Origin: Cyclobacteriaceae bacterium
GTDB lineage: Bacteria; Bacteroidota; Bacteroidia; Cytophagales; Cyclobacteriaceae
NCBI GenBank assembly: GCA_023151255.1
Contig: JAKLJG010000004.1
Span: 124,001 to 188,000, forward strand
Direction: 5' to 3'
DNA: 64,000 nucleotides
Part shown: one piece after another, positions 1-64,000 of the stretch
How positions within the stretch are numbered: position 1 is the first letter of the stretch
How the letters are laid out: each line of letters starts with the position of its first letter
Notes under the pieces: model-generated
The model's database searches: none
What the model was told of the DNA's origin: nothing
What the model saw: only the letters and a program-made list of their open reading frames with translations
Translations under genes and position numbers: made by a program

Positions 1-1
1 A

Positions 2-664
2 GTTGAAGATGACCCGGGACTGGGGTTTGTAATTCAAGACAACCTTAAGCAAAGAGGTTATGATGTATGCCTGGGTCGCGATGGTGAAGAAGGATTAGAA
101 TATTTCCGCGGCCGAGAGTTTCAGCTATGTATTGTTGATATAATGATGCCAAAGAAAGATGGATTTACGCTTGCCCGGGAAATCCGGGTACTTAACCACG
201 AGGTACCTATCTTGTTTCTAACCGCGAAATCCATGCACGAGGACAAACTTGAGGGGTTCCGGACCGGGGCAGACGACTACATTACAAAACCTTTCAGTTT
301 GGAAGAGCTCTTCTTTCGCATTGAAGTGTTCATGAGGCGTAGAAAGCCTGTTTTACCATCAGAAAAGGTGATTCAACTAGGAGGCTACCAGTTTGATCCT
401 ACTAATTTCAAACTGGTAGGGTTAGGAAGCACCCTAACGTTAACATCACGTGAGGCTGCCATATTGCGATTGCTCTTTCAACATCGCGACCGGGTACTTA
501 AGCGCGATGAAATCCTGAAGGAAATCTGGGGCGATGATGACTACTTCATGGGCAGGAGTATGGACGTGTTCATATCCCGACTTCGTAAGCACCTTAAAGA
601 CGACCCCTCCGTGCAAATCATTAATTACCACGGTATAGGTTTCAAACTGCAATTGGCGACCTAG
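2..664 (+). CDS. OmpR-family response regulator, 5' end cut by window edge
   Basis: This is a two-component DNA-binding response regulator, with 220 residues visible. The reading frame is already open at base 2, so only a few N-terminal residues are missing. The receiver domain covers visible residues 1-113: the acidic pocket (VEDD), the phospho-acceptor Asp46 in CIVDIMMPKKDG, Thr74 in FLTAKS and Lys96 in ITKPF are all present. A winged-helix effector domain of the Trans_reg_C type fills residues 120-220, with the recognition-helix region MDVFISRLRKHLKDD and a terminal GIGFKL hairpin. A cognate histidine kinase is not visible and probably lies upstream of the window. An RprY-like regulator is possible, but the target genes cannot be read from the sequence. 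Confidence 0.95.
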   Translation, partial: VEDDPGLGFVIQDNLKQRGYDVCLGRDGEEGLEYFRGREFQLCIVDIMMPKKDGFTLAREIRVLNHEVPILFLTAKSMHEDKLEGFRTGADDYITKPFSLEELFFRIEVFMRRRKPVLPSEKVIQLGGYQFDPTNFKLVGLGSTLTLTSREAAILRLLFQHRDRVLKRDEILKEIWGDDDYFMGRSMDVFISRLRKHLKDDPSVQIINYHGIGFKLQLAT

Positions 665-690
665 CACTTTTTTTTGCAATACAGCACCAT

Positions 691-822
691 TCAGTCAGGA
701 AAGGACATCAAATTGGCTGTTCTCTCTACAAACTGTTGGATCAGCGAAAACGGAACCGCATGAAAATCGGCAACTACCAGAGTCGGCTCCTGATTGGTAC
801 GAACGACACGGTGGCATGACAT
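691..822 (-). CDS. Possible 43-residue small ORF in the gap after the response regulator
   Basis: A short ATG-to-TGA frame runs antisense in the 221-base gap between the response regulator and the DUF4254 gene. Its product begins MSCHRVVRTNQEP and has an amphipathic middle (VVADFHAVPFSLIQQFVER), with no Cys-rich, membrane or signal features. Codon composition looks gene-like, but no family is recognised. It may be a real small protein, a decayed gene end or chance. The rest of the gap holds only the promoter of the next gene. Confidence 0.2.
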   Translation of the reverse strand: MSCHRVVRTNQEPTLVVADFHAVPFSLIQQFVERTANLMSFPD

Positions 823-836
823 GGCTTTTAACCGTC

Positions 837-864
837 TTTCCGGTGGATAAAATAACTAAATTTG
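837..864 (+). promoter_or_regulatory. Bacteroidota-type promoter for the DUF4254/GT9 unit
   Basis: A perfect -7 element TAAATTTG (857-864) lies 21 bases before the ATG at 886, preceded at 16 bases by a weak -33 element (TTTC, 837-840). Counting from the -7 element, the predicted transcript start is about 868, giving a leader of about 18 bases. Confidence 0.45.
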
Positions 865-885
865 CATGCATTCTGAATTAATTCT

Positions 886-1491
886 ATGCTTAACGCCTCG
901 GCCTGTTACGCCATATTTCAACAAAGCATTGACGACTATCATAGGAATGATAATGTTGATGCCCCGATTGGTAATCCGTATAAAGACGACTCGTTTGAGT
1001 ACCTGCTTTACCTGAAAAACTGGATTGATACCGTGCAATGGCATCTGGAAGACATTATTCGGCTGCCGGATATAGACCCAAAAGTAGCTCTGCAAATTAA
1101 AAGGCGAATAGATAAGTCGAACCAGGACAGGACCGATACGGTTGAACGCCTGGATGACTACTTCATGGAAGCGTTTAAGCATGTTTCTTACAAACCAACC
1201 GCCAGGATTAACTCTGAAACACCGGCCTGGCTGTTGGATCGCATGAGCATCCTGCTGTTAAAGATTTACCATATGAAGGAGCAGACCGAACGCTCCGATG
1301 CCACAGCCGACCATATTGCCCGGTGCCAAGATAAGTTGAAGGTTTTGCTGGAACAGAAAATGGATATGCACCTGGCATTTGACCAACTGATAGAGGACAT
1401 CCGCAATGGCGACAGAAAAATGAAAGTATACCGCCAGATGAAAATGTACAACGATGCATCACTTAACCCGGTGCTGTACAGCAAAAAATGA
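886..1491 (+). CDS. DUF4254 domain protein
   Basis: This 201-residue, all-helical soluble protein matches the DUF4254 family of Bacteroidota. Recognisable stretches are the N-terminal NASACYAIFQQSIDDYH, the central WHLEDIIRLPDIDP and the charged KRRIDKSNQDRTDTVERLD helix. The biochemical role of the family is unknown. Its stop overlaps the start of the next gene (ATGA at 1488-1491), so it is translationally coupled to a family 9 glycosyltransferase, which suggests a role in assembly or modification of lipopolysaccharide core. A promoter sits just upstream. The function is inferred from the neighbour only. Confidence 0.85.
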   Translation: MLNASACYAIFQQSIDDYHRNDNVDAPIGNPYKDDSFEYLLYLKNWIDTVQWHLEDIIRLPDIDPKVALQIKRRIDKSNQDRTDTVERLDDYFMEAFKHVSYKPTARINSETPAWLLDRMSILLLKIYHMKEQTERSDATADHIARCQDKLKVLLEQKMDMHLAFDQLIEDIRNGDRKMKVYRQMKMYNDASLNPVLYSKK

Positions 1492-2549
1492 CCAAAATCC
1501 TGATACTCCGTTTTTCGGCCATGGGCGATGTGCTGTTGCTCGTGCCGGTGCTTCGCTCACTGGTGGCCGCACATGCTGACGTGGAGGTTGTTGTTGCCAC
1601 GCGACCACGTTTTGCCGCATTCTTTACAGGCATTGAGCGGGTAAAGGTTTTCGAAGCGGATGTGGACACGCGCTTCACCGGATTCTTTGGCGTGCGCAAA
1701 CTTTTCTTCGCCCTGCTGGTAAAAGAAGACTTTGACCTGGTTGTGGATATGCACGACCATCTTCGTACCCTAATCCTGCGCAACTTGTTTGTGCTGTTTG
1801 GTAAAAAGGTAATCGTGTTTAATAAAGGCCGTAAAGAAAAAAAGGCCTTTACCCGCAGAGAAAATAAGGTAACTACACCGCTGCCCCATACCATTCAGCG
1901 GTATAAGCAGGCATTTGAAAAAGCAGGCTATTCGTTTCCAATTCTGCCGGGGCCCTATTTGGTTGCCAACGATACAGCCAAAAACCACCTTCAAAAGTGG
2001 CTTGATAAAAACGCTCCCCTGAAAAAAACAGCGTGGCTCGGCCTTGCCCCCTTTGCCTTGCATAAATCAAAAATATGGCCCTTAGCCAACTACCCTGCGC
2101 TTATCCAGGAACTCATCCGGAAAATTAATCCGACCATCTTTTTATTCGGTGGCGGTGATCAGGAAATAAAGTACTTCCACGATTTGCAGGAACTCTTTCC
2201 AAAGAATTGCCTAATCGTTGCTGGTCAACTCAAAATGCAGCAGGAGATTGCTTTGCTTCAGCAACTGGATCTGATGGTCTGCACCGATTCATCCAACATG
2301 CACTTAGCCGCGTTGGCTGGCACACCGGTACTTTCCATCTGGGGAGGAACACATCCGGATGTCGGGTTCGGGCCGTTTGGCAAAGGGGACGAAAGCATTG
2401 TGCAGCTTGACCAAAAGGAACTACCCTGCCGGCCCTGCTCAGTTTACGGAAAAGAAAAATGCCACCGTGGTGATTTTGCCTGCTTAACAGGAATTACGGT
2501 TGAAGCCGTGGCTAACCGGGTTGTGGAACGGCTCACTACACCGGCATGA
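1488..2549 (+). CDS. Glycosyltransferase family 9 (ADP-heptose:LPS heptosyltransferase-like)
   Basis: This 353-residue GT-B fold enzyme is predicted to transfer heptose, or a related sugar, from a nucleotide donor to the LPS inner core on the cytoplasmic face of the inner membrane. The N-terminal signature is KILILRFSAMGDVLLLVPV (residues 3-21), with a basic residue and Gly-Asp loop typical of WaaC/WaaF. The C-terminal donor-binding half has LFGGGDQE and DSSNMHLAALAGTPVLSIWG, followed by the GFGPFGKGD loop. A Cys-rich tail (CRPCSVYGKEKCHRGDFAC) is common in Bacteroidota members. The start overlaps the DUF4254 stop, and the last 14 bases overlap the convergent DUF3307 gene. The precise donor and acceptor are not determined. 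Confidence 0.92.
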   Translation: MTKILILRFSAMGDVLLLVPVLRSLVAAHADVEVVVATRPRFAAFFTGIERVKVFEADVDTRFTGFFGVRKLFFALLVKEDFDLVVDMHDHLRTLILRNLFVLFGKKVIVFNKGRKEKKAFTRRENKVTTPLPHTIQRYKQAFEKAGYSFPILPGPYLVANDTAKNHLQKWLDKNAPLKKTAWLGLAPFALHKSKIWPLANYPALIQELIRKINPTIFLFGGGDQEIKYFHDLQELFPKNCLIVAGQLKMQQEIALLQQLDLMVCTDSSNMHLAALAGTPVLSIWGGTHPDVGFGPFGKGDESIVQLDQKELPCRPCSVYGKEKCHRGDFACLTGITVEAVANRVVERLTTPA

Positions 2550-2883
2550 AATACCCAAGTGAAATAACCAGTGTAGCTGTATGGATAAACTGATCCAGTC
2601 CGATGATGAGAAAAAATATTCTGCGGTTGTCTTTATACGCTGTGGTCAGTCGGCTGGTGAAGAAATCGGTAAAGCCATGCAATAAACCATTGATACCCGC
2701 ATAATACAGCGCATCCTGCCAACCCAGCAGGCCAAAACAAAAGGCAGCAAGAACTACCGTATAAGTTATTACATGGAGCACGAGCCATTTTATGCTGCTG
2801 CTTTTACGCAACGCCATAGTTTCCGTCTGAAAGAGGAAGTCAGCCACCCAGTGCCCAAACAACAGCGTAACTACGGGATTCAT
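2536..2883 (-). CDS. DUF3307 family membrane protein
   Basis: This 115-residue integral membrane protein has about four hydrophobic segments and the family signature HWVADFLFQTE near the N-terminus, plus a helix with HGFTDFFTSR. The function of DUF3307 is unknown. It is the last gene of a minus-strand run that starts with the AlaDH/PNT-like gene at 5277 and lies only 3 bases behind the cupin gene. Its 3' end overlaps the end of the convergent glycosyltransferase by 14 bases, leaving no room for a terminator between them. Confidence 0.85.
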   Translation of the reverse strand: MNPVVTLLFGHWVADFLFQTETMALRKSSSIKWLVLHVITYTVVLAAFCFGLLGWQDALYYAGINGLLHGFTDFFTSRLTTAYKDNRRIFFLIIGLDQFIHTATLVISLGYFMPV

Positions 2884-2886
2884 TGA

Positions 2887-3429
2887 TCAAAACTTTACAT
2901 ACTTCTCAATCAATTGCTTATCCATCCCGGTAGCTCTTGCCCTTTTAGCCTGCCAGCGCAAAATGAACTCAAAAATGCTGCGCCAGCCGGGCAGGTTGCT
3001 TTCGCTGATCTCAAACAACCAGGCTAGCGCCAGCGGATTTTTAGGAATGCCGTTACTGCGCACTTCGCCATCACGCGCGAGGCCATATCCTATCTGTAGC
3101 GATTGTTCGAAGCCGCGACTTGCGGGAGTTAGCTCAACCTGAAACTTACAAGGCTTATCCGAACTATTAAAAAACCGGTGATTAACGCCCGGATGAGCCG
3201 TGGCCGATTGACCGGCCTGTAGTGTATGCACTGTTTTTCCTACCTGCACCTTTAGTTCGCCCTCCAAACAATCAAACTTCTCTGCAAAGGTTTTATGGTA
3301 ATGAATACCCACACCTCCTTTAGCGGCCAGTTCAACTTCAACCAACGTTCGGGCGCCATGGGTCTCAGCGGCAGTTGCCAAAAAGGTTACATAATCTTTT
3401 TGAACAGGATTGTAAATTTTTCTATCCAT
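2887..3429 (-). CDS. Cupin-domain protein
   Basis: This 180-residue protein has a single cupin barrel at residues 25-105. The first cupin motif is visible as GVGIHYHKTFAEKF, giving candidate metal ligands His43, His45 and Glu50, and the second as the AHPGVNHRFFN stretch with His84. A C-terminal helical region (110-180) ends in a basic tail (AKRARATGMDKQLIEKYVKF) and is not part of the barrel. The metal and substrate are unknown. The gene is third in a four-gene run, 18 bases after the SDR-like gene. Confidence 0.85.
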   Translation of the reverse strand: MDRKIYNPVQKDYVTFLATAAETHGARTLVEVELAAKGGVGIHYHKTFAEKFDCLEGELKVQVGKTVHTLQAGQSATAHPGVNHRFFNSSDKPCKFQVELTPASRGFEQSLQIGYGLARDGEVRSNGIPKNPLALAWLFEISESNLPGWRSIFEFILRWQAKRARATGMDKQLIEKYVKF

Positions 3430-3447
3430 AGTATGTGTATTGTTTAA

Positions 3448-4050
3448 TCAGGATAACACATCAATCACCTTTCCGGTATCAAAGCCTTCCACACTTTTAA
3501 CATACCCTTGCACAATCTTCCACATGGGTACCGGCACATGACCCGGGAAGAAGGAAGCCAGTTGAGCAGCCGATGCTTCGGCCAGGCCGGGAGCTACCGC
3601 ATTAATGCGCACTCCTCTTTTTAATTCAATAGAGGCTCCCAGCACAAAACCATGAATGGCATTATTCACCATGCTTAACACCGCTCCGTCACGTACCGGG
3701 TCCCGGTATAAAATTCCGGTTGTCAGTGTAAATGAACCTCCATCACTGATTTTGTTTTTACCCAACATCACCAGGTTAATCTGGCCCATCATTTTGCTTT
3801 TTATACCGGTGTAGAAATCTTTTTCCTTCATGGCATGAAACGGCCCAAAATAGGCTGTGCCTGCCGTGCACACTACCGCATCGAACCGGCCGACAAACCT
3901 GTACATGGCGCGAATAGAAGATGCCAAGGTAATGTTTACTTTAAGCGGCCCGCGGGTGGCACTGGCCCGGATAACTTCATGCCGTTTTTCAAGTTCCGCA
4001 GCCACATGCGACCCAATAGTACCGGTTGAGCCAACAATAATAATTCGCAT
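3448..4050 (-). CDS. Short-chain dehydrogenase-like protein lacking the usual Tyr-Lys pair
   Basis: This 200-residue Rossmann protein begins with a nucleotide-binding loop (IIIVGSTGTIGSHV) and keeps the AAPG-type loop after strand 6 (GVRINAVAPGLAEA). At the place where classical SDRs have YxxxK, this protein reads LSMVNNAIHGFV, so both catalytic Tyr and Lys appear to be replaced. That is a feature of a known subgroup of short (about 200 residue) SDRs of unclear activity. It lies 15 bases after the AlaDH/PNT-like gene and 18 before the cupin gene, which suggests co-transcription. The substrate is unknown. Confidence 0.85.
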   Translation of the reverse strand: MRIIIVGSTGTIGSHVAAELEKRHEVIRASATRGPLKVNITLASSIRAMYRFVGRFDAVVCTAGTAYFGPFHAMKEKDFYTGIKSKMMGQINLVMLGKNKISDGGSFTLTTGILYRDPVRDGAVLSMVNNAIHGFVLGASIELKRGVRINAVAPGLAEASAAQLASFFPGHVPVPMWKIVQGYVKSVEGFDTGKVIDVLS

Positions 4051-4065
4051 AGCATTTAGTGAATA

Positions 4066-5277
4066 CTATCCGTTAACATAATCCTGAAGATACTGGAATA
4101 CCGGGGTTAATTTTCCGTTTTCTGTTATGGTGGCACGTGCAATTATTCCCTCCACATCTTCCACCAGCAGCGGCTGCAAAATTTTATCCAGCAGGTCGCG
4201 CCCAAATTCTTCCGAAGCGTTTCGCGGCAACTCGCACGGCAGGTTATCAACAGCCATAACGGTAACATGGTGCTCGCTGCTAAGCGGTGGTCTCTCCTTT
4301 CCGGTTTTAGGATCGTAATCATACAGGGGCTCATCAATGGTGCTGGCCCGAAGGGTAGAGGGTATGGATCCTTCAATATCGCAGGTGATGTCGGCTATTA
4401 CTTTTATCTTAAAATCGGGTGAGAGCATTTCCTGACGGGTAAACAATACGGGTGCCTTCGGATTCCAATAAGCTCCGGCCAGCAACACATCGGCCACTTT
4501 GGTGAATTGCAGAAAGATGGAACTGTACTTTTCAGGCTCTCGATGAAATTCTTCGCGATTAAAATGCCCACCCGCTTTACGAACATGGTAATCGGCACTG
4601 CTAAGCTGCACATACACCGGTTCATCAAAGGTTTTGCTTAGAAAATCAGCCGGACTTACTTTACGTATGCCGGCTGAGTCGAGCGTTTCCATAGCGCCTT
4701 TGCCAACACGGCCTGCACCGGTAAGAACAATTTTAATGGGTGGCAGTTTCATTTTGCGCAACTCCAGTTTCAGATCATTTACATCAAAACAATCGTGCGC
4801 ACGTTTTAAATCAAATTTTTTGTAACGCTTGCCGTAGGTCCATAAGCCATTATAGGCGCCTACCAATCCGGCAAAACGGCCAAAAGCTACCAGCCGGTTG
4901 CCAAGTTTGTCTTTCAGTGCTTCGTAATCAATCAGGCGGATGTTCTTCTTTAGTATCTCTTGTAAAAGTTTTCGGTTATGCGGCTGCTTTTTGATGGTGT
5001 GCGAAAAAAATAAATACGTTTTATCAGGGATGAGCCAATCAACTGGCACTTCTTTTATACCCATCAGGATATCGCAATCGGCAATACTTTCAGCAACTTC
5101 CACATCCAACGCTCGATACTCCCGGTCCTGAAAACAGCGGATAGGACTCTCTTGCACCACAACTTTTACATGCGGAAACCGCTGTTCAATTTCTTCAGCC
5201 TGAAAGGGTGTAAACGGCACGCGTTTATCAGGCGGGGTTTTGCCTTCGCGGATTAGTGCTACTCTGATCGACTTCAT
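4066..5277 (-). CDS. AlaDH/PNT-superfamily dehydrogenase (saccharopine-dehydrogenase-like)
   Basis: This 403-residue protein has the N-terminal alanine dehydrogenase/transhydrogenase domain (IREGKTPPDKRVPFTP at residues 9-24, with the family's conserved basic residues) and a central Rossmann domain (IKIVLTGAGRVGKGAMETL). The arrangement resembles NAD-dependent saccharopine dehydrogenase (lysine-forming) and alanine dehydrogenase. The substrate is probably an amino acid or an oxo-acid/amine conjugate in the cytosol, but the sequence does not decide which. It is first in a four-gene minus-strand run (dehydrogenase, SDR-like, cupin, DUF3307). A near-consensus -7 element (TACCTTTA, opposite 5293-5300) precedes the start. 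Confidence 0.85.
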   Translation of the reverse strand: MKSIRVALIREGKTPPDKRVPFTPFQAEEIEQRFPHVKVVVQESPIRCFQDREYRALDVEVAESIADCDILMGIKEVPVDWLIPDKTYLFFSHTIKKQPHNRKLLQEILKKNIRLIDYEALKDKLGNRLVAFGRFAGLVGAYNGLWTYGKRYKKFDLKRAHDCFDVNDLKLELRKMKLPPIKIVLTGAGRVGKGAMETLDSAGIRKVSPADFLSKTFDEPVYVQLSSADYHVRKAGGHFNREEFHREPEKYSSIFLQFTKVADVLLAGAYWNPKAPVLFTRQEMLSPDFKIKVIADITCDIEGSIPSTLRASTIDEPLYDYDPKTGKERPPLSSEHHVTVMAVDNLPCELPRNASEEFGRDLLDKILQPLLVEDVEGIIARATITENGKLTPVFQYLQDYVNG

Positions 5278-5326
5278 ACGTAATTTTCGCTTTAAAGGTA
5301 ATGAAGCTTTGCGTTACCTTCGCAGG

Positions 5327-5902
5327 ATGGATCATATTTACCTGGCTTTTGTATGGGGCGCTTATTTTTTCCTGCACAGTTACCTGGCCTCCAACCGGGC
5401 GAAAGAATTTGTTAAGAAAACATGGCCGCAACGAGCCTCATTGTACCGCCTGATGTATGTTGCCATGTCCACCATCGGGCTGGCAGGCATCGGTTGGCTG
5501 CTCCGCAGTATTCCGAACCGGTTTTATTTTTCACCTTCGCCCGTCCTGCAGGTTTCTGGTATTATATTATTGGTGGCGGGGGCCGTAGTTATCACGCTTT
5601 CATTTCGGCAGTACAGTTTCACCGGCTTTATCGGTTTGCGAAATGATGCGTCCGACACGTTGCAAACCAAGGGGTTGCTGAAGTACGTTCGTCACCCAAT
5701 CTATGCAGGCACGATCCTTATGGTTTTAGGATATGGCGCTTTGTCGCCAACATCACCAGTACTGGTTTCTGCACTGTGCATATTTATTTACCTGCCCATC
5801 GGCATGCATCTGGAGGAGAGGAAACTGATTGCATTATATGGCAATGCCTATCGTGATTATTGTAATCGCGTACCAGCAGTGTTTCCGAAACTTAATTTCT
5901 GA
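5327..5902 (+). CDS. Isoprenylcysteine-carboxyl-methyltransferase-like membrane protein
   Basis: This is a multi-pass membrane methyltransferase of the ICMT/PEMT/NnrU-like group, about 191 residues. Four to five hydrophobic segments are visible, and the diagnostic SAM-binding segment is KYVRHPIYAGTILMVLGYG followed by the C-terminal ERKLIALYGNAYRDYCNRVPAVFP. The start is placed at the internal ATG 5327, because an upstream ATG at 5240 would add 29 charged residues read antisense through the neighbouring dehydrogenase start. The physiological substrate (a lipid, or a small thiol or amine) is not known. It is transcribed divergently from the AlaDH/PNT-like gene. Confidence 0.88.
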   Translation: MDHIYLAFVWGAYFFLHSYLASNRAKEFVKKTWPQRASLYRLMYVAMSTIGLAGIGWLLRSIPNRFYFSPSPVLQVSGIILLVAGAVVITLSFRQYSFTGFIGLRNDASDTLQTKGLLKYVRHPIYAGTILMVLGYGALSPTSPVLVSALCIFIYLPIGMHLEERKLIALYGNAYRDYCNRVPAVFPKLNF

Positions 5903-5912
5903 AGTTCCTGTT

Positions 5913-6140
5913 TCAGGGTTTTTTGTTCTTCTTGCCCTTCTTCAATTCTTCGTAATCATCGCGTTCGGCAAGCTTCTTATCTTCAACATTTTTATCCAGA
6001 AAAGCATTGAGTTTTTCGATGTCCATATTGGATTTCAGTTCGCCAAACTGATCGATAGACACCTCAAAACCCTGCAAATCTTTATGTACCCGTGGCTTTT
6101 TAGCGGGTACCTTTTTGGAAGGCGTGACTTTCTTACTCAT
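5913..6140 (-). CDS. Small Lys-rich conserved protein coupled to gltX
   Basis: This 75-residue hydrophilic protein has highly basic ends (KKVTPSKKVPAKKPRVHK at the N-terminus, KKGKKNKKP at the C-terminus) around an acidic central helix (FGELKSNMDIEKLNAFLDK). Its ATG overlaps the gltX stop (6137-6140), so translation is probably coupled to glutamyl-tRNA synthetase. It resembles short unnamed Bacteroidota proteins in composition. A nucleic-acid- or ribosome-associated role is conceivable from the charge pattern but is inference only. Confidence 0.75.
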   Translation of the reverse strand: MSKKVTPSKKVPAKKPRVHKDLQGFEVSIDQFGELKSNMDIEKLNAFLDKNVEDKKLAERDDYEELKKGKKNKKP

Positions 6141-7678
6141 GATGCCGTTGCTTTTATCTGAAAATTTGAAAGCGCAAATCCCAGTCGGTTCAGGGTTTCT
6201 TCCCGGCCAATGATTTCAATAGTCATCATCAGGTCAGGCCCTGACGAACTACCCGTAATGGCCACCCGCAAAATTTGCATAACCTGTCCCGCTTTAATAC
6301 CCAACCCGGCCGCTACGTTTTCAATTGTTACCTTTAGGGTTTCCACATCAAACCGGGCCGTGCCCTGCAGGGCTGCAACCAATGCCTGAAAAAATTTTGC
6401 TGCATCCGTGTTCCATTTTTTAGAAATCACGGCTGAGTCAAACGCAGTAGGTGCCTGAAAGAAATAACGCCCTTGTTGAAAAAAATCTTTTGGAAAAGAA
6501 ACCCGTTCACGCATAACTTCAACAATCTTTGCAGCTTTTTCAGGCGAACAGGCAATGCCTTCTTTTGTCAGTTGTTCATTAAGATACTTAACCAACACTT
6601 CAACCGGTTTTAACCGGATGTACTGTTCATTAAACCAGGTTGCCTTTTGAATATCGAACCGCGCACCCGCCTTGCCGATGCGTTCAATAGAAAACGTTTT
6701 AATCAACTCTTCCATCGAAAAAATTTCCTGTTCGGTGCCGGGATTCCAGCCGAGGAAAGCAAGAAAATTAATCAGCGCTTCAGGCAGGTAACCTGCTTCG
6801 CGGAAGCCAACGGATTTTTCTCCGGTATTCGGATCCGTCCAGTTAAGCGGGAAGATTGGGAAGCCCATCCGGTCGGCATCGCGTTTACTGAGCTTTCCGT
6901 TCCCATCGGGTTTTAACAGCAAGGGCAAGTGAGCAAACTGCGGCATATCGGCCTCCCAACCGAAACTTTTATACAACAACACATGCAGCGGTGCCGAAGG
7001 CAGCCACTCTTCACCGCGTATTACATGCGAAATCTTCATCAGGTAATCATCAACCACATTGGCCAGGTGGTACGTGGGCATGCCGTCTGACTTCATCAGC
7101 ACCTTGTCGTCCAGTTCACTCATCTGCACCACCACTTCACCGCGAATTAAATCGTGTAAGCGGATTTCACCCGACTCAGGCACTTTCAGCCGAATTACAT
7201 ACGGAGCACCCGACTGAATTAGGTTTTCAGTTTCAGCCGCAGGCAGCGTCAGCGAGTTACGCATGGTCATCCGCGTAAAGCTGCTGTACTGCTGGTGGTC
7301 AACCCCGGCTTTCTTCAACCGCTCGCGCATGGCTTCTAACTCGGCTTCTGTATCGAAAGCATAGTAGGCGTGCCCGCTGCTGATTAATTGGTCAGCGTAT
7401 TTCCGATAGAATTGTTTTCGCTCCGATTGACGGTAAGGCGCATGGGGGCCGCCAACACCCACCCCTTCGTCAATACCAATACCTGCCCACTTCAGCGACT
7501 CAATAATATATTCTTCAGCGCCCGGCACGTAGCGGTTCTGGTCGGTATCTTCTATCCGCAAAATCATGGTGCCCCCCTGCTGTCGCGCAAACAGGTAGTT
7601 GTACAAAGCCGTTCGTACCCCGCCAATGTGTAAAGCACCCGTAGGACTAGGCGCAAATCGTACCCGTATCTCCTTCAT
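6137..7678 (-). CDS. gltX: Glutamyl-tRNA synthetase
   Basis: This class I aminoacyl-tRNA synthetase charges tRNA-Glu with glutamate in the cytosol. The 513-residue length fits bacterial GltX. The HIGH motif is visible as FAPSPTGALHIGGVRTALYN (residues 8-27) and the KMSKS loop as GKLSKRDADR. The C-terminal third is the helical anticodon-binding domain. The gene is divergent from glnS, so both Glu and Gln tRNA synthetases are made from one 73-base intergenic region. A perfect -7 element lies only four bases before the ATG (see promoter). The downstream 75-residue gene overlaps the stop. Confidence 0.98.
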   Translation of the reverse strand: MKEIRVRFAPSPTGALHIGGVRTALYNYLFARQQGGTMILRIEDTDQNRYVPGAEEYIIESLKWAGIGIDEGVGVGGPHAPYRQSERKQFYRKYADQLISSGHAYYAFDTEAELEAMRERLKKAGVDHQQYSSFTRMTMRNSLTLPAAETENLIQSGAPYVIRLKVPESGEIRLHDLIRGEVVVQMSELDDKVLMKSDGMPTYHLANVVDDYLMKISHVIRGEEWLPSAPLHVLLYKSFGWEADMPQFAHLPLLLKPDGNGKLSKRDADRMGFPIFPLNWTDPNTGEKSVGFREAGYLPEALINFLAFLGWNPGTEQEIFSMEELIKTFSIERIGKAGARFDIQKATWFNEQYIRLKPVEVLVKYLNEQLTKEGIACSPEKAAKIVEVMRERVSFPKDFFQQGRYFFQAPTAFDSAVISKKWNTDAAKFFQALVAALQGTARFDVETLKVTIENVAAGLGIKAGQVMQILRVAITGSSSGPDLMMTIEIIGREETLNRLGFALSNFQIKATAS

Positions 7679-7682
7679 GCCC

Positions 7683-7690
7683 CAAAGTTA
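7683..7690 (-). promoter_or_regulatory. gltX -7 promoter element, predicted leaderless
   Basis: Reading the minus strand, TAACTTTG is followed by GGGC and the gltX ATG. With the usual Bacteroidota geometry (-7 element centred 7 bases before +1), transcription would start at or one base before the start codon. The -33 element is not clear, with only a T-rich stretch about 23 bases upstream. Confidence 0.45.
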
Positions 7691-7704
7691 ACCGATACAT
7701 TAGA

Positions 7705-7732
7705 TTTGTATGTAAAATCCGGCTTACCTTTG
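7705..7732 (+). promoter_or_regulatory. glnS promoter (TTTG-N16-TACCTTTG)
   Basis: A -33 element TTTG (7705-7708) and a perfect -7 element TACCTTTG (7725-7732) are separated by 16 bases. The predicted start is near 7736, giving a 16-base leader before the glnS ATG. It overlaps the region controlling divergent gltX. Confidence 0.6.
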
Positions 7733-7751
7733 CCCCCTTTAAACACGTTGT

Positions 7752-9413
7752 ATGAGCGAAGAAAAGAGTTTGAACTTCCTGGAAGAAATCATTGAGAACG
7801 ACCTGAAGTCCGGGAAGCACCAAACCATTGTTACGCGCTTTCCGCCCGAACCCAACGGCTACCTGCACGTGGGCCATGCCAAAAGCATTTGCCTCAATTT
7901 CGGCCTGGCAAAAAAATATGGCGGCTACACCAACCTGCGCTTTGACGACACTAACCCCGTTACCGAAGATGTGGAGTATGTGGAAAGTATTAAAGACGAT
8001 ATCAAATGGCTGGGCTTTGAATGGGCCAATGAATTGTACGCGTCAGACTACTTTGAGCAACTCTATGAATTTGCCGTAACACTTATTAAGAAAGGCCTGG
8101 CGTATGTGGATGACAGCACCAGCGAAGAGATAGCCCAGCAGAAAGGCACACCCACGCAGCCGGGCACCAACAGCCCGTACCGGAGCCGCAGCGTGGAAGA
8201 AAACCTGCAGTTGTTTGCCGATATGCGAGCCGGGAAATACCGCGATGGCGAAAAAGTGCTGCGCGCTAAAATAGACATGGCCCACCCCAACATGCACATG
8301 CGCGACCCGGTTATCTATCGCATTAAACACGCCCATCATCACCGCACAGGCGATGCCTGGTGCATTTACCCGATGTATGATTTCGCCCACGGGCAAAGCG
8401 ACTCGATTGAAAAAGTAACCCACAGCATCTGCACGTTGGAATTTGTACCTCATCGTGCACTGTACGACTGGCTGATTGAAAAACTGGAAATCTATCCTTC
8501 CAAGCAATACGAGTTTGCCCGGCTTAACATGACGTACACCGTGATGAGTAAACGCAAGCTGCTGCAACTGGTAAACGAAAAACACGTTACCGGATGGGAT
8601 GATCCCCGCATGCCCACGCTCAGCGGCATGAGGCGGAGGGGCTATACGCCCGAAAGCATTCGCGATTTTTGCGACCGCATAGGGGTGGCCAAGCGTGATA
8701 ACCTGATTGATGTGGGCTTGCTTGAATTTTGTGTGCGCGAACACCTCAATAAAGTTGCCCTGCGCAAAATGGTCGTGTTCGATCCGGTAAAAGTCATTCT
8801 CACCAACTACCCGGCCGGCCAAACCGAAATGGTAGCCAGCGAAAACAACCCGGAAGATGCTGCGGCAGGCGAACGTCTTATTCCGTTTAGCGGTGAGCTT
8901 TTTATTGAGCGCGAAGATTTTATGGAAAACCCGCCAAAAAAATATTTCCGCCTCGCCCCCGGGCAACTGGTACGCCTCAAAAGCGCCTACATCATCCGGT
9001 GCGATGAGGTGGTTAAAGATGCAAACGGAACCATTACCGAACTCCGCTGCACCTACCTCCCTGAAAGCCGCAGCGGGTCCGACTCCTCCGGCATCAATGT
9101 TAAGGGAACTCTGCATTGGGTAAGCGCGCAACATGCCGTTCCGATAGAAGTTAGGCTGTATGACCGCCTTTTTATGGTAGACGATCTTTCAGCAACCGAA
9201 GGTGATTTTAAAGAGTACATTAACCCCGATTCACTGAAGGTAATCCCGAACGCCTTAGCCGAACCATCGCTGGCCAAAGCCAAGCCCGATGAACACTACC
9301 AGTTTATGCGCAAGGGTTATTTTATTGTCGATGCCGATTCAAAACCCGGCAAACCGGTGTTTAACCGCACGGTAACGCTGAAGGATATGTGGGCTAAGAG
9401 TAGTAAGATGTAA
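7752..9413 (+). CDS. glnS: Glutaminyl-tRNA synthetase
   Basis: This 553-residue class I synthetase charges tRNA-Gln directly. The HIGH-like motif is FPPEPNGYLHVGHAKSICL (residues 27-45), and the KMSKS-like loop is TVMSKRKLLQLV. The two C-terminal beta-barrels typical of GlnRS follow. Its presence implies that this organism does not depend on Glu-tRNA-Gln transamidation. The last codons (KSSKM, then the stop) fall inside a GTAAGAC-type repeat that continues into the intergenic region, so the C-terminus appears to have been shaped by the repeat. Confidence 0.98.
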   Translation: MSEEKSLNFLEEIIENDLKSGKHQTIVTRFPPEPNGYLHVGHAKSICLNFGLAKKYGGYTNLRFDDTNPVTEDVEYVESIKDDIKWLGFEWANELYASDYFEQLYEFAVTLIKKGLAYVDDSTSEEIAQQKGTPTQPGTNSPYRSRSVEENLQLFADMRAGKYRDGEKVLRAKIDMAHPNMHMRDPVIYRIKHAHHHRTGDAWCIYPMYDFAHGQSDSIEKVTHSICTLEFVPHRALYDWLIEKLEIYPSKQYEFARLNMTYTVMSKRKLLQLVNEKHVTGWDDPRMPTLSGMRRRGYTPESIRDFCDRIGVAKRDNLIDVGLLEFCVREHLNKVALRKMVVFDPVKVILTNYPAGQTEMVASENNPEDAAAGERLIPFSGELFIEREDFMENPPKKYFRLAPGQLVRLKSAYIIRCDEVVKDANGTITELRCTYLPESRSGSDSSGINVKGTLHWVSAQHAVPIEVRLYDRLFMVDDLSATEGDFKEYINPDSLKVIPNALAEPSLAKAKPDEHYQFMRKGYFIVDADSKPGKPVFNRTVTLKDMWAKSSKM

Positions 9414-9508
9414 GACTTAAGTAGTAAGACACAAGATGTAAGACTAGGATACTAGCTATCACGCAGCGTATCTTACTACATGCGACTTGCTACTTACGTC
9501 TACCTTAC
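9399..9508. repeat. Imperfect inverted and tandem GTAAGAC-type repeat between convergent glnS and ridA
   Basis: The unit AGTAGTAAGATGTAAGAC (9399-9416) recurs with a 7-base insertion at 9420-9444. The right half (about 9468-9508) carries inverted copies (CTTACTAC, CTTGCTACTTAC, CCTTAC), so the whole block can fold into one long imperfect hairpin. The arms run into the last codons of glnS on the left and of ridA on the right. It may act as a bidirectional terminator or be a small intergenic repeat element. No transposase is associated. Confidence 0.55.
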
Positions 9509-9880
9509 AGCGATACACGAAATCTCCACATTCACATCTTTTGGCAGGCGGCTCACTTCTACGGTTTCGCGGGCGGGAGGATTGGTCGGAAAGTTCTTTC
9601 CGTAAACTTCATTTACAACCGGAAAGTTGTTCATGTCCTTTAAGAAAATGGTGCTCTTCACCACGTTGGAGAAATCCATGCCCGCAGCCTTCAGTATCTC
9701 ACCAAGATTTTTCATCACCTGGGCCGTTTCCTCGCTGATGTTGCCGGTTACCAGGTTAACCGATGGCTTTTGTATGGCAATTTGCCCGCTGATGAATAAC
9801 ATATTCCCAGCCTGTATGGCCTGGCTGTACGGGCCGATGGGCTCGGGCGCATTGGGTGAATAAACAACCGATTTTGACAT
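9500..9880 (-). CDS. RidA-family enamine/imine deaminase
   Basis: This 126-residue YjgF/YER057c/UK114 protein is predicted to hydrolyse reactive enamine/imine intermediates from PLP enzymes to oxo-acids and ammonia in the cytosol. Family landmarks are APEPIGPYSQAIQAGNMLFI, the central GQIA and NLGEILKAAGMDFSNVVK, and the C-terminal PPARETVEVSRLPKDVNVEI that carries the active-site Arg. Length is normal. The final codons (Val-Arg-stop) overlap the intergenic repeat. It has its own predicted promoter. Confidence 0.95.
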   Translation of the reverse strand: MSKSVVYSPNAPEPIGPYSQAIQAGNMLFISGQIAIQKPSVNLVTGNISEETAQVMKNLGEILKAAGMDFSNVVKSTIFLKDMNNFPVVNEVYGKNFPTNPPARETVEVSRLPKDVNVEISCIAVR

Positions 9881-9915
9881 ACCTATTTATTTAACAATTA
9901 TCTTTCGTACCGTTT

Positions 9916-9923
9916 CAAAATTA
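9916..9923 (-). promoter_or_regulatory. ridA -7 element TAATTTTG
   Basis: A perfect TAnnTTTG octamer on the minus strand, 35 bases before the ridA ATG, predicts a leader of about 32 bases. No good -33 element was seen. Confidence 0.35.
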
Positions 9924-9940
9924 GAAACAAAATCCGGTTT

Positions 9941-10603
9941 ATGAATATCCTTGTGGTTGGCAATACCGAAAACCTTGAAGAATGTCGGGCTAAGTTCGGA
10001 GAACACCAATACACGCTGGAGGGCGACCACCGCGAAGCCGAACGGTTTGTAGCGGGCAGTGACCTGGTATTTGATTTCATCATTGATGAAGAGCCTTTTC
10101 AAATTGAAATCTACCAGGAGAAGCCAACGGCTCGTATATTCCTGAACACGGCCAAAATTTCACTGGCCGAACTCTCCAACCTGGCCGACCATAAAATAAA
10201 GGCCCATGTATTCGGCTTTAACGGGCTGCCCACCTTTGTTAACCGCGAAGTGTTGGAAGTGTGCCTGCTTAACCCGGCACACCAAGCCGAACTGAATGCA
10301 ATTTGTAAAAAGTTAAACACCCACTACCTGGTGGTTGACGACCGCGTTGGGATGGTTACACCCCGCATCATCTGCATGATCATTAACGAGGCCTACTTCA
10401 CCGTGCAGGAAGGAACCGCTATTCGTGAAGACATTGACAAAGCAATGAAACTGGGTACTAACTACCCGTATGGACCGTTTGAATGGTGCCAGCGCATTGG
10501 CGTCAAGCATGTGTACGAACTACTGGAGGCGGTGTATGAAGACACCCACGATGAGCGCTATAAAATTTGTCCGCTATTGAAGAAGGAATACCTGATGGCG
10601 TGA
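9941..10603 (+). CDS. 3-hydroxyacyl-CoA dehydrogenase-like protein
   Basis: This 220-residue protein combines a short, degenerate N-terminal Rossmann-like region (MNILVVGNTENLEE, lacking a GxGxxG loop) with a well-kept C-terminal 3-hydroxyacyl-CoA dehydrogenase helical domain at about residues 138-200 (VGMVTPRIICMIINEAYF, then GTNYPYGPFEWCQRIGV). It is shorter than the usual 280-300 residue enzymes and probably cannot bind NAD normally, so catalysis is doubtful. It stands alone between RidA (divergent) and a decayed region. Confidence 0.8.
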   Translation: MNILVVGNTENLEECRAKFGEHQYTLEGDHREAERFVAGSDLVFDFIIDEEPFQIEIYQEKPTARIFLNTAKISLAELSNLADHKIKAHVFGFNGLPTFVNREVLEVCLLNPAHQAELNAICKKLNTHYLVVDDRVGMVTPRIICMIINEAYFTVQEGTAIREDIDKAMKLGTNYPYGPFEWCQRIGVKHVYELLEAVYEDTHDERYKICPLLKKEYLMA

Positions 10604-10647
10604 GCGAAAAAACCTATTACTTTCAACCTGCATCAACATAATACCTT

Positions 10648-10809
10648 TTATAATTTGAAAATATCGGCTATTACATCCTTAATCTCATCAATTTCACTTT
10701 GCTTCAAGCGCCCTAAAGACTGTTTACTCAACCTGCTTTCGTCAACCGCCCGCAGCTGATCCAAACAAACTTCGCCAGTTTTGTTCTGAAGATACACCTT
10801 GAGATTTTG
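10648..10809 (-). pseudogene. MazF/PemK toxin C-terminal remnant
   Basis: Translating the minus strand between the stop at 10810-10812 and a stop at 10648-10650 gives about 53 codons without an internal start. The product contains VYLQNKTGEVCLDQLRAVDE, SRLSKQSLGRLKQSEIDEI and a final DVIADIFKL. This resembles the C-terminal third of MazF/PemK ribonucleases, with the DQ(L/I)R-(T/A)(V/I)D-(K/E)SRL signature. The N-terminal RNase half and any antitoxin are missing. The remnant lies in the same frame directly after the stop of the neighbouring truncated lipoprotein gene, as if two decayed genes were joined. Confidence 0.5.
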
Positions 10810-11235
10810 TTAATAAGTTTCGATTATATTGTAAATAATACCCTCACCTGTTTCTGTTGTGCCATCCACAATTTTATTGAGACCAGTTCCATCAATTCCA
10901 ACTGAATAGATGTGCCATTTGTTTGTCACATCTTTTGCAACAAAAATTAATGACTTGCCATCAGGCGTAATCGCGGCATCTAGGCCTTCTAGCCTAATTT
11001 TTAAACCTGCAGGGAGCATAAGAGGAATGCTTTTTTTATCTGTTCCATCCAGTTTTATTGTATATAATTCTGTAACATCTGTATTATGGTTAACTTTATA
11101 ATACAGCAAACGATTTTTAATTTGATTGGAACCGGATGGATTTGCAATAGCTTCGTCATTACAGCTAATTTGAAAAAGGATAAGGGTTAGTGCAAATACT
11201 GTCAGTACAAGTGCAGTTTGTATTATTCTTTTCAT
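10810..11235 (-). CDS. Truncated TolB/PD40-like propeller lipoprotein
   Basis: This 141-residue protein starts with a lipoprotein signal (MKRIIQTALVLTVFALTLI, then ISCND with Cys at about residue 29) and contains two blades of a PD40/TolB-type propeller: TELYTIKLDGTDKKSIPL, then ITPDGKSLIFVAKD and WHIYSVGIDGTGLNKIV. Full propellers need six or seven blades, so the protein is much shorter than relatives and probably ends at a deletion or insertion junction, where a MazF-like remnant follows in frame after the stop. It may be a decayed gene. The higher A/T content than the neighbours also suggests relaxed or foreign sequence. Confidence 0.5.
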   Translation of the reverse strand: MKRIIQTALVLTVFALTLILFQISCNDEAIANPSGSNQIKNRLLYYKVNHNTDVTELYTIKLDGTDKKSIPLMLPAGLKIRLEGLDAAITPDGKSLIFVAKDVTNKWHIYSVGIDGTGLNKIVDGTTETGEGIIYNIIETY

Positions 11236-11353
11236 AATATAGGATTATTAAGTGAGTAATTGATGCCAACTCTTCTAAAGTAATAATAACCGCGGCACTT
11301 TCCAAGTGCACCCCTTTAAGGATACTGTGAATGAAATTTCAAAGACTTTGCCT

Positions 11354-11381
11354 TCGCAGAGTCTCCTTCAAGGGACTCTGC
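11354..11381. repeat. 28-base near-perfect palindrome
   Basis: Arms CGCAGAGTC and GACTCTGCG (9 bp, perfect) enclose TCCTTCAAGG, which can itself pair as CCT/AGG around TCA. No T-run follows on the minus strand, so it is not an obvious glmS terminator. On the plus strand it is followed by TTTGCTTATTC. Confidence 0.6.
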
Positions 11382-11483
11382 GTTTGCTTATTCTGAAATT
11401 CAAAACCTAATAATCGGAAAACCAATTTCATTATGTGGATTGTCTCTTTTTGTAAGACGCCTCAGCTCATAATCCAAAACTTC

Positions 11484-11526
11484 TTAAACCAGTCTACGAG
11501 TTTTTAAACTAGTCCAGGACTTTTTT
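11484..11526. repeat. Two overlapping imperfect direct repeats downstream of glmS
   Basis: Two copies of a TTAAAC-yAGTC-(4-5 nt)-ACTTTTT-like unit start at 11484 and 11504 and share a T-rich junction. The second copy contains the small palindrome GTCCAGGAC. They lie 37 bases after the glmS stop and might contribute to termination on either strand. Their role is unknown. Confidence 0.4.
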
Positions 11527-11562
11527 ATTGGTTTACGGAATTGAGAGTACATGATGGCTTAA

Positions 11563-13398
11563 TTACTCCACCGTCACACTTTTCGCCAGGTTCCTTGGCT
11601 GATCAACATTGCATCCGCGCATAACGGCAATGTGGTACGACAGCAACTGCAGCGGAATAACTGAAACAATCGGCATTAACGCTTCCTGCACGGCCGGTAC
11701 CTCAATCACAAATTCCGACATGCCCGGGATGAGTTCATCTCCTTTGGTTACTACGGAAATAACCCGGCCTTTACGAGCCTTTACTTCCTGCACGTTCGAA
11801 ACTATTTTTTCGTACGAACTATCGTGTGTGGCGATAAATACCACGGGCATCTCCTCGTCTATCAGCGCAATGGGGCCGTGTTTCATTTCGGCTGCCGGGT
11901 AGCCCTCGGCATGGATGTACGATATTTCTTTCAGCTTCAATGCACCTTCAAGCGCCACCGGGAAGTTGCAGCCGCGGCCCAGGTACAAAAAGTTGGTGGC
12001 GTCTTTAAATGTGTAAGCAAGTTCCTTGATCTTATCGTTTTGCTTCAACACCTCTTCCACTTTAGCCGGCAGGTTTTCGAGCTCTACCAGCATCTCGTGG
12101 AACTTGCGTTCGGTAATGGTGCCTTTCTTCTGTGCCACAATCAGGCAAATCATGCTTAGTACCGTCAACTGGGCCGTAAAGGCTTTGGTGCTGGCCACCC
12201 CGATTTCGGGACCAGCATGCGTGTACGAACCCGCATGCGATGCACGTGCGATAGACGAGCCTACCACATTGCACACTCCAATAATAATGGCGCCCTTGGC
12301 CTTGGCTAGTTCAATGGCGGCAAGCGTATCGGCTGTTTCGCCTGATTGGGATATTGCAATCACCACATCACCTTCTCGGATGATCGGGTTGCGGTAACGA
12401 AATTCTGAAGCGTACTCTACCTCTACCGGAATGCGGCAGAATTCTTCAATCATGTATTCGGCCACCAGACCGGCATGCCATGATGTACCGCAGGCCACGA
12501 TGATGATGCGATCGGCATGGACCATCTTGTTTACATACTCGCGGATGCCGCCAAGCACCAGGCGTCCGGAGGATACATCGAGCCTCCCGCGAAGGCAGTC
12601 TTTTATCGAACGGGGCTGCTCAAATATTTCCTTCAGCATAAAATGCTCAAAGCCGCCTTTTTCAATCGCTTCGAGTTCCATTTCCAGCCGCTGGATGTAT
12701 GGGGTGGTGGGCGCATCCTCAATAGTTTTTATACGGAGTTCTCCGTTATCAATTACGGCAATCTCCTGGTCGTTCAGGTACACCACATCTTTCGTGTATT
12801 CAATAATCGGGGTGGCATCCGAGGCCATGAAAAATTCGTCTTTGCCGATGCCAATCACCAGCGGGCTTCCTTTGCGTGCCGCGATTAACAAATCCGGGTT
12901 CTCAGCCGACATCACCACAATGGCATACGCCCCGATTACCTGGGTAAGCGCAACGCGCACGGCCTCATCCAGGGGATAGTTATTGCTTTGCTGAATGTCT
13001 TCAATAAAGTGTATCAAAACCTCCGTATCGGTTTCACTCACAAACCGATGGCCTTTGTTAATCAATTCCTGCTTCAGCGCGCTGTAATTTTCGATGATGC
13101 CATTATGGATAATGGCGAGTTTCTTTGATGCCGAGTAGTGCGGGTGTGCATTGGTATCGTTCGGCTCGCCATGTGTAGCCCACCGGGTGTGACCTATGCC
13201 GATGTGGCTGGTCAGGGGCTGGCCGTTAATGTACTCTTCCAATTCACTTACCTTGCCCTTTTTCTTATAAACATTCAGACCGTTGTTGAGCAGGGCAATG
13301 CCGGCACTGTCGTAGCCCCGGTATTCCAGGCGCTTTAAACCTTTAATGATCACTTGTTGGGCATCGCGGTGCCCGATGTAGGCAACAATTCCGCACAT
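11563..13398 (-). CDS. glmS: Glutamine--fructose-6-phosphate aminotransferase (isomerizing)
   Basis: GlmS makes glucosamine-6-phosphate from fructose-6-phosphate and glutamine, the entry to peptidoglycan and LPS amino sugars. The 611-residue length is typical. The N-terminal nucleophile Cys2 is intact (MCGIVAYIGH), followed by the class II glutaminase domain (about 1-220, with RGYDSAG and HTRWATHG) and two SIS sugar-isomerase domains (about 290-430 and 460-600, with CGTSWHAG, SQSGETADT and the C-terminal DQPRNLAKSVTVE). It is the last gene of the starch-synthase-like / DUF4270 / glmS operon, 3 bases after DUF4270. No glmS ribozyme-like leader is possible, because the DUF4270 gene abuts the start. 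Confidence 0.98.
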   Translation of the reverse strand: MCGIVAYIGHRDAQQVIIKGLKRLEYRGYDSAGIALLNNGLNVYKKKGKVSELEEYINGQPLTSHIGIGHTRWATHGEPNDTNAHPHYSASKKLAIIHNGIIENYSALKQELINKGHRFVSETDTEVLIHFIEDIQQSNNYPLDEAVRVALTQVIGAYAIVVMSAENPDLLIAARKGSPLVIGIGKDEFFMASDATPIIEYTKDVVYLNDQEIAVIDNGELRIKTIEDAPTTPYIQRLEMELEAIEKGGFEHFMLKEIFEQPRSIKDCLRGRLDVSSGRLVLGGIREYVNKMVHADRIIIVACGTSWHAGLVAEYMIEEFCRIPVEVEYASEFRYRNPIIREGDVVIAISQSGETADTLAAIELAKAKGAIIIGVCNVVGSSIARASHAGSYTHAGPEIGVASTKAFTAQLTVLSMICLIVAQKKGTITERKFHEMLVELENLPAKVEEVLKQNDKIKELAYTFKDATNFLYLGRGCNFPVALEGALKLKEISYIHAEGYPAAEMKHGPIALIDEEMPVVFIATHDSSYEKIVSNVQEVKARKGRVISVVTKGDELIPGMSEFVIEVPAVQEALMPIVSVIPLQLLSYHIAVMRGCNVDQPRNLAKSVTVE

Positions 13399-13401
13399 AG
13401 G

Positions 13402-14868
13402 TTAATCGGCTTTAGGCAGGGTATAGTACACCCGAAGTTTGATGTTATCCTTATGAAACAGCACCCGGTTCACGGTTTTCGCACCGTTTTTGGGGTAAAG
13501 AATATAATACCGGAAACGCGGTTTATCGGTTTCCGGTATGGCCATTTCCTGGGCATACAAAGTAAAGAACCCACGATATGTATTGGCGGAGGAAGAATAT
13601 CCAAGATTAAAGTATGTGCTCGTTTCTGTAAAGATTGTTAACACACTATCAGGGTTTACAACAGAATAATCGGGCGTCAGGGTACGTGTACTGTTATTGT
13701 AAAGGTTAATAATCTTCTGGTCACGGTCACGGGCTTGCGCGGTCTTTTGCCGGTTAAACTTTTTCAGTCGGTTATCCGGGTCAAGCAACCGGACATACAA
13801 CTCTCCGGGTGACCGGAATATTTCGGTTGATTCAACATCGCTAATAACCAGTTCGGCCGAGTTGATTGCAATGTTGGGCAGGGTGTCCGATTCGAGGAAG
13901 CTAATGAACTCCGCGAAGTCTAGTTTGGTAAACAAGCCCACCCCGGATTGAATGCAGCGCAATCCGCTAACCGGATCGAAGTCAGTGAAATACTGATTAA
14001 TGTCCACTTCTGAGCCTGCCCGATCGGATTTGATTTCGTTAAAACTGGTGATTGCGTTGCCCGCTATGGGAAGATTAATGGTCTGGCTGTCCAGTGTCGG
14101 GTTCTGATAGTGAACAATTATTCTCGACTCAAAGTGTACCGGATCAATACCTACAATTTTATCGCCCGATATGGCTTTGACGGCCAGTCCTTTAAATTCT
14201 TTGGTAAATATACTGAAATCGCGCCATTGAAGAGAGTCCTGAGGGGTTGTACCATTGGCATAGCGCAAGGCTGCATTAAAAAGTTTTTGACTAAATGCCG
14301 AACTGAGCGGAATACGGATCAGGACGGTGTCTTTCTTGGCGGAATCAAACTTGTTTTGGAATTCCAGCGGATTAATTATCAACGAACCTGAACCAACCAT
14401 CGGGCCGGTGGGCACGGTAGTCTTATTAAAATAAAATGGAGCTGAATTCCGTGAAATCTGTTTAGCCAGTTCATATACTTCGAACTGAATCGGATTCATG
14501 GTAATGTTACCATATGTATAGAAATCCAACTTCAGTTGTAGCACCGCTGAATCTAACGTTGAGTTGGTCGCAATTTTTGCCGTTGTTGTTGGGAAAAACT
14601 GGGTATAAAACCCTGCCGAAACGGTTCCGAGTTTTTCATCCGTATAGCTACCAAGTAACAACCGGTTTATTTCGCTTGGCCAATAAAAATTACTGGAACG
14701 CACAGAATCCAGCCAGAGCACACTGCTGTACACCGGGAACTCAATAAATCGAACATCAAACTTTGATTTTGGATTACGAAATCCCAACAAACTGGCCTCA
14801 TCTTCACAGGCCAGCAAGAACAGGGCAGCCAAAAGCAGCAGCCCCGTTCGCTTAACCCACAAGTTCAT
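13402..14868 (-). CDS. DUF4270 family outer-membrane-type lipoprotein
   Basis: This protein of about 488 residues belongs to DUF4270, a Bacteroidota family of unknown function. From the chosen ATG (14868) it begins MNLWVKRTGLLLLAALFLLA then CEDE, a clear lipoprotein signal with the lipobox Cys at residue 21. An upstream ATG at 14922 would put 18 polar residues before the signal and is rejected. The body is rich in beta-strand-like and aromatic sequence, with no catalytic motif seen. The start overlaps the end of the starch-synthase-like gene by 17 bases and the stop is 3 bases before glmS. This linkage suggests a role in the envelope or in polysaccharide export, which is inference. Confidence 0.88.
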   Translation of the reverse strand: MNLWVKRTGLLLLAALFLLACEDEASLLGFRNPKSKFDVRFIEFPVYSSVLWLDSVRSSNFYWPSEINRLLLGSYTDEKLGTVSAGFYTQFFPTTTAKIATNSTLDSAVLQLKLDFYTYGNITMNPIQFEVYELAKQISRNSAPFYFNKTTVPTGPMVGSGSLIINPLEFQNKFDSAKKDTVLIRIPLSSAFSQKLFNAALRYANGTTPQDSLQWRDFSIFTKEFKGLAVKAISGDKIVGIDPVHFESRIIVHYQNPTLDSQTINLPIAGNAITSFNEIKSDRAGSEVDINQYFTDFDPVSGLRCIQSGVGLFTKLDFAEFISFLESDTLPNIAINSAELVISDVESTEIFRSPGELYVRLLDPDNRLKKFNRQKTAQARDRDQKIINLYNNSTRTLTPDYSVVNPDSVLTIFTETSTYFNLGYSSSANTYRGFFTLYAQEMAIPETDKPRFRYYILYPKNGAKTVNRVLFHKDNIKLRVYYTLPKAD

Positions 14869-15655
14869 TATACAGATTGAAGTATGATTCGGTGTAGTTT
14901 TCGGATTTATCAATGGTTTCAACCTTTTTCTCTTTCATTTTTGAGAAAAGGCCCTTTATCTTTTTGTTTTCACCGGCCACGATAACGGCATCGGAGAACT
15001 CAACGCCCATTTTAATGAAGCCTTCATAGTCGGCCGTTTTCAGATTGCCCAACATGTTGTCCTCAATGTCCATCATCTTCACCTTCGACAGGATATCGCC
15101 TTTGAATTTGTAGGTGAAGTCGTTGTTGTAAATAGTAAACACGGTTTTGGTGTTCTTAAACAACGGATCGTTTTTGTACGTGGTTTTCAGGTACAACGGG
15201 ATGAAGCTGGTAATCCAGTCGTTACAGTGAACAATATCGGGCGCCCAGCCCAGTTTTCGTACCGTTTCAATGGCACCTTTGCAGAAGAAGATGGCTCGCT
15301 CATCGTTGTCTTCATAAAAGCGGTTTTCCTTATCGTGGAAAACCGACTTGCGGTGGAAGTAATCTTCGTTATCGATAAAATACACCTGCAGCTTGGCGTT
15401 TGGAATAGAGGCTACTTTAATGGTCAGCGGTTTCTCTTCATCGCCTACGGCTATGTTAATCCCCGATAACCTGACCACTTCATGCAACCGGTTTTTACGC
15501 TCGTTTATAATGCCGAAACGAGGCACCAGAATTCTAATCTCCATCCCCTTCTCTTGCATATACTGCGGTAACTTGCGCACAAAGTCGGCTACTTCCGAAG
15601 TCTGCAGAAAAGGATTAATCTCACTGGCTACATAAAGAATACGAAGTTTTGACAT
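14852..15655 (-). CDS. GT5 starch-synthase catalytic-domain-only protein
   Basis: This 267-residue protein corresponds to the N-terminal GT5 domain of glycogen/starch synthase (KLRILYVASEINPFLQTSEV at the start, HCNDWITSFIPLYLKTTY in the middle), but the C-terminal GT1 donor-binding domain is absent. The KxGG loop that binds ADP-glucose in true synthases reads LQTSEVADFV here, so normal glycogen synthase activity is unlikely. The start is set at 15655: the ATG at 15694 would lie inside the predicted -7 promoter element. Same-strand overlap with DUF4270 and then glmS forms an operon found widely in Bacteroidota. Confidence 0.85.
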   Translation of the reverse strand: MSKLRILYVASEINPFLQTSEVADFVRKLPQYMQEKGMEIRILVPRFGIINERKNRLHEVVRLSGINIAVGDEEKPLTIKVASIPNAKLQVYFIDNEDYFHRKSVFHDKENRFYEDNDERAIFFCKGAIETVRKLGWAPDIVHCNDWITSFIPLYLKTTYKNDPLFKNTKTVFTIYNNDFTYKFKGDILSKVKMMDIEDNMLGNLKTADYEGFIKMGVEFSDAVIVAGENKKIKGLFSKMKEKKVETIDKSENYTESYFNLYNELVG

Positions 15656-15691
15656 AGGGGTAATTTTAGTACCGAACGGAAAAATGAACCA

Positions 15692-15722
15692 CAAAGGTAC
15701 ACAAAATACCCCCCTTATTCAA
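15692..15722 (-). promoter_or_regulatory. Promoter of the starch-synthase-like/DUF4270/glmS operon
   Basis: On the minus strand TTG (opposite 15720-15722) is followed after 20 bases by a perfect -7 element TACCTTTG (opposite 15692-15699). The predicted start is near 15688, leaving a leader of about 32 bases before the ATG at 15655. This rules out the upstream ATG at 15694. Confidence 0.55.
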
Positions 15723-15905
15723 CCTTTCCTCCAATTTTGGCCTCTGAATACACTTGTTAAACAGGCTGTTAAATAGCAGATAATCAGCTTATTTCATAAG
15801 ATTTCGTTGGTTTCTGGCCCGTTCAGGCGCGCACGCCATCTGCAATACCTGTGCATCATTTAATCTCCAAAACCTATCTTTCAGGCTTAACATAGCCGGC
15901 CAACA

Positions 15906-16913
15906 GTGCAGCACCGACTTAAATCCCTCATTCAATACCTTATTCTGCTTACCGTGGCTATGGGGTTGGTTTGGTATTCGCTCCGGGCAATAAGTACGGC
16001 TGACGATCAGAGCAAATGGCAGTACCTGGCTCACACCTGGAGCCGCGCTGACAAGGGCTGGCTCATGCTCATGGCTTTACTTGCCATGATTAGCCATGTA
16101 CTTCGGGCCGAACGGTGGCGTATGCTTATTGAGCCAACCGGCCACTTAACGTCTTTATACCACAGCTTTCTTTCGCTGATGCTCGGCTACCTCGTTAACC
16201 TGGTGGTACCGCGCGGAGGCGAGCTAACCCGGTGCTACAACCTGTACAAGCTTGACCGGTGTCCGTTCGATAAAACATTTGGTACGGTAGTAGCCGAACG
16301 TGCCATTGACCTGATTTGTTTTGTGCTGATTTTACTGGCCACGTTTGCAGTTGAGTCGGATAAACTGCTTGGTTTTATTTACTCGCTGCCACTTAAACCT
16401 ATTGCAGGAGCCGGCCACTGGCTTACCGTCTTGTTCATTCTGAGTACACTGGTGATTCTGATTCTAATCGGTTTTTGGATCATCACCCGGAATGTAAAAC
16501 TCAAGGAAAAAATTTTACACTTCTGGCTTGGATTTAAAAACGGGCTTGGTACTGTTTTGCGATTAAAGAATCATTCGTTGTTCTACTTCTATTCTTTCCT
16601 AATCTGGGCGTTATACTTCGCCATGAGCTACACGGTTATTAAAGCATTTGATGAAACCCATCACTTGGGCTGGAGCGCCATCCTCTCGGTTTTTGCTATC
16701 GGCTCCATCGCCATGATCATTCCGCTGCCGGGTGGCACGGGTTCCTACCATACGCTGGTACCGGCCGGCCTTACCTTTCTTTATCAGATTCCCAAAGCCG
16801 ATGCAGTTGCATTTACCTTTGTATTTCATGCCTGGCAAACACTAATCATGGTTGTTGGCGGATTTCTGGCCTTGTTATCAACCTACCTGATTTTACAGTT
16901 ACGTGAAAAGTAG
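15906..16913 (+). CDS. UPF0104 / lysylphosphatidylglycerol synthase transmembrane-region protein
   Basis: This 335-residue polytopic inner-membrane protein has about eight hydrophobic segments and matches the flippase-like membrane half of lysyl-phosphatidylglycerol synthases, without the soluble transferase domain. Typical stretches are LGYLVNLVVPRGGELTRCYN, GTVVAERAIDLICF and MIIPLPGGTGSYHTLVPAG. Lipid or precursor translocation is the usual proposal for the family and is not proven here. The chosen start is GTG at 15906, because the next ATG (15960) would cut into the first membrane helix. It is divergent from the starch-synthase-like operon. Confidence 0.88.
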   Translation: MQHRLKSLIQYLILLTVAMGLVWYSLRAISTADDQSKWQYLAHTWSRADKGWLMLMALLAMISHVLRAERWRMLIEPTGHLTSLYHSFLSLMLGYLVNLVVPRGGELTRCYNLYKLDRCPFDKTFGTVVAERAIDLICFVLILLATFAVESDKLLGFIYSLPLKPIAGAGHWLTVLFILSTLVILILIGFWIITRNVKLKEKILHFWLGFKNGLGTVLRLKNHSLFYFYSFLIWALYFAMSYTVIKAFDETHHLGWSAILSVFAIGSIAMIIPLPGGTGSYHTLVPAGLTFLYQIPKADAVAFTFVFHAWQTLIMVVGGFLALLSTYLILQLREK

Positions 16914-16928
16914 TTTGGAGCAGAATGT

Positions 16929-16958
16929 TATATTTGAACCCTCTGCCTAAATGGCAGA
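16929..16958 (+). promoter_or_regulatory. -7 element and leader hairpin before the YugP-like gene
   Basis: TATATTTG (16929-16936) is a perfect -7 octamer; the nearest TTTG (16914-16917) is only 11 bases upstream, shorter than ideal. The predicted leader of about 73 bases opens with a small hairpin, TCTGCC-TAAAT-GGCAGA (16942-16958). There is no T-run after it, so it is not a terminator. Confidence 0.4.
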
Positions 16959-17012
16959 AACCTAAACTGGTGCGGATGTTGTTAAGTTAGTAAATCAAAA
17001 AATCAGATAATT

Positions 17013-17708
17013 ATGGGTCTATTGGTAATTGGTGTTGTTTTTATGCTGGTGGGCATGCTGGTAAGCGGGCGGCTGAAAAGCAAGTTCCGCGAATACTCAC
17101 AAACCCGGCTTAATCAGAACCTGACGGGTGCTGAAATTGCCCGGCTGATGCTGGCCGATAACGGAATACACGATGTTCAGGTAATAAGTGTGGAAGGACA
17201 ACTAACCGACCACTACAATCCGGTTAACAAAACCGTTAACCTGAGCCACGATGTTTACAACGGTCGCAATGCGGCTGCCGCAGCTGTTGCCGCGCATGAA
17301 TGCGGCCATGCCGTGCAGCACGCCACCGCCTACTCCATGCTGGAGTTGCGCTCAGCCATGGTGCCGATTCAAAACATTACTTCGCGTATTATGAACATTA
17401 TCTTTATCATGATGATGTTCGGTGCTTTTGCCGTTAAAGGATTATTTTCATTCGATACGGCCTTGCTGGTAATCATCGCTTCCTACACGGTGTTTGCCCT
17501 CTTTGCGCTGATTACCCTGCCGGTTGAATTTGATGCCAGCCGCAGGGCGCTGGCCTGGATCGAAGCCCGCGGGATTGTAACTACACGCGAACACGAAATG
17601 GCCAAAGATGCACTGAAGTGGGCCGCTATGACCTATGTAGTTGCTGCCCTTGCCGCTTTGGCTTCGCTGATGTACTGGGTTATGATATTTCTGGGAAGAC
17701 GCGAATAA
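17013..17708 (+). CDS. YugP-like zinc metallopeptidase, membrane protein
   Basis: This 231-residue membrane protein belongs to the Zn-dependent neutral protease type 2 (YugP) family. The catalytic HEXXH motif is HECGH at residues 95-99, within a Gly/Ala-rich helix (NAAAAAVAAHECGHAVQHA). Hydrophobic helices at about 1-17, 120-165 and 205-228 anchor it, so the active site probably faces the cytoplasm or the membrane interface. The substrate is unknown. It is followed by a strong intrinsic terminator, so it is monocistronic. Confidence 0.93.
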   Translation: MGLLVIGVVFMLVGMLVSGRLKSKFREYSQTRLNQNLTGAEIARLMLADNGIHDVQVISVEGQLTDHYNPVNKTVNLSHDVYNGRNAAAAAVAAHECGHAVQHATAYSMLELRSAMVPIQNITSRIMNIIFIMMMFGAFAVKGLFSFDTALLVIIASYTVFALFALITLPVEFDASRRALAWIEARGIVTTREHEMAKDALKWAAMTYVVAALAALASLMYWVMIFLGRRE

Positions 17709-17737
17709 AAGCGTAATTGATAAATGCCTAATTTTGA

Positions 17738-17763
17738 GCCTGAGACTACTCTCAGGCTTTTTT
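17738..17763 (+). terminator. Rho-independent terminator
   Basis: A perfect 8-bp stem GCCTGAGA/TCTCAGGC with a CTAC loop is followed directly by six T residues, 30 bases after the YugP-like stop. Confidence 0.9.
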
Positions 17764-17777
17764 GTTAATCCTTGCGT

Positions 17778-18920
17778 ATGAATTTTCAACTGACCGAAGA
17801 ACACCTTGCCGTACAACAGGCCGCCCGCGATTTTGCCCAGACTGAATTACTTCCCGGGGTAATTGAGCGCGATACACACCAGAAGTTTCCGGCCGAGCAG
17901 ATTAAAAAAATGGGCGAGCTCGGCTTTATGGGCATGATGGTCGATCCTAAATACAACGGGGGCGGCATGGATACCATCTCATACGTGTTAGCGATGGAAG
18001 AAATTTCAAAGGTTGATGCTTCGGCATCGGTGGTCATGTCGGTAAACAATTCACTGGTATGCTGGGGGATTGAAAAATTTGGCACCGAAGAACAAAAAGA
18101 AAAATACCTGAAACGCCTGGCCAAAGGCGAAGTGATTGGCGCCTTCTGCCTGTCGGAACCTGAAGCCGGATCAGATGCTACCAGCCAGCGCACCACAGCC
18201 GAAGATAAAGGCGATTATTATTTATTGAACGGCACTAAAAACTGGATTACCAACGGGGGTACAGCCGGTGTGTACATTGTTATCGCACAAACCCACCCCG
18301 AAAAACGCCACAAAGGCATCAACGCACTGATTGTTGAAAAGGGCATGCCCGGTTTTGTGGTGGGTAAGAAAGAAGACAAGATGGGCATACGCGGGTCGGA
18401 TACCCACTCGCTCATGTTCACCGATGTAAAAGTTCCGAAAGCCAACCGCATTGGTGACGATGGGTTTGGATTTACCTTTGCTATGACCACCCTTAATGGC
18501 GGGCGTATCGGCATTGCCTCGCAGGCGCTCGGCCTTGCTTCCGGATCGTATGAACTCGCGCTAAAGTACGCCAAAGAGCGTAAAGCCTTCGGCCATTATC
18601 TTTCCGAGCACCAGGCCATCCAGTTTAAACTGGCCGACATGGCCACCAAAATTGATGCCGCCCGGCTGCTGGTGTGGCAGGCTGCCTACCTGAAAGAACA
18701 AAACAAAAACTTTGTGAAGGCTGCCGCACAGGCCAAGCTGTTTGCCTCACAAATAGCGCAGGAAGTAACCACCGAAGCCGTACAGATTCATGGCGGCTAC
18801 GGTTATGTGAAAGAATACCACGTAGAGCGCATGATGCGCGATGCCAAGATTACCCAGATTTACGAGGGCACTACCGAAATACAAAAGATGGTTATTTCGC
18901 GCGAGTTGTTAAGGGTTTAA
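17778..18920 (+). CDS. Acyl-CoA dehydrogenase (short-chain type)
   Basis: This 380-residue FAD enzyme oxidises short- or medium-chain acyl-CoA to the 2-enoyl-CoA, passing electrons to ETF, in cytosolic beta-oxidation. Visible are the N-terminal helical domain (MNFQLTEEHLAVQQAARDFA), the beta-domain FAD/substrate signatures (AFCLSEPEAGSDATSQRTTA and WITNGG) and the C-terminal IYEGTTEIQKMVISREL, whose Glu is the catalytic base in SCAD/MCAD. The ATG at 17778 is used; a TTG two codons earlier adds nothing. The gene lies just after a terminator and has no operon partner. Confidence 0.96.
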   Translation: MNFQLTEEHLAVQQAARDFAQTELLPGVIERDTHQKFPAEQIKKMGELGFMGMMVDPKYNGGGMDTISYVLAMEEISKVDASASVVMSVNNSLVCWGIEKFGTEEQKEKYLKRLAKGEVIGAFCLSEPEAGSDATSQRTTAEDKGDYYLLNGTKNWITNGGTAGVYIVIAQTHPEKRHKGINALIVEKGMPGFVVGKKEDKMGIRGSDTHSLMFTDVKVPKANRIGDDGFGFTFAMTTLNGGRIGIASQALGLASGSYELALKYAKERKAFGHYLSEHQAIQFKLADMATKIDAARLLVWQAAYLKEQNKNFVKAAAQAKLFASQIAQEVTTEAVQIHGGYGYVKEYHVERMMRDAKITQIYEGTTEIQKMVISRELLRV

Positions 18921-18923
18921 TCT

Positions 18924-20141
18924 TCAGAAAGTAATCTGAAACGTTAAAACCTCTCCACCCCGCTTCACCTTAACCGGTATAGTTTGCCCTTTCTCAAACT
19001 TACCGAGCGCCTCCATGTAGCTCTGCACATCTTTAATCGGGTATTCGCCCATTTCAATAATCAAATCGCCAGTCTTAATACCAGCCTTCTGTGCCGGACG
19101 GCCTTCGGTAACGCCATCCACTTTCAATCCCGGTTCATCGGATGAATAGCTGGGCATTACGCCCAGGGTAACTTTAAACGGACTGCGCACAGCCATGGCA
19201 TTGCTTTTGGTTTTAAGAAACTGAAGTTTTGGTTCCCCATCCAGTTTTTCAATTACCTGGCGAATAAGGTTTAACACCGCCACCGCACCATCGTAATTGA
19301 TTTTCTCCCAATCATCCGAAGGCTTGTGGTAATCGGCATGCGAGCCGGTAAAGAAATGCAATACCGGAATGTCCTTCAGGTAAAATGATGTATGGTCAGA
19401 CGGCCCGATGCCGCTCGAATCGGTTTTGATTTTCAGTTGCTCGGTAGCCTGACTTTTCAGCAAGGGCTCCCAAACCGGGCTTGTTCCGCTGCCATTAACC
19501 ACCACGGTTTTGGTTTCGGGGTTAAGGCGGCCAACCATATCCATGTTGATCATGAAGTTGACCTTGGTAAGATCAGTAGTGGGGTGTTCCGTAAAGTATT
19601 TTGATCCCAGCAGTCCAAGTTCTTCGCCAGAGAACAGAATAAACAAAAAGTTGTTCTTCTCTTTTTTCTTGTTGGTTGCAAAGTAGCGCGCCAGTTCCAA
19701 TACACCGGCTGTGCCCGAAGCATTGTCATCGGCACCGTTATGTATTTTTGCCTGCGGGTTGGCATCCAGCGAACTGCCCTGGTCGCCAAGGCCTAAGTGA
19801 TCGTAGTGTGCGCCAATAATGATGGTAGTAGGGGCTTTGTTATCCAAATAGGCTATCACATTGCTGGCTGTGCCTGCCTCACCTTCGCCATGCGCTCCAC
19901 CCTTAAACGGAAAGGCCTGCAGGTACGTACCGTTGTCACCCATGGGTTTTAGTTTCAATTTTTTTAACTGGGTCAGCAGGTAGGCTGCAGCCATGCGCTC
20001 GCCTTCTTTGCCGGTTCCCCGGCCCTGAAGCGAATCGCTGGCAAGTATTTTAATATGCTGTTTTACTCTTACCGATTCAAGTTGCTGTGCCTGCAACCCC
20101 ACTGAAATAACTGTAACCAGAACCAGATGAATCACTCTCAT
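18924..20141 (-). CDS. Secreted M28 aminopeptidase with C-terminal PDZ domain
   Basis: This is a 405-residue exported zinc aminopeptidase. A signal peptide (MRVIHLVLVTVISVGLQA) precedes the M28 catalytic domain. Predicted dizinc ligands are His112 (AHYDHLG), Asp138 (NGADDNASG), Glu174 next to the general base Glu173 (SGEELGLLGS), Asp201 (NMDMVG) and His272 (ADYHKPSDD). A PDZ domain spans about residues 315-400 (KAGIKTGDLIIEMG). It is predicted to act in the periplasm on peptides. It converges on the acyl-CoA dehydrogenase with a 3-base gap and no visible terminator. Confidence 0.95.
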   Translation of the reverse strand: MRVIHLVLVTVISVGLQAQQLESVRVKQHIKILASDSLQGRGTGKEGERMAAAYLLTQLKKLKLKPMGDNGTYLQAFPFKGGAHGEGEAGTASNVIAYLDNKAPTTIIIGAHYDHLGLGDQGSSLDANPQAKIHNGADDNASGTAGVLELARYFATNKKKEKNNFLFILFSGEELGLLGSKYFTEHPTTDLTKVNFMINMDMVGRLNPETKTVVVNGSGTSPVWEPLLKSQATEQLKIKTDSSGIGPSDHTSFYLKDIPVLHFFTGSHADYHKPSDDWEKINYDGAVAVLNLIRQVIEKLDGEPKLQFLKTKSNAMAVRSPFKVTLGVMPSYSSDEPGLKVDGVTEGRPAQKAGIKTGDLIIEMGEYPIKDVQSYMEALGKFEKGQTIPVKVKRGGEVLTFQITF

Positions 20142-20220
20142 AATGATTATTTATTTATTGCCGGCAAGATAGCACCCACCGGTTGCATAAAAAATGATAA
20201 CTTCGGGAATGGCCTACCGC

Positions 20221-21354
20221 ATGGATGTGTTTGCTGTTTTTATGCTGCTGGGACTGGTGCAGGCCGTATTCCTCAGTTTGTTTTTTTTCTCGACACAAAA
20301 CCGTATCCGGCAACCTAATGTATTATTAGGCGCATTGCTGCTGGCAATTGCCGGTTGCCTGCTCGAAATTTTTCTGATGTACACGGGCTACATCGTGCAT
20401 GTGCTGCACCTGGTAGATTTTTCGGAGCCGCTGGCCCTGCTCATTGGCCCGCTGCTTTACCTGCTAACCCGATCGCTTGCCGGAGGACCGGTGAACAAAA
20501 AAAATATTGTGCTGCACATGGTGTTTCCGGTTGTTTACACATTGTTGCTTATCCCCTTTCTTGCGGCCGATACCGACTTTAAGTATAATTCATGGATTGA
20601 GGCCTACCACCCCGGCATGCCCTACCGCGAAACAATGCCGGATTATGATCCCCGGTTTTTTGCACTCACAGAATGGCACACCGAACTGGTGCTCATCAGC
20701 CTGGGTATTTATTTGGCACTTAGTGCCCACGTTATTGTACGAAGCTTCCGGATGAAAAACGAAAATTTCTGGAAGCCTGAATCGCTTACCCTGAAAACGA
20801 TGCGTAACGGAGTGCTGCACATCGCGGTTTTTACGTTTTTGATTGTGCCGGTTAAACTAATGAACAAAAACGATACCGGTGACCATTATTTTGCCGCCTT
20901 CGGGTCGCTGATGATTTATGCTACCAGTTTTTCGGTTATGCGCAATTCGGGGTTCTTCAGGCAACCCGCATTGAATGAGCCGGTCAAATACAAAACTTCA
21001 ACGTTGAGCGATGCGGATCAGCAAAAAATCATAACAAAAATCGAACACCTGATGACCGAACGGAAACCGTATCTGAACCCGTCTTTCTCATTGCCCGAAC
21101 TGGCCGATCAACTGCATGAATCAGTCCACAATGTATCGCAGGCTATTAATGACGGGCTCGGAAAAAATTTCTTTGAACTGATTGCCGGCTATCGGGTAAA
21201 CGAAGCCAAACGCTTACTAAAAGAAAACCTCTATATTAAGATTGAAGAAATTGCCGAACAGGTGGGGTACAGTTCGAAGTCTTCGTTTAATACGGCTTTT
21301 AAAAGGAACACCGGCCTTACGCCTTCAGAATACAGGGCTATACATACAAAATGA
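20221..21354 (+). CDS. Membrane-anchored AraC-family transcriptional regulator
   Basis: This protein of about 377 residues has an N-terminal block of about seven hydrophobic helices (residues 1-235) and a C-terminal AraC/XylS DNA-binding domain (about 270-375). Both helix-turn-helices are visible: FSLPELADQLHESVHNVSQA and IKIEEIAEQVGYSSKSSFNT, ending in FKRNTGLTPSEYRA. This seven-helix plus AraC layout is a common Bacteroidota sensor-regulator that probably senses a membrane or extracellular ligand directly. The start at 20221 (MDVFAVFMLLG) is preferred, though in-frame ATGs at 20194 and 20209 exist. Target genes are unknown. Confidence 0.92.
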   Translation: MDVFAVFMLLGLVQAVFLSLFFFSTQNRIRQPNVLLGALLLAIAGCLLEIFLMYTGYIVHVLHLVDFSEPLALLIGPLLYLLTRSLAGGPVNKKNIVLHMVFPVVYTLLLIPFLAADTDFKYNSWIEAYHPGMPYRETMPDYDPRFFALTEWHTELVLISLGIYLALSAHVIVRSFRMKNENFWKPESLTLKTMRNGVLHIAVFTFLIVPVKLMNKNDTGDHYFAAFGSLMIYATSFSVMRNSGFFRQPALNEPVKYKTSTLSDADQQKIITKIEHLMTERKPYLNPSFSLPELADQLHESVHNVSQAINDGLGKNFFELIAGYRVNEAKRLLKENLYIKIEEIAEQVGYSSKSSFNTAFKRNTGLTPSEYRAIHTK

Positions 21355-21535
21355 ATTTATAAACTTTAATTTTTACCTTAAACTGATAATAACAAAAACT
21401 TATCCCGCCTTCAATTCAAATGCTAGATTTTTTGTAAAGAAAACGATTTGCTGCCAGCGGTTCACGCAGAGCGGTCAAGGTCAACCTTAGGCTCGTCCCG
21501 AAGTTTCATTATATTCCTTATTTTCGAAAAGATCC
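21355..21535. other. Gap before the Crp/Fnr regulator with a small dyad
   Basis: This 181-base A/T-rich gap contains no gene. A perfect 5-bp dyad AAGGT-CA-ACCTT lies at 21477-21488, about 48 bases before the Crp/Fnr ATG, and might be an operator. No clear TAnnTTTG element was found. Confidence 0.3.
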
Positions 21536-22102
21536 ATGAGCCCATTTGTAAATTCACTTTCCCGAATTCATCCACTTTCAACCGAAACCATGGGAAATTT
21601 AACCTCAATCCTTAAAAGGAAACTTTTTAGGAAAGGCAATACCCTGGTTCGTATCGGACAGGTGCCTGAGTATTTTTATTTTATTGAAAGGGGGCTGGCG
21701 CGGGTCTACTACAAGAGAAAAGGCAAAGACATCACCGATTATTTCGCTATAGATAATCAGGCCATTGGCGCTTTGCCATCGCTGTTCAGCGGCCAGCCTT
21801 CGCATAAGGCAATTGAAGTGCTTGAGGACTCTACCGTCATCTATTTTTCATATGCGGCTTTTGATAAACTCTGCGAGCAGCATCATGACCTAGAAAGGGC
21901 CGCACGCAAAATGGCCATCATAGGAATCCTTCAGGGCCAGCAGCGCATTGAAAGCATCCGTTTTCTTTCAGCCAAAGAGCGCTATGAAGAATTGGAAAAG
22001 CTCTATCCGGGAATCACAAACAGGGCTCCCCTGAAGCACATTGCTTCCTATCTCGGAATCACGCAAGTCAGCATCAGCCGAATCCGTGCGGGCAAACAGT
22101 AA
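21536..22102 (+). CDS. Crp/Fnr-family regulator
   Basis: This 188-residue regulator has a cyclic-nucleotide-binding-type beta-roll (about 25-115, with GQVPEYFYFIERGLARVYY) and a C-terminal winged helix (about 140-188) with recognition helix YLGITQVSISRIRAG. No Cys cluster for an iron-sulfur centre is seen in the sensor domain, so it is not a classical oxygen-sensing Fnr. This short Bacteroidota subtype often controls a neighbouring gene. Here it is followed on the same strand by a membrane protein, an FAD monooxygenase and another membrane protein, which it may regulate. Confidence 0.93.
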   Translation: MSPFVNSLSRIHPLSTETMGNLTSILKRKLFRKGNTLVRIGQVPEYFYFIERGLARVYYKRKGKDITDYFAIDNQAIGALPSLFSGQPSHKAIEVLEDSTVIYFSYAAFDKLCEQHHDLERAARKMAIIGILQGQQRIESIRFLSAKERYEELEKLYPGITNRAPLKHIASYLGITQVSISRIRAGKQ

Positions 22103-22197
22103 GAAGCTCTTTTTAACATATGTAAAATTCATACGGCACAACACAGCGTATACTTCTTTGGGTTTACGCAACTTCATTCACTTAATATAAAACCGTT

Positions 22198-22809
22198 ATG
22201 AATACCATTTCTTTGAAACTCAATGTATCCTTGCTTCGCGTTAGTTTTATTTTAGGTCCATCCTTACTGGTCATGTCATCATTAAGTTTTGTGTTGGGCA
22301 TCGGCCTTATTCCTCCGGGCATCTCCAGTTATGTAGAGGGCATCTTCGGTTCGTATGCCTTGGTTTTATTTGTTCCGATTTACCTGTTCATGGCAAATTG
22401 GCTTTGGAACTTTCGGAAAGCACTCGGGGCTTTAGCGCTTATAACCGGGTTGCTGGGTTCTGTAGTCGGATTCGGAATGGAATTCATGCGCGTGGTTGAA
22501 TTCGGATTACGTGAAAGCGGTGCAACCGATCAATTGTTCAGCGCATTCTATCAGCAACCTGCGGGCGAGTTCCTGATCGTAGCCTTATGCGGCCCCCTTT
22601 TCCCGTTAACATCCATAATACTGGGTGCGGGTTTTCTTGGCAAGAACCAAATTCCAACATGGGCCTCCGTTGCGTTGATTGCTGCCGGAATTTTCTTTCC
22701 GCTGGCCCAGGTGCTTGTATTGGATTGGGCATTGAAGATTACCTATCCGCTCGCTACGATTATCTGGCTGTTTGTTTTCGGTTGGATTGCTCTTAAAAAA
22801 TTAAATTGA
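22198..22809 (+). CDS. Unidentified six-helix membrane protein
   Basis: This 203-residue, strongly hydrophobic protein has about six membrane-spanning segments and few charged residues, apart from a short RVVEFGLRESGATDQLFSAF loop in the middle. I do not recognise the family. It begins 95 bases after the Crp/Fnr gene, and its stop is 5 bases before the FAD monooxygenase ATG (22815), so the two are probably co-transcribed. A transporter-like or membrane-partner role for the monooxygenase pathway is possible but unproven. Confidence 0.8.
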   Translation: MNTISLKLNVSLLRVSFILGPSLLVMSSLSFVLGIGLIPPGISSYVEGIFGSYALVLFVPIYLFMANWLWNFRKALGALALITGLLGSVVGFGMEFMRVVEFGLRESGATDQLFSAFYQQPAGEFLIVALCGPLFPLTSIILGAGFLGKNQIPTWASVALIAAGIFFPLAQVLVLDWALKITYPLATIIWLFVFGWIALKKLN

Positions 22810-22814
22810 CTTTT

Positions 22815-23957
22815 ATGCAAAAGAAAATTCTGATCGTAGGCGGAGGAATAGCCGGGCTAACCACGGCACTTGCGCTTGAGAGAATCCGGATGGACTATTA
22901 CCTGCTGGAAGCCGTGCCAGAGATTAAAGCATTGGGAGCCGGCATTACCCTGGCGGGTAATGCCATGAAAGTTCTTGAGAAACTGGAAGTAGCCCGTTCG
23001 GTTCAGGAACGTGGGGAGATTCTCACTTCAATGATTATTCAGGACTATCACGGAAAGGAAATTTCTGTTGTAGATGCAGAAAAGCTGAATCGTGAATACG
23101 GTATGTACACCGTAGCCATACACCGCGGTGCGCTGCACGAAGCCTTACTGGAGAAAATGAATTCCGGAAAAATCATCACCGGCAAAAAGGCAGTTCAATA
23201 CCGGGAAGATGAAGAAGGCGTTGTTGTATACTTTGATGATGGTTCATCGCTTCAGGGCACTGCTGTTATTATGGCGGATGGAATTCATTCCGCAATCAGG
23301 AAACAATTAATTCCGGATTCCCAACCGCGTTATTCCGGTTACACGTGCTGGCGTGGTGTAACTACGGATGCATGGAATTTAAAAAGAAAGGCTTATGAAA
23401 CATGGGGCCCTGCAGGTCGGTTTGGCCATGTACCCATTGGCCAGAACCTGGTGTATTGGTTCGCCTGTAAAAATGCTCCTTATAAGGATGAGCAAATGAA
23501 GAATTTTACCATTACTGACCTTGCGGAAAATTTCAAGGATTATGCACAACCCATCCAATCCATGATTATTCAGACACCCCGGGAAAATCTTATCTGGGGC
23601 GACATTATCGATCTGAAACCCACCAGCCGGTATGCATTCAATAACCTGGTGCTGATTGGTGATGCAGCCCATGCCACAACACCCAACCTCGGACAAGGTG
23701 CTTGTATGGCCATTGAAGACGCGTGGATTCTGGCCGAAGAAATTCAAAAGCATCCGGATACTTTGTCAGCGGCTTTTCGAGCGTTTGAAGCCCGGAGGGT
23801 GAAACGTGTTAATTTTATTGTAAATACCAGTTACCGGTTGGGTCGTGTGGCACAGCTTGAAAACCGGGTAATGGCCGGCCTTCGGAATTATATATTGCGC
23901 TTGCTTCCTGAATCGCTCAATGATAGGCAAATGAAACAGGTTTTGGATATTGCCTGA
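22815..23957 (+). CDS. FAD-dependent (class A, TetX-like) monooxygenase
   Basis: This 380-residue flavoprotein monooxygenase of the aromatic hydroxylase group is predicted to use NAD(P)H and O2 to hydroxylate a small organic molecule. The FAD-binding GxGxxG is in KKILIVGGGIAGLTTALAL (residues 3-21), the NAD(P)H/FAD DG motif is VIMADGIHSAIRKQL, and the second FAD motif is VLIGDAAHATTPNLGQGA. The family includes TetX-type antibiotic-inactivating enzymes and many catabolic enzymes; the substrate cannot be read from the sequence. The ATG at 22815 is used rather than a TTG three codons earlier. The genes around it suggest a regulated cassette. Confidence 0.92.
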   Translation: MQKKILIVGGGIAGLTTALALERIRMDYYLLEAVPEIKALGAGITLAGNAMKVLEKLEVARSVQERGEILTSMIIQDYHGKEISVVDAEKLNREYGMYTVAIHRGALHEALLEKMNSGKIITGKKAVQYREDEEGVVVYFDDGSSLQGTAVIMADGIHSAIRKQLIPDSQPRYSGYTCWRGVTTDAWNLKRKAYETWGPAGRFGHVPIGQNLVYWFACKNAPYKDEQMKNFTITDLAENFKDYAQPIQSMIIQTPRENLIWGDIIDLKPTSRYAFNNLVLIGDAAHATTPNLGQGACMAIEDAWILAEEIQKHPDTLSAAFRAFEARRVKRVNFIVNTSYRLGRVAQLENRVMAGLRNYILRLLPESLNDRQMKQVLDIA

Positions 23958-24018
23958 GTTACAGTAACCCATGCCGGATTGTTATCGTTAAACGCTTCAC
24001 CGCACCTTACAACCCGGC

Positions 24019-24729
24019 ATGAACCCGCTTCTTACAATCACCGCATTAGGATTTGCACTGCTGACAGCATTATTCTATGGCTTGGTTTTACGCAACCTGC
24101 GAAATGCCCTCCAACTCACGAATTGGACGAATCAGAAGCAAAAGAAAGTACAATCAAGTGCAATGCTTATCCTCATTGGGTGGGCATTACTTGTGGCGAT
24201 CATCTCTATGTCCGGATTAACGCAACGATTCGACTGGTTCCCGATTAATCTTGGCCCAATTTTATTGATTCCCCTGGTCGGGATTCTTTTACTTACTTTT
24301 TCGAAAAGTACAGCCGAAGTTCTCAAGCATGTGCCGATACAAGTACTGACTCATCTCCAGGTATTCCGTGTTATTGTAGAGATATTACTTTGGATGTTGT
24401 TTATCCAGGAAGCCTTGCCGGTTCAAATGACCTTCGAAGGAAGAAACTTTGATATTCTTGTCGGCCTCACAGCACCAGTAATGGCTTATTTTTTCAAAGA
24501 TCACCGAAGGCTGATGATCACCTGGAACCTGGTGTCATTAGGTTTGCTGATTAACATTGTAACCATTGCAATACTCTCTACGCCTTCACCCGTCAGGGCA
24601 TTTCATAACGAACCGGCCAACACCATTGTAACGGTTTTTCCCTTTATTTTTCTACCGACCTTCCTGGTGCCGCTGGCCTATGGATTACATTTTTTATCGT
24701 TGCGAAAACTGATGATGAAGCCCCGGTAG
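24019..24729 (+). CDS. Unidentified seven-helix membrane protein
   Basis: This 236-residue protein has about seven hydrophobic segments. The loops are short and polar (for example TNWTNQKQKKVQSS after helix 1), and a loop near residue 120 reads ALPVQMTFEGRNFDIL. No family name is recognised, and no catalytic motif is seen. It follows the FAD monooxygenase by 61 bases on the same strand and converges on the M24 aminopeptidase with a 5-base gap. Confidence 0.8.
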   Translation: MNPLLTITALGFALLTALFYGLVLRNLRNALQLTNWTNQKQKKVQSSAMLILIGWALLVAIISMSGLTQRFDWFPINLGPILLIPLVGILLLTFSKSTAEVLKHVPIQVLTHLQVFRVIVEILLWMLFIQEALPVQMTFEGRNFDILVGLTAPVMAYFFKDHRRLMITWNLVSLGLLINIVTIAILSTPSPVRAFHNEPANTIVTVFPFIFLPTFLVPLAYGLHFLSLRKLMMKPR

Positions 24730-24734
24730 TGTTT

Positions 24735-26207
24735 TCAGTTTTTACCAGGTGTTACTTTATTCAATTCGGGCAGTAAGAATTTATCCAGCGGACTGGGTTG
24801 CATCATCATGGCTTCTATCGCTTCCGTTGTGCGTGGAGCGAAGGAAGAAAGATGCTCGCAACCGTTTTTGGTAATCAGGTAATCATCTTCAATGCGTACG
24901 GCAATGCCCCACCACTTCGGGTCTTTGGTTGTGTTTTCCTGTATGTAAATGCCGGGTTCAATGGTGATAACCATATTTTCCTGCAGTACATCATAAGTGC
25001 CGCGATCATGCACATCCAACCCTATATGATGGCAGCAGCCGTGCGGATAGTACAGGTGCCGATCGGTAGGTTTATCGATGATTTTCAATTCGGCTAACCC
25101 CTTGTTAATCACGCGGGCGGTAGCTTCGTATAATTCACCAAAGCGGGTGCCCGGTTTGCAAATCTTCATCGCTTCTTCCTGGGCGGCCAGCACCAGGTCA
25201 TAGATTTGTTTTTGTTCGGGTGAAAATTTTCCGCCTACCGGTATAGTGCGGGTGATGTCGGCCGTGTAACCGTGGTATTCGGCACCCAGATCCATCAGAA
25301 TCAGTTCTTTAGGATCGAGTGCAGGTTTGTAATTATCAATGTAATGAAGGATGCAGCCGTTGTGTCCGCCACCTACTATCGAAGGATAGCCCAGGTCTTC
25401 CGCCTGGTATTTTTTGAACACGTATTCATGGATACCCTGGACTTCACGCTCGCTCATGCCGGGTTTCATTGCCTTCATCACTTCCACCTGGCCGATGCAG
25501 GAAATCATTACGGCCTTACGCAGCAACTCAAGCTCTTCGGGGGTTTTAATGCCGCGCAAGTCATCCATAATATCGGTAAGGACTTGCGTATTCAGATTAT
25601 TCTGCGGCTGTTCGCGTTGCACGCTGAGCGTCTCCTTGCGCGGGTAATTTGCTTTATTCTTAAACTGCTCTATCAAATCATATAAATCGCCTTTATCGCG
25701 GGCGTCATCCCGCACATCGTTAAAAAAATCGAAAAACAGTACCTGGCTAAATGATGAAAAATCGATGTTATAGTCTTTAAAATCAGTATTGTTAAAGGCC
25801 TGTTCAAAACCGAGTTGATCTTTGGTGCCCAGGTTACCGAGCCTGCGGCCCGTCCACATTTCCATAATCGGGTTACGGGGCTGCACAAAAATAATTTCAT
25901 CGTACAGGCTGCCGTTGGGCGCCTTTTGTTTGTCTTTAAAAATTAACAGCACGGCATGGGGCTCGCGGTAACCGGTGAGATAGTAAAAATCAGGATCCTG
26001 ATGATAGGTATAGTCCACATCGTTGCTGCGGTTACGCACGGCATTGGCAAAGAACACCGCCACCGAGTTGGGGGGCATTTTTTCGCGCAACTTCTGCCTG
26101 CGTTCTTTATGCCACTCTTTGCGCAGAAAATCGCTTGGCATGTTGGGGTTTTGGGCAAACACCGTAATAAGTGCCAGCGTCAGGATGGATGTAAGACGGA
26201 ATCTCAT
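24735..26207 (-). CDS. Exported Xaa-Pro aminopeptidase (M24B)
   Basis: This 490-residue protein has an N-terminal signal peptide (MRFRLTSILTLALITVFA), an aminopeptidase P N-terminal domain (about 30-190) and an M24 pita-bread catalytic domain. Predicted metal ligands are Asp306 and Asp317 (LILMDLGAEYHGYTADITRT), His393 (CCHHIGLDVHD), Glu417 (ITIEPGIYI) and Glu440 (RIEDDYLIT), all present. It is predicted to release N-terminal residues preceding proline in the periplasm. The C-terminal tail (about 450-490) is polar and variable. It is divergent from a serine hydrolase gene. Confidence 0.95.
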   Translation of the reverse strand: MRFRLTSILTLALITVFAQNPNMPSDFLRKEWHKERRQKLREKMPPNSVAVFFANAVRNRSNDVDYTYHQDPDFYYLTGYREPHAVLLIFKDKQKAPNGSLYDEIIFVQPRNPIMEMWTGRRLGNLGTKDQLGFEQAFNNTDFKDYNIDFSSFSQVLFFDFFNDVRDDARDKGDLYDLIEQFKNKANYPRKETLSVQREQPQNNLNTQVLTDIMDDLRGIKTPEELELLRKAVMISCIGQVEVMKAMKPGMSEREVQGIHEYVFKKYQAEDLGYPSIVGGGHNGCILHYIDNYKPALDPKELILMDLGAEYHGYTADITRTIPVGGKFSPEQKQIYDLVLAAQEEAMKICKPGTRFGELYEATARVINKGLAELKIIDKPTDRHLYYPHGCCHHIGLDVHDRGTYDVLQENMVITIEPGIYIQENTTKDPKWWGIAVRIEDDYLITKNGCEHLSSFAPRTTEAIEAMMMQPSPLDKFLLPELNKVTPGKN

Positions 26208-26305
26208 AAGGATTTAATTTTGATAAATAAACAACATAACCGGCACACGAAAAAGGTATTTGCTTCGGGAATTGTTTACTTTTCCTCCCTGGTAATCCAC
26301 CTCAT

Positions 26306-28117
26306 ATGAAATGTACAATTTTTGTTACAAGTGTGCTCCTGGCACTGACCGTTTTCGCACAAAAGAAACCTGCGCCTATTGATAAACGACTGGCTGGTTT
26401 GGATGATGCATTGCAACAACTGCCCGCCAAGTGGCATGCCGCGGGTTTTGCTGTTGCTGTTGTAGAGAAAAACAAAATCATTTATGCGAAAGGCTTTGGC
26501 TACCGCGATGTTGAGAAAAAACTTCCGGTAACACCCAACACCCAGTTTGCCATTGGCTCCAGCAGCAAAGCCTTTACCTGCGGCCTGCTGGGCATTTTAC
26601 GCGAAGAGAAAAAGCTGTCGTTTGATGACAGTCCGATTAAATACGTACCCGCACTTCGATTCAATAAACCGGAGATGAACAACCTCATCACCATTAAGGA
26701 CATCATGACGCACCGCACCGGCCTGCCCCGCCATGATTACAGCTGGTATCTTTTCCCTACCCATTCGCGCGACAGCCTGATGATGCGCATTGAACACCAG
26801 CCGCCCTTTGCGGCCGTGCGCGAAAAGTGGTACTACAACAACTTTATGTTTTTAACACAAGGCGTAATTGCCGAAAAGATTACAGGTAAAAGCTGGGAAG
26901 ACAACATACGCGAACATTTTTTTGAACCGCTGCAAATGAAAAACTCAACCACCGTTATTGATGGCCTTCGCAAGGGGACCGAGGCAGCTATCGGCTACCA
27001 GGTAAAAAACAAAACACAGATCACCAAAATGGATTACTACGACATAGCCGCCATGGGCCCGGCCGGCAGCATCAATAGTTCGGTAACCGAAATGGCCAAC
27101 TGGCTCATTACCTGGATTAACGGAGGCAAGTTTCAGGGTAAACAAATTTTACCTCAGGCCTATGTTAAAGAAGCCATGGGTTCGCACATGATTATCAACA
27201 GCGACACGCCCGACCCGGAATTTGCGGACATCCACATGGGCAACTATGGTTATGGCTGGTTTACCTCTTCCTACAAAGGCCACTACCGGGTAGAGCATGG
27301 CGGCAATATTGACGGCTTTTCGGCTAATGTATCGTTCTTCCCGACAGACAGCATCGGTATTGTGGTGCTGGTCAACCAAAATGGTTCGGTTCTTCCTTCG
27401 CTTATCCGCAACACCATCAGCGACAAGCTGCTGAATGTTAAACCTACCGATTGGAATAAGGTGTACACCAAACGGGTTGAGGATGCAGAAAAACAGCAGG
27501 CTGCCACTAAAGCCACGATGCAGTCATCGCAAAAGAAAAACACAAAACCATCGCATGTGCTCTATGAGTATACGGGCAGTTATCACCATCCGGGTTACGG
27601 CAAATTTGAAGTGACGGTAGAACGCGATTCGTTGTTTGCAAAAACACCTTTACAAACGCTGTGGCTTAAACACTACCACTACGATATTTTTCTGCCTTAC
27701 GAAATAGAAAACGGCAAGATTGATACAGCCCAACAGGCAAACCTGCATTTTAATTTCCGTACAAATGAATCCGGGGATATTTCCGCGCTGACGGCCAAAC
27801 TTGAGCCCGCCACCGACCCGATTGAGTTTAAACGCACACCCCGGGCTGTGGCGGTTGACCGGCAAACGCTGCAAACCTATGCCGGTGAGTACGAACTGGC
27901 CGGTATGGCTGCTAAGTTCTATCTGAAAGAAGACGGAAAAACCTTGTATTTGTTTGTTCCGGGCCAACCCGAGTATGAGTTACTGGCCACCGATAAACAC
28001 GCTTTTGTAATCAAGAACCTGGATGGCTTCAAAATAAAATTCACCGAAGCGAATGGAAAAATAACCGAAGCAACGTTTATTCAGCCTAACGGAACGTTTA
28101 TGGCGAAGCGGAAGTAG
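26306..28117 (+). CDS. Class C beta-lactamase-fold serine hydrolase with C-terminal DUF3471-type domain
   Basis: This 603-residue exported protein has a signal peptide (MKCTIFVTSVLLALTVFA) and a penicillin-binding-protein-like hydrolase domain (about 25-390). The catalytic SxxK is Ser85-Lys88 in IGSSSKAFT, the YxN motif is at Tyr177 (WYYNNFMF), and the HxG motif is in RVEHGGNIDGF. A second domain at about 425-600, starting near LYEYTGSYHHPGYGKFEVT, resembles the lipocalin-like DUF3471 appendage. Likely activity is peptidase or esterase rather than antibiotic resistance. A near-consensus promoter (TTTG-N14-TACTTTTC) precedes it. It converges with a paralogue, leaving a 1-base gap. Confidence 0.93.
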   Translation: MKCTIFVTSVLLALTVFAQKKPAPIDKRLAGLDDALQQLPAKWHAAGFAVAVVEKNKIIYAKGFGYRDVEKKLPVTPNTQFAIGSSSKAFTCGLLGILREEKKLSFDDSPIKYVPALRFNKPEMNNLITIKDIMTHRTGLPRHDYSWYLFPTHSRDSLMMRIEHQPPFAAVREKWYYNNFMFLTQGVIAEKITGKSWEDNIREHFFEPLQMKNSTTVIDGLRKGTEAAIGYQVKNKTQITKMDYYDIAAMGPAGSINSSVTEMANWLITWINGGKFQGKQILPQAYVKEAMGSHMIINSDTPDPEFADIHMGNYGYGWFTSSYKGHYRVEHGGNIDGFSANVSFFPTDSIGIVVLVNQNGSVLPSLIRNTISDKLLNVKPTDWNKVYTKRVEDAEKQQAATKATMQSSQKKNTKPSHVLYEYTGSYHHPGYGKFEVTVERDSLFAKTPLQTLWLKHYHYDIFLPYEIENGKIDTAQQANLHFNFRTNESGDISALTAKLEPATDPIEFKRTPRAVAVDRQTLQTYAGEYELAGMAAKFYLKEDGKTLYLFVPGQPEYELLATDKHAFVIKNLDGFKIKFTEANGKITEATFIQPNGTFMAKRK

Positions 28118-28118
28118 G

Positions 28119-29615
28119 TCAGTTTGCTTTACTAAAATCCATACCGGCAACCTGCACAGAAACAATCTTGCCGGTAGGCCCCAGGGTGTAAGTCATGTTT
28201 ACCTTTCCGTACCACTTTTTATCAAACCAGCCGCGGAAGGTATCGTAATGCCAGTGGGTAAAGGTAGCCTTCAGAAAATTGTTAGCCACCGCAGTTAACC
28301 GGTCGCCATCGCGGCTAATGATCAACTCACCGAATAGCGGGCTTGCATATTTGCCGGTATAGTCATCCAGCGAAAGCGTTGGCTTTGTTCCTTCAATGCG
28401 CCTGGCTTCAAACTCTTTCTCTTTCTTTTCACTTTCGGCCTGGATGCCTCGGTACAACTGCAAAAACTCGGCACTCCAGTCGCGGGTACCGCCCAGCGCA
28501 AACAAGTCGAAGGCTTTATACATGAGCGCATGGCGCAATTCGGCATGGTCGAAATTGCCGAACACATAAATACCCAGTTTTTCATCAGGCAACTGCCCGT
28601 GAATGGCAATAGCCCCGGCCAGGCTGCCGGTATGGAAGTTCACTTTCCTTCCTTTATAATCATGCTGAAACCAGCCCAGCCCATAGGTGGTCCAGTTGGG
28701 CTTTGTTAAACGAGCTGTAGGATAGAACCCGCTGGCCGTTACCAGGGTTTGCGGTTTAAACATTTCGGTCCATGTTTTGGCCGAGAGTAACCTGCCGCCT
28801 GCGTATTTGCTGCTGTCGAGCATGCAAAGCACCCACTTGCTGATGTCATCGGCACACGACCACACGCTGCCGGCCGCGCCCACCTGGTCGGCACTGGTGT
28901 GCTCAATCACGGTAATGGTTCCTTCAATTTTATAATGCGGTTTGGTTTGGTTGGGGTCAGTAACATCTTTTAGCAGCGGAACAGTTCGGGTCATACCAAG
29001 AGGTTGAAAGATGCGTTCGCGAATAAACTGATGCCACGGTTTGCCGCTTAGTTTGTTAATAATTTCGCCAGCAGCTACGTAAAAAATATTTTGATAGATA
29101 AAACCTGAGCGTAGGCTGTAGCTTGGCGCTACCTGACGCATCTTATACAATACCTCCTCCGCAGGAATATTCATCACACTCCACAGAAAATCGGTATTGC
29201 CCATGCCCGAGTTGTGGATAAACAAATCGCGGATGCGCAACTCACGGGTAACGTACGGATCGTACAACTGAAACTCAGGCAGGTGCTTAAATACCGGATC
29301 GTCCCAGCTTACTTTGCCCTCATCTACCAACATGCCCATGCAGGCGGCTACCATTGCTTTGGTAGTTGATGCACAGGCAAACAGGGTTTGGGCATTAACT
29401 GCATCGGGCTTGCCCAGTTCGCGCACCCCATACCCTTTAGCCAGCAGCACCTTTCCATCCTTTACCACGGTAACTGCCAGGCCGGGCACTTCCCAATCTT
29501 TCATGCCTTTTACGATGTAGGCCTCGTATTCCTGGACTTTTTTATCGATGGTAACAGGTTTTTGTGCCCAGCCCTGCGTGAGGGAGAATAAAATCAGTAG
29601 AATAATTAATCGCAT
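28119..29615 (-). CDS. Class C beta-lactamase-fold serine hydrolase with C-terminal DUF3471-type domain
   Basis: This 498-residue exported hydrolase is a distant paralogue of the convergent neighbour. The signal peptide ends near residue 18 (LSLTQGWAQ). SxxK is Ser83-Lys86 in CASTTKAMV, YxN is Tyr174-Gln175-Asn176 in GFIYQNIFYVAAG, and the third motif is NFHTGSLAG. The C-terminal domain (about 400-498) contains DYTGKYASPLFGELIISRDG, as in DUF3471-type appendages. It follows the GNAT gene by 22 bases on the same strand, so they are probably co-transcribed. The substrate is unknown. Confidence 0.93.
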   Translation of the reverse strand: MRLIILLILFSLTQGWAQKPVTIDKKVQEYEAYIVKGMKDWEVPGLAVTVVKDGKVLLAKGYGVRELGKPDAVNAQTLFACASTTKAMVAACMGMLVDEGKVSWDDPVFKHLPEFQLYDPYVTRELRIRDLFIHNSGMGNTDFLWSVMNIPAEEVLYKMRQVAPSYSLRSGFIYQNIFYVAAGEIINKLSGKPWHQFIRERIFQPLGMTRTVPLLKDVTDPNQTKPHYKIEGTITVIEHTSADQVGAAGSVWSCADDISKWVLCMLDSSKYAGGRLLSAKTWTEMFKPQTLVTASGFYPTARLTKPNWTTYGLGWFQHDYKGRKVNFHTGSLAGAIAIHGQLPDEKLGIYVFGNFDHAELRHALMYKAFDLFALGGTRDWSAEFLQLYRGIQAESEKKEKEFEARRIEGTKPTLSLDDYTGKYASPLFGELIISRDGDRLTAVANNFLKATFTHWHYDTFRGWFDKKWYGKVNMTYTLGPTGKIVSVQVAGMDFSKAN

Positions 29616-29637
29616 AATGGTTAACGTTAATGAGTGC

Positions 29638-30156
29638 TCAGTAAGAAAGTTGTTTTTCCATAATCATAAACTCCAGCGGTTGTTTTGGAAATCCAAACCG
29701 TGGATCGGTGAAGGCAAAGGGCTTGCGCTTTCCGGAATCGTGATAGCCATGCCGGATGTACCAATCAATCAGCTCTTTTCTTACCGTCAGTACATTCATA
29801 AAAATGGCCTTACATTTTTGTTTTTGGGCCTCATCCTCCGATGCTTTCAGCAATGCCTTACCAATGCCTTTGCCTTGTATGGTTGGGTTAACGGTGAGCA
29901 TGCCCAGGTAGAGTTTATCTTCTTCTTTACGCAACTCTACGCACCCTATAATTATTCCATCCTCAACATATTTTAAAATCATACTGCCGGGTGTTTCGAT
30001 TACTGCTTTTAATAACTCAGCATCGGTGCGAGAACCGTCAATCAAATCGGCTTCGGTGGTCCACCCTTGGCGGCCTGAGTCACCCCGGTAAGCGGAGTTG
30101 ACTAATTTACTGAGTTCGGGTGCGTCTTCGGGTAATGCAGGCAATATATCAGCCAT
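29638..30156 (-). CDS. GNAT-family N-acetyltransferase
   Basis: This 172-residue GCN5-related acetyltransferase uses acetyl-CoA to acylate an amine. The acetyl-CoA-binding motif A is clear (LGMLTVNPTIQGKGIGKALL at about residues 83-102, with Q/RxxGxG/A as QGKGIG), followed by the C-terminal strand region LIDWYIRHGYHDSGKRKPF. The substrate is unknown. It leads a two-gene minus-strand unit with the serine hydrolase downstream. Confidence 0.92.
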   Translation of the reverse strand: MADILPALPEDAPELSKLVNSAYRGDSGRQGWTTEADLIDGSRTDAELLKAVIETPGSMILKYVEDGIIIGCVELRKEEDKLYLGMLTVNPTIQGKGIGKALLKASEDEAQKQKCKAIFMNVLTVRKELIDWYIRHGYHDSGKRKPFAFTDPRFGFPKQPLEFMIMEKQLSY

Positions 30157-30282
30157 GGAATTAGGATAGCGGTTACGAATATATGCAACTTATTGTGCAG
30201 TAAAGCAGGTTTTAGTTTCGTTCGACTTTATAAAATCGTCCGCCCAGCCTATAAATTCAGTCGTATTTTCGGGGCCCGTGCC

Positions 30283-30307
30283 TTTTTCTTTGGACAAAAA
30301 AGAAAAA
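30283..30307. repeat. A/T-rich inverted repeat just before the acyltransferase start
   Basis: TTTTTCTTT (30283-30291) and AAAGAAAAA (30299-30307) are a perfect 9-bp inverted repeat around GGACAAA, ending two bases before the ATG at 30310. The stem is mostly A-T, so it would be a weak RNA hairpin. A dispersed sequence of this type is possible in Bacteroidota genomes, but I cannot test this here. Confidence 0.4.
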
Positions 30308-30309
30308 TT

Positions 30310-31503
30310 ATGGAAACGACACTCACCCAATCAATCCGCAGGCACGACCTCGACTGGCTTCGGATTATCGCCATTTTAATATTGCTTTTCTTCCACACCG
30401 GTATGTGGTTCAGCCCGTGGGACTGGCACGTAAAGAACAATGAACTCAGCGGCAGCTTCCGCTACTGGATGATTTGGCTGCACTTCTGGCGCATGCCGTT
30501 GCTGCTGTTTATTTCCGGTGCGGGCACGTACATGGCGTTGGGCAAACGTTCCATTAAACAATATGCCGGTGAACGATTTCGCAGGCTGTTCATACCGCTC
30601 GTGTTCGGCATTTTTGTGGTGGTGCCGCCACAGATTTACTATGAACATATTTTGAAGTATGGAAGCTATTGGGATTTCTATAAAACCGTTTTCAATTTCG
30701 TTCCATACCCCGAAGGAAGTTTCAGCTGGCACCACCTGTGGTTTATTTTGTACTTGTTGTTGTATTCGTTACTGCTCATTCCGTTTTTCAAGTACATCCG
30801 TTCTGAACGTTCTGCAAAATTCAGGGCAACCGTTAGCCGTTGGCTATCCAGCCCGGCAGGCATGTTATTGATTCCTTCTCTGTTCATCATTTTCACGCAG
30901 GCCATCTTACGCCCGTACTTTCCGGATGAAACACACGACCTCACCGACCTGGCGTTTTTTGTTTTCTACATGTGCTTCTTCTTTTTGGGTGTGTTATTTT
31001 ATTCAGATAAAAATCTTTGGCTTGCCATCGGGCAAAACCGAAATCACTTGTTGGTGGCTGCGGTATTTGTGTTGATTCCTTTTTATCTCCTGTATTTTCA
31101 TTTCAGAGGTATTGTGAATTTTCCATGGCCGGAAGATACCATCGAAACGTTGTTTGATATTACCGGGATGTTTATGAGCTGGTTTACGGTGCTCACGGTT
31201 GTTGCATACGGACAGCATTATTTAAACAAGCCGCACCCGTGGCTCAGCAAACTGAATGAAGGGTTATATCCATTCTACATTCTTCACCAAACAGTAATTA
31301 TTGCTATCGGGTATTACATCTGCCAGTTGGATTGGAGCATTGCCGCCAAGTATTGGTCGATTGCTTTGCTTACGCTGATCAGTTGTGTTGGATTTTATTT
31401 GGTTTTGATTCGTCCGTTTAATGCGATGCGTTTTTTGTTTGGGATGAAGCCGAAACAGAAGTCTGGTGTAAAACAGTTGGAAGAAATTAAGAAAGCCGCT
31501 TAA
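30310..31503 (+). CDS. Acyltransferase 3 family membrane protein
   Basis: This 397-residue integral membrane acyltransferase has about ten helices. The family's catalytic-type His is in helix 1 (WLRIIAILILLFFHTGMWF). Such proteins O-acylate sugars or glucans in the envelope. The start is set at ATG 30310 (METTLTQSIRRHDLDW), because an ATG at 30193 would add a 39-residue leader ending in a low-complexity stretch read through the A/T-rich inverted repeat. It is 11 bases upstream of a serine hydrolase lipoprotein gene, so the pair may work together, for example adding and removing acyl groups; this is inference. Confidence 0.92.
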   Translation: METTLTQSIRRHDLDWLRIIAILILLFFHTGMWFSPWDWHVKNNELSGSFRYWMIWLHFWRMPLLLFISGAGTYMALGKRSIKQYAGERFRRLFIPLVFGIFVVVPPQIYYEHILKYGSYWDFYKTVFNFVPYPEGSFSWHHLWFILYLLLYSLLLIPFFKYIRSERSAKFRATVSRWLSSPAGMLLIPSLFIIFTQAILRPYFPDETHDLTDLAFFVFYMCFFFLGVLFYSDKNLWLAIGQNRNHLLVAAVFVLIPFYLLYFHFRGIVNFPWPEDTIETLFDITGMFMSWFTVLTVVAYGQHYLNKPHPWLSKLNEGLYPFYILHQTVIIAIGYYICQLDWSIAAKYWSIALLTLISCVGFYLVLIRPFNAMRFLFGMKPKQKSGVKQLEEIKKAA

Positions 31504-31514
31504 CTCCTTGCATC

Positions 31515-32672
31515 ATGAAAAAGAAAATTTTAAATGCAGTATTAATCCTGGCGGTGTTAAGCATTGCCTTTGCTTCGTGTAGCACAAAAACCTATATGGG
31601 CCGGTGGATGAAGTGGCGCGCTTCTGACATACTTGATTATGAAAAATTCCCTCACTATCCGTTTGAAGCTTCTCCTCAACCATTTTCATTTATTGAAGCA
31701 ACGGATAGCAGGCTGGCTGATTTGATGATTGAAACCAAAAAAGGTAAAGCTGCATTGGAAAAAATTCTGGAATCATCGGAAACAACAGCTTTCCTGGTTA
31801 TTAAAAATGATTCATTGTTGTATGAAGGCTATTTTAACGGGTATTCACGCGAATCGATTAACACATCGTTTTCAGTTGGTAAATCCATTACCTCATTACT
31901 GTTAGGTAAGGCAATGGATGATGGACTGATAAGATCGGTAAACGATACGGTCACCCGGTACCTTCCGCAACTTGCCCAGCAGGATGCACGCTATTCGAAA
32001 CTAACACTATCACATTTATTGAATATGCGCAGTGGCATCCAGTTTAAGGATCACGATTTGCCGTGGGGCGATAAGCCGAAGGCATACTACCATCCGCGTT
32101 TGCGCGAGCGTATTTATGAATTGCCAATAAAAGCTGAACCGGGTACTGCCTTTAAATACAATTCCTATAATCCGATAGTTATCGGCATGGTGCTGGAAAA
32201 AGCCTGCGGGCAGTCTCCGGCCGAATACTTTGAAAGGAAAATCTGGAATACGTTGGGCATGGAGTACAGCGGTTCATGGAGTATGGATAGTGACGAGTCG
32301 CGCATGATGAAAATGGAAAGCGGGCTAAACCTTCGTGCAATTGATTTTGCCAAATTCGGCCGACTGGTACTGAATAAAGGAAAGTGGAATGATGAACAGG
32401 TTATTTCCGAAGAATGGATTGAGGCAAGCACTGTAGTTTCACCGGAAAATCATGTTCCGGAATTTGGTGATGAGATTCACTACGAAAAATTCTGGTGGCT
32501 GCACAGCAAAGACCAAAAGCATGCCTACATCATTTCAGGCTGGGGCCACCTGGGGCAGTACTTGTACATTTTTCCGGATGAAGGTGTGATTATTGTTCGC
32601 ATGGGGAAGGATTTGGGTAAAGTAGATTCATGGAAGAGAATTTTTCTTCAGGTTGTTGACACGGTTAAGTAA
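31515..32672 (+). CDS. Class C beta-lactamase-fold serine hydrolase lipoprotein (NylB/EstB-like)
   Basis: This 385-residue protein has a lipoprotein signal (ILAVLSIAFASC, with the lipobox Cys at 22). SxxK is Ser120-Lys123 in SFSVGKSITSL. The second motif reads KYNSYNPIVIG (Tyr215-Asn216-Ser217), like 6-aminohexanoate-dimer hydrolases and EstB-type esterases rather than the YxN of true beta-lactamases. The third motif is GWGHLGQYLYIFP. Unlike the two hydrolases upstream, it has no DUF3471 domain. It probably forms an operon with the acyltransferase gene 11 bases upstream. An envelope amidase or esterase is likely. Confidence 0.92.
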   Translation: MKKKILNAVLILAVLSIAFASCSTKTYMGRWMKWRASDILDYEKFPHYPFEASPQPFSFIEATDSRLADLMIETKKGKAALEKILESSETTAFLVIKNDSLLYEGYFNGYSRESINTSFSVGKSITSLLLGKAMDDGLIRSVNDTVTRYLPQLAQQDARYSKLTLSHLLNMRSGIQFKDHDLPWGDKPKAYYHPRLRERIYELPIKAEPGTAFKYNSYNPIVIGMVLEKACGQSPAEYFERKIWNTLGMEYSGSWSMDSDESRMMKMESGLNLRAIDFAKFGRLVLNKGKWNDEQVISEEWIEASTVVSPENHVPEFGDEIHYEKFWWLHSKDQKHAYIISGWGHLGQYLYIFPDEGVIIVRMGKDLGKVDSWKRIFLQVVDTVK

Positions 32673-32753
32673 GTTATGAAAAACAAATATCGTCTAAGCC
32701 CTCCTGATAAATACCGCGATGTGGTTAATAAGAAATTATCTACCTTCATGGAT

Positions 32754-34004
32754 ATGAAAAAAATTCACTTACCTACCCTTGTCTTGGTTTTATGCTGGGC
32801 ATGCACAGAAGCGCCCAAAGAACCCATCGTATGGAAATCCATCGAAAAGGATTTGCAGGCACAATTTATCCTGGCGCAGGATGGCGATGTGATTGAATTG
32901 CCCGAAGGCCATTTTATGTTTACCCGCACGTTGAGCATGGATGGTAAATCGAACATCACCATTCGCGGAAAGGGCATGGACAAAACTATTCTTTCGTGGA
33001 AAAATCAAACCGAAGGCGCCCAGGGATTGCAGGTCAGCAATGGAAAAAATATTGTACTCGAAGATTTTTCGGTAGAAGATGCCAAAGGCGATAACCTGAA
33101 GGTAAACGATACGGATGGCATAACCCTGCGAAGGATTCGCTCGGTGTGGGCCGGTGGCCCCAAAACTGAAAATGGGGCTTACGCACTTTACCCGGTACTG
33201 TGTAAAAATGTGCTGATGGAAGAATGCATTGCGATGGGCTCGTCCGATGCCGGCATTTACGTGGGGCAATCCGATTCGGTTATCATCCGCAACAACAAAG
33301 CCTATTGGAATGTAGCCGGCATTGAAAGCGAAAACTCCAAGTGGGTGGAGATTTACGGCAACGAGGCGTACGACAATACCGGGGGCATTTTGGTTTTCGA
33401 TTTGCCCGGCCTCACCACATACGGACATTCTACAAAAGTGTATAACAACACCATCCGCAGCAACAATTATAAAAACTTTGCCCAAAAGGGAAACATTGTG
33501 GCCAGTATTCCTCCGGGATCGGGCATGATGATCCTGGCCACACACGATGTGGATATCTTTGATAACGATTTTAAAGACAACACAACGGTAGGCCTGGCAA
33601 TAGTAAGCTACGAACTGGTGGCCGCCCTGAACGAAGGCGAGCAGGAGCAGCCCGGGTCAGTTGGCGGAGTACAAACCGTTAACAACCGGTATAAAGAAGA
33701 TTCGCTATACAATCCGTACCCTTACAACGTGCACATTCATAACAATCGCTTTAGCAACAAACACTGGTTCCCCACATTTCAGAACGACATTGGCAAACTG
33801 CTGGCCATGAAATCCTGGTTCAGTCCGCCCGACATTTTATACGATGGCATCCCCGATCCCAGCCGTGCAGAACGCAACATTTGCATCGATGAAGGCGGAA
33901 AAATCACCTTTATCAATCTGGATGCTGCCAACGATTTCAAGAGATTATCAAAAGATGTAAAAAATTTTGCCTGTAAGCCTGACGAAAAAGTTTCGATGAA
34001 GTGA
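32754..34004 (+). CDS. Right-handed parallel beta-helix lipoprotein (TIGR03805-like)
   Basis: This protein of about 416 residues has a lipoprotein signal (MKKIHLPTLVLVLCWAC) and a right-handed parallel beta-helix rich in N-turns: NGKNIVLEDFSVEDAKGDNL, DSVIIRNNKAYWNVAGIESE, KWVEIYGNEAYDNTGGILVF and HDVDIFDNDFKDNTTVGLAI are successive coils. It resembles TIGR03805, a beta-helix family recalled as being encoded beside the diheme protein family TIGR03806, which is what follows here (GTGA overlap at 34001-34004). The ATG at 32754 is chosen as the start because an ATG at 32676 places 26 charged residues before the signal. It is probably anchored in the envelope and may bind or cleave a glycan, but no catalytic residue is identified. 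Confidence 0.85.
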   Translation: MKKIHLPTLVLVLCWACTEAPKEPIVWKSIEKDLQAQFILAQDGDVIELPEGHFMFTRTLSMDGKSNITIRGKGMDKTILSWKNQTEGAQGLQVSNGKNIVLEDFSVEDAKGDNLKVNDTDGITLRRIRSVWAGGPKTENGAYALYPVLCKNVLMEECIAMGSSDAGIYVGQSDSVIIRNNKAYWNVAGIESENSKWVEIYGNEAYDNTGGILVFDLPGLTTYGHSTKVYNNTIRSNNYKNFAQKGNIVASIPPGSGMMILATHDVDIFDNDFKDNTTVGLAIVSYELVAALNEGEQEQPGSVGGVQTVNNRYKEDSLYNPYPYNVHIHNNRFSNKHWFPTFQNDIGKLLAMKSWFSPPDILYDGIPDPSRAERNICIDEGGKITFINLDAANDFKRLSKDVKNFACKPDEKVSMK

Positions 34005-35068
34005 AATCACTACATGCGATAGTCGTACTGATGCTGGCTCTTTCGTGCAGCCGGCCAAAGCCTGATGTGGTTGTAATAGAGGAGCAGTCGCTGGGAAGAA
34101 CTGAACTTGCCTTGCCGGGAGAAAAAACACTTTCTGCCTATAACTTTTTTAAGGGCGAACTTAAAAATCTTGAGCCCGCAGAAGGTGTCATCCACTATGA
34201 ACTTAATTCTCCGCTCTTTACAGATTACGCGCATAAAAAACGATTCATTAAGTTCCCTCCGGGCACCTTTGCTGACTACCACGCTAACGATGTGCTGAAT
34301 TTTCCGGAAGGTACCGTACTCATTAAAAATTTTTATTACCCGGCTGATTTCAGAAAACCAACTGAAAGCATCCGCATGCTGGAAACCCGCTTACTGATTT
34401 TGGAAAACGGATCCTGGAAAGCCCTGCCTTATATCTGGAACGATGAACAAACTGAAGCCTACCTGGATGTGAGCGGAAAAAATATTGATGTCAGTTGGAT
34501 ACATTATGACGGAACAGTTAGGCAGGTGAACTATTCCGTGCCGAACATGAATCAATGCAAAGGCTGCCACCTCCGTGGCGATAAGATAGCTCCCATCGGA
34601 CCTACGGCAAGGCAACTTAACGGAACAATCCGGGGACAAACAAAAAATCAACTCGTACAGTTAGCTGAACTTGGCTTGCTGCATAATCTTCCTTCGCTAA
34701 ACTACGTACCGCAACTGGCCGATTACGATAACAAAAACGAAGCACTTGACCTGCGCGCCCGCGCCTGGTTAGAAGTAAACTGCGCCCACTGCCATCGCCC
34801 GGACGGCCCGGCAAAAACCAGCGGACTACATTTAACTGCTGATGTAAAAAATCCATTTGAGCTGGGTATCGGCAAGCCTCCCGTTGCGGCCGGGCGCGGT
34901 TCGGGTGGCTTGAGCTATGATATCGTTCCCGGCAAACCCGAACAATCCATCCTGTTCTACCGCATCAACTCGGTTGACCCGGGCGTTATGATGCCTGAAC
35001 TCGGCAAAAAGATGATTCACGAAGAAGGGGCCAAATTAATCCGGGATTGGATTGCCTCCATGAAATAG
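34001..35068 (+). CDS. Diheme c-type cytochrome lipoprotein, SO2930/HNE_0200-like (TIGR03806)
   Basis: This 355-residue exported protein starts at GTG 34001, overlapping the beta-helix gene stop. The short lipoprotein signal is SLHAIVVLMLALSCSRPK, with Cys at 16. Two heme-attachment sites, CKGCH (about residue 187) and CAHCH (about residue 261), mark a diheme c-type protein. Between and before them lies a conserved domain with NSPLFTDYAHKKRFIKFPPG and VPNMNQCKGCHLRGDKIAPI. The C-terminal GLSYDIVPGKPEQSILFYRI resembles cytochrome domains of exported dehydrogenases. The family function is unknown; electron transfer linked to the neighbouring beta-helix protein is the natural hypothesis. Confidence 0.87.
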   Translation: MKSLHAIVVLMLALSCSRPKPDVVVIEEQSLGRTELALPGEKTLSAYNFFKGELKNLEPAEGVIHYELNSPLFTDYAHKKRFIKFPPGTFADYHANDVLNFPEGTVLIKNFYYPADFRKPTESIRMLETRLLILENGSWKALPYIWNDEQTEAYLDVSGKNIDVSWIHYDGTVRQVNYSVPNMNQCKGCHLRGDKIAPIGPTARQLNGTIRGQTKNQLVQLAELGLLHNLPSLNYVPQLADYDNKNEALDLRARAWLEVNCAHCHRPDGPAKTSGLHLTADVKNPFELGIGKPPVAAGRGSGGLSYDIVPGKPEQSILFYRINSVDPGVMMPELGKKMIHEEGAKLIRDWIASMK

Positions 35069-35072
35069 CCCC

Positions 35073-35810
35073 ATGAGTATCCTGCCTGAAGTTGCTCTAC
35101 TGATTCTGCTGCTTGTAATCAGTTTTCTGGCAGCTGTGCTTTCCGGTGTGGCCGGGTTTGGTGGAGCCCTTATCCTGCTGCCCGTGTTGATTAATGTTGT
35201 TGGTGTAAAAGCGGCTGTGCCTGTGCTAACCATTGCCCAGCTTTTTGGCAATGGCTCACGGGTTTGGTTTGGCCGTAATGAATTGCAGTGGAAACCCATC
35301 AGCAATTTTTTGGTCACCGCCTTACCGCTGTCGGTACTGGGCAGTTACCTGTTTACACAAGCACATGCCGGCAAACTGAATCCTGGCATCGGGGCTTTCC
35401 TGATTCTAATGGTGCTCTACCGAAGATTTGGCAGGGGTAAAGCGGAGTTGGGTAACCGCAGTATGCTACTTGGGGGAGGAATTACCGGGTTGCTATCCGG
35501 CCTGGCTGGCAGTGCAGGCCCGGTTGGTGCGGCTTTCTTTTTAGGGCTTAACCTGCCCGCAGTGGCCTACATTGCCAGTGAAGCATTTACCGCGCTGGTC
35601 ATGCACCTGGTTAAAACAATCATTTACAACCGTTTCGCGCTTATCGGATGGGTGGAGTTGTCGTACGGGCTTTTTATCGGTATGGCCATGATTGCCGGAA
35701 GCTATACCGGTAAAAAACTGGCTGAGAAATTAAGCCGTGAAAAATTTACATTATTCGTTGAGTTGTTGCTTATTGCTTCGGGTATTCAACTCATTGTAAC
35801 AGCCTTGTGA
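35073..35810 (+). CDS. TauE/SafE-family permease
   Basis: This 245-residue inner-membrane permease with about eight helices belongs to the TauE/SafE (DUF81) group, implicated in export of sulfite, sulfoacetate or other anions. Family signatures are the repeated Gly-rich helices SGVAGFGGALILLPVLINV and GITGLLSGLAGSAGPVGAAF. It begins 4 bases after the diheme cytochrome gene and its stop overlaps the GTG start of the next transporter. The shared operon suggests sulfur-oxyanion or other anion handling, which is inference. Confidence 0.92.
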   Translation: MSILPEVALLILLLVISFLAAVLSGVAGFGGALILLPVLINVVGVKAAVPVLTIAQLFGNGSRVWFGRNELQWKPISNFLVTALPLSVLGSYLFTQAHAGKLNPGIGAFLILMVLYRRFGRGKAELGNRSMLLGGGITGLLSGLAGSAGPVGAAFFLGLNLPAVAYIASEAFTALVMHLVKTIIYNRFALIGWVELSYGLFIGMAMIAGSYTGKKLAEKLSREKFTLFVELLLIASGIQLIVTAL

Positions 35811-36976
35811 AATTGCATCAAATAAAATTTAACCGTGCCGAACTGGGTGGTGCCTTTGGCGACATCGGCACCGACTTTCCACTGATTGTTGCCATGATTC
35901 TGGCGGCCGGCTTGCACACACCAAGCGTACTGATTGTATTTGGCCTGATGCAAATCTTTACCGGGCTGGTGTACCGCATGCCCATGCCTGTGCAGCCACT
36001 TAAAGCCATGGCCACAATAGTTATCTCTCAAAAAATAGCCGGAACAATTTTACTTGGTGCCGGACTGGCTATCGGAGTAGTGATGCTGATACTCTCACTT
36101 ACCGGCTTGCTCGATAAACTGGCCCGGTGGGTACCCAAAGCGGTTGTTCGGGGTATTCAGTTCGGCCTGGGCCTGAGTTTATGCCTTCTTGCTTTTAAAG
36201 AATATATACCGGCCAACGGATTAAGCGGCTTCATCATTGCAGCCATTGCTTTTGTGCTGATTATTATACTGATTGATAACCGCCAGTATCCGGCTTCGCT
36301 TATTGTTATCCTGTTGGGGATAGTTTATGCTGTTCTAACCAAACTGAATCTGCACGATCTTGCCCAGTCGGTTGGGTTTACAGTGCCTCAGGTACATGCC
36401 CCCTCGATTGATGACATCACTAAAGGCTTCTTGTTGTTGGCCCTGCCGCAAATACCTCTTTCCTTGGGCAACTCCATCCTGGCCACCAAACAGGTCGCGC
36501 AGGATTTGTTTCCGGAGCGTACTGACCTGACCATTCGCAAAATCGGGATCACCTATTCCATCATGAACCTTGCCGCTCCGTGGGTAAGCGGCATACCGTG
36601 CTGCCATGGAGCCGGAGGGATGATGGGGCATTATACCTTTGGCGGCCGAACGGGGGGCTCGGTTATACTTTATGGAATGTTATTTATTGTGCTCGGAGTG
36701 TTTTTAGGAGACAGTGTTCATCAGCTGATTGAAGTTTTTCCTTTGCCAATACTGGGAATAATTTTGTTGTTTGAAGGGGCCGCCCTGCTTCTGCTCATCC
36801 GCGACCTTGCCCAGGATAAAAAAGGATTAGTCGTTGCCCTGCTAACCGGTTTACTGGCGTTTGGTTTGCCGTATGGTTTCCTCGTAGGTATTATTGCCGG
36901 CCTGTTGTTACACTATCTTCCTGTTAACCTCAACACGCTCAAAGAAATCGGGGATCAAAAAGAAAAAAACAGCTAA
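35807..36976 (+). CDS. MOT1-type molybdate/sulfate transporter (SulP-related)
   Basis: This 389-residue polytopic transporter of the MFS_MOT1 family (molybdate or sulfate uptake) has about ten helices. Signatures are the N-terminal AELGGAFGDIGTDFPLIVAM and the conserved SGIPCCHGAGGMMGHYTFGG. Translation starts at GTG 35807, overlapping the TauE stop by four bases (GTGA), which shows coupling. Molybdate supply would suit a molybdoenzyme, but none is visible in the window. The last six bases and the stop overlap a terminator hairpin of the opposite strand. Confidence 0.92.
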   Translation: MKLHQIKFNRAELGGAFGDIGTDFPLIVAMILAAGLHTPSVLIVFGLMQIFTGLVYRMPMPVQPLKAMATIVISQKIAGTILLGAGLAIGVVMLILSLTGLLDKLARWVPKAVVRGIQFGLGLSLCLLAFKEYIPANGLSGFIIAAIAFVLIIILIDNRQYPASLIVILLGIVYAVLTKLNLHDLAQSVGFTVPQVHAPSIDDITKGFLLLALPQIPLSLGNSILATKQVAQDLFPERTDLTIRKIGITYSIMNLAAPWVSGIPCCHGAGGMMGHYTFGGRTGGSVILYGMLFIVLGVFLGDSVHQLIEVFPLPILGIILLFEGAALLLLIRDLAQDKKGLVVALLTGLLAFGLPYGFLVGIIAGLLLHYLPVNLNTLKEIGDQKEKNS

Positions 36977-36982
36977 GCTGTT
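36957..36982 (-). terminator. Minus-strand terminator overlapping two stop codons
   Basis: On the minus strand the hairpin AACAGC-TTA-GCTGTT is followed by a long T-rich run (TTTTTCTTTTT). It overlaps the stop codons of the convergent MOT1 gene and of the 68-residue gene. Confidence 0.55.
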
Positions 36983-37187
36983 ACTCCATCTCCCGGATTT
37001 CAAAATCCTTGCCCTTACCGTACCGGATCAAATCCTGCAGCAAAAATTGTTCAAGTGTATGGAGGTCCTTTACCCTGAAATCGCCATTGGCAAGAATATA
37101 CTCAACCACGAATTCGTTTACTTCGCCAAAATTGACGAGGCGGTATTTTTTTCCAACCCGGAGCACATCAAACGAAAGACCCTGCAT
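36981..37187 (-). CDS. 68-residue conserved protein paired with the GroES-like gene
   Basis: This small acidic/basic alpha-beta protein (MQGLSFDVLRVGKKYRLVNF, then GKGKDFEIREME at the end) contains a VEYILANGDFRVKDLHTLEQF stretch. Its ATG overlaps the stop of the GroES-like gene by one base (TAATG), so translation is coupled. I do not recognise the family. The resemblance to small SH3-like or PRC-type barrels is only visual. It ends at an intrinsic terminator. Confidence 0.75.
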   Translation of the reverse strand: MQGLSFDVLRVGKKYRLVNFGEVNEFVVEYILANGDFRVKDLHTLEQFLLQDLIRYGKGKDFEIREME

Positions 37188-37564
37188 TACAACTCCTCTT
37201 CACGCTCCAGCATTAAAATGGAGCTCTGCGGAACAATGAAATATTTTTCGCCCTCATACATCACTTCAATGGCGCCCTTTTGTAAAAAGATGGCCAAATC
37301 CCCTTCCTGCGCCTGCAGCGGCAGGTATTTTACCTGATCTTCCTTGCCCTTCCACAACTCATCCTCATCGGCCGGCATGGGTAGCGGATAGCCCGGCCCT
37401 ACTTTGATTACATAGCCACTCTGGATTTTTTCTTTTTCCTGTACACCCGGAGGCAGGTACAGCCCGCTGGCTGTTTTGTCGGATTGTTTTGACGGGCGTA
37501 TCAAAACCCGATCGCCCACCACGATGATTTTTTTGAGTCTGTTGTTATCCGGAGTAAGTTTCAT
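37187..37564 (-). CDS. GroES-like co-chaperonin-family protein, not linked to groEL
   Basis: This 125-residue protein has the Cpn10 core: VGDRVLIRPSKQSDKTASGL and YLPPGVQEKEKIQSGYVIKV match the family start, and the end has FIVPQSSILMLEREEEL. It is longer than the usual 95-100 residue GroES, with an insertion (YPLPMPADEDELWKGKEDQV) near the place of the mobile roof/loop, and there is no groEL beside it. It is probably a divergent paralogue with a separate role. The predicted promoter -7 element lies five bases before the ATG. It is co-transcribed with the 68-residue gene. Confidence 0.85.
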   Translation of the reverse strand: MKLTPDNNRLKKIIVVGDRVLIRPSKQSDKTASGLYLPPGVQEKEKIQSGYVIKVGPGYPLPMPADEDELWKGKEDQVKYLPLQAQEGDLAIFLQKGAIEVMYEGEKYFIVPQSSILMLEREEEL

Positions 37565-37569
37565 TGAAA

Positions 37570-37577
37570 CAAAATTA
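37570..37577 (-). promoter_or_regulatory. -7 element of the GroES-like gene, predicted near-leaderless
   Basis: TAATTTTG on the minus strand is followed by TTTCA and the ATG, so the predicted transcript starts one or two bases before the start codon. A T-rich -33-like element (TTTT) lies 17 bases upstream, inside the T-run of the preceding terminator. Confidence 0.45.
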
Positions 37578-37595
37578 CAGAGTTTAAATGAGTGA

Positions 37596-37627
37596 AAATA
37601 AAAAGGCAGGCTGTTTAGCCTGCCTTA
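37596..37627 (-). terminator. Rho-independent terminator
   Basis: On the minus strand AAGGCAGGC-TAAACA-GCCTGCCTT (9-bp stem) is followed by TTTATTTT, 20 bases after the stop of the 138-residue membrane protein gene. Confidence 0.88.
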
Positions 37628-37647
37628 CAGGGAAACTTCAGCAAATT

Positions 37648-38064
37648 TTACTTTCTACCGAGTACCACGCCAATAACGCCACCGCTAACGCCCATCATCA
37701 CCCCCACCACCAGCGGGTCAACCAACGCTCCGGTTAAGCTCATGATATTGGTAGTGCCGTACATAGTCAGGTCAACACCGTATCCAATAATCAGCCCGAT
37801 GATCAGGCCTGCTTTAAAGCCCCCGCCAAACGTGGTAATGTTGGCCCAGTTGCCAAAAATGTACACCAGCAGGTAGGCCTGCATGAGGTTGCCTAAGGCA
37901 AGCGCCCACCATACCATTTCGGTTTCTGTGCGCATTACACCGGTTGCCGTGCCCTGGTTGTTGTTGAAGAAGTCCATTAACAGCATGCCATACAATAACC
38001 AGCCGAGCAGAAAGAACACCACAAAGCCGGCCAGGGTAGCCAAGAGTCTTTTTTTCATGTCCAT
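37648..38064 (-). CDS. Small four-helix membrane protein
   Basis: This protein of about 138 residues has four hydrophobic segments, a conserved-looking WWALALGNLMQAYLLVYIFG stretch and a Gly-rich C-terminus (VGVMMGVSGGVIGVVLGRK). The layout resembles the DUF1761-type group, but the match is weak. The start may be ATG 38064 or the second ATG at 38058. It is transcribed alone, ending in a strong terminator. The function is unknown. Confidence 0.8.
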   Translation of the reverse strand: MDMKKRLLATLAGFVVFFLLGWLLYGMLLMDFFNNNQGTATGVMRTETEMVWWALALGNLMQAYLLVYIFGNWANITTFGGGFKAGLIIGLIIGYGVDLTMYGTTNIMSLTGALVDPLVVGVMMGVSGGVIGVVLGRK

Positions 38065-38124
38065 AGTTTTAGGGGTTTAGTTACATTTTGATTAGTCCAT
38101 TGCAGATCATTCTCAATCAACCGC

Positions 38125-39414
38125 CTACTCAAACAAATCCTTCTGCTGCTCTCCCTGCGGCTTATCAGCATACAGCGGAAGTTTGCCGAGGCTTTTTGAT
38201 ACTAACGCTTCATCCATGGCTATGCCCCGTTGCTCGGCATCGGCTTTTTGTTCCTGTATCTGTACGGCCAGTTCTTTGTTGCTGATTTGTTTTGCTCTGC
38301 GTTCAGTGGGCGGATTGAGCTTTTCGGCCCGTTCAAACTCAATCACCTTATCCAGAAAATCTTTAGGCAAATCGGCTTCGCTGCGATAAACCAATTCAAA
38401 AAACTGTTTGGCAAAGAAGCCGTCAATCTGAATTCTTCGTTTGGACAAATGCACAAACTTGCCGATAACGCGGCAAATGTTTTCGCGCTCTTCCGGACTA
38501 AGTTGTTCGGCAAATTCGTAATCTTCAATTCTGCGCAACGAAAGAATGATGGGTTCAAGCGCATCGGTGGAGATAACATACACCGTATAATCGCTCAGTT
38601 TATATTCAAATTGTTGAATTACCTCAAGCGTATTGGTTGGAACAACCAAGAATACCTCTCTGCGCACATTTTCTTCCTTTACGTATTTGCTTACGCCATC
38701 AGCCTGATTGCGCAGGTAAAGCGGGAAGTTCGACAGGTCGTCATTGCCCGGGCTTTTGGCATCAAACACAATATATTCATCATTAATCTTTAAGGTATTG
38801 TCAGGCTTTCCCTTAAAAGGGACTGTATCTACATACTCTACGCCATTCCGGCTGCAAATAATTTTAATCCGGTTTTTCACATCGGCTTCGTGGTGCGACC
38901 AGGTTTCCTTAAGCTTGCGGAGCCGCTCATATTCGGCCTGTTTGGCTTTCTCTTCTTTTTCGTGTCGTTCCTTTACAATGTCTTCGCGCAATTTTACGAG
39001 TTGGTTAATGGACCGTTCATGCTCGGCTTTACGTTGCTCTTCCCTGGCCTTGAACTGCGTGTTTTCTTCGCGCAGCCTGCGGTTTTCCTGCTCCAGGCTT
39101 TCAACCTTTTGCCGGGTGGCGGCCACTTCATTGGCCAACTCCTGGCCCCGTTTTAAATAGCCATCGTTTTTTTCCTTAAAGGATGCAATTTCTCTCTGTA
39201 GGTCCGCCTTATCAGCTACCAGCCGGTCAATAGTCAACTGCATCTTTGCATTTTCGGCACGCACCCCATCCAAACCGGAAACCAGCCGCTGCAACTCGGC
39301 ACTGGTGTCAATTAACATGGATTTGATTCTTCCCCAGCGGAACAACCGGTCCCACAGCGAATACGACCTGAGCCTGTTAAACAATTCTTTAATGGTGTCC
39401 AATCCGTTTTCCAT
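38125..39414 (-). CDS. Coiled-coil protein with a PD-(D/E)XK nuclease-like core (RmuC-like)
   Basis: This 429-residue protein begins with a short hydrophobic/aromatic segment (SYSLWDRLFRWGRIKSM), followed by a long coiled coil at about residues 38-185, rich in Glu/Lys/Arg heptads. A folded domain starts near 195. It contains VPFKGKPDNTLKINDEYIVF followed by DAKSPGNDD, which fits the PD-...-(D/E)xK motif of restriction-endonuclease-like folds as seen in RmuC (PD...D-x-K). Cells with RmuC show fewer rearrangements at inverted repeats; here a DNA-end or repeat-related nuclease is a plausible inference. The C-terminal 60 residues are polar. No partner gene is visible. Confidence 0.75.
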   Translation of the reverse strand: MENGLDTIKELFNRLRSYSLWDRLFRWGRIKSMLIDTSAELQRLVSGLDGVRAENAKMQLTIDRLVADKADLQREIASFKEKNDGYLKRGQELANEVAATRQKVESLEQENRRLREENTQFKAREEQRKAEHERSINQLVKLREDIVKERHEKEEKAKQAEYERLRKLKETWSHHEADVKNRIKIICSRNGVEYVDTVPFKGKPDNTLKINDEYIVFDAKSPGNDDLSNFPLYLRNQADGVSKYVKEENVRREVFLVVPTNTLEVIQQFEYKLSDYTVYVISTDALEPIILSLRRIEDYEFAEQLSPEERENICRVIGKFVHLSKRRIQIDGFFAKQFFELVYRSEADLPKDFLDKVIEFERAEKLNPPTERRAKQISNKELAVQIQEQKADAEQRGIAMDEALVSKSLGKLPLYADKPQGEQQKDLFE

Positions 39415-39468
39415 AAGTTAAAGGTAAGTGAATTAATGGGTAAAGTGGCTAAAAATAGGCGACTGAAC

Positions 39469-39485
39469 CTGACAGCCAGTGTCAG
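39469..39485. promoter_or_regulatory. Dyad in the rocD upstream region
   Basis: CTGACA-GCCAG-TGTCAG is a perfect 6-bp inverted repeat about 100 bases before the rocD ATG. It could be an operator. No clean TAnnTTTG element follows, so this is tentative. Confidence 0.3.
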
Positions 39486-39580
39486 TGTTAAAAGGTTGCG
39501 GGCAGGGGTATCAAATTGGTTTTGCGCAACGGCATTTGGTAACTTGCGGGCTGTTTAATCAGGGCGAAATTATCCACATT

Positions 39581-40822
39581 ATGACCGAACTAATCACATC
39601 CAGCAGCAAAGCCATTGAATTAGAAGACCGTTACGGGGCACACAATTACCACCCGCTTCCGGTGGTGCTTACCCGTGGCGAAGGCGTTTTTCTGTGGGAT
39701 GTAGAAGGTAAACGCTATTACGATTTCCTTTCGGCCTACAGTGCCGTAAACCAGGGGCATTGTAACCTGCGTATTATCAACGCGCTGATTGAACAGGCCA
39801 AAGAACTTACCCTTACATCGCGGGCTTTTTATAACGATAAACTTGGCTTGGCCGAAAAATATGTCTGCGAAACCTTTGGTTACGATAAGGCCCTGTTTAT
39901 GAACAGCGGTGCCGAAGCCAACGAAACTGCCATTAAGCTGGCCAGGAAATGGGGTTATACCAAAAAAGGAATACCCGAATATGAAGCCGTGATTGTTGCT
40001 GCAAAGAAAAATTTTCACGGCCGTACGACCTCCATTATTTCTGCTTCCTCCGATCCATCTGCCCGAAAAGGGTTCGGCCCCTTTATGCCGGGCTTTGAAC
40101 TGGTGGATTACGATAACATACCAGCGCTTGAAAAGGCACTGAGCAACCCCAACGTGTGCGGCCTGTGGATTGAACCCATCCAGGGCGAAGCCGGTGTGTA
40201 CGTTCCCGCTGAAGGGTACCTGAAAGCTGCAGAAAAGCTATGCAGGCAACACAATGTATTGCTGATGATGGACGAAATACAAACCGGCATTGCGCGCACC
40301 GGTAAAATGCTGGCAAGCGATCACGAAGGTGTGCGACCTGATTTGCTGATTCTGGGTAAAGCATTAAGCGGAGGTGTACTGCCTGTTTCAGTTGTCTTAG
40401 CCGATGATGAAATTATGCTGGTAATTAAACCCGGTGAACACGGATCAACCTTTGGCGGCAATCCGCTTGCTGCGGCTGTGTGCATGGAGGCCCTGCAGGT
40501 GGTGAAAGATGAAAAACTTGCCGATAATGCCGAACGGCTTGGGAAGATTTTTCGTGAGCGGATGAGTGCTTTAATTAAAAAAACAAAATTAGTTACCCTT
40601 GTACGCGGCAAGGGCTTGCTTAATGCGATCGTAATCAATGACACACCGCAAAGCGAAACAGCCTGGAATATCTGTTTAAAATTTGCCGAAAATGGTTTGC
40701 TGGCAAAGCCTACACACGGCAACATTATTCGTCTGGCTCCACCACTTGTTATCACCGAAGAGCAACTTCACGAATGCTGCGATATTATTGAAAAATCAAT
40801 ACTGACGTTTGATAATAAATGA
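39581..40822 (+). CDS. rocD: Ornithine--oxo-acid aminotransferase
   Basis: This 413-residue class III PLP aminotransferase converts ornithine plus 2-oxoglutarate to glutamate-semialdehyde plus glutamate. Signatures are [20 protein letters not shown] near the N-terminus, the PLP phosphate region [12 protein letters not shown], the class III stretch [17 protein letters not shown] and the Schiff-base Lys in [12 protein letters not shown]. The start ATG 39581 ([19 protein letters not shown]) is preferred, because an ATG at 39479 would add a 34-residue tail unlike the family. Arginine/ornithine catabolism or proline synthesis is the likely role. Confidence 0.93.
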
Positions 40823-40832
40823 GCCTGAGTCG

Positions 40833-40852
40833 GTCTTACTTCTTGAAGTCGT
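40833..40852. terminator. Small hairpin between convergent rocD and the amine oxidase gene
   Basis: The 40-base gap contains ACTTC-TT-GAAGT inside a wider GTCTT...AAGAC inverted arrangement. It may form a bidirectional stop signal, but no T-run is present. It shares the CTTAC/GTAAG flavour of the repeat after glnS. Confidence 0.25.
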
Positions 40853-40862
40853 AGGAAGACTG

Positions 40863-42335
40863 CTACGGAACAATCGTGTCAATCACTTCAAAGGCGGCAC
40901 GCTCGCCTGATTTCAATGCACCGCTAACGGTGCCGAATTCTCCGGTTGTGTCGGTTGCTTCACCTGCAAAAAACAGTTTGCCGTCAACGGGTGCGGCCAG
41001 CGCATCCCGGTCGGCCGGAATGCCCCCGGTTAACGGAAATGAAAATCCTCCCTTGGCAAAAGGGTCTTTAGTCCAGTCTTTAATGGTATAGAGCAGCTTA
41101 TTCTCTTCGCCTGCCAGGGTGCTTCTGCGCACATTTTCGGTAGCATCGCCATTAAACCACACATCCATCTCAGCAATAATACTCTCCACCACCTGATCGC
41201 CCGTCATCAACGAGAAGGCTTCGGCTTTCGGGCCGTTAATGGTTATGCTCAGCGCCCGGTTCAATGTACTCCGACCTACCCCTGCATTAAGTATCATGGG
41301 TGCTTCAGTGCCACCAATAATGGCAGCCACGGTATCCTCGCCCCAGAAGTTGCGTTTAAACTCGATAAGTACGCGCATACTTGCTTCCATACCGATGCGA
41401 CTCAGGGCTGTTACTTTTGAAGCCGGCAAACCGGGTGAAAACGCAATATCGCCCGCCTTGAGTATGGATACCGGAACAGTAACTATCAGTTTATTTACAG
41501 TATCACTTCCACCACTGTGTGTAATTTCAATTACCTCACCTGCATAATTTACCGACTGCACAACTGTGTTAAATTGAATGCTGGATATCACCCGACTGTA
41601 CACCGAAAGCAACGTGTCCTGCATCGGGTTGTTACGAAGGGTCAATTCAATACCATCGTGTTCAGTCAGTGAAAGTCCGCTAGCCAGTGCATTGGCGCCA
41701 ATCCGATCGGAGGAAGATCCATAAGGCACACCCAGCCACGAGTTGATGAGCCCGTCCATGCTGGCTGGCACACCGGCATTAGTGGCTGCCTGCTTCACAC
41801 TCAGCCCAGCCCCTCCGGTAAAAGTTGAGAAGTTATCTCTGAAACTCTTTGCCGTAACAAAATCAGAATTTAATAAAGCTTCTGCTTCTGTTTTTACAGC
41901 ATTATCCAGCACGTACCGGTCGGCACTCAGGTCTCTGAAATTAACCGTGGGGACCTTTCTGATTTTCAGAATCTCTCCCCATTTGGAATTGGATCCATTT
42001 ACGCGGTCGGCACCTAGTTCAAACGGAAAATCCGAGTACGGATAATTATTCGGAAACATAATCAGCGAATCGCTGGGTGCATCGGTGCGGTGCAATGAGC
42101 ACACCCGGCCACCTACCCGGCCGGTAGCTTCAAAAATTTTTACTTTAACACCTTTTGAAATAAGAATATCAGCAGCAATTAATCCGGCCGCACCAGCGCC
42201 AATGATGCCCACTACGCCATCGTAATTAATCTCCGGGCCGGGACTCTCCTTATCGCACGAACTAAGCCAGGCCGGTAATGCCAGGCCGGCTGTTACACCC
42301 AAACCAATCTGCTTCAGTGCTTTTCTTCGCTTCAC
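40863..42335 (-). CDS. Exported flavin-dependent amine oxidase
   Basis: This 490-residue flavoprotein has the FAD-binding loop GIIGAGAAGLIAADILISKG (about 43-62) and a C-terminal amine-oxidase FAD motif (LFFAGEATDTTGEFGTVSGA). The N-terminus (MKRRKALKQIGLGVTAGLAL, then WLSSCDKE) combines an RR pair, a hydrophobic stretch and a lipobox-like Cys at about 27, suggesting Tat export and lipidation of a folded flavoprotein. It is predicted to oxidise an amine or amino acid to the imine with H2O2 release in the periplasm. The exact substrate is unknown. Confidence 0.9.
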   Translation of the reverse strand: MKRRKALKQIGLGVTAGLALPAWLSSCDKESPGPEINYDGVVGIIGAGAAGLIAADILISKGVKVKIFEATGRVGGRVCSLHRTDAPSDSLIMFPNNYPYSDFPFELGADRVNGSNSKWGEILKIRKVPTVNFRDLSADRYVLDNAVKTEAEALLNSDFVTAKSFRDNFSTFTGGAGLSVKQAATNAGVPASMDGLINSWLGVPYGSSSDRIGANALASGLSLTEHDGIELTLRNNPMQDTLLSVYSRVISSIQFNTVVQSVNYAGEVIEITHSGGSDTVNKLIVTVPVSILKAGDIAFSPGLPASKVTALSRIGMEASMRVLIEFKRNFWGEDTVAAIIGGTEAPMILNAGVGRSTLNRALSITINGPKAEAFSLMTGDQVVESIIAEMDVWFNGDATENVRRSTLAGEENKLLYTIKDWTKDPFAKGGFSFPLTGGIPADRDALAAPVDGKLFFAGEATDTTGEFGTVSGALKSGERAAFEVIDTIVP

Positions 42336-42383
42336 GACTACCTGATTTTCTGAAAGATAATAAAATATGCCATTTTGGGCCTT

Positions 42384-42929
42384 ATGGATACGATAAAGCG
42401 CCCTTTGGTAAAACGGGTTGCCATTGTTGGCCCTGAATGCACTGGCAAAACTGCCCTTTCAATAGCACTGGCGGATTACTACCAAACCGTGTGGGTGCCC
42501 GAGGTTGCCCGTACCTATATTGAGGGCCTTACCAGGCCTTATCAACAAGATGATTTATTTTTTATTGCACAAGCTCAACTACAAGCAGAAGAAAAACTCG
42601 CAAAGCAAGCCAACCGCGTATTGATTTGTGATACCAATCTTATTGTGATTAAAGTTTGGAGTGAGTTCAAATATCGCTCCTGTGATAATCGTATAACAGA
42701 ATGGCTGACCAACCGGCATTACGATCACCATTTTCTCACCGATATTGATGTACCCTGGGAAGATGATCCGCAGCGCGAACACCCTGATAAACGCGACTAT
42801 TTTTTTGAAGTTTACCGGAATGAGTTACTAAAACTGAAAGTTCCGTTTACCAAACTTAGCGGACCACTGAAGGAACGACTGCACACGGCATCAACGGTCA
42901 TCGATTCTCTCCTTTCAGATAAAGATTAG
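42384..42929 (+). CDS. NadR-like AAA ATPase / ribosylnicotinamide-kinase-type protein
   Basis: This P-loop protein of about 181 residues resembles the C-terminal kinase domain of NadR (AAA_28). Walker A is IVGPECTGKTALSIALADYY (residues 14-33), and the next features are VPEVARTYIEGL and CDTNLIVIKVWSEFKYR, matching NadR's ribosylnicotinamide kinase module. The nucleotidyltransferase and HTH domains of full NadR are absent. It may phosphorylate nicotinamide riboside for NAD salvage. The ATG at 42384 is used rather than a TTG three codons upstream. It is divergent from the amine oxidase gene. Confidence 0.88.
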   Translation: MDTIKRPLVKRVAIVGPECTGKTALSIALADYYQTVWVPEVARTYIEGLTRPYQQDDLFFIAQAQLQAEEKLAKQANRVLICDTNLIVIKVWSEFKYRSCDNRITEWLTNRHYDHHFLTDIDVPWEDDPQREHPDKRDYFFEVYRNELLKLKVPFTKLSGPLKERLHTASTVIDSLLSDKD

Positions 42930-42997
42930 TGCACTGGCAAAATCGAGAAAGCAGGTTATCAAAAAAAACTCTACTTTCCATTTAAATACCTGAACCC

Positions 42998-44287
42998 ATG
43001 AGTAATCGAAGAAACTTCCTGCAAAGGGCCCTCGGCTTTGCCGGTGCCTTTTCACTTGCACCATTGGCTGCCAAAGCTGTTGCCGAAGATGTATCGGATG
43101 CGCTGCAATCGCTCAATAAACGAAGTCCGCTTGATGCTGCGTCAGATGAAGACCTCTGGGCACGTATGGCGCAGGCGTACACTGTATCGCCCAACATTAT
43201 GAACCTCAATAATGGAGGAGTTAGTCCGCAGCCGAAAGTAGTACAGGATGCCGTTGACCGCTACTACCACCTGAGCAATGAAGCCCCCACCTACTACATG
43301 TGGCAGATTCTGGACAAAGGCCGCGAGCCCCTGCGCAGAAAGTTAGCTGAACTGGCCGGAACATCACCCGAAGAACTGGCCATTAACCGCAACGCCACCG
43401 AAGCGCTGGATACAGTAACCTGGGGGTTGACTTTGAACAAAGGCGATGAGATTGTGATGACCCGCCAGGACTACCCCAACATGGTACAGGCCTGGAAACA
43501 AAAAGAAATGCGCGATGGAATCAAAATCAACTGGATTAGTTTTAACCTGCCCGTTGAAAATGATGAAACCTTCGTTAAGGCGTTCGTGAATGCCACCACT
43601 GCCAAAACCAAAATCTGGCACATTACCCACATGATTAACTGGACGGGCCAGATACTGCCGGTAAAAAAATTATGCGAAGAAGCCCGTAAGCGAAACATCA
43701 TCTCTATTGTGGATGGCGCCCACACCTTTGCCCATATGGATTTTAAAATACCCGACTTCAACCCCGATTATTATGGCACCAGCCTGCATAAGTGGTTAAG
43801 CGCTCCCTTCGGCACAGGCATGCTGTATGTAAAGAAGGAAAACATTGGCGGACTGTGGCCGCTCTTCCCCAACGATAAACCCACTGACAGCAACATCCGA
43901 AAATTCGAAACCTTAGGCACCCGGTCCTTTGCTCCTGAACAGGCCATCGGCCAGGCTATTGATTTTCACAATGCCATCGGCAGCAAACGCAAAGAAGAAC
44001 GCCTGCGCTATTTAAAAAACTACTGGTGCGAAAGGGTGATTAAAAACCCGCGTGTCAAACTGCACATCTCCATGAAACCCGAATACGCCTGTGCGTTGGG
44101 TACATTTTCAATTGACGGCATGGATCCAAATGATGTAGTGAACAAACTATTCAATGATCACCAAATTCACACCACCGGCATTAAATGGGAAAACATTAGT
44201 TGTGTACGCGTTACCCCGCATGTGTACACCACCACCCGCGACTTAGACCGGTTTGTTGAAGCTGTTCTCAAAATTGCCTCCTCATGA
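42998..44287 (+). CDS. Tat-exported class V aminotransferase (isopenicillin-N epimerase-like)
   Basis: This 429-residue PLP enzyme carries a twin-arginine signal (MSNRRNFLQRALGFAGAFSL) with the RRxFLQ consensus, so it is probably exported folded. The class V fold is shown by NLNNGGVSPQP, RNATEALDTVTWGL, Asp239 in IVDGAHTFAHMDF and the Schiff-base Lys265 in YYGTSLHKWLSAPFGTGMLY. The family includes isopenicillin-N epimerases and cysteine desulfurases; the sequence does not decide which, and an exported member is unusual. Its stop overlaps the start of a penicillin-acylase gene (ATGA, 44284-44287). Confidence 0.92.
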   Translation: MSNRRNFLQRALGFAGAFSLAPLAAKAVAEDVSDALQSLNKRSPLDAASDEDLWARMAQAYTVSPNIMNLNNGGVSPQPKVVQDAVDRYYHLSNEAPTYYMWQILDKGREPLRRKLAELAGTSPEELAINRNATEALDTVTWGLTLNKGDEIVMTRQDYPNMVQAWKQKEMRDGIKINWISFNLPVENDETFVKAFVNATTAKTKIWHITHMINWTGQILPVKKLCEEARKRNIISIVDGAHTFAHMDFKIPDFNPDYYGTSLHKWLSAPFGTGMLYVKKENIGGLWPLFPNDKPTDSNIRKFETLGTRSFAPEQAIGQAIDFHNAIGSKRKEERLRYLKNYWCERVIKNPRVKLHISMKPEYACALGTFSIDGMDPNDVVNKLFNDHQIHTTGIKWENISCVRVTPHVYTTTRDLDRFVEAVLKIASS

Positions 44288-46683
44288 GAATTTGGATTGC
44301 CGCTCTTCTGATGAGTTTTGCGTGCCAGCCAGAAGAGCAAAAAAACATACAACTTTTTGTGCCCGGCTTACTCAAGCCAGTCGAGGTATTCCGCGACTCA
44401 GCCGGCATTAACCATATTTACGCTCAAACTGAGCACGACCTGTTTTTTGCACAGGGCTATTGTGCAGCTAAAGACCGGCTCTTCCAGTTTGAGCTGTGGC
44501 GCAGGCAGGCTTCGGGAACACTGGCCGAAATACTGGGTGAAGAGGAGGTGCAGCGCGATATCGGGGCGCGACTGTTCAAATACCGTGGTGATTTAGAGAA
44601 GGAGTTCAATCACTATCATCCTCGCGGAAAAGAAATTATTACTGCCTTTACCGATGGCATCAACGCGCTCATAGCTGAAACCGAAAAAAATCCTGAGTTG
44701 CTTTCGCCTGAATTTGGTCTTCTTGGAATCAAACCCGGTTACTGGACACCCGAACTGGTGGTCTCGCGCCACCAGGGTTTACTCGGAAATCTAACCGATG
44801 AATTAACCCTGGCCAGGGCTGTTGCTTTGCTGGGACCTGAAAAGGTAAAAGACCTCCGGTCGTTTGAGCCTGGCAAGCCAAGGTTGGATCTTGATCCATC
44901 TATTGATCAGAGCGGGTTGTTTGAGAATATTATCAGCCCGTATGAAGCCTTTCGTAAACCCATACTATTTAAGTCCGGCCATCTTGCGGCTTGTGGAGCA
45001 TCCGACCATGAACAATTTCAACAACTTGCAGGTACCGACAGTCCGGTTTTCGAAGCGCTTTTCACTGATCCCGACCGAACCATCGGCAGCAATAATTGGA
45101 TTGTAAGCGGCAGCAAAACCACCACCGGCCTGCCCATGCTGGCCAACGACCCGCACCGAGCCGTTACCGAGCCCTCGCTCAGATACATTGTGCACCTAAA
45201 CGCCCCGGGCTGGAATGTAGTGGGTGGTGGTGAACCCACCATCCCCGGAGTTTCCATCGGCCATAATGAGCATGGTGCATGGGGTTTAACGGTGTTTAAT
45301 ATTGATGGTGAAGATTTGATGGTGTACGAACTTAATCCTAAAAATGAACTGCAGTACCGGTATCAAGGCAACTGGGAAACGATGACGGTTGTGCGCGATA
45401 CCATCCGTGTTAAAAATGCAAACAATGTTTATGTTGAACACAAATACACCCGTCACGGCCCTGTTACTTTTATCGATAAAAAACGCAACAAAGCATACGC
45501 TGTTCGATGCGCGTGGCTTGAGCCGGGAGGCGCACCGTACATGGCCAGCCTGCGGATGAACTCCGCCAAAACGTGGGATGAATTCCGTGAAGCCTGTTTG
45601 TACAGCCATATACCGGGCGAAAACATGATCTGGGCCGATAAAGCCGGCAATATCGGGTGGCAGGTGGTGGGTATTGCACCGGTGCGTAAAAACTGGGATG
45701 GCCTGGTGCCCGTGCCGGGCGATGGCCGTTATGAGTGGGAAGGATTTTTGCCTGTAAAAGAACTTCCTCATGTGTATAATCCTGAAAAAGGTTACTGGGC
45801 AACAGCAAATGAAAACCTGGTGCCCGTTAATTACCCCCACCGCTATGCCGTAGGCTGGGAATGGGCCGACAGCAGCCGGGCAAAACGTATTGAGGCAGTG
45901 TTATCAGAAAACAAAAAATTCAGTCAGGCTGATTTAGCACAATTGCAGTTCGATTACTTCTCCGTTCCGGCAAGCCGGCTTGTTCCGTATCTGCAAGCGA
46001 TTTCATTTTCCGATACCAAAACCGATAGCCTAAGAGAACTCCTGTTAAAATGGAATTATGTGCTTGACAAAAATTCGGTTGAGGCCGCAGTGTATATGGC
46101 GTGGGAAAAGAGGTTGATAGAAAAGGCTTATCCGCTTTTTGTTCCTGAAAACGCGCGCGCGGTAATACGCGGTGTTTCGCTTCGAAAAGTAATTAACTGG
46201 ATTATCACAAACCGATTAGAACTAGGCAACCGAAACGCCTTTTTAAAATCAAGTTTTGAAGATGCCGTTCAACAACTCGCTGTAAAACTTGGCTCCAATA
46301 CTAAAAGTTGGCAGTACGGCCAGCCCGGGTATCATCATGTACTTATTAAACATCCGTTGAGCATCGCCCTACATGATTCTTTACAGCATATTTTTAACAG
46401 TGGTCCGTTACCGCGGGGCGGTTCAGCCTCTACACCCAACGTAACCAGCAACAACGATAACCAAAGCCATGGGGCCACCTTCAGGCTGGTGGCCGATGTT
46501 TCCGATTGGGATAAAACCATCTTTACCAATGCCCCCGGGCAAAGCGGGGATGTGCGTAGTGTATTCTACCGAAACCTTTTTGAAGGTTGGGCCAAGGATA
46601 CGCATTTTAAAGTTTACTTTACCCGCGCTAAAATTGAAGAATCCACACATGAAAAGACCGTGTTAATGCCTCATGCCCGTTGA
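44284..46683 (+). CDS. Penicillin acylase-family N-terminal nucleophile hydrolase, lipoprotein
   Basis: This 799-residue precursor has a short lipoprotein signal (MRIWIAALLMSFAC, Cys14). The Ntn-hydrolase cleavage site and catalytic Ser269 are in GSNNWIVSGSKTT, with the upstream spacer region giving alpha and beta chains. The beta chain has ANDPHRAVTEPSLRYIVHLN and the conserved ENMIWADKAGNIGWQVVG. Members cleave side-chain amides of penicillins or N-acyl homoserine lactones. It is coupled to the upstream PLP enzyme and overlaps the next gene by 11 bases, so an N-acyl amino acid compound may be a joint substrate. This is inference. Confidence 0.94.
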   Translation: MRIWIAALLMSFACQPEEQKNIQLFVPGLLKPVEVFRDSAGINHIYAQTEHDLFFAQGYCAAKDRLFQFELWRRQASGTLAEILGEEEVQRDIGARLFKYRGDLEKEFNHYHPRGKEIITAFTDGINALIAETEKNPELLSPEFGLLGIKPGYWTPELVVSRHQGLLGNLTDELTLARAVALLGPEKVKDLRSFEPGKPRLDLDPSIDQSGLFENIISPYEAFRKPILFKSGHLAACGASDHEQFQQLAGTDSPVFEALFTDPDRTIGSNNWIVSGSKTTTGLPMLANDPHRAVTEPSLRYIVHLNAPGWNVVGGGEPTIPGVSIGHNEHGAWGLTVFNIDGEDLMVYELNPKNELQYRYQGNWETMTVVRDTIRVKNANNVYVEHKYTRHGPVTFIDKKRNKAYAVRCAWLEPGGAPYMASLRMNSAKTWDEFREACLYSHIPGENMIWADKAGNIGWQVVGIAPVRKNWDGLVPVPGDGRYEWEGFLPVKELPHVYNPEKGYWATANENLVPVNYPHRYAVGWEWADSSRAKRIEAVLSENKKFSQADLAQLQFDYFSVPASRLVPYLQAISFSDTKTDSLRELLLKWNYVLDKNSVEAAVYMAWEKRLIEKAYPLFVPENARAVIRGVSLRKVINWIITNRLELGNRNAFLKSSFEDAVQQLAVKLGSNTKSWQYGQPGYHHVLIKHPLSIALHDSLQHIFNSGPLPRGGSASTPNVTSNNDNQSHGATFRLVADVSDWDKTIFTNAPGQSGDVRSVFYRNLFEGWAKDTHFKVYFTRAKIEESTHEKTVLMPHAR

Positions 46684-47302
46684 TCTCTCGATTTTAAAGG
46701 AATCTTTACCACATCTAAGCGAGGTTTTGCAAAAGCAATTTGCCTCCGAAGGAATATTAACCGAACTGGATAGCGGTACCGAAATCCTGAAGGAGGGTCA
46801 GTCGGTTAAAGTTATCCCTATTGTGCTGAACGGTTTAGTAAAAGTTTTTACGCGGCACGAAGACAAAGAATTGCTCCTCTATTACATCAGGCCCCGTGAA
46901 AGCTGTGTCATGTCGTTTCTGGCCGGCATTAAAAACCAGCCCAGCCGGATTTTTGCGCTTGCCGAGGAGCGTGCCACATTACTGCTCCTTCCTTCGAAAA
47001 AAGTGGAGCAATGGATAAATGAGTATCCCCAACTAAATAACCTGTTTTACGATTTATACAACAACCGGTATTCTGAGCTGATTGATACACTGCACCAACT
47101 TATTTTTCAAAAACTGGATGCACGCTTGTATGACTACCTCGTTGAAAAAAGCCGGCTTAAGGGCACGCCTTTGCTGGATTTACGCCACCGCGAAATTGCG
47201 CAGGATCTGGGCACTTCGCGTGAGGTTATTACCCGGGTGCTGAAAAAACTTGAAAAAGAGGGTAGAATCAGGCAAACCCATCTGGGCATCCACCTTTTAT
47301 GA
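46673..47302 (+). CDS. Crp/Fnr-family regulator
   Basis: This 209-residue regulator has a cyclic-nucleotide-binding-like beta-roll (about 20-130) and a well-formed C-terminal winged helix with HREIAQDLGTSREVITRVLK as the HTH. The sensor has Cys at about 78 (ESCVMSF) but no four-Cys Fnr cluster. Its start overlaps the penicillin-acylase stop by 11 bases, so it is part of that unit. The stop codon overlaps the first of two dyads in the downstream promoter (47299-47330), making the downstream gene pair a likely target. Confidence 0.93.
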   Translation: MPVDLSILKESLPHLSEVLQKQFASEGILTELDSGTEILKEGQSVKVIPIVLNGLVKVFTRHEDKELLLYYIRPRESCVMSFLAGIKNQPSRIFALAEERATLLLLPSKKVEQWINEYPQLNNLFYDLYNNRYSELIDTLHQLIFQKLDARLYDYLVEKSRLKGTPLLDLRHREIAQDLGTSREVITRVLKKLEKEGRIRQTHLGIHLL

Positions 47303-47330
47303 TTTTTATCATCTGGTGATCAACGTCACC
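47299..47330 (+). promoter_or_regulatory. Two Crp/Fnr-like dyad operators
   Basis: The first site, ATGAT-TTTT-ATCAT (47299-47312), is a perfect dyad of the Fnr half-site type (TTGAT-N4-ATCAA). The second, GGTGA-TCAACG-TCACC (47315-47330), is a perfect dyad of the Crp type (TGTGA-N6-TCACA). They lie directly behind a Crp/Fnr gene. Relative to the predicted start at about 47363, their centres are near -57.5 and -40.5, and the latter fits a class II activator position. Confidence 0.6.
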
Positions 47331-47333
47331 GGT

Positions 47334-47359
47334 TTTGCCCCTACGGAAATCTACTTTTG
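47334..47359 (+). promoter_or_regulatory. Promoter of the small membrane peptide / DUF2892 unit
   Basis: A perfect -7 element TACTTTTG (47352-47359) is preceded by TTTG (47334-47337) at only 14 bases. The short spacer suggests a weak promoter that needs the activator sites just upstream. The predicted start is near 47363, 13 bases before the 27-residue ORF. Confidence 0.55.
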
Positions 47360-47375
47360 ATATACCCTTTCAGCT

Positions 47376-47459
47376 ATGAAAAGCAAGGTCCTGAAACTCA
47401 TCGTGGTTTGTATGATGTGCGTGGGCATTGTTTACCTGCTGATTTGGATTTTTAAATAG
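47376..47459 (+). CDS. 27-residue single-span membrane peptide
   Basis: The short ORF encodes MKSKVLKLIVVCMMCVGIVY LLIWIFK, with two or three N-terminal Lys, one hydrophobic helix and a terminal Lys. It sits directly behind an activator-type promoter and 21 bases before the DUF2892 gene, so it is likely a real small membrane protein rather than a chance frame. The two closely spaced Cys (CMMC) lie in the membrane segment. No family is recognised. Confidence 0.6.
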   Translation: MKSKVLKLIVVCMMCVGIVYLLIWIFK

Positions 47460-47480
47460 AAAACTAAAACCTCAATCATT

Positions 47481-47690
47481 ATGAAAAAGAACATGGGAAA
47501 CGTTGATCGGGTCATTCGGGTAATCCTGGCCGTGATTTTTGGTGTGCTGTATTTTACCGGAACGGTAAGTGGCACCTTGGGTTTGGTGCTGGTTATTCTT
47601 GGCGCGGTGTTCGTGCTAACTAGTCTGGTTAGCTTTTGCCCCCTTTATGCCATCGTGGGTATTAGTACCTGCCCCACAAAAACGGCTTAA
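47481..47690 (+). CDS. DUF2892 small membrane protein
   Basis: This 69-residue protein has two hydrophobic helices and the DUF2892 (YgaP C-terminal-like) pattern: NMGNVDRVIRVILAVIFGVL at the N-terminus, then SFCPLYAIVGISTCP with two Cys near the end. In other proteins this domain is fused to rhodanese (sulfurtransferase) domains or is linked to sulfur or redox enzymes. It follows the 27-residue peptide gene and precedes a bidirectional terminator. Its expression is probably controlled by the Crp/Fnr sites upstream. Confidence 0.88.
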   Translation: MKKNMGNVDRVIRVILAVIFGVLYFTGTVSGTLGLVLVILGAVFVLTSLVSFCPLYAIVGISTCPTKTA

Positions 47691-47698
47691 GCAATGGG

Positions 47699-47740
47699 CG
47701 GATTCTGACTAATTAAACGTCAGAATCCGTTCTGCTTTTT
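47699..47740. terminator. Bidirectional intrinsic terminator
   Basis: An 11-bp perfect stem, CGGATTCTGAC (47699-47709) and GTCAGAATCCG (47719-47729), encloses a 9-base A/T loop and is followed by a T-rich stretch (TTCTGCTTTTT) on the plus strand. It separates the DUF2892 gene from the convergent LysR gene. Confidence 0.8.
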
Positions 47741-47750
47741 ATTCCGTGCT

Positions 47751-48674
47751 TCAATAGTCCTCAAACCATTGAAATGTTCGCTGCACAATCTGATTCTTCT
47801 CCTTTCGAAGATAGTCAAGAAAAGACTGGGCCACAGGTGAATGCTTTTTGCCGGTAAGCCAGATAAGGCTCCAGGTGGTTTTAATTGGTAAACCTTTTAC
47901 GGGCACAATCTGAAGCTGGTGGTGGTGTAGTTCATTTTTAATGCCAATCAGGGGCATGATGGAGTAACCCAGTCCGGCCAGCACCGCCTGTTTAACAGCT
48001 TCGTTGGAAGTTAATTCCATTTTACGGACAACGGGAATATTGTTTTTATTTATAAAAGCCTCCATAGTTAGCCGCGTACCCGAACCCATCTCGCGGAAAA
48101 TTAGTGGTAGTTCGTGGAGCAGGGTCTTTGAATACGGTTCTTTCTTAAACACCCGATCCATATTGCCTACCAAATAAAGTTTATTTTGCATCAGGTCAAT
48201 CCGATCAACACGCAACGCGGTTGGCAGAATCGAAACCAATGAAAAATCAACTTCGTTGTTTTCCAGGCTTTTAATTACCTGGCTTTTATTGGTTACATCG
48301 ATGATTACTTCAACACCTCCGTGTTGCCGGGCAAAACCGGCAATGAAATGAGGCATCACGTATTTTCCGGTAGATACTACTGATATCTTCAGCTTACCGA
48401 ATAACTGCCCCCGGTGTTCATACAACTTGCCTTTAAGCAGGTTTACCTCTTCAAGAATCCGCGCGGCCGATTGGGCTACCTCCCGCCCAAAGTCGGTAAC
48501 GTAAAGTTTACGCCCCACCACTTCAATCAGTGGCAAATCGAACTGGTCCTGAAAATTTTTTAACTGGATAGAAACAGCCGGCTGGGTTAAGTGGAGTTCC
48601 TCCGAAGCCTTGGTTACGCTGCCGGCCTCAACCACTTTCAGAAAAATCTGAAGTTGATGCAAGGTGTAGTTCAT
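47751..48674 (-). CDS. LysR-type transcriptional regulator
   Basis: This 307-residue LysR regulator has an N-terminal winged helix (MNYTLHQLQIFLKVVEAGSV and TKASEELHLTQPAVSIQLKN, residues 1-40), a linker helix and a periplasmic-binding-protein-like effector domain (about 90-300). It is divergent from two small genes and an SbtA bicarbonate transporter. CmpR/CcmR/CbbR-type LysR proteins control inorganic-carbon uptake in other bacteria, so a similar role in sensing a carbon metabolite is plausible. Its own operator overlaps the start region (48672-48699). Confidence 0.92.
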   Translation of the reverse strand: MNYTLHQLQIFLKVVEAGSVTKASEELHLTQPAVSIQLKNFQDQFDLPLIEVVGRKLYVTDFGREVAQSAARILEEVNLLKGKLYEHRGQLFGKLKISVVSTGKYVMPHFIAGFARQHGGVEVIIDVTNKSQVIKSLENNEVDFSLVSILPTALRVDRIDLMQNKLYLVGNMDRVFKKEPYSKTLLHELPLIFREMGSGTRLTMEAFINKNNIPVVRKMELTSNEAVKQAVLAGLGYSIMPLIGIKNELHHHQLQIVPVKGLPIKTTWSLIWLTGKKHSPVAQSFLDYLRKEKNQIVQRTFQWFEDY

Positions 48675-48699
48675 AAGTATTCTTTATGATTTTCATACT
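48672..48699. promoter_or_regulatory. Candidate LysR operators in the divergent region
   Basis: Two overlapping dyads are present: CATAA-N7-TTATG (48672-48688) and AGTAT-N14-ATACT (48676-48699). They straddle the LysR start and face the small-gene/sbtA unit, as expected for autoregulated LysR sites of the T-N11-A type. Confidence 0.4.
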
Positions 48700-48717
48700 A
48701 AAGTTAAATAAAAATAT

Positions 48718-48981
48718 ATGTTTATGAATGCCGATTATTGTCCCCGCAAACACCAAATGCCCATGAAAACTATAGTGAGCCAACTCAATAACGCTGGATT
48801 TAAAGACCTTCAGCCAATTTTTTTTATTTCCATTCTAATAGTTTTTGGCGCCTCCTTAACTGTGGCCAATCCGCTTTACGCCCATTTGTTCAATGGGCTT
48901 ACCATTTGGTTATGTTCATTAGTAATACAATCAACAGAAAACTCAACATCCACCAAACCAGCTAACGATGAAAACAATTAG
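48718..48981 (+). CDS. Small membrane protein, first gene of the sbtA unit
   Basis: This 87-residue protein (or 72 residues from the second ATG at 48763) has two hydrophobic stretches: IFFISILIVFGASLTVANPL and LFNGLTIWLCSLVIQ. It ends in a polar Asn/Ser/Thr-rich tail. It overlaps the next small gene by 14 bases. No family is recognised. Its position suggests a membrane accessory of the bicarbonate transporter, but this is inference. Confidence 0.55.
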   Translation: MFMNADYCPRKHQMPMKTIVSQLNNAGFKDLQPIFFISILIVFGASLTVANPLYAHLFNGLTIWLCSLVIQSTENSTSTKPANDENN

Positions 48982-49270
48982 TAATGAAAAAATCGCATCT
49001 GTTAAATTGATTGACGGCTATTTTTCTGCCGAGGAGGCCAGGGATATTTTACTGAACCTGATTACCAGTAAAATCAATTTTCATGAAGTAAAAAATTTTG
49101 CTTCACTTGAAAAAACTGGTAAACCGGATATTACTGCGCTACATCGCCTGCCTGAACTTCGCGAAGAGCGAAAAAAAATTATAGCAGCAGTGGAATATTC
49201 TATTCAAAATGGATACGCCTTTAAAATAACCTCTGCCATCCGGATAGAATTGATGGATGAGGGCCAATAG
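48968..49270 (+). CDS. 100-residue hypothetical protein upstream of sbtA
   Basis: This soluble protein has the pattern VKLIDGYFSAEEARDILLNL, SKINFHEVKNFASLEKTGKP and REERKKIIAAVEYSIQNGYA. The order suggests two beta-strands flanking long helices. It lacks the T-loop and Gly-rich signatures of PII-like SbtB, the usual SbtA partner, so I do not call it SbtB. Its length and its position 20 bases before sbtA are nevertheless like those of SbtB. The function is unknown. Confidence 0.7.
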   Translation: MKTISNEKIASVKLIDGYFSAEEARDILLNLITSKINFHEVKNFASLEKTGKPDITALHRLPELREERKKIIAAVEYSIQNGYAFKITSAIRIELMDEGQ

Positions 49271-49290
49271 TCAATTGGGGTACCTGTTTG

Positions 49291-50250
49291 ATGAACATGC
49301 AACTGTTGCTTGAAAACCTTACCAATCCGGCCCTACTCTTTTTTGTGCTGGGCATTCTGGCGGTAACCTTTCGTAGCGACCTGCAGATACCACCCAACTC
49401 TTCGAAGTTCATCTCGCTATACCTACTGTTTTCCATCGGTTTTAAGGGGGGCCAGGAATTGGCCCACGAAACATTTTCACTTGAAATTGTCTGGTCCATC
49501 CTGTTTGGCTTATCGGCTTCTTTTTTAATACCGGTGTACGCCTATTTTGTCCTGCGAAACCGGTTTTCGGTCTATGACTCAGGGGCTATTGCAGCTTCCT
49601 ATGGGTCCATTAGTGCAGTTACTTTTGTTACTGCAACAACTTACCTTGAGGCCCATCAGTTAACTTTGCACGGTCATATGGTTGCGGTTATGGCGTTAAT
49701 GGAAGCGCCAGCCATTATTAGCGGTTTGTTGCTAATCAATTTCTTTTCCGATAACGGGTATCAGCAATTCAGTAAACGCAAAGCGGTTTGTCATTCACTC
49801 ACTAATGGCAGCGTGTTCTTAATTATTGGCAGTCTCATCATCGGATTATTGGCCAGCGAAGAACAGGCGCAGGGAATCAAACCGTTCACAACCGATATCT
49901 TCAAGGGATTTCTGGCCATCTTCCTGCTCGACATGGGTATTGAAAGCGGACGGAATCTTAAATCGCTTTTCTCTTTTGGCTCATTTCCAATACTCTTTTC
50001 GGTGTTCATCCCACTCCTCAACGGTTGCGTATTTGCATACCTGAGCGGTTTTATAACACCCGATGTATCCAACCGGTTTATCTTCGCCATTCTTACGGCA
50101 AGTGCATCTTACATAGCCGTTCCTGCCGCCATGAAAGTAAGCGTACCGCAAGCCAACCCCGGACTCTATCTGCCGATGGCATTAGCGATAACTTTTCCGA
50201 TAAACATCACCATCGGTATGCCGCTTTACTATGCTATTGTCAACCAATGA
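49291..50250 (+). CDS. sbtA: SbtA-type sodium-dependent bicarbonate transporter
   Basis: This 319-residue inner-membrane protein has about ten helices in two inverted halves, as in SbtA (DUF897). Landmarks are LTNPALLFFVLGILAVTFRS, YLLFSIGFKGGQELAHETFS, GAIAASYGSISAVTFVTATT and ASYIAVPAAMKVSVPQANPG. The serine-rich loops that bind bicarbonate in cyanobacterial SbtA are present in outline. It imports HCO3- with Na+. The ATG at 49291 is used rather than a TTG one codon upstream. Two small genes and a LysR regulator accompany it. Confidence 0.9.
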   Translation: MNMQLLLENLTNPALLFFVLGILAVTFRSDLQIPPNSSKFISLYLLFSIGFKGGQELAHETFSLEIVWSILFGLSASFLIPVYAYFVLRNRFSVYDSGAIAASYGSISAVTFVTATTYLEAHQLTLHGHMVAVMALMEAPAIISGLLLINFFSDNGYQQFSKRKAVCHSLTNGSVFLIIGSLIIGLLASEEQAQGIKPFTTDIFKGFLAIFLLDMGIESGRNLKSLFSFGSFPILFSVFIPLLNGCVFAYLSGFITPDVSNRFIFAILTASASYIAVPAAMKVSVPQANPGLYLPMALAITFPINITIGMPLYYAIVNQ

Positions 50251-50251
50251 A

Positions 50252-51709
50252 TTACTTATCGCGATAATCCAATGCCGGCTTGCGATCACCAATTAACGCT
50301 GAGTATTTAAAATCGGGGCCAATGCGCTTTTGATAATCTTCTTTTGCCTTCTGGATTTGTGTTCCATCATTTAGCAAATCAATACCGGTTAGGGCCAGCG
50401 TTTTTGCGGCAACCATCATTCCTTTAATACCAATGTCCACACCGCCGCAGGCCACAGCCTGCCAGCTATGAGCCGGAACACCCGGCACCCATGTGGCTGT
50501 TACCAAACCTACAGTAGGCACTACATAACTTACATCCCCCACATCGGTAGATCCCCCACTGCCCTGGGCATCCACTTTAAAGGGTTCTACAACGGATGCA
50601 TTCGATAAAGCCGGACTGCTTCCGATAAGGGATTGCTGGATTTTTCTTCCAAACTCTAACTCATCGGGTGTGTAGGCAACACCGCCCACCGTTGTTAGGT
50701 TAGCATGCATCAGGCGGGCCAGTGGTTCGTTAGGCAGCAAATCATAAACGCCACCGATGATTTCATATTCCACACGTGTTTCGGTGCCCATGGCAGCCGC
50801 ATCGGCAATTTTCTTAATCCGTTCAAAGATGCCGGCCAGCACATCGCGCTTGGGGTGGCGGGCGTAGTAATACACTTCGGCATAATCAGGCACTACGTTA
50901 GGAGCTTCGCCTCCGGCTGTAATAATATAGTGAATGCGGGTATCCGAAGGGATGTGCTCGCGCATCATATTCACCATATGGTTCATCGCCTCTACGGCAT
51001 CCAGCGCGGAACGGCCCCGCTCCGGGGCACCGGCTGCATGAGCTGAGGTTCCATGAAACCTGAACTTAGCCGAAACATTGGCCAGCGAAGTTGATGGGTT
51101 GGCGGCATTGCGGCTGCCCGGATGCCAGTGCATCACTATATCTACGCCATCAAATAATTTTTCGCGCACCATGTACACTTTGCCAGCACCTCCTTCTTCA
51201 GCTGGTGTACCGTACACTTTAATGGTTCCCTTTAACCCGGTTTGCATCATGGTTTCTTTCAACTCAATGGCAGCAGCGACTGAAGCAACACCAAATAAAT
51301 GATGGCCACAGGCATGCCCGGCTGCGCGTGAGGGATCGGCCTTCTTTTCCGGAACAGCTTCCTGCGAAAGGCCCGGCAACGCATCAAACTCAGCCAGAAT
51401 ACCAATTACCGGTTTGCCTGTACCATAGGAAGCGACAAATGCTGTAGGTATTCCAGCCACACCGGCTTCGACAGTAAACCCGTTTTTAGTAAGTAACTCC
51501 TGCAACTGGGCTGTACTTTTGTATTCTTTATACCCCACCTCTGAATACTTCCAGATGTTTAATGCGGCCTGCTTATAGGTATCGTATTGTTTGTCGATAC
51601 GGGCCATCGCAGTTCTCTTTACTGCAGGCAAGTCTTTTGACTTAATGGTTTGCGCCCAGGCATAAACTGAGACAAGAGAGACTAAAAGTAGGAGTATTTG
51701 TTTTTTCAT
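50252..51709 (-). CDS. Exported M20 amidohydrolase (AbgB/hippurate-hydrolase-like)
   Basis: This 485-residue protein has a signal peptide (MKKQILLLLVSLVSVYAWA) and an M20D-type metallo-amidohydrolase fold. Metal-binding landmarks are GILAEFDALPGLSQ, AGHACGHHLFGVASVAAAIE, the pair of Glu in GTPAEEGGAGK, and His in MHWHPGSRN. A dimerisation lid domain is inserted in the middle. Relatives cleave N-acyl or p-aminobenzoyl-glutamate amides, so it probably trims N-acyl amino acids in the periplasm. It converges on sbtA with a 1-base gap. Confidence 0.93.
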   Translation of the reverse strand: MKKQILLLLVSLVSVYAWAQTIKSKDLPAVKRTAMARIDKQYDTYKQAALNIWKYSEVGYKEYKSTAQLQELLTKNGFTVEAGVAGIPTAFVASYGTGKPVIGILAEFDALPGLSQEAVPEKKADPSRAAGHACGHHLFGVASVAAAIELKETMMQTGLKGTIKVYGTPAEEGGAGKVYMVREKLFDGVDIVMHWHPGSRNAANPSTSLANVSAKFRFHGTSAHAAGAPERGRSALDAVEAMNHMVNMMREHIPSDTRIHYIITAGGEAPNVVPDYAEVYYYARHPKRDVLAGIFERIKKIADAAAMGTETRVEYEIIGGVYDLLPNEPLARLMHANLTTVGGVAYTPDELEFGRKIQQSLIGSSPALSNASVVEPFKVDAQGSGGSTDVGDVSYVVPTVGLVTATWVPGVPAHSWQAVACGGVDIGIKGMMVAAKTLALTGIDLLNDGTQIQKAKEDYQKRIGPDFKYSALIGDRKPALDYRDK

Positions 51710-51792
51710 GACAATGGGGTTTAGGGTAATGTCAGGTACCGTCTATTTAACACAGTAATAGAAAATAGTCAAGCCCTTTTAGGGTGAGTGAA

Positions 51793-52389
51793 TTACGCTG
51801 AAAACCAGTTTGGGAACGACCACACCATGTAACCGTACGCGGCAAACCGAACCACCCGCGAAATGCTGATCAGTAAAAACTGCTTAAAGGGCAGGTTTAC
51901 GCTTCCCGCAAGCATGCAGGTTGCTGAATAGGGTATGGGGGTAACCGCAGCTACAATAACCAGAAAAGCGCCATAGCGTTTTAATTGTGCATCATATTGC
52001 ATGAGGTACCGAACGTGCAATTTTTTATAAACGGTTGTTTTTGAAAAGTTGCTTCCGATAAGGTAGCCTATTACTCCGGCTAAATATGAAATGACGGTAA
52101 GAACAATAAGATTAATGACAAACTGTAACAAAGAAACTTTGTGCAGTATCCACACCAACATAAAAAATTCAGGGGGCACCAGGCCAAACAATACTTCAGA
52201 AGCAAAAAATACCAGGAAAAGAATAATTGGCTTATCCTGTAAGGCGTCAATATCTTTATGAAAAGTGTTTTGAATATATTCTTCTGCCAGAATAAAAACA
52301 GTAATGATAACAGCAAACCAGAGTAACCCGCGCAACAGGTTTTTCAATAAAAAGCCCGATTTGGTTTCTTCCTGCTGCATGCCGGCCAT
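51793..52389 (-). CDS. VTT/DedA-like membrane protein
   Basis: This 198-residue protein has about five hydrophobic segments and the VTT (SNARE-associated) pattern: FGLVPPEFFMLVWILHKVS, VISYLAGVIGYLIGSNFSK and VTPIPYSATCMLAGSVNLP followed by FKQFLLISISRVVRFAAYGY. DedA/VTT proteins flip or scramble lipids such as undecaprenyl phosphate or phosphatidylethanolamine. It begins directly after the stop of the acyltransferase-like gene (TAA then ATG), as the last gene of a three-gene unit headed by a PAS histidine kinase. Confidence 0.88.
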   Translation of the reverse strand: MAGMQQEETKSGFLLKNLLRGLLWFAVIITVFILAEEYIQNTFHKDIDALQDKPIILFLVFFASEVLFGLVPPEFFMLVWILHKVSLLQFVINLIVLTVISYLAGVIGYLIGSNFSKTTVYKKLHVRYLMQYDAQLKRYGAFLVIVAAVTPIPYSATCMLAGSVNLPFKQFLLISISRVVRFAAYGYMVWSFPNWFSA

Positions 52390-53556
52390 TTAACTGATCA
52401 ACGGAAAGCGTTTAAAAGGTTTGCTTTCATCAAATAATTTACGAAAGGTAGCATGCCGCTTAACCACATGAGGGGTAACTTGTTCAGCCACGCGTATCAT
52501 TTTGGGGTTAAAATCGCCAATCCAGTTCATTTCGTATTGCTCATACGGAAATGATCCTGCGTGGGCCATCCGCCTGAACGATTCAATTATGGCTCCGTCA
52601 ACGCCTTTGCCCTGGTGCTCGGGTACAACGCCAAATAAAATTCCAAAAGCCTTTTTATTCGTGCCTGTTTTTTGGTGCCAGAGAAATTTAAGTTTAGCCA
52701 ACAGGTTGAATTTACCGTTCAAGTATTTAAACACTTGATTAAGTTCTGGCAGCGAAATAAAAAATGCTACAGGTTCATTGCGGTAATAGCCAAACCAAAT
52801 TAATCGCTTATCCAAAACCGGTTTCATTTGTTTTACCATGGCCACAGCTTGTGTTTCAGTCAGCTCCGGTATTTCGCCCCGCTTAGCCCACGCCCGGTTG
52901 TACACATGCCTGATCTCCTCTGCCAGTTTCACAACATCAATTTTTGCCGGATGACCAAAGTTGTAATCCGCATCCTGAAACACGCGCTCGGCCTTTTCCA
53001 GGAGTCGCGCATCCAACGGGCCTTGTATAGGTCTGCCAAATGTAAGTTGGTAAAAATATACCTGGAAGCCGTAGCCTTCAAACAAATCACGGTAATACGG
53101 AAAATTATAGTTGCACTGGTAATTAGGCTCACGATTAAAACCTTCTACCAGCAAACCCCACCACCTATCGCGACTGCCGAAGTTGATAGGCCCATCCATG
53201 GCTTCCATGCCACGCGAGGCTAGCCAGTTTTTACAAGCATCGAATAATGTATTGGCGGCCTGTTGATTGTTAATGCATTCAAAAAATCCCATCCCGCCCG
53301 TTGGCTGATCATTTCCTTTATGAACGGTTTTGTTATTTACAAAAGCGGCTACCCGTCCTATGGTTTGGTCTCCTTCACGCAATATCCACCGGATACACTC
53401 GCCATGCTGAAAGGTTTTGTTTACCGATTTATTGAAAACACCTTCAACATCTTTATCCAACGGTCTAATCCAGCAGGGCTCATTTTTGTATAAGGATACC
53501 GGAAGAAGCAAAAACTCCCTGGCTAATTCAGGTGTATTTACCTCTAGGAGATTCAT
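52390..53556 (-). CDS. Large GNAT-fold N-acetyltransferase-like protein
   Basis: This 388-residue protein has N-terminal sequence LEVNTPELAREFLLLPVSLY and a GNAT-like C-terminal half, where FGILFGVVPEHQGKGVDGAI matches the acetyl-CoA-binding motif (QGKGVDG) and MNWIGDFNPKMIRVAEQVTP follows. It resembles uncharacterised Bacteroidota GNAT proteins of about 390 residues. Its start overlaps the stop of the PAS kinase gene (53553-53556) and its stop directly precedes the VTT gene. The acyl group and target are unknown. Confidence 0.82.
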   Translation of the reverse strand: MNLLEVNTPELAREFLLLPVSLYKNEPCWIRPLDKDVEGVFNKSVNKTFQHGECIRWILREGDQTIGRVAAFVNNKTVHKGNDQPTGGMGFFECINNQQAANTLFDACKNWLASRGMEAMDGPINFGSRDRWWGLLVEGFNREPNYQCNYNFPYYRDLFEGYGFQVYFYQLTFGRPIQGPLDARLLEKAERVFQDADYNFGHPAKIDVVKLAEEIRHVYNRAWAKRGEIPELTETQAVAMVKQMKPVLDKRLIWFGYYRNEPVAFFISLPELNQVFKYLNGKFNLLAKLKFLWHQKTGTNKKAFGILFGVVPEHQGKGVDGAIIESFRRMAHAGSFPYEQYEMNWIGDFNPKMIRVAEQVTPHVVKRHATFRKLFDESKPFKRFPLIS

Positions 53557-55022
53557 GATTGCTTATCTGCAAATTGAAAGAAGGAACCTGTTCCCTGATC
53601 GGCCCGGGCATTGGGTAAATGAATGGTAAATGTAGTGCCAAAGCCTACTTTACTGGAAACAGCAATTTTACCGCCCAGTTTTTCAACGGCATTTTTAACA
53701 ATATACAACCCGATACCGGAACCGTCCGAGCGCTCAGTTGCCCGGTAAAACATGTCGAATATCTTATCTATATCTTCCTCGCTGATGCCAATTCCATTAT
53801 CGGCAAAAATAATGGTTGCCATGGCAGGTGTAATTTCAACAGTAACATGTACCATGGCTCTGGCGGTTTGCGGCTGCCTGTATTTTATTGCGTTAGAAAT
53901 GAGGTTACGGAAGATTTCGGATATTCGCCATGGGTCGCTGTAAAATTCCTGCTCCGATACGCGGGTGGTTACTTCAACTTCGCTGGCCCCGGGCAGGTAA
54001 CTTAAATCAGCAAAAGTCTTTGAAATGATTGATTTGAGATCAATTTTGCTGATACTCACTTCCATTTTCAGGTTTTTGCTGTGGCTTAGCACATCGCTGA
54101 TGAAATGATCTAAATCGTGTACTTTCTTTTCAATTACCTGGAAATAGGTCCGGAGGTCATCGGTGTTTCCGGGTAATTTTGAAAGGTTTATCAACCCGAG
54201 AATTGATGACAACGGAGCTCGTAAATCGTGCGAAACTTTATACACAAAGTTATCGAGCTCGGTGTTACGGGTTTTTAGTTCTTCTTCGATCTTCTTTCGT
54301 TCTGATATATCCACATAAACGCCATAAATACCGATAGCCTTTTCGTCAAGGGTAACCGGAACACCATACAGTATAACATCAACCGGCCTGCCCGATTTAT
54401 GCCTGCGGGTGGTTTCAACGCTTATAAGATTGTTCGATGCGATCAGGTTATTCAGATCAATGCCTTCGCTTTGAAGTTTTTCGGGAACAATAAAGTCGTT
54501 CAGGTTCTTGCCCCGCAGCTCAATTAATTCGTAACCAAACATTTCATTAAAGCCGCGGTTCACCAACAGAACTTTGCCGTTAACATCCAGCATAACCACA
54601 GCCAGTGGCACCGTATTGAATAACTTGGTAAACAGGGCTTCATTTTTTTTCAACCGTTCTTCTTCCTGCCACTTACGTTCTGTTATATCAAGGATTAGGC
54701 CCTGGTACCGTAGTTCGTTTGATTGTACAGGCGGAGCTGTACGTATTTCTATCCAACGAGTAGACCCTTTAATCTGAATTCTTCCAATCCAACTCCACGG
54801 GCTGGAGTTGCTTAAGGCCTCTGAAATTCTTGTTTTAAAATTTTCAAGGTCATCGGCAAAAATAATTTTTTCGCAGACCGAATAAGTTTCGAGTAGTTCG
54901 TGCGCCCTAACACCTAATACACCTTCACAGTTATCTGTTACTGATAACAATTTTGCCGAGCCATCAGCACGGACGGCACAGGTAAAAAATACAGCCGGAA
55001 AACCGGGAGAAAGTTCCTGCAT
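53553..55022 (-). CDS. Soluble PAS-PAS histidine kinase
   Basis: This 489-residue kinase has two PAS domains (about 10-115 and 130-240, each ending with a PAC-like GLILDITERK / GVYVDISERK stretch) and an HisKA domain with phospho-acceptor His265 in YKVSHDLRAPLSSILGLINL. The HATPase domain shows the N box RNLISNAIKYR, the G1 box ADNGIGI and the G2 box GSGIGLYIVKNAVEKLGG. No membrane segment or signal peptide is visible, so it senses a cytoplasmic cue. No response regulator lies next to it. It leads a unit with the GNAT-like and VTT genes. Confidence 0.94.
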   Translation of the reverse strand: MQELSPGFPAVFFTCAVRADGSAKLLSVTDNCEGVLGVRAHELLETYSVCEKIIFADDLENFKTRISEALSNSSPWSWIGRIQIKGSTRWIEIRTAPPVQSNELRYQGLILDITERKWQEEERLKKNEALFTKLFNTVPLAVVMLDVNGKVLLVNRGFNEMFGYELIELRGKNLNDFIVPEKLQSEGIDLNNLIASNNLISVETTRRHKSGRPVDVILYGVPVTLDEKAIGIYGVYVDISERKKIEEELKTRNTELDNFVYKVSHDLRAPLSSILGLINLSKLPGNTDDLRTYFQVIEKKVHDLDHFISDVLSHSKNLKMEVSISKIDLKSIISKTFADLSYLPGASEVEVTTRVSEQEFYSDPWRISEIFRNLISNAIKYRQPQTARAMVHVTVEITPAMATIIFADNGIGISEEDIDKIFDMFYRATERSDGSGIGLYIVKNAVEKLGGKIAVSSKVGFGTTFTIHLPNARADQGTGSFFQFADKQS

Positions 55023-55215
55023 GAAGAACCTGTAGTTAGGTTTAGTTAAAAGTCTATCCGGAGAGGGTGGACTAATTTTTCAGGGATGCAATATAGATTA
55101 TACCGTATATTCTGCAAGCAAAAGGCAACAACAAGCGAATAAAATTCTGAAAGTTTCTCAGTGACGGGTCAAAAACTTCTAACCGTTGGTGTACTTTTTA
55201 CTAAATCCATACCGG

Positions 55216-56097
55216 TCAGGAAGCCTTTAACGCTTCGGCACCGCCAACAATTTCGAGTATTTCTTTAGTAATGGCAGCCTGTCGGGTACGGTTGTAGCTT
55301 AGGCGAAGTTCTTTCAGAATCTCACCTGCATTTTCGGTGGCCTTATCCATGGCTGTCATACGCGCACCGTTTTCAGCTGCATTGGAATCCAGCACGGCCT
55401 TGAATAACTGAACCTTGAGCGATTTGGGGATGAGCCCTTCAAGAACTTCCGTATTGTTAGGTTGGTAGATATAGTCTGTTGTTTGAGTTGATGCTGAAGC
55501 CTGCTGAGCCACCGGCAGGTACTGCTCGGTACGCAGGATTTGAGTGGCTACATTTTTAAACTCGTTGTAAACGATTTCAATTTTATCATACTTGCCGGAG
55601 CGAAAATTATCCATCAGATAATCAGCAAGGACAGCAACTGATTCAAACGAGAGTTGGCCAAAAAGGCCTGCATAATCACTCACCACCTGGTATTTGCGTT
55701 TAGTGAAATACTCATTGGCTTTTTTGCCGATAGGCAAAATGCTTACTCCGCCTTGCTTAAACTGTGCAGCATACTTTTCTTCGATCACACGCTGAACGCC
55801 CTTGTAAACATTGGTGTTGAAGGAGCCACACAGGCCGCGATCGGAGCTAATGGCAATAATCAGCACATTATTCTCAGGCCTAACTTTACTATACCAATTG
55901 TCAGCCGGTTCGTTGGATTGTGCTGCAGAAAGATTTTGAAGGATTACGGCTAATTTTTGTGCAAAAGGGCGCATTTGCAAAATCCGATCCTGTGATCTGC
56001 GGAGTTTTGCGGCAGCCACCATTTTCATGGCTTTGGTGATCTGCTGGGTAGAGACCACCGAACTGATGCGTGTTTTAACTTCTTTTAAGCTGGGCAT
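55216..56097 (-). CDS. atpG: ATP synthase gamma subunit
   Basis: This 293-residue gamma subunit forms the rotating central stalk of F1. Both ends are typical: the N-terminal coiled coil begins MPSLKEVKTRISSVVSTQQI and TKAMKMVAAAKLRRSQ, and the C-terminal helix has NRTRQAAITKEILEIVGGAE. It is the last gene of the atpBEFHAG cluster, 27 bases after atpA. There is no atpD or atpC beyond it: the next gene is an unrelated PAS kinase, after a 193-base gap with no gene. Confidence 0.98.
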   Translation of the reverse strand: MPSLKEVKTRISSVVSTQQITKAMKMVAAAKLRRSQDRILQMRPFAQKLAVILQNLSAAQSNEPADNWYSKVRPENNVLIIAISSDRGLCGSFNTNVYKGVQRVIEEKYAAQFKQGGVSILPIGKKANEYFTKRKYQVVSDYAGLFGQLSFESVAVLADYLMDNFRSGKYDKIEIVYNEFKNVATQILRTEQYLPVAQQASASTQTTDYIYQPNNTEVLEGLIPKSLKVQLFKAVLDSNAAENGARMTAMDKATENAGEILKELRLSYNRTRQAAITKEILEIVGGAEALKAS

Positions 56098-56124
56098 GTT
56101 CCTTCTGAAATCAAAAAAGCCTGA

Positions 56125-57699
56125 TTAATATTTGGCAGCCAGTTCCAGGGCGGTTTTTTTAATTGTTTCCAAATCCGAATCCTCCAGTTTTCCGGCACGC
56201 AGGTTATCCAGTACATTGCGGTAAGTGGAACGCATCAGATCAAGGAATTCCTTTTCAAACTGGCGCACCTTATTTACCGGCACCTTATCCAAGTAACCGC
56301 GGGTTGATGCTGCGATTATGGCAACTTGTTCTTCAACCGGAACAGGCGCATACTGATCCTGCTTCAACACTTCGGTGTTTCTTCTTCCGCGCTCAATTGT
56401 CAGTTTTGTAGCGGCATCCAAATCGGAACCGAATTTGGCAAAGGCTTCGAGTTCGCGAAACTGTGCCTGATCAAGCTTCAACGTGCCGGCAACCTTTTTC
56501 ATGGATTTAATCTGGGCGGCACCACCCACCCGCGACACAGAAATACCAACGTTAATAGCCGGACGGATACCCGAGTTGAACAGGTTGGTTTCCAAAAATA
56601 TCTGTCCATCCGTAATGGAGATTACGTTTGTGGGAATATAAGCCGAAACGTCACCCGCTTGAGTTTCAATAATAGGCAAAGCTGTTAACGAGCCTCCGCC
56701 TTTCACTTTCGATTTCAGGGACGGAGGAAGATCATTCATATTTTTAGCTACGCTGTCGTCATTAATGATTTTGGCCGCACGCTCAAGCAGGCGTGAGTGC
56801 AGGTAGAAAATATCGCCAGGGTACGCTTCACGTCCGGGGGGCCTTCTTAACAGCAGCGACACCTCGCGGTAAGCAACCGCCTGTTTGGAGAGGTCATCGT
56901 AAATTACCAATGCCGGGCGACCGGTGTCGCGGAAGTATTCGCCAATAGCCGCCCCGGTAAACGGAGCAAAGAATTGCATCGGTGCCGGATCGGAAGCCGT
57001 GGCTGATACAATAATGGTGTACGGAAGTGCACCGGCTTTTTCCAGGGCAGCAGCCACTTGGGCAACTGTTGATCCTTTTTGGCCAATGGCAACATAAATG
57101 CAGTAAACGGGCTTTCCGTTTTCGTAAAATTCTTTTTGATTGATAATCGTGTCAATCGCTACTGCTGTTTTCCCGGTTTGGCGGTCACCGATGATTAGCT
57201 CGCGCTGGCCGCGGCCAATCGGGATCATGGAGTCAATTGCCTTAATGCCGGTTTGCAGCGGTTCATTTACCGGCTGACGGTAGATTACACCGGGGGCCTT
57301 GCGCTCCATCGGCATTTCGAACAAGTCGCCTTTCAGCGGGCCTTTGCCATCTACGGGCTCACCGAGGGTATCCACTACGCGGCCCAACATGCCATCGCCA
57401 ACCATTACCGAAGCAATTTTACCGGTACGCTTAACGGTATCACCTTCGTGCACACCTTTTGAATCGCCAAACAATACGGCTCCTACGTTGTCTTCTTCCA
57501 GGTTAAGCACCATGGCACGCAGGCCGTTTTCGAACTCGAGCAATTCGCCCGACTGGGCCTGGGTTAACCCATAAATGCGGGCCACGCCATCACCTACGGT
57601 AAGTACGGTGCCTACTTCTTCCAGTTGCGCATCGGTACGTGCCTGTGCAAGTTGTTCGCGGAGGATTGCCGATACTTCTTCAGGTCTGATTTCTGCCAT
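56125..57699 (-). CDS. atpA: ATP synthase alpha subunit
   Basis: This 524-residue alpha subunit is the non-catalytic nucleotide-binding subunit of F1. The Walker A sequence is [14 protein letters not shown] (around residue 173), and the alpha-specific stretch [17 protein letters not shown], which includes the regulatory Arg region, is intact. The N-terminal delta-binding segment [17 protein letters not shown] is present. It is in the middle of the atp cluster, with a 32-base gap to atpH and a 27-base gap to atpG. Confidence 0.98.
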
Positions 57700-57731
57700 A
57701 TCAATTAGCTTATTCGTTCAAACTTTAATTT

Positions 57732-58292
57732 CTAAAATTCCTTTATATAAGGATTCTGACTAAACTCTCTTTGCAATGCTTTTAATTGGTTCTGGATGGA
57801 GGCATCAATCTGCTTATCATCAACCGTAAGCACAAACCCGCCAATCATTTCCCGGTCCACCTTCTCAACCACTTCAACTTTCTTCTTATCACTTATTTTC
57901 TTCACGATGGCTTCAAATTCTTCGCGCAGTTTTTTATCAAGTGGTACAGCAGAGGCTACTGTCGCCTGTACGATGCCTTTATATTCGTTGTAGGCATTAT
58001 GAAATTGCCGGGCAATTTCAGGCAACAAAGGCTCGCGGTTCTTGCGGGTAATAATATCAAATATGGCTAAGGTTAGTTTGTGTACCTTTCCTTTAAAGAC
58101 AGTGTCAAGAATTTCTTTTTTCTTATCATGTTTAATAACCGGGTTGCGTAGCATCAGGGTGAAAGCCCGGTTGCGTTCGCACACCTGGTTGAACAGTATC
58201 ATGTCGTTATGCACTTCATCCAGTGCATGCTGGTCAACAGCCAGATGGAGCAGTGATTTTACATAGCGATATGCAACCCGTGAGTCGGCCAT
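57732..58292 (-). CDS. atpH: ATP synthase delta subunit
   Basis: This 186-residue delta (OSCP-like) subunit links the peripheral stalk to the top of F1. The helical N-terminal domain contains RVAYRYVKSLLHLAVDQ, and the C-terminal segment has DREMIGGFVLTVDDKQID near residue 150. It begins 2 bases after the atpF stop, so the two are translationally linked, matching the stoichiometry of the b/delta stator. Confidence 0.96.
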   Translation of the reverse strand: MADSRVAYRYVKSLLHLAVDQHALDEVHNDMILFNQVCERNRAFTLMLRNPVIKHDKKKEILDTVFKGKVHKLTLAIFDIITRKNREPLLPEIARQFHNAYNEYKGIVQATVASAVPLDKKLREEFEAIVKKISDKKKVEVVEKVDREMIGGFVLTVDDKQIDASIQNQLKALQREFSQNPYIKEF

Positions 58293-58294
58293 GG

Positions 58295-58789
58295 TTAGTT
58301 AATCTTCAAATCTTTCAGGTAGCTTTCAACCAATTCCTTTTGTGCTTTATCATCGGCCAGGTTTTTCTTCATCAGCTTTTCGGCAATTTGAAGCGAGAAC
58401 AGGGCCACCTGTATCTTCACGTCTTTTAATGCAGCCTGCTTTTCAAGCTGGATGGCCTGCCGGGCATCATCAATGATTTTATCGGCTGATTTTTTGGCTT
58501 CCAGCCGGGCTTCTTCTTTCATGCGGTTTGACGCTTCGCGGGCTTCTTTTAAAATCTTATCGCGCTCTTCGCGGGCTTCTTTCAATAACTTTTCGTTATC
58601 TGCTTTAAGTTGGCTCATCTCTGCCCGTGCCTTGTCTGCTGTGTCAAGAGCGTTTTGTATTGACGTTTCCCGCTCTTTTAATGAATTAAGAATGGGCTTC
58701 CACGCCAGTTTAGACAAGAGGATGAACAGCAGAATGAATACAATGGCCTGCCACAGTATCAATCCGGTTCCGGGAGTTAAAAGATCCAT
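58295..58789 (-). CDS. atpF: ATP synthase b subunit
   Basis: This 164-residue b subunit has one N-terminal membrane helix (GLILWQAIVFILLFILLSKL, about 8-27) and a long charged helix with heptads (REEARDKILKEAREASNRMK-type sequence, about 45-140). It forms the peripheral stalk. It is separated from atpE by a 76-base gap that carries a hairpin. The atpH start follows 2 bases downstream. Confidence 0.97.
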   Translation of the reverse strand: MDLLTPGTGLILWQAIVFILLFILLSKLAWKPILNSLKERETSIQNALDTADKARAEMSQLKADNEKLLKEAREERDKILKEAREASNRMKEEARLEAKKSADKIIDDARQAIQLEKQAALKDVKIQVALFSLQIAEKLMKKNLADDKAQKELVESYLKDLKIN

Positions 58790-58816
58790 AGTATTGGTTA
58801 TGCGTTGTTTTCAATT

Positions 58817-58860
58817 AAAAACGAAGAGGAGTTTCCAGCCTATTGCCGGGCAAACTCCTC
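58817..58860 (-). terminator. Hairpin between atpE and atpF
   Basis: On the minus strand a 9-bp stem GAGGAGTTT/AAACTCCTC (17-base loop) begins 5 bases after the atpE stop and is followed by TTCGTTTTTAATTG. It could stabilise the atpE 3' end or act as a partial terminator, reducing atpF and later genes relative to atpE. Confidence 0.6.
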
Positions 58861-58865
58861 AACGG

Positions 58866-59120
<255 letters not shown>

Positions 59121-59133
59121 TTATGTGAAACAA

Positions 59134-59152
59134 CCCCGGCATTTTGCCGGGG
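59134..59152 (-). other. Stable hairpin between atpB and atpE
   Basis: CCCCGGC-ATTTT-GCCGGGG is a perfect 7-bp G/C stem with a 5-base loop. It starts 15 bases after the atpB stop and ends 26 bases before the atpE ATG on the minus strand. The following TTGTTTC is only weakly T-rich. An mRNA processing or stabilising role is possible. Confidence 0.6.
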
Positions 59153-59166
59153 ATACCTTAAAGCTG

Positions 59167-60192
59167 TTAATGATGTTCATGCTCGGCTGTGGCCATCCCA
59201 ATGTACAGCGAGGTGAACAACGTAAATACATACGCCTGAATTCCCGCCACCAACAATTCAATCAGATTAATAAACAACACCATCAGCGTGGATGCCAGCC
59301 CAACGTAGATGCTGCCGAAGATGAACGTTAAACAAATTAAACTTAATATAACAATGTGCCCGGCCGTAATGGCCACAAATAAACGAATGGTGAGAGAAAA
59401 CGGCTTGGTAAATAAGCCGATGATCTCAACCGGAAGAATAACGATGCGAAGCGGCAGTGGAACACCGGGAGTCCAGAAAATGTGTCCCCAGTAACTTTTA
59501 TTCCCGCTGACGTTGGTGATGATGAAAGTAAATACGGCAAGCGTAAGAGTAACCGCAATGTTGCCGGTCATGTTTCCTGCTCCCGGCAATAGGCCAAGAA
59601 GGTTACCAAACAATATAAAGAAGAAAAGAGTTAACAAATAAGGCAGGTACTTTTCGTAATGATGACCAATGTTGGGTTTAACAATCTCATCACGCACAAA
59701 TACAATAATGGGCTCAAAAAACGATTGGATGCCGGACGGGGCCTTTCCAGAATTTTTTTGGTAACGACCAGCTACCGTTAAAAAAACCAGCAATAACAGC
59801 GCAGCATTGATAAACAACATGGCAACATTCTTGGTGATGGAAATATCGAGTACCGCTTTTCCGCTATCAGCCAGGTAAATGTGGTTATGTTCAAGCTTAT
59901 ACCCATTATATTCTACCAGGCTGTGATGTTCATCATAAAAATTTCGCGATGAAAAAATTTCCAAACCTTTCTCCTGCGAATACACGATTATCGGCAAATA
60001 AAGTGTGCCATAGTGCCCGTCCCAGAAATGCCAAACATGATCGTCCATCACGTGATGGAGTATAACCTCGCTGGCGTTAAAAGCTTTTGTACTGTCGGCC
60101 GTTTCAGCAGCAGACGATATTGTAAATGAGCCAAGAACAGCAAAAAATATCAGCGCAAGAAACCGGGTTAATTTTAACAGAAAAACGCTCAT
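59167..60192 (-). CDS. atpB: ATP synthase a subunit
   Basis: This 341-residue a subunit carries the proton half-channels. The C-terminal half has the conserved Arg in SLTIRLFVAITAGHIVILSL and the stator/channel stretch LATLMVLFINLIELLVAGIQ-type sequence. An extended N-terminus of about 100 residues begins with a signal-like segment (KLTRFLALIFFAVLGSFTIS) and a periplasmic His/Asp-rich region (HHVMDDHVWHFWDGHYGTLY); this long form is known from Bacteroidota. A promoter just upstream makes it the first gene of atpBEFHAG. Confidence 0.96.
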   Translation of the reverse strand: MSVFLLKLTRFLALIFFAVLGSFTISSAAETADSTKAFNASEVILHHVMDDHVWHFWDGHYGTLYLPIIVYSQEKGLEIFSSRNFYDEHHSLVEYNGYKLEHNHIYLADSGKAVLDISITKNVAMLFINAALLLLVFLTVAGRYQKNSGKAPSGIQSFFEPIIVFVRDEIVKPNIGHHYEKYLPYLLTLFFFILFGNLLGLLPGAGNMTGNIAVTLTLAVFTFIITNVSGNKSYWGHIFWTPGVPLPLRIVILPVEIIGLFTKPFSLTIRLFVAITAGHIVILSLICLTFIFGSIYVGLASTLMVLFINLIELLVAGIQAYVFTLFTSLYIGMATAEHEHH

Positions 60193-60227
60193 TGGACGCT
60201 GCTGACGGGGTTTTAAAAATCCGACCG

Positions 60228-60258
60228 CAAAGGTAAAAATTAACGCTTCAGAATGAAA
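60228..60258 (-). promoter_or_regulatory. atpB promoter
   Basis: On the minus strand TTTC (opposite 60255-60258), 19 bases, then a perfect TACCTTTG (opposite 60228-60235). The predicted start is near 60224, leaving a 31-base leader. It is placed between the small-membrane-protein gene and atpB, so the atpBEFHAG genes can be expressed separately from bactofilin/atpZ. Confidence 0.6.
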
Positions 60259-60293
60259 TTTTTTGTAGGTTTTTTGACCTTGTGGCGATGGGT

Positions 60294-60656
60294 TTATTGA
60301 TTAACTCTCCGGTACAGAAATGCCACCTCAGCAACCGTAAAAAGCAGGTAACCAATCATAAAAAAAACAACATTAGCCGTTGCTCCATCCCGGTTTCGGG
60401 ATATGACAAAAATCATGAATCCGGCATAGGCTATCAGTTTAATGGCCATTGTTAGTAAATAAAACTGAACAAAGAATTCAGGGCGCTTCTCCTTCGTCCG
60501 CTGCAGATAATAAAACAAGCCTGCCGTACTGATGAACAGGAAGAACAGGATATGGTAGAAGTGCGATGGCCAAACGGCTGTAAATTGATTGTACGCCAGG
60601 ATGATGCCTGAGGAAATCAATACCAGCGTCAGTAAAAAAGAAGCCAGTAATTTCAC
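60294..60656 (-). CDS. Small four-helix membrane protein in the atp locus
   Basis: This 120-residue protein has four hydrophobic segments and a short basic loop (LQRTKEKRPEFFVQF). It occupies the place of AtpI in other bacteria, between atpZ and atpB, and its start overlaps the atpZ stop by four bases. It resembles the ATP synthase I family only in size and layout. A role in assembly of the c ring or Mg2+ supply is a guess from position. Confidence 0.75.
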   Translation of the reverse strand: MKLLASFLLTLVLISSGIILAYNQFTAVWPSHFYHILFFLFISTAGLFYYLQRTKEKRPEFFVQFYLLTMAIKLIAYAGFMIFVISRNRDGATANVVFFMIGYLLFTVAEVAFLYRRVNQ

Positions 60657-60889
60657 GAATTCAGGGATCGATACACCTGGTATAACATGCCGGCCAGAGC
60701 CAGTACTCCGAATAACAACATAAAAACCGGAAAAGAAAGTCTCAGATAGCTATCAAGCTTATAACCGAGCCATCCAAATACACCAATTGTTAAAAGCAAC
60801 TGAAGGGCAAGCCCGCTGTAGCGCAGGTAGGCGTTAAACGGACTTGGCTTCTTCGGTTCGGGTGAAGGTTCGTGTTGCCCCGATTCCAT
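60653..60889 (-). CDS. atpZ: AtpZ/AtpI-family protein
   Basis: This protein of about 78 residues has a polar Pro/Glu-rich N-terminus and two hydrophobic helices (LRYSGLALQLLLTIGVFGWL and FPVFMLLFGVLALAGMLYQV) with the small Gly/Lys signature GYKLDSYL between them, as in AtpZ. AtpZ/AtpI assist ATP synthase assembly and may act as an Mg2+/Ca2+ channel. The ATG at 60889 is chosen; a TTG at 60901 is also open. The first 56 bases lie within the end of the bactofilin gene in another frame. Confidence 0.82.
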   Translation of the reverse strand: MESGQHEPSPEPKKPSPFNAYLRYSGLALQLLLTIGVFGWLGYKLDSYLRLSFPVFMLLFGVLALAGMLYQVYRSLNS

Positions 60890-61277
60890 TTGTATCGCCA
60901 ATCTTAATCTCTTTTATGGCTGCCCCCATTTTGCAAGAGCCATTAAAAACTGCGCCAGGTTCTACAACCAGTTTGCCTGTAATAATATCGCCATTAATCA
61001 CAGCCGTTGCCTTCAATACCAGCAACTCGGCAATTTCAATCCTTCCTTTTACCTCCCCTTCTATATCGGCATTCTGGGCGGTAATGTTGCCATGCACCTG
61101 CGAAGAATTTCCTAACGCAACTTTTGATTTTGATTTAATGTGGCCCGTTACTTTACCTTCAATGCGAATATTGCCGTAGGTTTCGATATTACCTTCCAGG
61201 TAAGTGCCTTTACCAATGGTGTTGCTGGAGTTGCTGATCTCTTCAGCGGCACGTTTTTCTTCTTTTGTTGTAAACAT
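60834..61277 (-). CDS. Bactofilin
   Basis: This 147-residue cytoskeletal protein has the bactofilin (DUF583) beta-helix at about residues 20-125, with short repeats such as GTYLEGNIETYGNIRIEGKV, GNITAQNADIEGEVKGRI and NGDIITGKLVVEPGAVFNGS. It self-assembles into filaments at the membrane. The disordered C-terminal tail (IGDTNGIGATRTFTRTEEAK) is encoded over the start of atpZ, a 56-base overlap in another frame. It lies 13 bases after an M23 peptidase gene. Bactofilin and M23 peptidases cooperate in cell-wall shaping in other bacteria. Confidence 0.93.
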   Translation of the reverse strand: MFTTKEEKRAAEEISNSSNTIGKGTYLEGNIETYGNIRIEGKVTGHIKSKSKVALGNSSQVHGNITAQNADIEGEVKGRIEIAELLVLKATAVINGDIITGKLVVEPGAVFNGSCKMGAAIKEIKIGDTNGIGATRTFTRTEEAKSV

Positions 61278-61290
61278 GTTTGGTTACTCG

Positions 61291-62154
61291 TTAAAACGTT
61301 ACAAATTCTTCCGGATTAAGCGGGTTCCCGTTGTACCACAACTCAAAATGAAGATGCGGACCATTGGTTAATTCACCGCTGTTGCCAACTATAGAGATAA
61401 TCTCGCCTGCATTAACAAATGTACCAACTTTTTTATATAGTTCAGCATTGTGCTTATATACCGAAATCAGGCTTCCCTTATGCTGTATCATCATTACATA
61501 ACCGGAGTCCTGTGTCCACGAAGCAAACACTACGGTTCCATCGGCAATGTTTTTAACCGGTTCATTGGTTTTGGTAACGATGTCCACGCCATAATGGCCA
61601 CGCTTCAGGTCAAACCGGTCGGAGACAAAGCCGGTAATCGGAGAAAAGAAAAATGTTTCTTGTAATTCACGGTATTTCACACTGGTAAATGTAATCAGGG
61701 CCAGATCGGATTTTTCAAAATCCCTTCTGAACTGCGAATCGGCCGGAGCCAGCTTTAATTCAGTAGGTTTTATCGCGGGCTTTCCATCAACCTTTAAAAT
61801 CTCAGCAGCACTTTTAAAGTCTGACGTATCACCACGAAGTACTCTCTGAAAGTTGAGGATGAACTGATCTTTGCGATCTACCTCCATAGAAAGTGAATCA
61901 ACTTTGGTAGCCAGGTCAATCAGCTCCCGATTCAACACCATCTGCTCAAACCGCGGATCAAACCACTTAGCCAACAAGGTTTGCGCCAGAAACAGGCTTA
62001 CCACAAAAATCATGGCGAACATAACGCCCAAAAAAAAGATTACCTTCGAATAGGTAAAACCAAAACTGGTCTTTTCGGCAAAGTTCTCCTCGTTACGGAT
62101 AATGAGTTGGTACCGGTTGGTTAGCCAGTTGGATAATGTCTTTTTCTGCTTCAA
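61291..62154 (-). CDS. M23 family peptidoglycan endopeptidase, single-pass membrane protein
   Basis: This protein of about 287 residues has a membrane anchor (VIFFLGVMFAMIFVVSLFLA, about 38-58), a coiled linker and a C-terminal LytM/M23 domain. The metal ligands are seen in KRGHYGVDIVTKTNEPV and the final NGPHLHFELWYNGNPLNPE (HxH). It is predicted to cleave peptidoglycan cross-links. No ATG lies before the anchor. TTG 62154 is preferred as the start, because TTG 62175 falls within the predicted -7 element. It is co-transcribed with bactofilin. Confidence 0.9.
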   Translation of the reverse strand: MKQKKTLSNWLTNRYQLIIRNEENFAEKTSFGFTYSKVIFFLGVMFAMIFVVSLFLAQTLLAKWFDPRFEQMVLNRELIDLATKVDSLSMEVDRKDQFILNFQRVLRGDTSDFKSAAEILKVDGKPAIKPTELKLAPADSQFRRDFEKSDLALITFTSVKYRELQETFFFSPITGFVSDRFDLKRGHYGVDIVTKTNEPVKNIADGTVVFASWTQDSGYVMMIQHKGSLISVYKHNAELYKKVGTFVNAGEIISIVGNSGELTNGPHLHFELWYNGNPLNPEEFVTF

Positions 62155-62172
62155 AAGGCAAATTTTAGCCGA

Positions 62173-62180
62173 CAAAGTTA
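62173..62180 (-). promoter_or_regulatory. -7 element of the M23/bactofilin unit
   Basis: TAACTTTG on the minus strand, 18 bases before TTG 62154. The predicted start is near 62169, leaving a leader of about 15 bases. No good -33 element was found. It excludes the upstream TTG 62175 as the translation start. Confidence 0.4.
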
Positions 62181-62194
62181 GATATTCCGCACGA

Positions 62195-62226
62195 TTTTAA
62201 TATGGAAATTGCCTTTTTTACGTTTC
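62195..62226 (+). promoter_or_regulatory. Candidate porW promoter
   Basis: TTTT (62195-62198), 20 bases, then TACGTTTC (62219-62226), one mismatch from consensus in each element. The predicted start near 62230 leaves a 16-base leader before TTG 62246. Confidence 0.3.
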
Positions 62227-62245
62227 TTAAGGAACCGATAACACT

Positions 62246-64000
62246 TTGAAAATCAGGCTTTCATACTTCTTACCGGCCCTCCTGTTGGCGGCAGCTTGCT
62301 CGTCTGAATCAAACACCTGGATGAGCAAAGCATTTCACAACACCACGGCTCATTATAACGGCTACTATTACGCACTTGAAGAAGTCACTAAAATCGAGCA
62401 ATCCATTCAGCGCAACCACCGGGACGACTATAACCAAATTCTTTGGTTGTTCCCAAGACTTGATTCGATGTTTGCTAAAAGCTACGACAAGTCAGTTCAG
62501 GAAGCCGTTAAGATGGCCTCCATCGCCATTCAGCGCCACCCCAACAGCAAGTGGGTTGATGATGCCTACATCCTGGTGGGCAAGGCGAGGCTATATAGTT
62601 TTGACTGGGGCAATGCCATCCAAACGTTTAAGTATGTAAACAATCCAAAAGTTACCAAAGACATCCACACCCGTCACCGGGCATTGATTTATTTAATCCG
62701 CACCTTTACCGAGCATAAAGAATACAATAATGTTGAAGCAGTGTTCGACTACCTGCAAAAAGAGCCGCTAAACAAAACCAACAGGAAAAATTTTTTGTTG
62801 GAAAAAGCTTTTTACTACCAGGTGCGTAATGATTTGGATAAAATGATTCGTAGTCTTTCTGAAGCAGTACCTCTGTTAACCAAGAAAGATAAACCCGGAA
62901 GAATTTATTTCATTATTGGCCAGGTGTACCAAACCCTGGGGTTTGAGGCTGAAGCCTATAACTTTTACCGACAGTGTATTGCCACCCATCCTGAATATGA
63001 GGTTGACTTTTATGCCCGGCTGTACATGGCCCAGGTAGCCGAGATTTCGAAAGCCCGTAATGTGGCTAATGCCCGTAAATCATTTAGAAGGTTACTTAAG
63101 GATAGTAAAAACAAGGAATTTCGGGATAAAATTTATTATGAGATAGGTGTATTCGAAGAAAAACAAAACAACATTACTGAAGCAATTACTAATTACAATC
63201 AGGCCATCCGCCTGGGCAACAATAAACTGGTTGACGGAGAAGCTTATCTGCGGCTGGGTGAGTTGTATTACGATACACTAAAAAAATACGAACTCGCCCA
63301 AGCCTATTACGACAGTGCCGTATCAAGCATATCGGCACAACGACCGGGCTATGGTGCCATTAAGTTACGGCAGGAAGTACTTAGCGAGTTTGTCACGCAC
63401 CTAAAAACAATATCGTGGCAAGACAGCCTCCTGGTACTATCCGGCATGGATACTTCCGCAATTCGATTGCTTGTCAAGCAGGCTGTTGCAATTAGTACAC
63501 CCGTGGAAAAGGGGAAAAGCAAAAAACGAAAACGGACTGACATTGTACAAAATCTTCCGGCTAATGAAGGTTCCGGTAATACGCAAACGGGTGATTGGTA
63601 TTTCGGAAATCCTTCGGCTGTCGGTTTAGGTCAGATTGAATTTGTTCGCATTTGGGGAAAGATACCTCTGGAAGACAACTGGAGAAGATCAACCCGCGCC
63701 ATTCCGCCTTCTGAGCGTCTTAATCCGGTAGTTACCGCCAATGTTGCGGATGCTGAAGTAATTAAACCCATTAGCAAACAAGACCCGGCAGAGGAAGCCT
63801 ATCAAACACTGCTGAAACAGCTGCCGCTTACTGACGAACAGAAAAAGGAATCCTTACGTAAAATTGAAGAAGCTTATTTTGCACTCGGCAATATTTATTA
63901 CTTCAAACTCAATGAAAAAAATAATGCCATCGTCTCTTTTGAAAAATTGCTCGAGCGCTTTCCGCAAACTCTTCATAAACCGGAAGCACTGTACCAACTT
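62246..64000 (+). CDS. porW: PorW/SprE-like type IX secretion periplasmic TPR lipoprotein, 3' end cut by window edge
   Basis: An open frame runs from TTG 62246 to the window end (585 codons with no stop). The first codons encode a lipoprotein signal (KIRLSYFLPALLLAAACSSE, lipobox Cys at 18), which supports the TTG; the first in-frame ATG (62321) would lose it. The mature part begins with TWMSKAFHNTTAHYNGYYYA and continues in helical tetratricopeptide-like repeats (for example AITNYNQAIRLGNNKLVDGE, AYLRLGELYYDTLKKYELAQ). This pattern matches SprE/PorW, an essential envelope lipoprotein of type IX secretion and gliding. The C-terminus and downstream genes lie outside the window. Confidence 0.85.
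   Translation, partial: MKIRLSYFLPALLLAAACSSESNTWMSKAFHNTTAHYNGYYYALEEVTKIEQSIQRNHRDDYNQILWLFPRLDSMFAKSYDKSVQEAVKMASIAIQRHPNSKWVDDAYILVGKARLYSFDWGNAIQTFKYVNNPKVTKDIHTRHRALIYLIRTFTEHKEYNNVEAVFDYLQKEPLNKTNRKNFLLEKAFYYQVRNDLDKMIRSLSEAVPLLTKKDKPGRIYFIIGQVYQTLGFEAEAYNFYRQCIATHPEYEVDFYARLYMAQVAEISKARNVANARKSFRRLLKDSKNKEFRDKIYYEIGVFEEKQNNITEAITNYNQAIRLGNNKLVDGEAYLRLGELYYDTLKKYELAQAYYDSAVSSISAQRPGYGAIKLRQEVLSEFVTHLKTISWQDSLLVLSGMDTSAIRLLVKQAVAISTPVEKGKSKKRKRTDIVQNLPANEGSGNTQTGDWYFGNPSAVGLGQIEFVRIWGKIPLEDNWRRSTRAIPPSERLNPVVTANVADAEVIKPISKQDPAEEAYQTLLKQLPLTDEQKKESLRKIEEAYFALGNIYYFKLNEKNNAIVSFEKLLERFPQTLHKPEALYQL

Follow-up and report, generated by a model that had tools for sequence, protein, structure and literature searches.

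Class II promoters of E. coli CRP carry the regulator centred at −41.5. Among other Crp/Fnr proteins NO sensing is frequent, and the oxygen-sensing FNR bears N-terminal Fe-S cysteines. Cur/BT4338 of Bacteroides is a Crp-family regulator of the Bacteroidota and the master regulator of carbohydrate use. For this phylum, no Crp-type sulfur-stress switch was recognised among the papers that full-text searches of an open-access library listed. In Acinetobacter, persulfide responses run through FisR and BigR; that report mentions a Crp-like protein only as highly persulfidated, with an effect not established there (PMC7315123). YgaP of E. coli is described as a rhodanese joined to a two-span membrane domain (PMC4730233).

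The locus described here lies in a 64,000-nt stretch (the window) of a Cyclobacteriaceae genome. On the forward strand, the gene of a Crp/Fnr-family activator (46673-47302, 209 aa) is followed by a predicted promoter whose anatomy is well supported by sequence comparison, and by two small ORFs. The first-pass annotation had placed two perfect dyads right after the regulator stop, as part of a compact regulator-target module. Both dyads were present when the sequence was read directly (no strand is assigned to either). Dyad 2, GGTGA-TCAACG-TCACC at 47315-47330, follows the stop as described, and its core GTGA-N6-TCAC (47316-47329, centre 47322.5) is the predicted activator operator. Dyad 1, ATGAT-TTTT-ATCAT at 47299-47312 (core TGAT-N4-ATCA, 47300-47311), overlaps the TGA stop codon (47300-47302). 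Mononucleotide shuffles of the 76-nt intergenic region 47300-47375 gave a mean of 0.16 perfect 5+5 dyads (spacer 4-6), with at least two in 1.6% of the shuffles; the region itself scores one dyad, because dyad 1 starts one base earlier. The single-sequence evidence for the dyads is modest, and conservation is deciding.

The module was compared among 80 crp loci named by organism. A DUF2892 gene directly followed the regulator gene in 68 of them, and dyad 2 lay between the two genes in all 68 (62 exact, six one-base variants), so the dyad passed the test named beforehand, conservation before DUF2892 in relatives. It was present in one of the 12 crp loci without an adjacent DUF2892 gene. The association of exact dyads with adjacent DUF2892 gave 1.3e-8 in a Fisher test that ignores the relatedness of loci. 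Six of the 80 loci come from genomes that are also in the G-numbered set; leaving these six out gives 57/63 and 1/11. Shuffling predicted dyad 2 in 0.07 of 74 loci. Gene neighbours of the module varied from locus to locus and the module itself was retained. Cultured isolates with the module include Maribacter litopenaei HL-LV01 and Aquimarina algicola M625 (L122, L129). The linkage of crp, dyad 2 and DUF2892 in Bacteroidota relatives thus bears out the proposed module, and comparison of relatives shows the predicted operator, its spacing, the gene linkage and the conservation of the peptide.

Dyad 2 was widely conserved across the Bacteroidota, but dyad 1 was a genus-level feature. Among 11 same-genus loci, six had dyad 1, where 0.03 were expected; among 63 wider loci it occurred in two, one of them in a same-genus genome (expectation 0.07). 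Three of the six genus loci had no adjacent crp, and in two of these three the dyad was at a different offset. Placing dyad 1 on a par with dyad 2 was rejected, as it is scarce beyond the genus and the stop codon overlaps with its left half. It is kept as a candidate second operator because of the 6/11 genus loci.

A perfect −7 element (TAnnTTTG) had been noted downstream of the dyads, and TACTTTTG was read at 47352-47359 on the forward strand, 22 nt past the dyad 2 core. The best match to the −7 element, with at most one mismatch, was 22 or 23 nt from the dyad in 63/63 exact-dyad loci, tied with another place in five of them. In a scan of 31 spacings in 241 genomes, the distance was 22-23 nt for 34 of 41 sites. 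An A five bases past the element was common to 34 of 44 aligned sites, which places the predicted transcription start at 47364 and the centre of dyad 2 at −41.5. The class II geometry claimed earlier was thus upheld, with spacing kept to 1-2 bases, and its centre was moved from −40.5. The predicted arrangement is that of a class II Crp-type promoter with the site centred near −41.5. Like the E. coli CRP class II promoters, it combines a Crp-fold regulator with a GTGA-N6-TCAC site at −41.5, and the aligned sites lack a conserved upstream core element (no conserved −33 element was found in them). Unlike those promoters, it has the Bacteroidota −7 element instead of a −10 element, and the module is local, with one target. 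It would exemplify a strongly conserved class II activation at the unusual Bacteroidota −7 promoter, with spacing fixed to 1-2 bases in all exact-dyad loci examined.

The regulator matched PF00027 and PF13545 above cut-off, that is, a cNMP-binding-type sensor domain and a Crp-type HTH. Its AlphaFold model, which serves fold assignment only, had a Crp fold (pLDDT 82, pTM 0.58) and matched CAP structures. N-terminal Fe-S cysteines of the FNR type were not found in the regulator; its single cysteine, Cys78, is in the sensor domain. This residue aligns with Ile70 of E. coli CRP, immediately before Gly71-Glu72. The G-E and R-S residues of the cAMP phosphate-binding cassette in E. coli CRP are not retained at the aligned positions. 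In this the regulator differs from E. coli CRP, with a cysteine beside the positions of the cassette. The Cys78 column was Cys in 133 of 133 distinct family members with an ungapped recognition helix, a set without identical sequences and without rows gapped in that helix.

The recognition helix, TSREVITR, has the R-E-x3-R pattern. Within 300 nt of the 113 E-type regulators, GTGA dyads turned up at 79 and GTAA dyads at none; for the 20 V-type regulators the numbers were zero and five. The R-E-x3-R helix therefore fits GTGA. E. coli CRP recognises the G4:C4 pair of TGTGA through Glu181 and Arg185 (PMC11253593). The E/V helix rule was discarded as a rule for all sites: it is valid at crp-adjacent sites and not strict at unlinked genus sites, because two same-genus genomes (G007, G015) have retained GTGAC dyads in front of the peptide-DUF2892 unit with a V-type protein as their sole family member (E ≤1e-20).

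GTGA dyads near many E-type family members, and peptide-DUF2892 units without an adjacent crp, some with GTGAC dyads, would also fit a dyad that serves another Crp/Fnr paralog as operator, the neighbouring regulator controlling other genes. We consider this improbable, as the exact dyad lies directly after the regulator in 63 of 80 loci and is missing in 11 of the 12 without adjacent DUF2892.

The first ORF behind the promoter (MKSKVLKLIVVCMMCVGIVYLLIWIFK, 47376-47459, forward strand) encodes a predicted single-span membrane peptide of 27 residues with a CxxC motif. The peptide family has ~30 residues, one predicted span and CxxC; in the alignment of 36 rows, this motif is partly built in, because ORFs were picked by CxxC. 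A Pfam search gave no credible match, and the family falls outside all Pfam models. Of 148 family genomes, 40 had the peptide at E ≤0.05, and for 38 of these the value was 4e-5 or lower. Conservation of the small ORF before DUF2892 had also been named as a test beforehand, and 30 of the 31 crp-DUF2892 loci with room for the peptide (spacer at least 160 nt) had it, versus none of 37 with a shorter spacer. The exception is L128, where the spacer is long and the peptide is absent. In two of 30 further loci (L192, L196), no CxxC ORF was found near the centre.

Twenty peptide pairs with regulator identity of at least 75% gave a pN/pS of ~0.49 (pS 0.55, pN 0.27), and 64 pairs at 65% or more gave pS 0.64 and pN 0.31, the pairs being non-independent. 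A lower pN/pS of 0.33 (22 pairs) was set aside, since the choice of pairs by low pN biased it; values of 0.78-0.89, from pairs picked by low pS, have the opposite bias and were not used either.

Being very short and in most cases directly 5′ of DUF2892, the ORF could act as a leader or upstream ORF and adjust DUF2892 translation, without a working peptide. However, the order of its residues is conserved (pN 0.45 versus 0.66 with shuffled codons, Cys left out). The peptide also occurs without DUF2892, both after crp with no DUF2892 found (L010, L161, L169) and with neither gene within ~1.5 kb (L202, L203, L207), and DUF2892 often occurs without the peptide behind the same promoter (38 of 68 crp-DUF2892 loci). 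A leader role is therefore very unlikely. As a working peptide, it would reveal a microprotein family outside Pfam models, adjoining a widespread protein of uncertain role. When plasmid records were searched for annotated module copies, the best among the matches listed had 38% identity.

The second ORF (47481-47690, forward strand, 69 aa) matched PF11127 (YgaP-like_TM; 9e-23, 80.6 bits, cut-off 25.3), so the ORFs agree with the pair expected from the first reading, a 27-residue single-span peptide and a small DUF2892 protein with two cysteines. These are Cys53, in CPLY, and Cys64. The motif CP[LIV]Y was found in 67 of 68 loci, with CPFY in the remaining one, and 62 of 68 proteins had two cysteines. 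The protein shares the PF11127 membrane domain family with YgaP of E. coli. Unlike YgaP, it has no fused rhodanese domain and consists of the membrane part only, and a CxxC peptide gene often precedes it. A structural reading was dropped, as the model was weak (pLDDT 64, two long helices) and a single-sequence search of solved chains gave no match.

Class II sites of the same build numbered 115 across 291 genomes, and 108 had an ORF behind them (seven had none of at least 55 codons; 11 of the 115 were inside some ORF of at least 150 codons). A reversed control pattern gave 18 matches. The first genes were of sulfur/thiol type in 62 of the 108 cases, or 71 counting DUF2892. The first genes included 27 metallo-beta-lactamase/rhodanese, 17 TauE, nine DUF2892, six peroxiredoxin, six SoxA/TsdA-type cytochrome c, five Crp/Fnr, four thioredoxin-like, one SulP and one Sulf_transp. 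These genes lend indirect support to the early guess of a redox or sulfur stress response. The sulfur link leans mostly on sites that probably belong to paralogous regulators; what the regulator's own clade conserves as its target is DUF2892, either alone or together with the peptide. The results would also connect unassigned Crp/Fnr regulators, a large group bearing one conserved cysteine, with sulfur/thiol genes.

The same promoter anatomy could serve a regulator that senses NO or another redox gas, with DUF2892 and the peptide as a nitrosative stress response. NO is a possible signal because a DUF2892 gene, bsr5776, is reported alongside TrxC in an NnrR-dependent operon of Bradyrhizobium (PMC6710368). 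We regard this as rather unlikely, since sulfur/thiol genes dominate the first-gene clusters and no cluster of known NO genes was recognised among them, ten clusters having been typed by Pfam from one member each.

We favour as likely, from the sequence comparisons, a thiol- or sulfane-sulfur-responsive class II Crp/Fnr activator that drives the CxxC peptide-DUF2892 membrane pair. Its signal and function, like binding, activation, membrane topology and biochemical role, we infer as follows. The Crp/Fnr protein, probably made from an upstream operon, would bind dyad 2 as a dimer via its R-E-x3-R helix. At −41.5, beside the place of a −33 element, it would recruit RNA polymerase in class II fashion and switch on the two-gene unit of CxxC peptide and two-span DUF2892 protein. 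Cys78, which in the alignment neighbours the cAMP cassette of the E. coli protein, would be the likely sensor of persulfide/polysulfide or another thiol oxidant. The peptide CxxC and the DUF2892 cysteines may both lie at the inner face of the membrane and act jointly on sulfane sulfur or thiols. As with FisR and BigR, a regulator cysteine would probably control sulfide/persulfide handling genes, but here in a Crp/Fnr fold; Cur/BT4338, likewise of the Bacteroidota, governs carbohydrate use instead. If the sulfur reading is true, the Bacteroidota would have a Crp-type sulfur-stress switch. More tentatively, a Bacteroidota-wide Crp/Fnr subfamily might sense sulfane sulfur by one cysteine that replaces the nucleotide or Fe-S cluster, its dedicated output being a new class of membrane microprotein whose CxxC, together with DUF2892, would make up a thiol/persulfide relay at the inner membrane.

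The window's own genome had four class II sites, before the peptide-DUF2892 unit, an MBL-fold protein, a thioredoxin and a universal stress protein. A tight motif, RGTGAYNNNNRTCACY, was set aside as a genome-wide regulon: it had two sites in this genome, one at the present locus and one inside a coding ORF. The latter site was also found in G014.

The Crp/Fnr regulator gene (209 aa, 46673-47302) was followed, at most 76 nt further, by a promoter and two small genes. A predicted activator operator, dyad 2 (core GTGATCAACGTCAC, 47316-47329), was separated by 22 nt from a -7 element (TACTTTTG, 47352-47359). Downstream lay a 27-codon peptide ORF with a CxxC motif (47376-47459) and a gene for a 69-aa DUF2892/YgaP-like membrane protein (47481-47690). 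Upstream, a 799-aa ORF overlapped the regulator start by 11 nt, and the regulator gene is therefore probably read from the operon of that ORF. Control by dyad 2 should be limited to the genes downstream, leaving out the regulator itself.

Reference genomes were scanned with an alignment of the regulator, and the best 80 loci, out of a larger number, were taken and named by organism. Their titles included Cytophagales, Flavobacteriales, Chitinophagales, Bacteroidales, Balneolaceae and Chlorobiota. Among these best 80, 68 had DUF2892 within 260 nt after the regulator. An exact GTGA-N6-TCAC lay between the two genes in 62 of the 68, and the other six carried GTRAC-N4-GTYAC with one base altered. 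Of the other 12 loci, with no DUF2892 adjacent, one (L142) had the dyad, and a DUF2892 match started there 589 bp farther downstream. The chance expectation by shuffling was 0.07 dyad loci in 74. The first-pass annotation had named conservation of the dyads in relatives as a test, and dyad 2 is widely conserved. Dyad 1 was rare outside the genus: TGAT-N4-ATCA started 16 or 21 nt before dyad 2 in 6 of the 11 loci from the genus, and lay upstream of dyad 2 in 2 of the 63 wider loci. One possibility is a lineage-specific site of another Crp/Fnr protein, with a predicted centre at -58.5.

The spacing of dyad 2 was also conserved. In all 63 exact-dyad loci from the best 80, the best TAnnTTTG match (0 or 1 mismatch) was 22 or 23 nt away, tied with another position in five. 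Of the 41 sites that a scan for GTGACNNNNGTCAC found in 241 genomes of the order, with 31 spacings permitted, 34 had a spacing of 22 or 23 nt, exactly 22 nt in 31 of these; the reversed control pattern gave 10 matches. An A stood five bases past the -7 element in 34 of the 44 loci spaced at 22 nt, and no -33 element stood out in the aligned spacers. This common A corresponds to 47364 in the window, the predicted transcription start, which would centre dyad 2 at -41.5. The class II geometry proposed earlier is supported, with the predicted centre moved from -40.5.

The full build, GTGA-N6-TCAC-N22/23-TAnnTTTG, had 116 matches in 73 of 291 genomes of the order, and its reversed control had 18. 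First genes were tallied for pattern sites only: 115 lay outside the window, 11 of them within some ORF of at least 150 codons, and 108 had a properly placed ORF. Clusters were named by Pfam on one member of ten clusters, and otherwise from sequence. Metallo-beta-lactamase/rhodanese genes led (27 of 108, four rhodanese-like only), followed by TauE (17), DUF2892 (9), peroxiredoxin (6), SoxA/TsdA-type cytochrome c (6), Crp/Fnr (5), thioredoxin-like (4), cytochrome c assembly (3), L-PSP endoribonuclease-like (3), methyltransferase (2), SulP (1) and Sulf_transp (1) genes. The remaining 24 were two pairs and 20 singletons. The four sites in the genome itself preceded the peptide-DUF2892 unit, an MBL-fold protein gene with a Crp paralog and a TauE-like gene beside it, a thioredoxin gene and a universal stress protein gene. 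Many of the class II sites probably serve paralogs of the window regulator and therefore tell more about the family as a whole than about this one protein. At two loci (L099, L100), the SoxA/TsdA-type cytochrome c genes behind class II sites were divergent from a gene resembling, by eye, sulfide:quinone oxidoreductase. At another (L045:170-185), a perfect GGTGAC-N4-GTCACC dyad, with its nearest -7 element much farther off, lay upstream of a gene resembling, by eye, a PLP-dependent cystathionine gamma-synthase type enzyme.

The recognition helix, TSREVITR, shares the R-E-x3-R pattern of E. coli CRP. According to PMC11253593, that helix reads TGTGA through contacts of Glu181 and Arg185 with the G4:C4 pair. 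Loci were retrieved by protein similarity, and helix and dyad types were compared for their distinct Crp-family genes, with the dyad at most 300 nt away. Genes with Glu at the E position of R-E-x3-R (E-type, n=113) had a GTGA dyad nearby in 79 cases and a GTAA dyad in none; those with Val (V-type, n=20) had GTGA in none and GTAA in five (Fisher 3e-8, kinship ignored). However, the rule is not strict. Four same-genus genomes (G003, G007, G015, G016) had no window-type regulator, and their sole family member (E <=1e-20) was V-type. The dyads preceding their peptide-DUF2892 units were GTGA in G007 and G015, mixed in G003 and GTAA in G016. Mixed dyads also preceded the unit in G004 and G013, whose sole family member (E <=1e-20) was an E-type paralog. 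The V-type subfamily (helix R-V-V-x-S-R; L012-L030, L277-L306) had dyads of the form GTAAC-N4-GTTAC in 5 of 20 cases, and a few of its genes adjoined, by eye, YeeE/YedE-, TauE- or SulP-like genes.

The distance from the crp stop to the DUF2892 match was bimodal. Among the best 80 loci, a CxxC ORF of ~30 aa was present in 30 of 31 with a spacer of at least 160 nt, bearing out the earlier call of a 27-residue ORF, and in 0 of 37 with a shorter one. In an alignment of 36 peptides, 91 Lys/Arg residues preceded CxxC and 18 followed it, and there was one strongly hydrophobic stretch; this suggests an N-in single span with CxxC close to the inner face. Excluding both Cys and the start, the 666 pairwise comparisons among 37 peptides gave pN 0.45 and pS 0.72 (saturated), and pN rose to 0.66 when codons were shuffled within each peptide. 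The 20 pairs with regulators at least 75% identical had pS 0.55 and pN 0.27. The residue order of the peptide is conserved. A profile search of 148 family genomes matched the peptide family in 40 at E <=0.05 (38 at <=4e-5). In the genus, 11 of 17 genomes had it and the other six gave no match; no member had a credible Pfam match. The ORF could be a mere leader, but the peptide also occurred outside the crp-DUF2892 setting, which argues against this. At 10 of the 28 loci in which it was placed, it accompanied DUF2892 with no crp alongside, and no DUF2892 was found beside it in L010, L161 and L169, or within flanks of ~1.5 kb in L202, L203 and L207. Six same-genus genomes (L204, L311-L315) kept the unit with the adjacent crp missing; in L204, L314 and L315, a homolog of the window gene at 42998-44287 was directly upstream.

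The first DUF2892 cysteine was kept in all 68 crp-DUF2892 loci of the best 80 (67 had CP[LIV]Y and one CPFY), and 62 had two Cys. E. coli YgaP shares this membrane domain, there fused to rhodanese, and thiocyanate export has been hypothesised for it (PMC4730233). The regulator has a single cysteine, Cys78, and all 133 distinct family members examined have Cys in that column. It aligns with Ile70 of E. coli CRP, immediately before Gly71-Glu72 of the cAMP cassette, whose residues are not conserved here. Our preferred reading, from sequence, is that the cysteine would sense sulfane sulfur or a thiol oxidant. Nitric oxide is the main rival signal, since Bradyrhizobium has a DUF2892 gene listed as NnrR-dependent (PMC6710368). 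Searches of an open-access library, which lacks most subscription papers, brought up no paper that we recognised as covering this module, its peptide or a sulfur regulon of Bacteroidota under a Crp-type regulator. Among solved structures, the one closest in sequence was 3dv8, a Crp/Fnr protein of Eubacterium rectale with Cys at the Cys78 position, and the conserved cysteine may extend beyond Bacteroidota.

Beyond the module (47751-50250), a LysR gene lay on the minus strand, its best NCBIfam match being CbbR, below cut-off. Divergent from it were an 87-aa ORF, a 100-aa protein without Pfam family, which may, as a guess, be an SbtB-like partner, and an SbtA-type bicarbonate transporter (PF05982, 4e-110).
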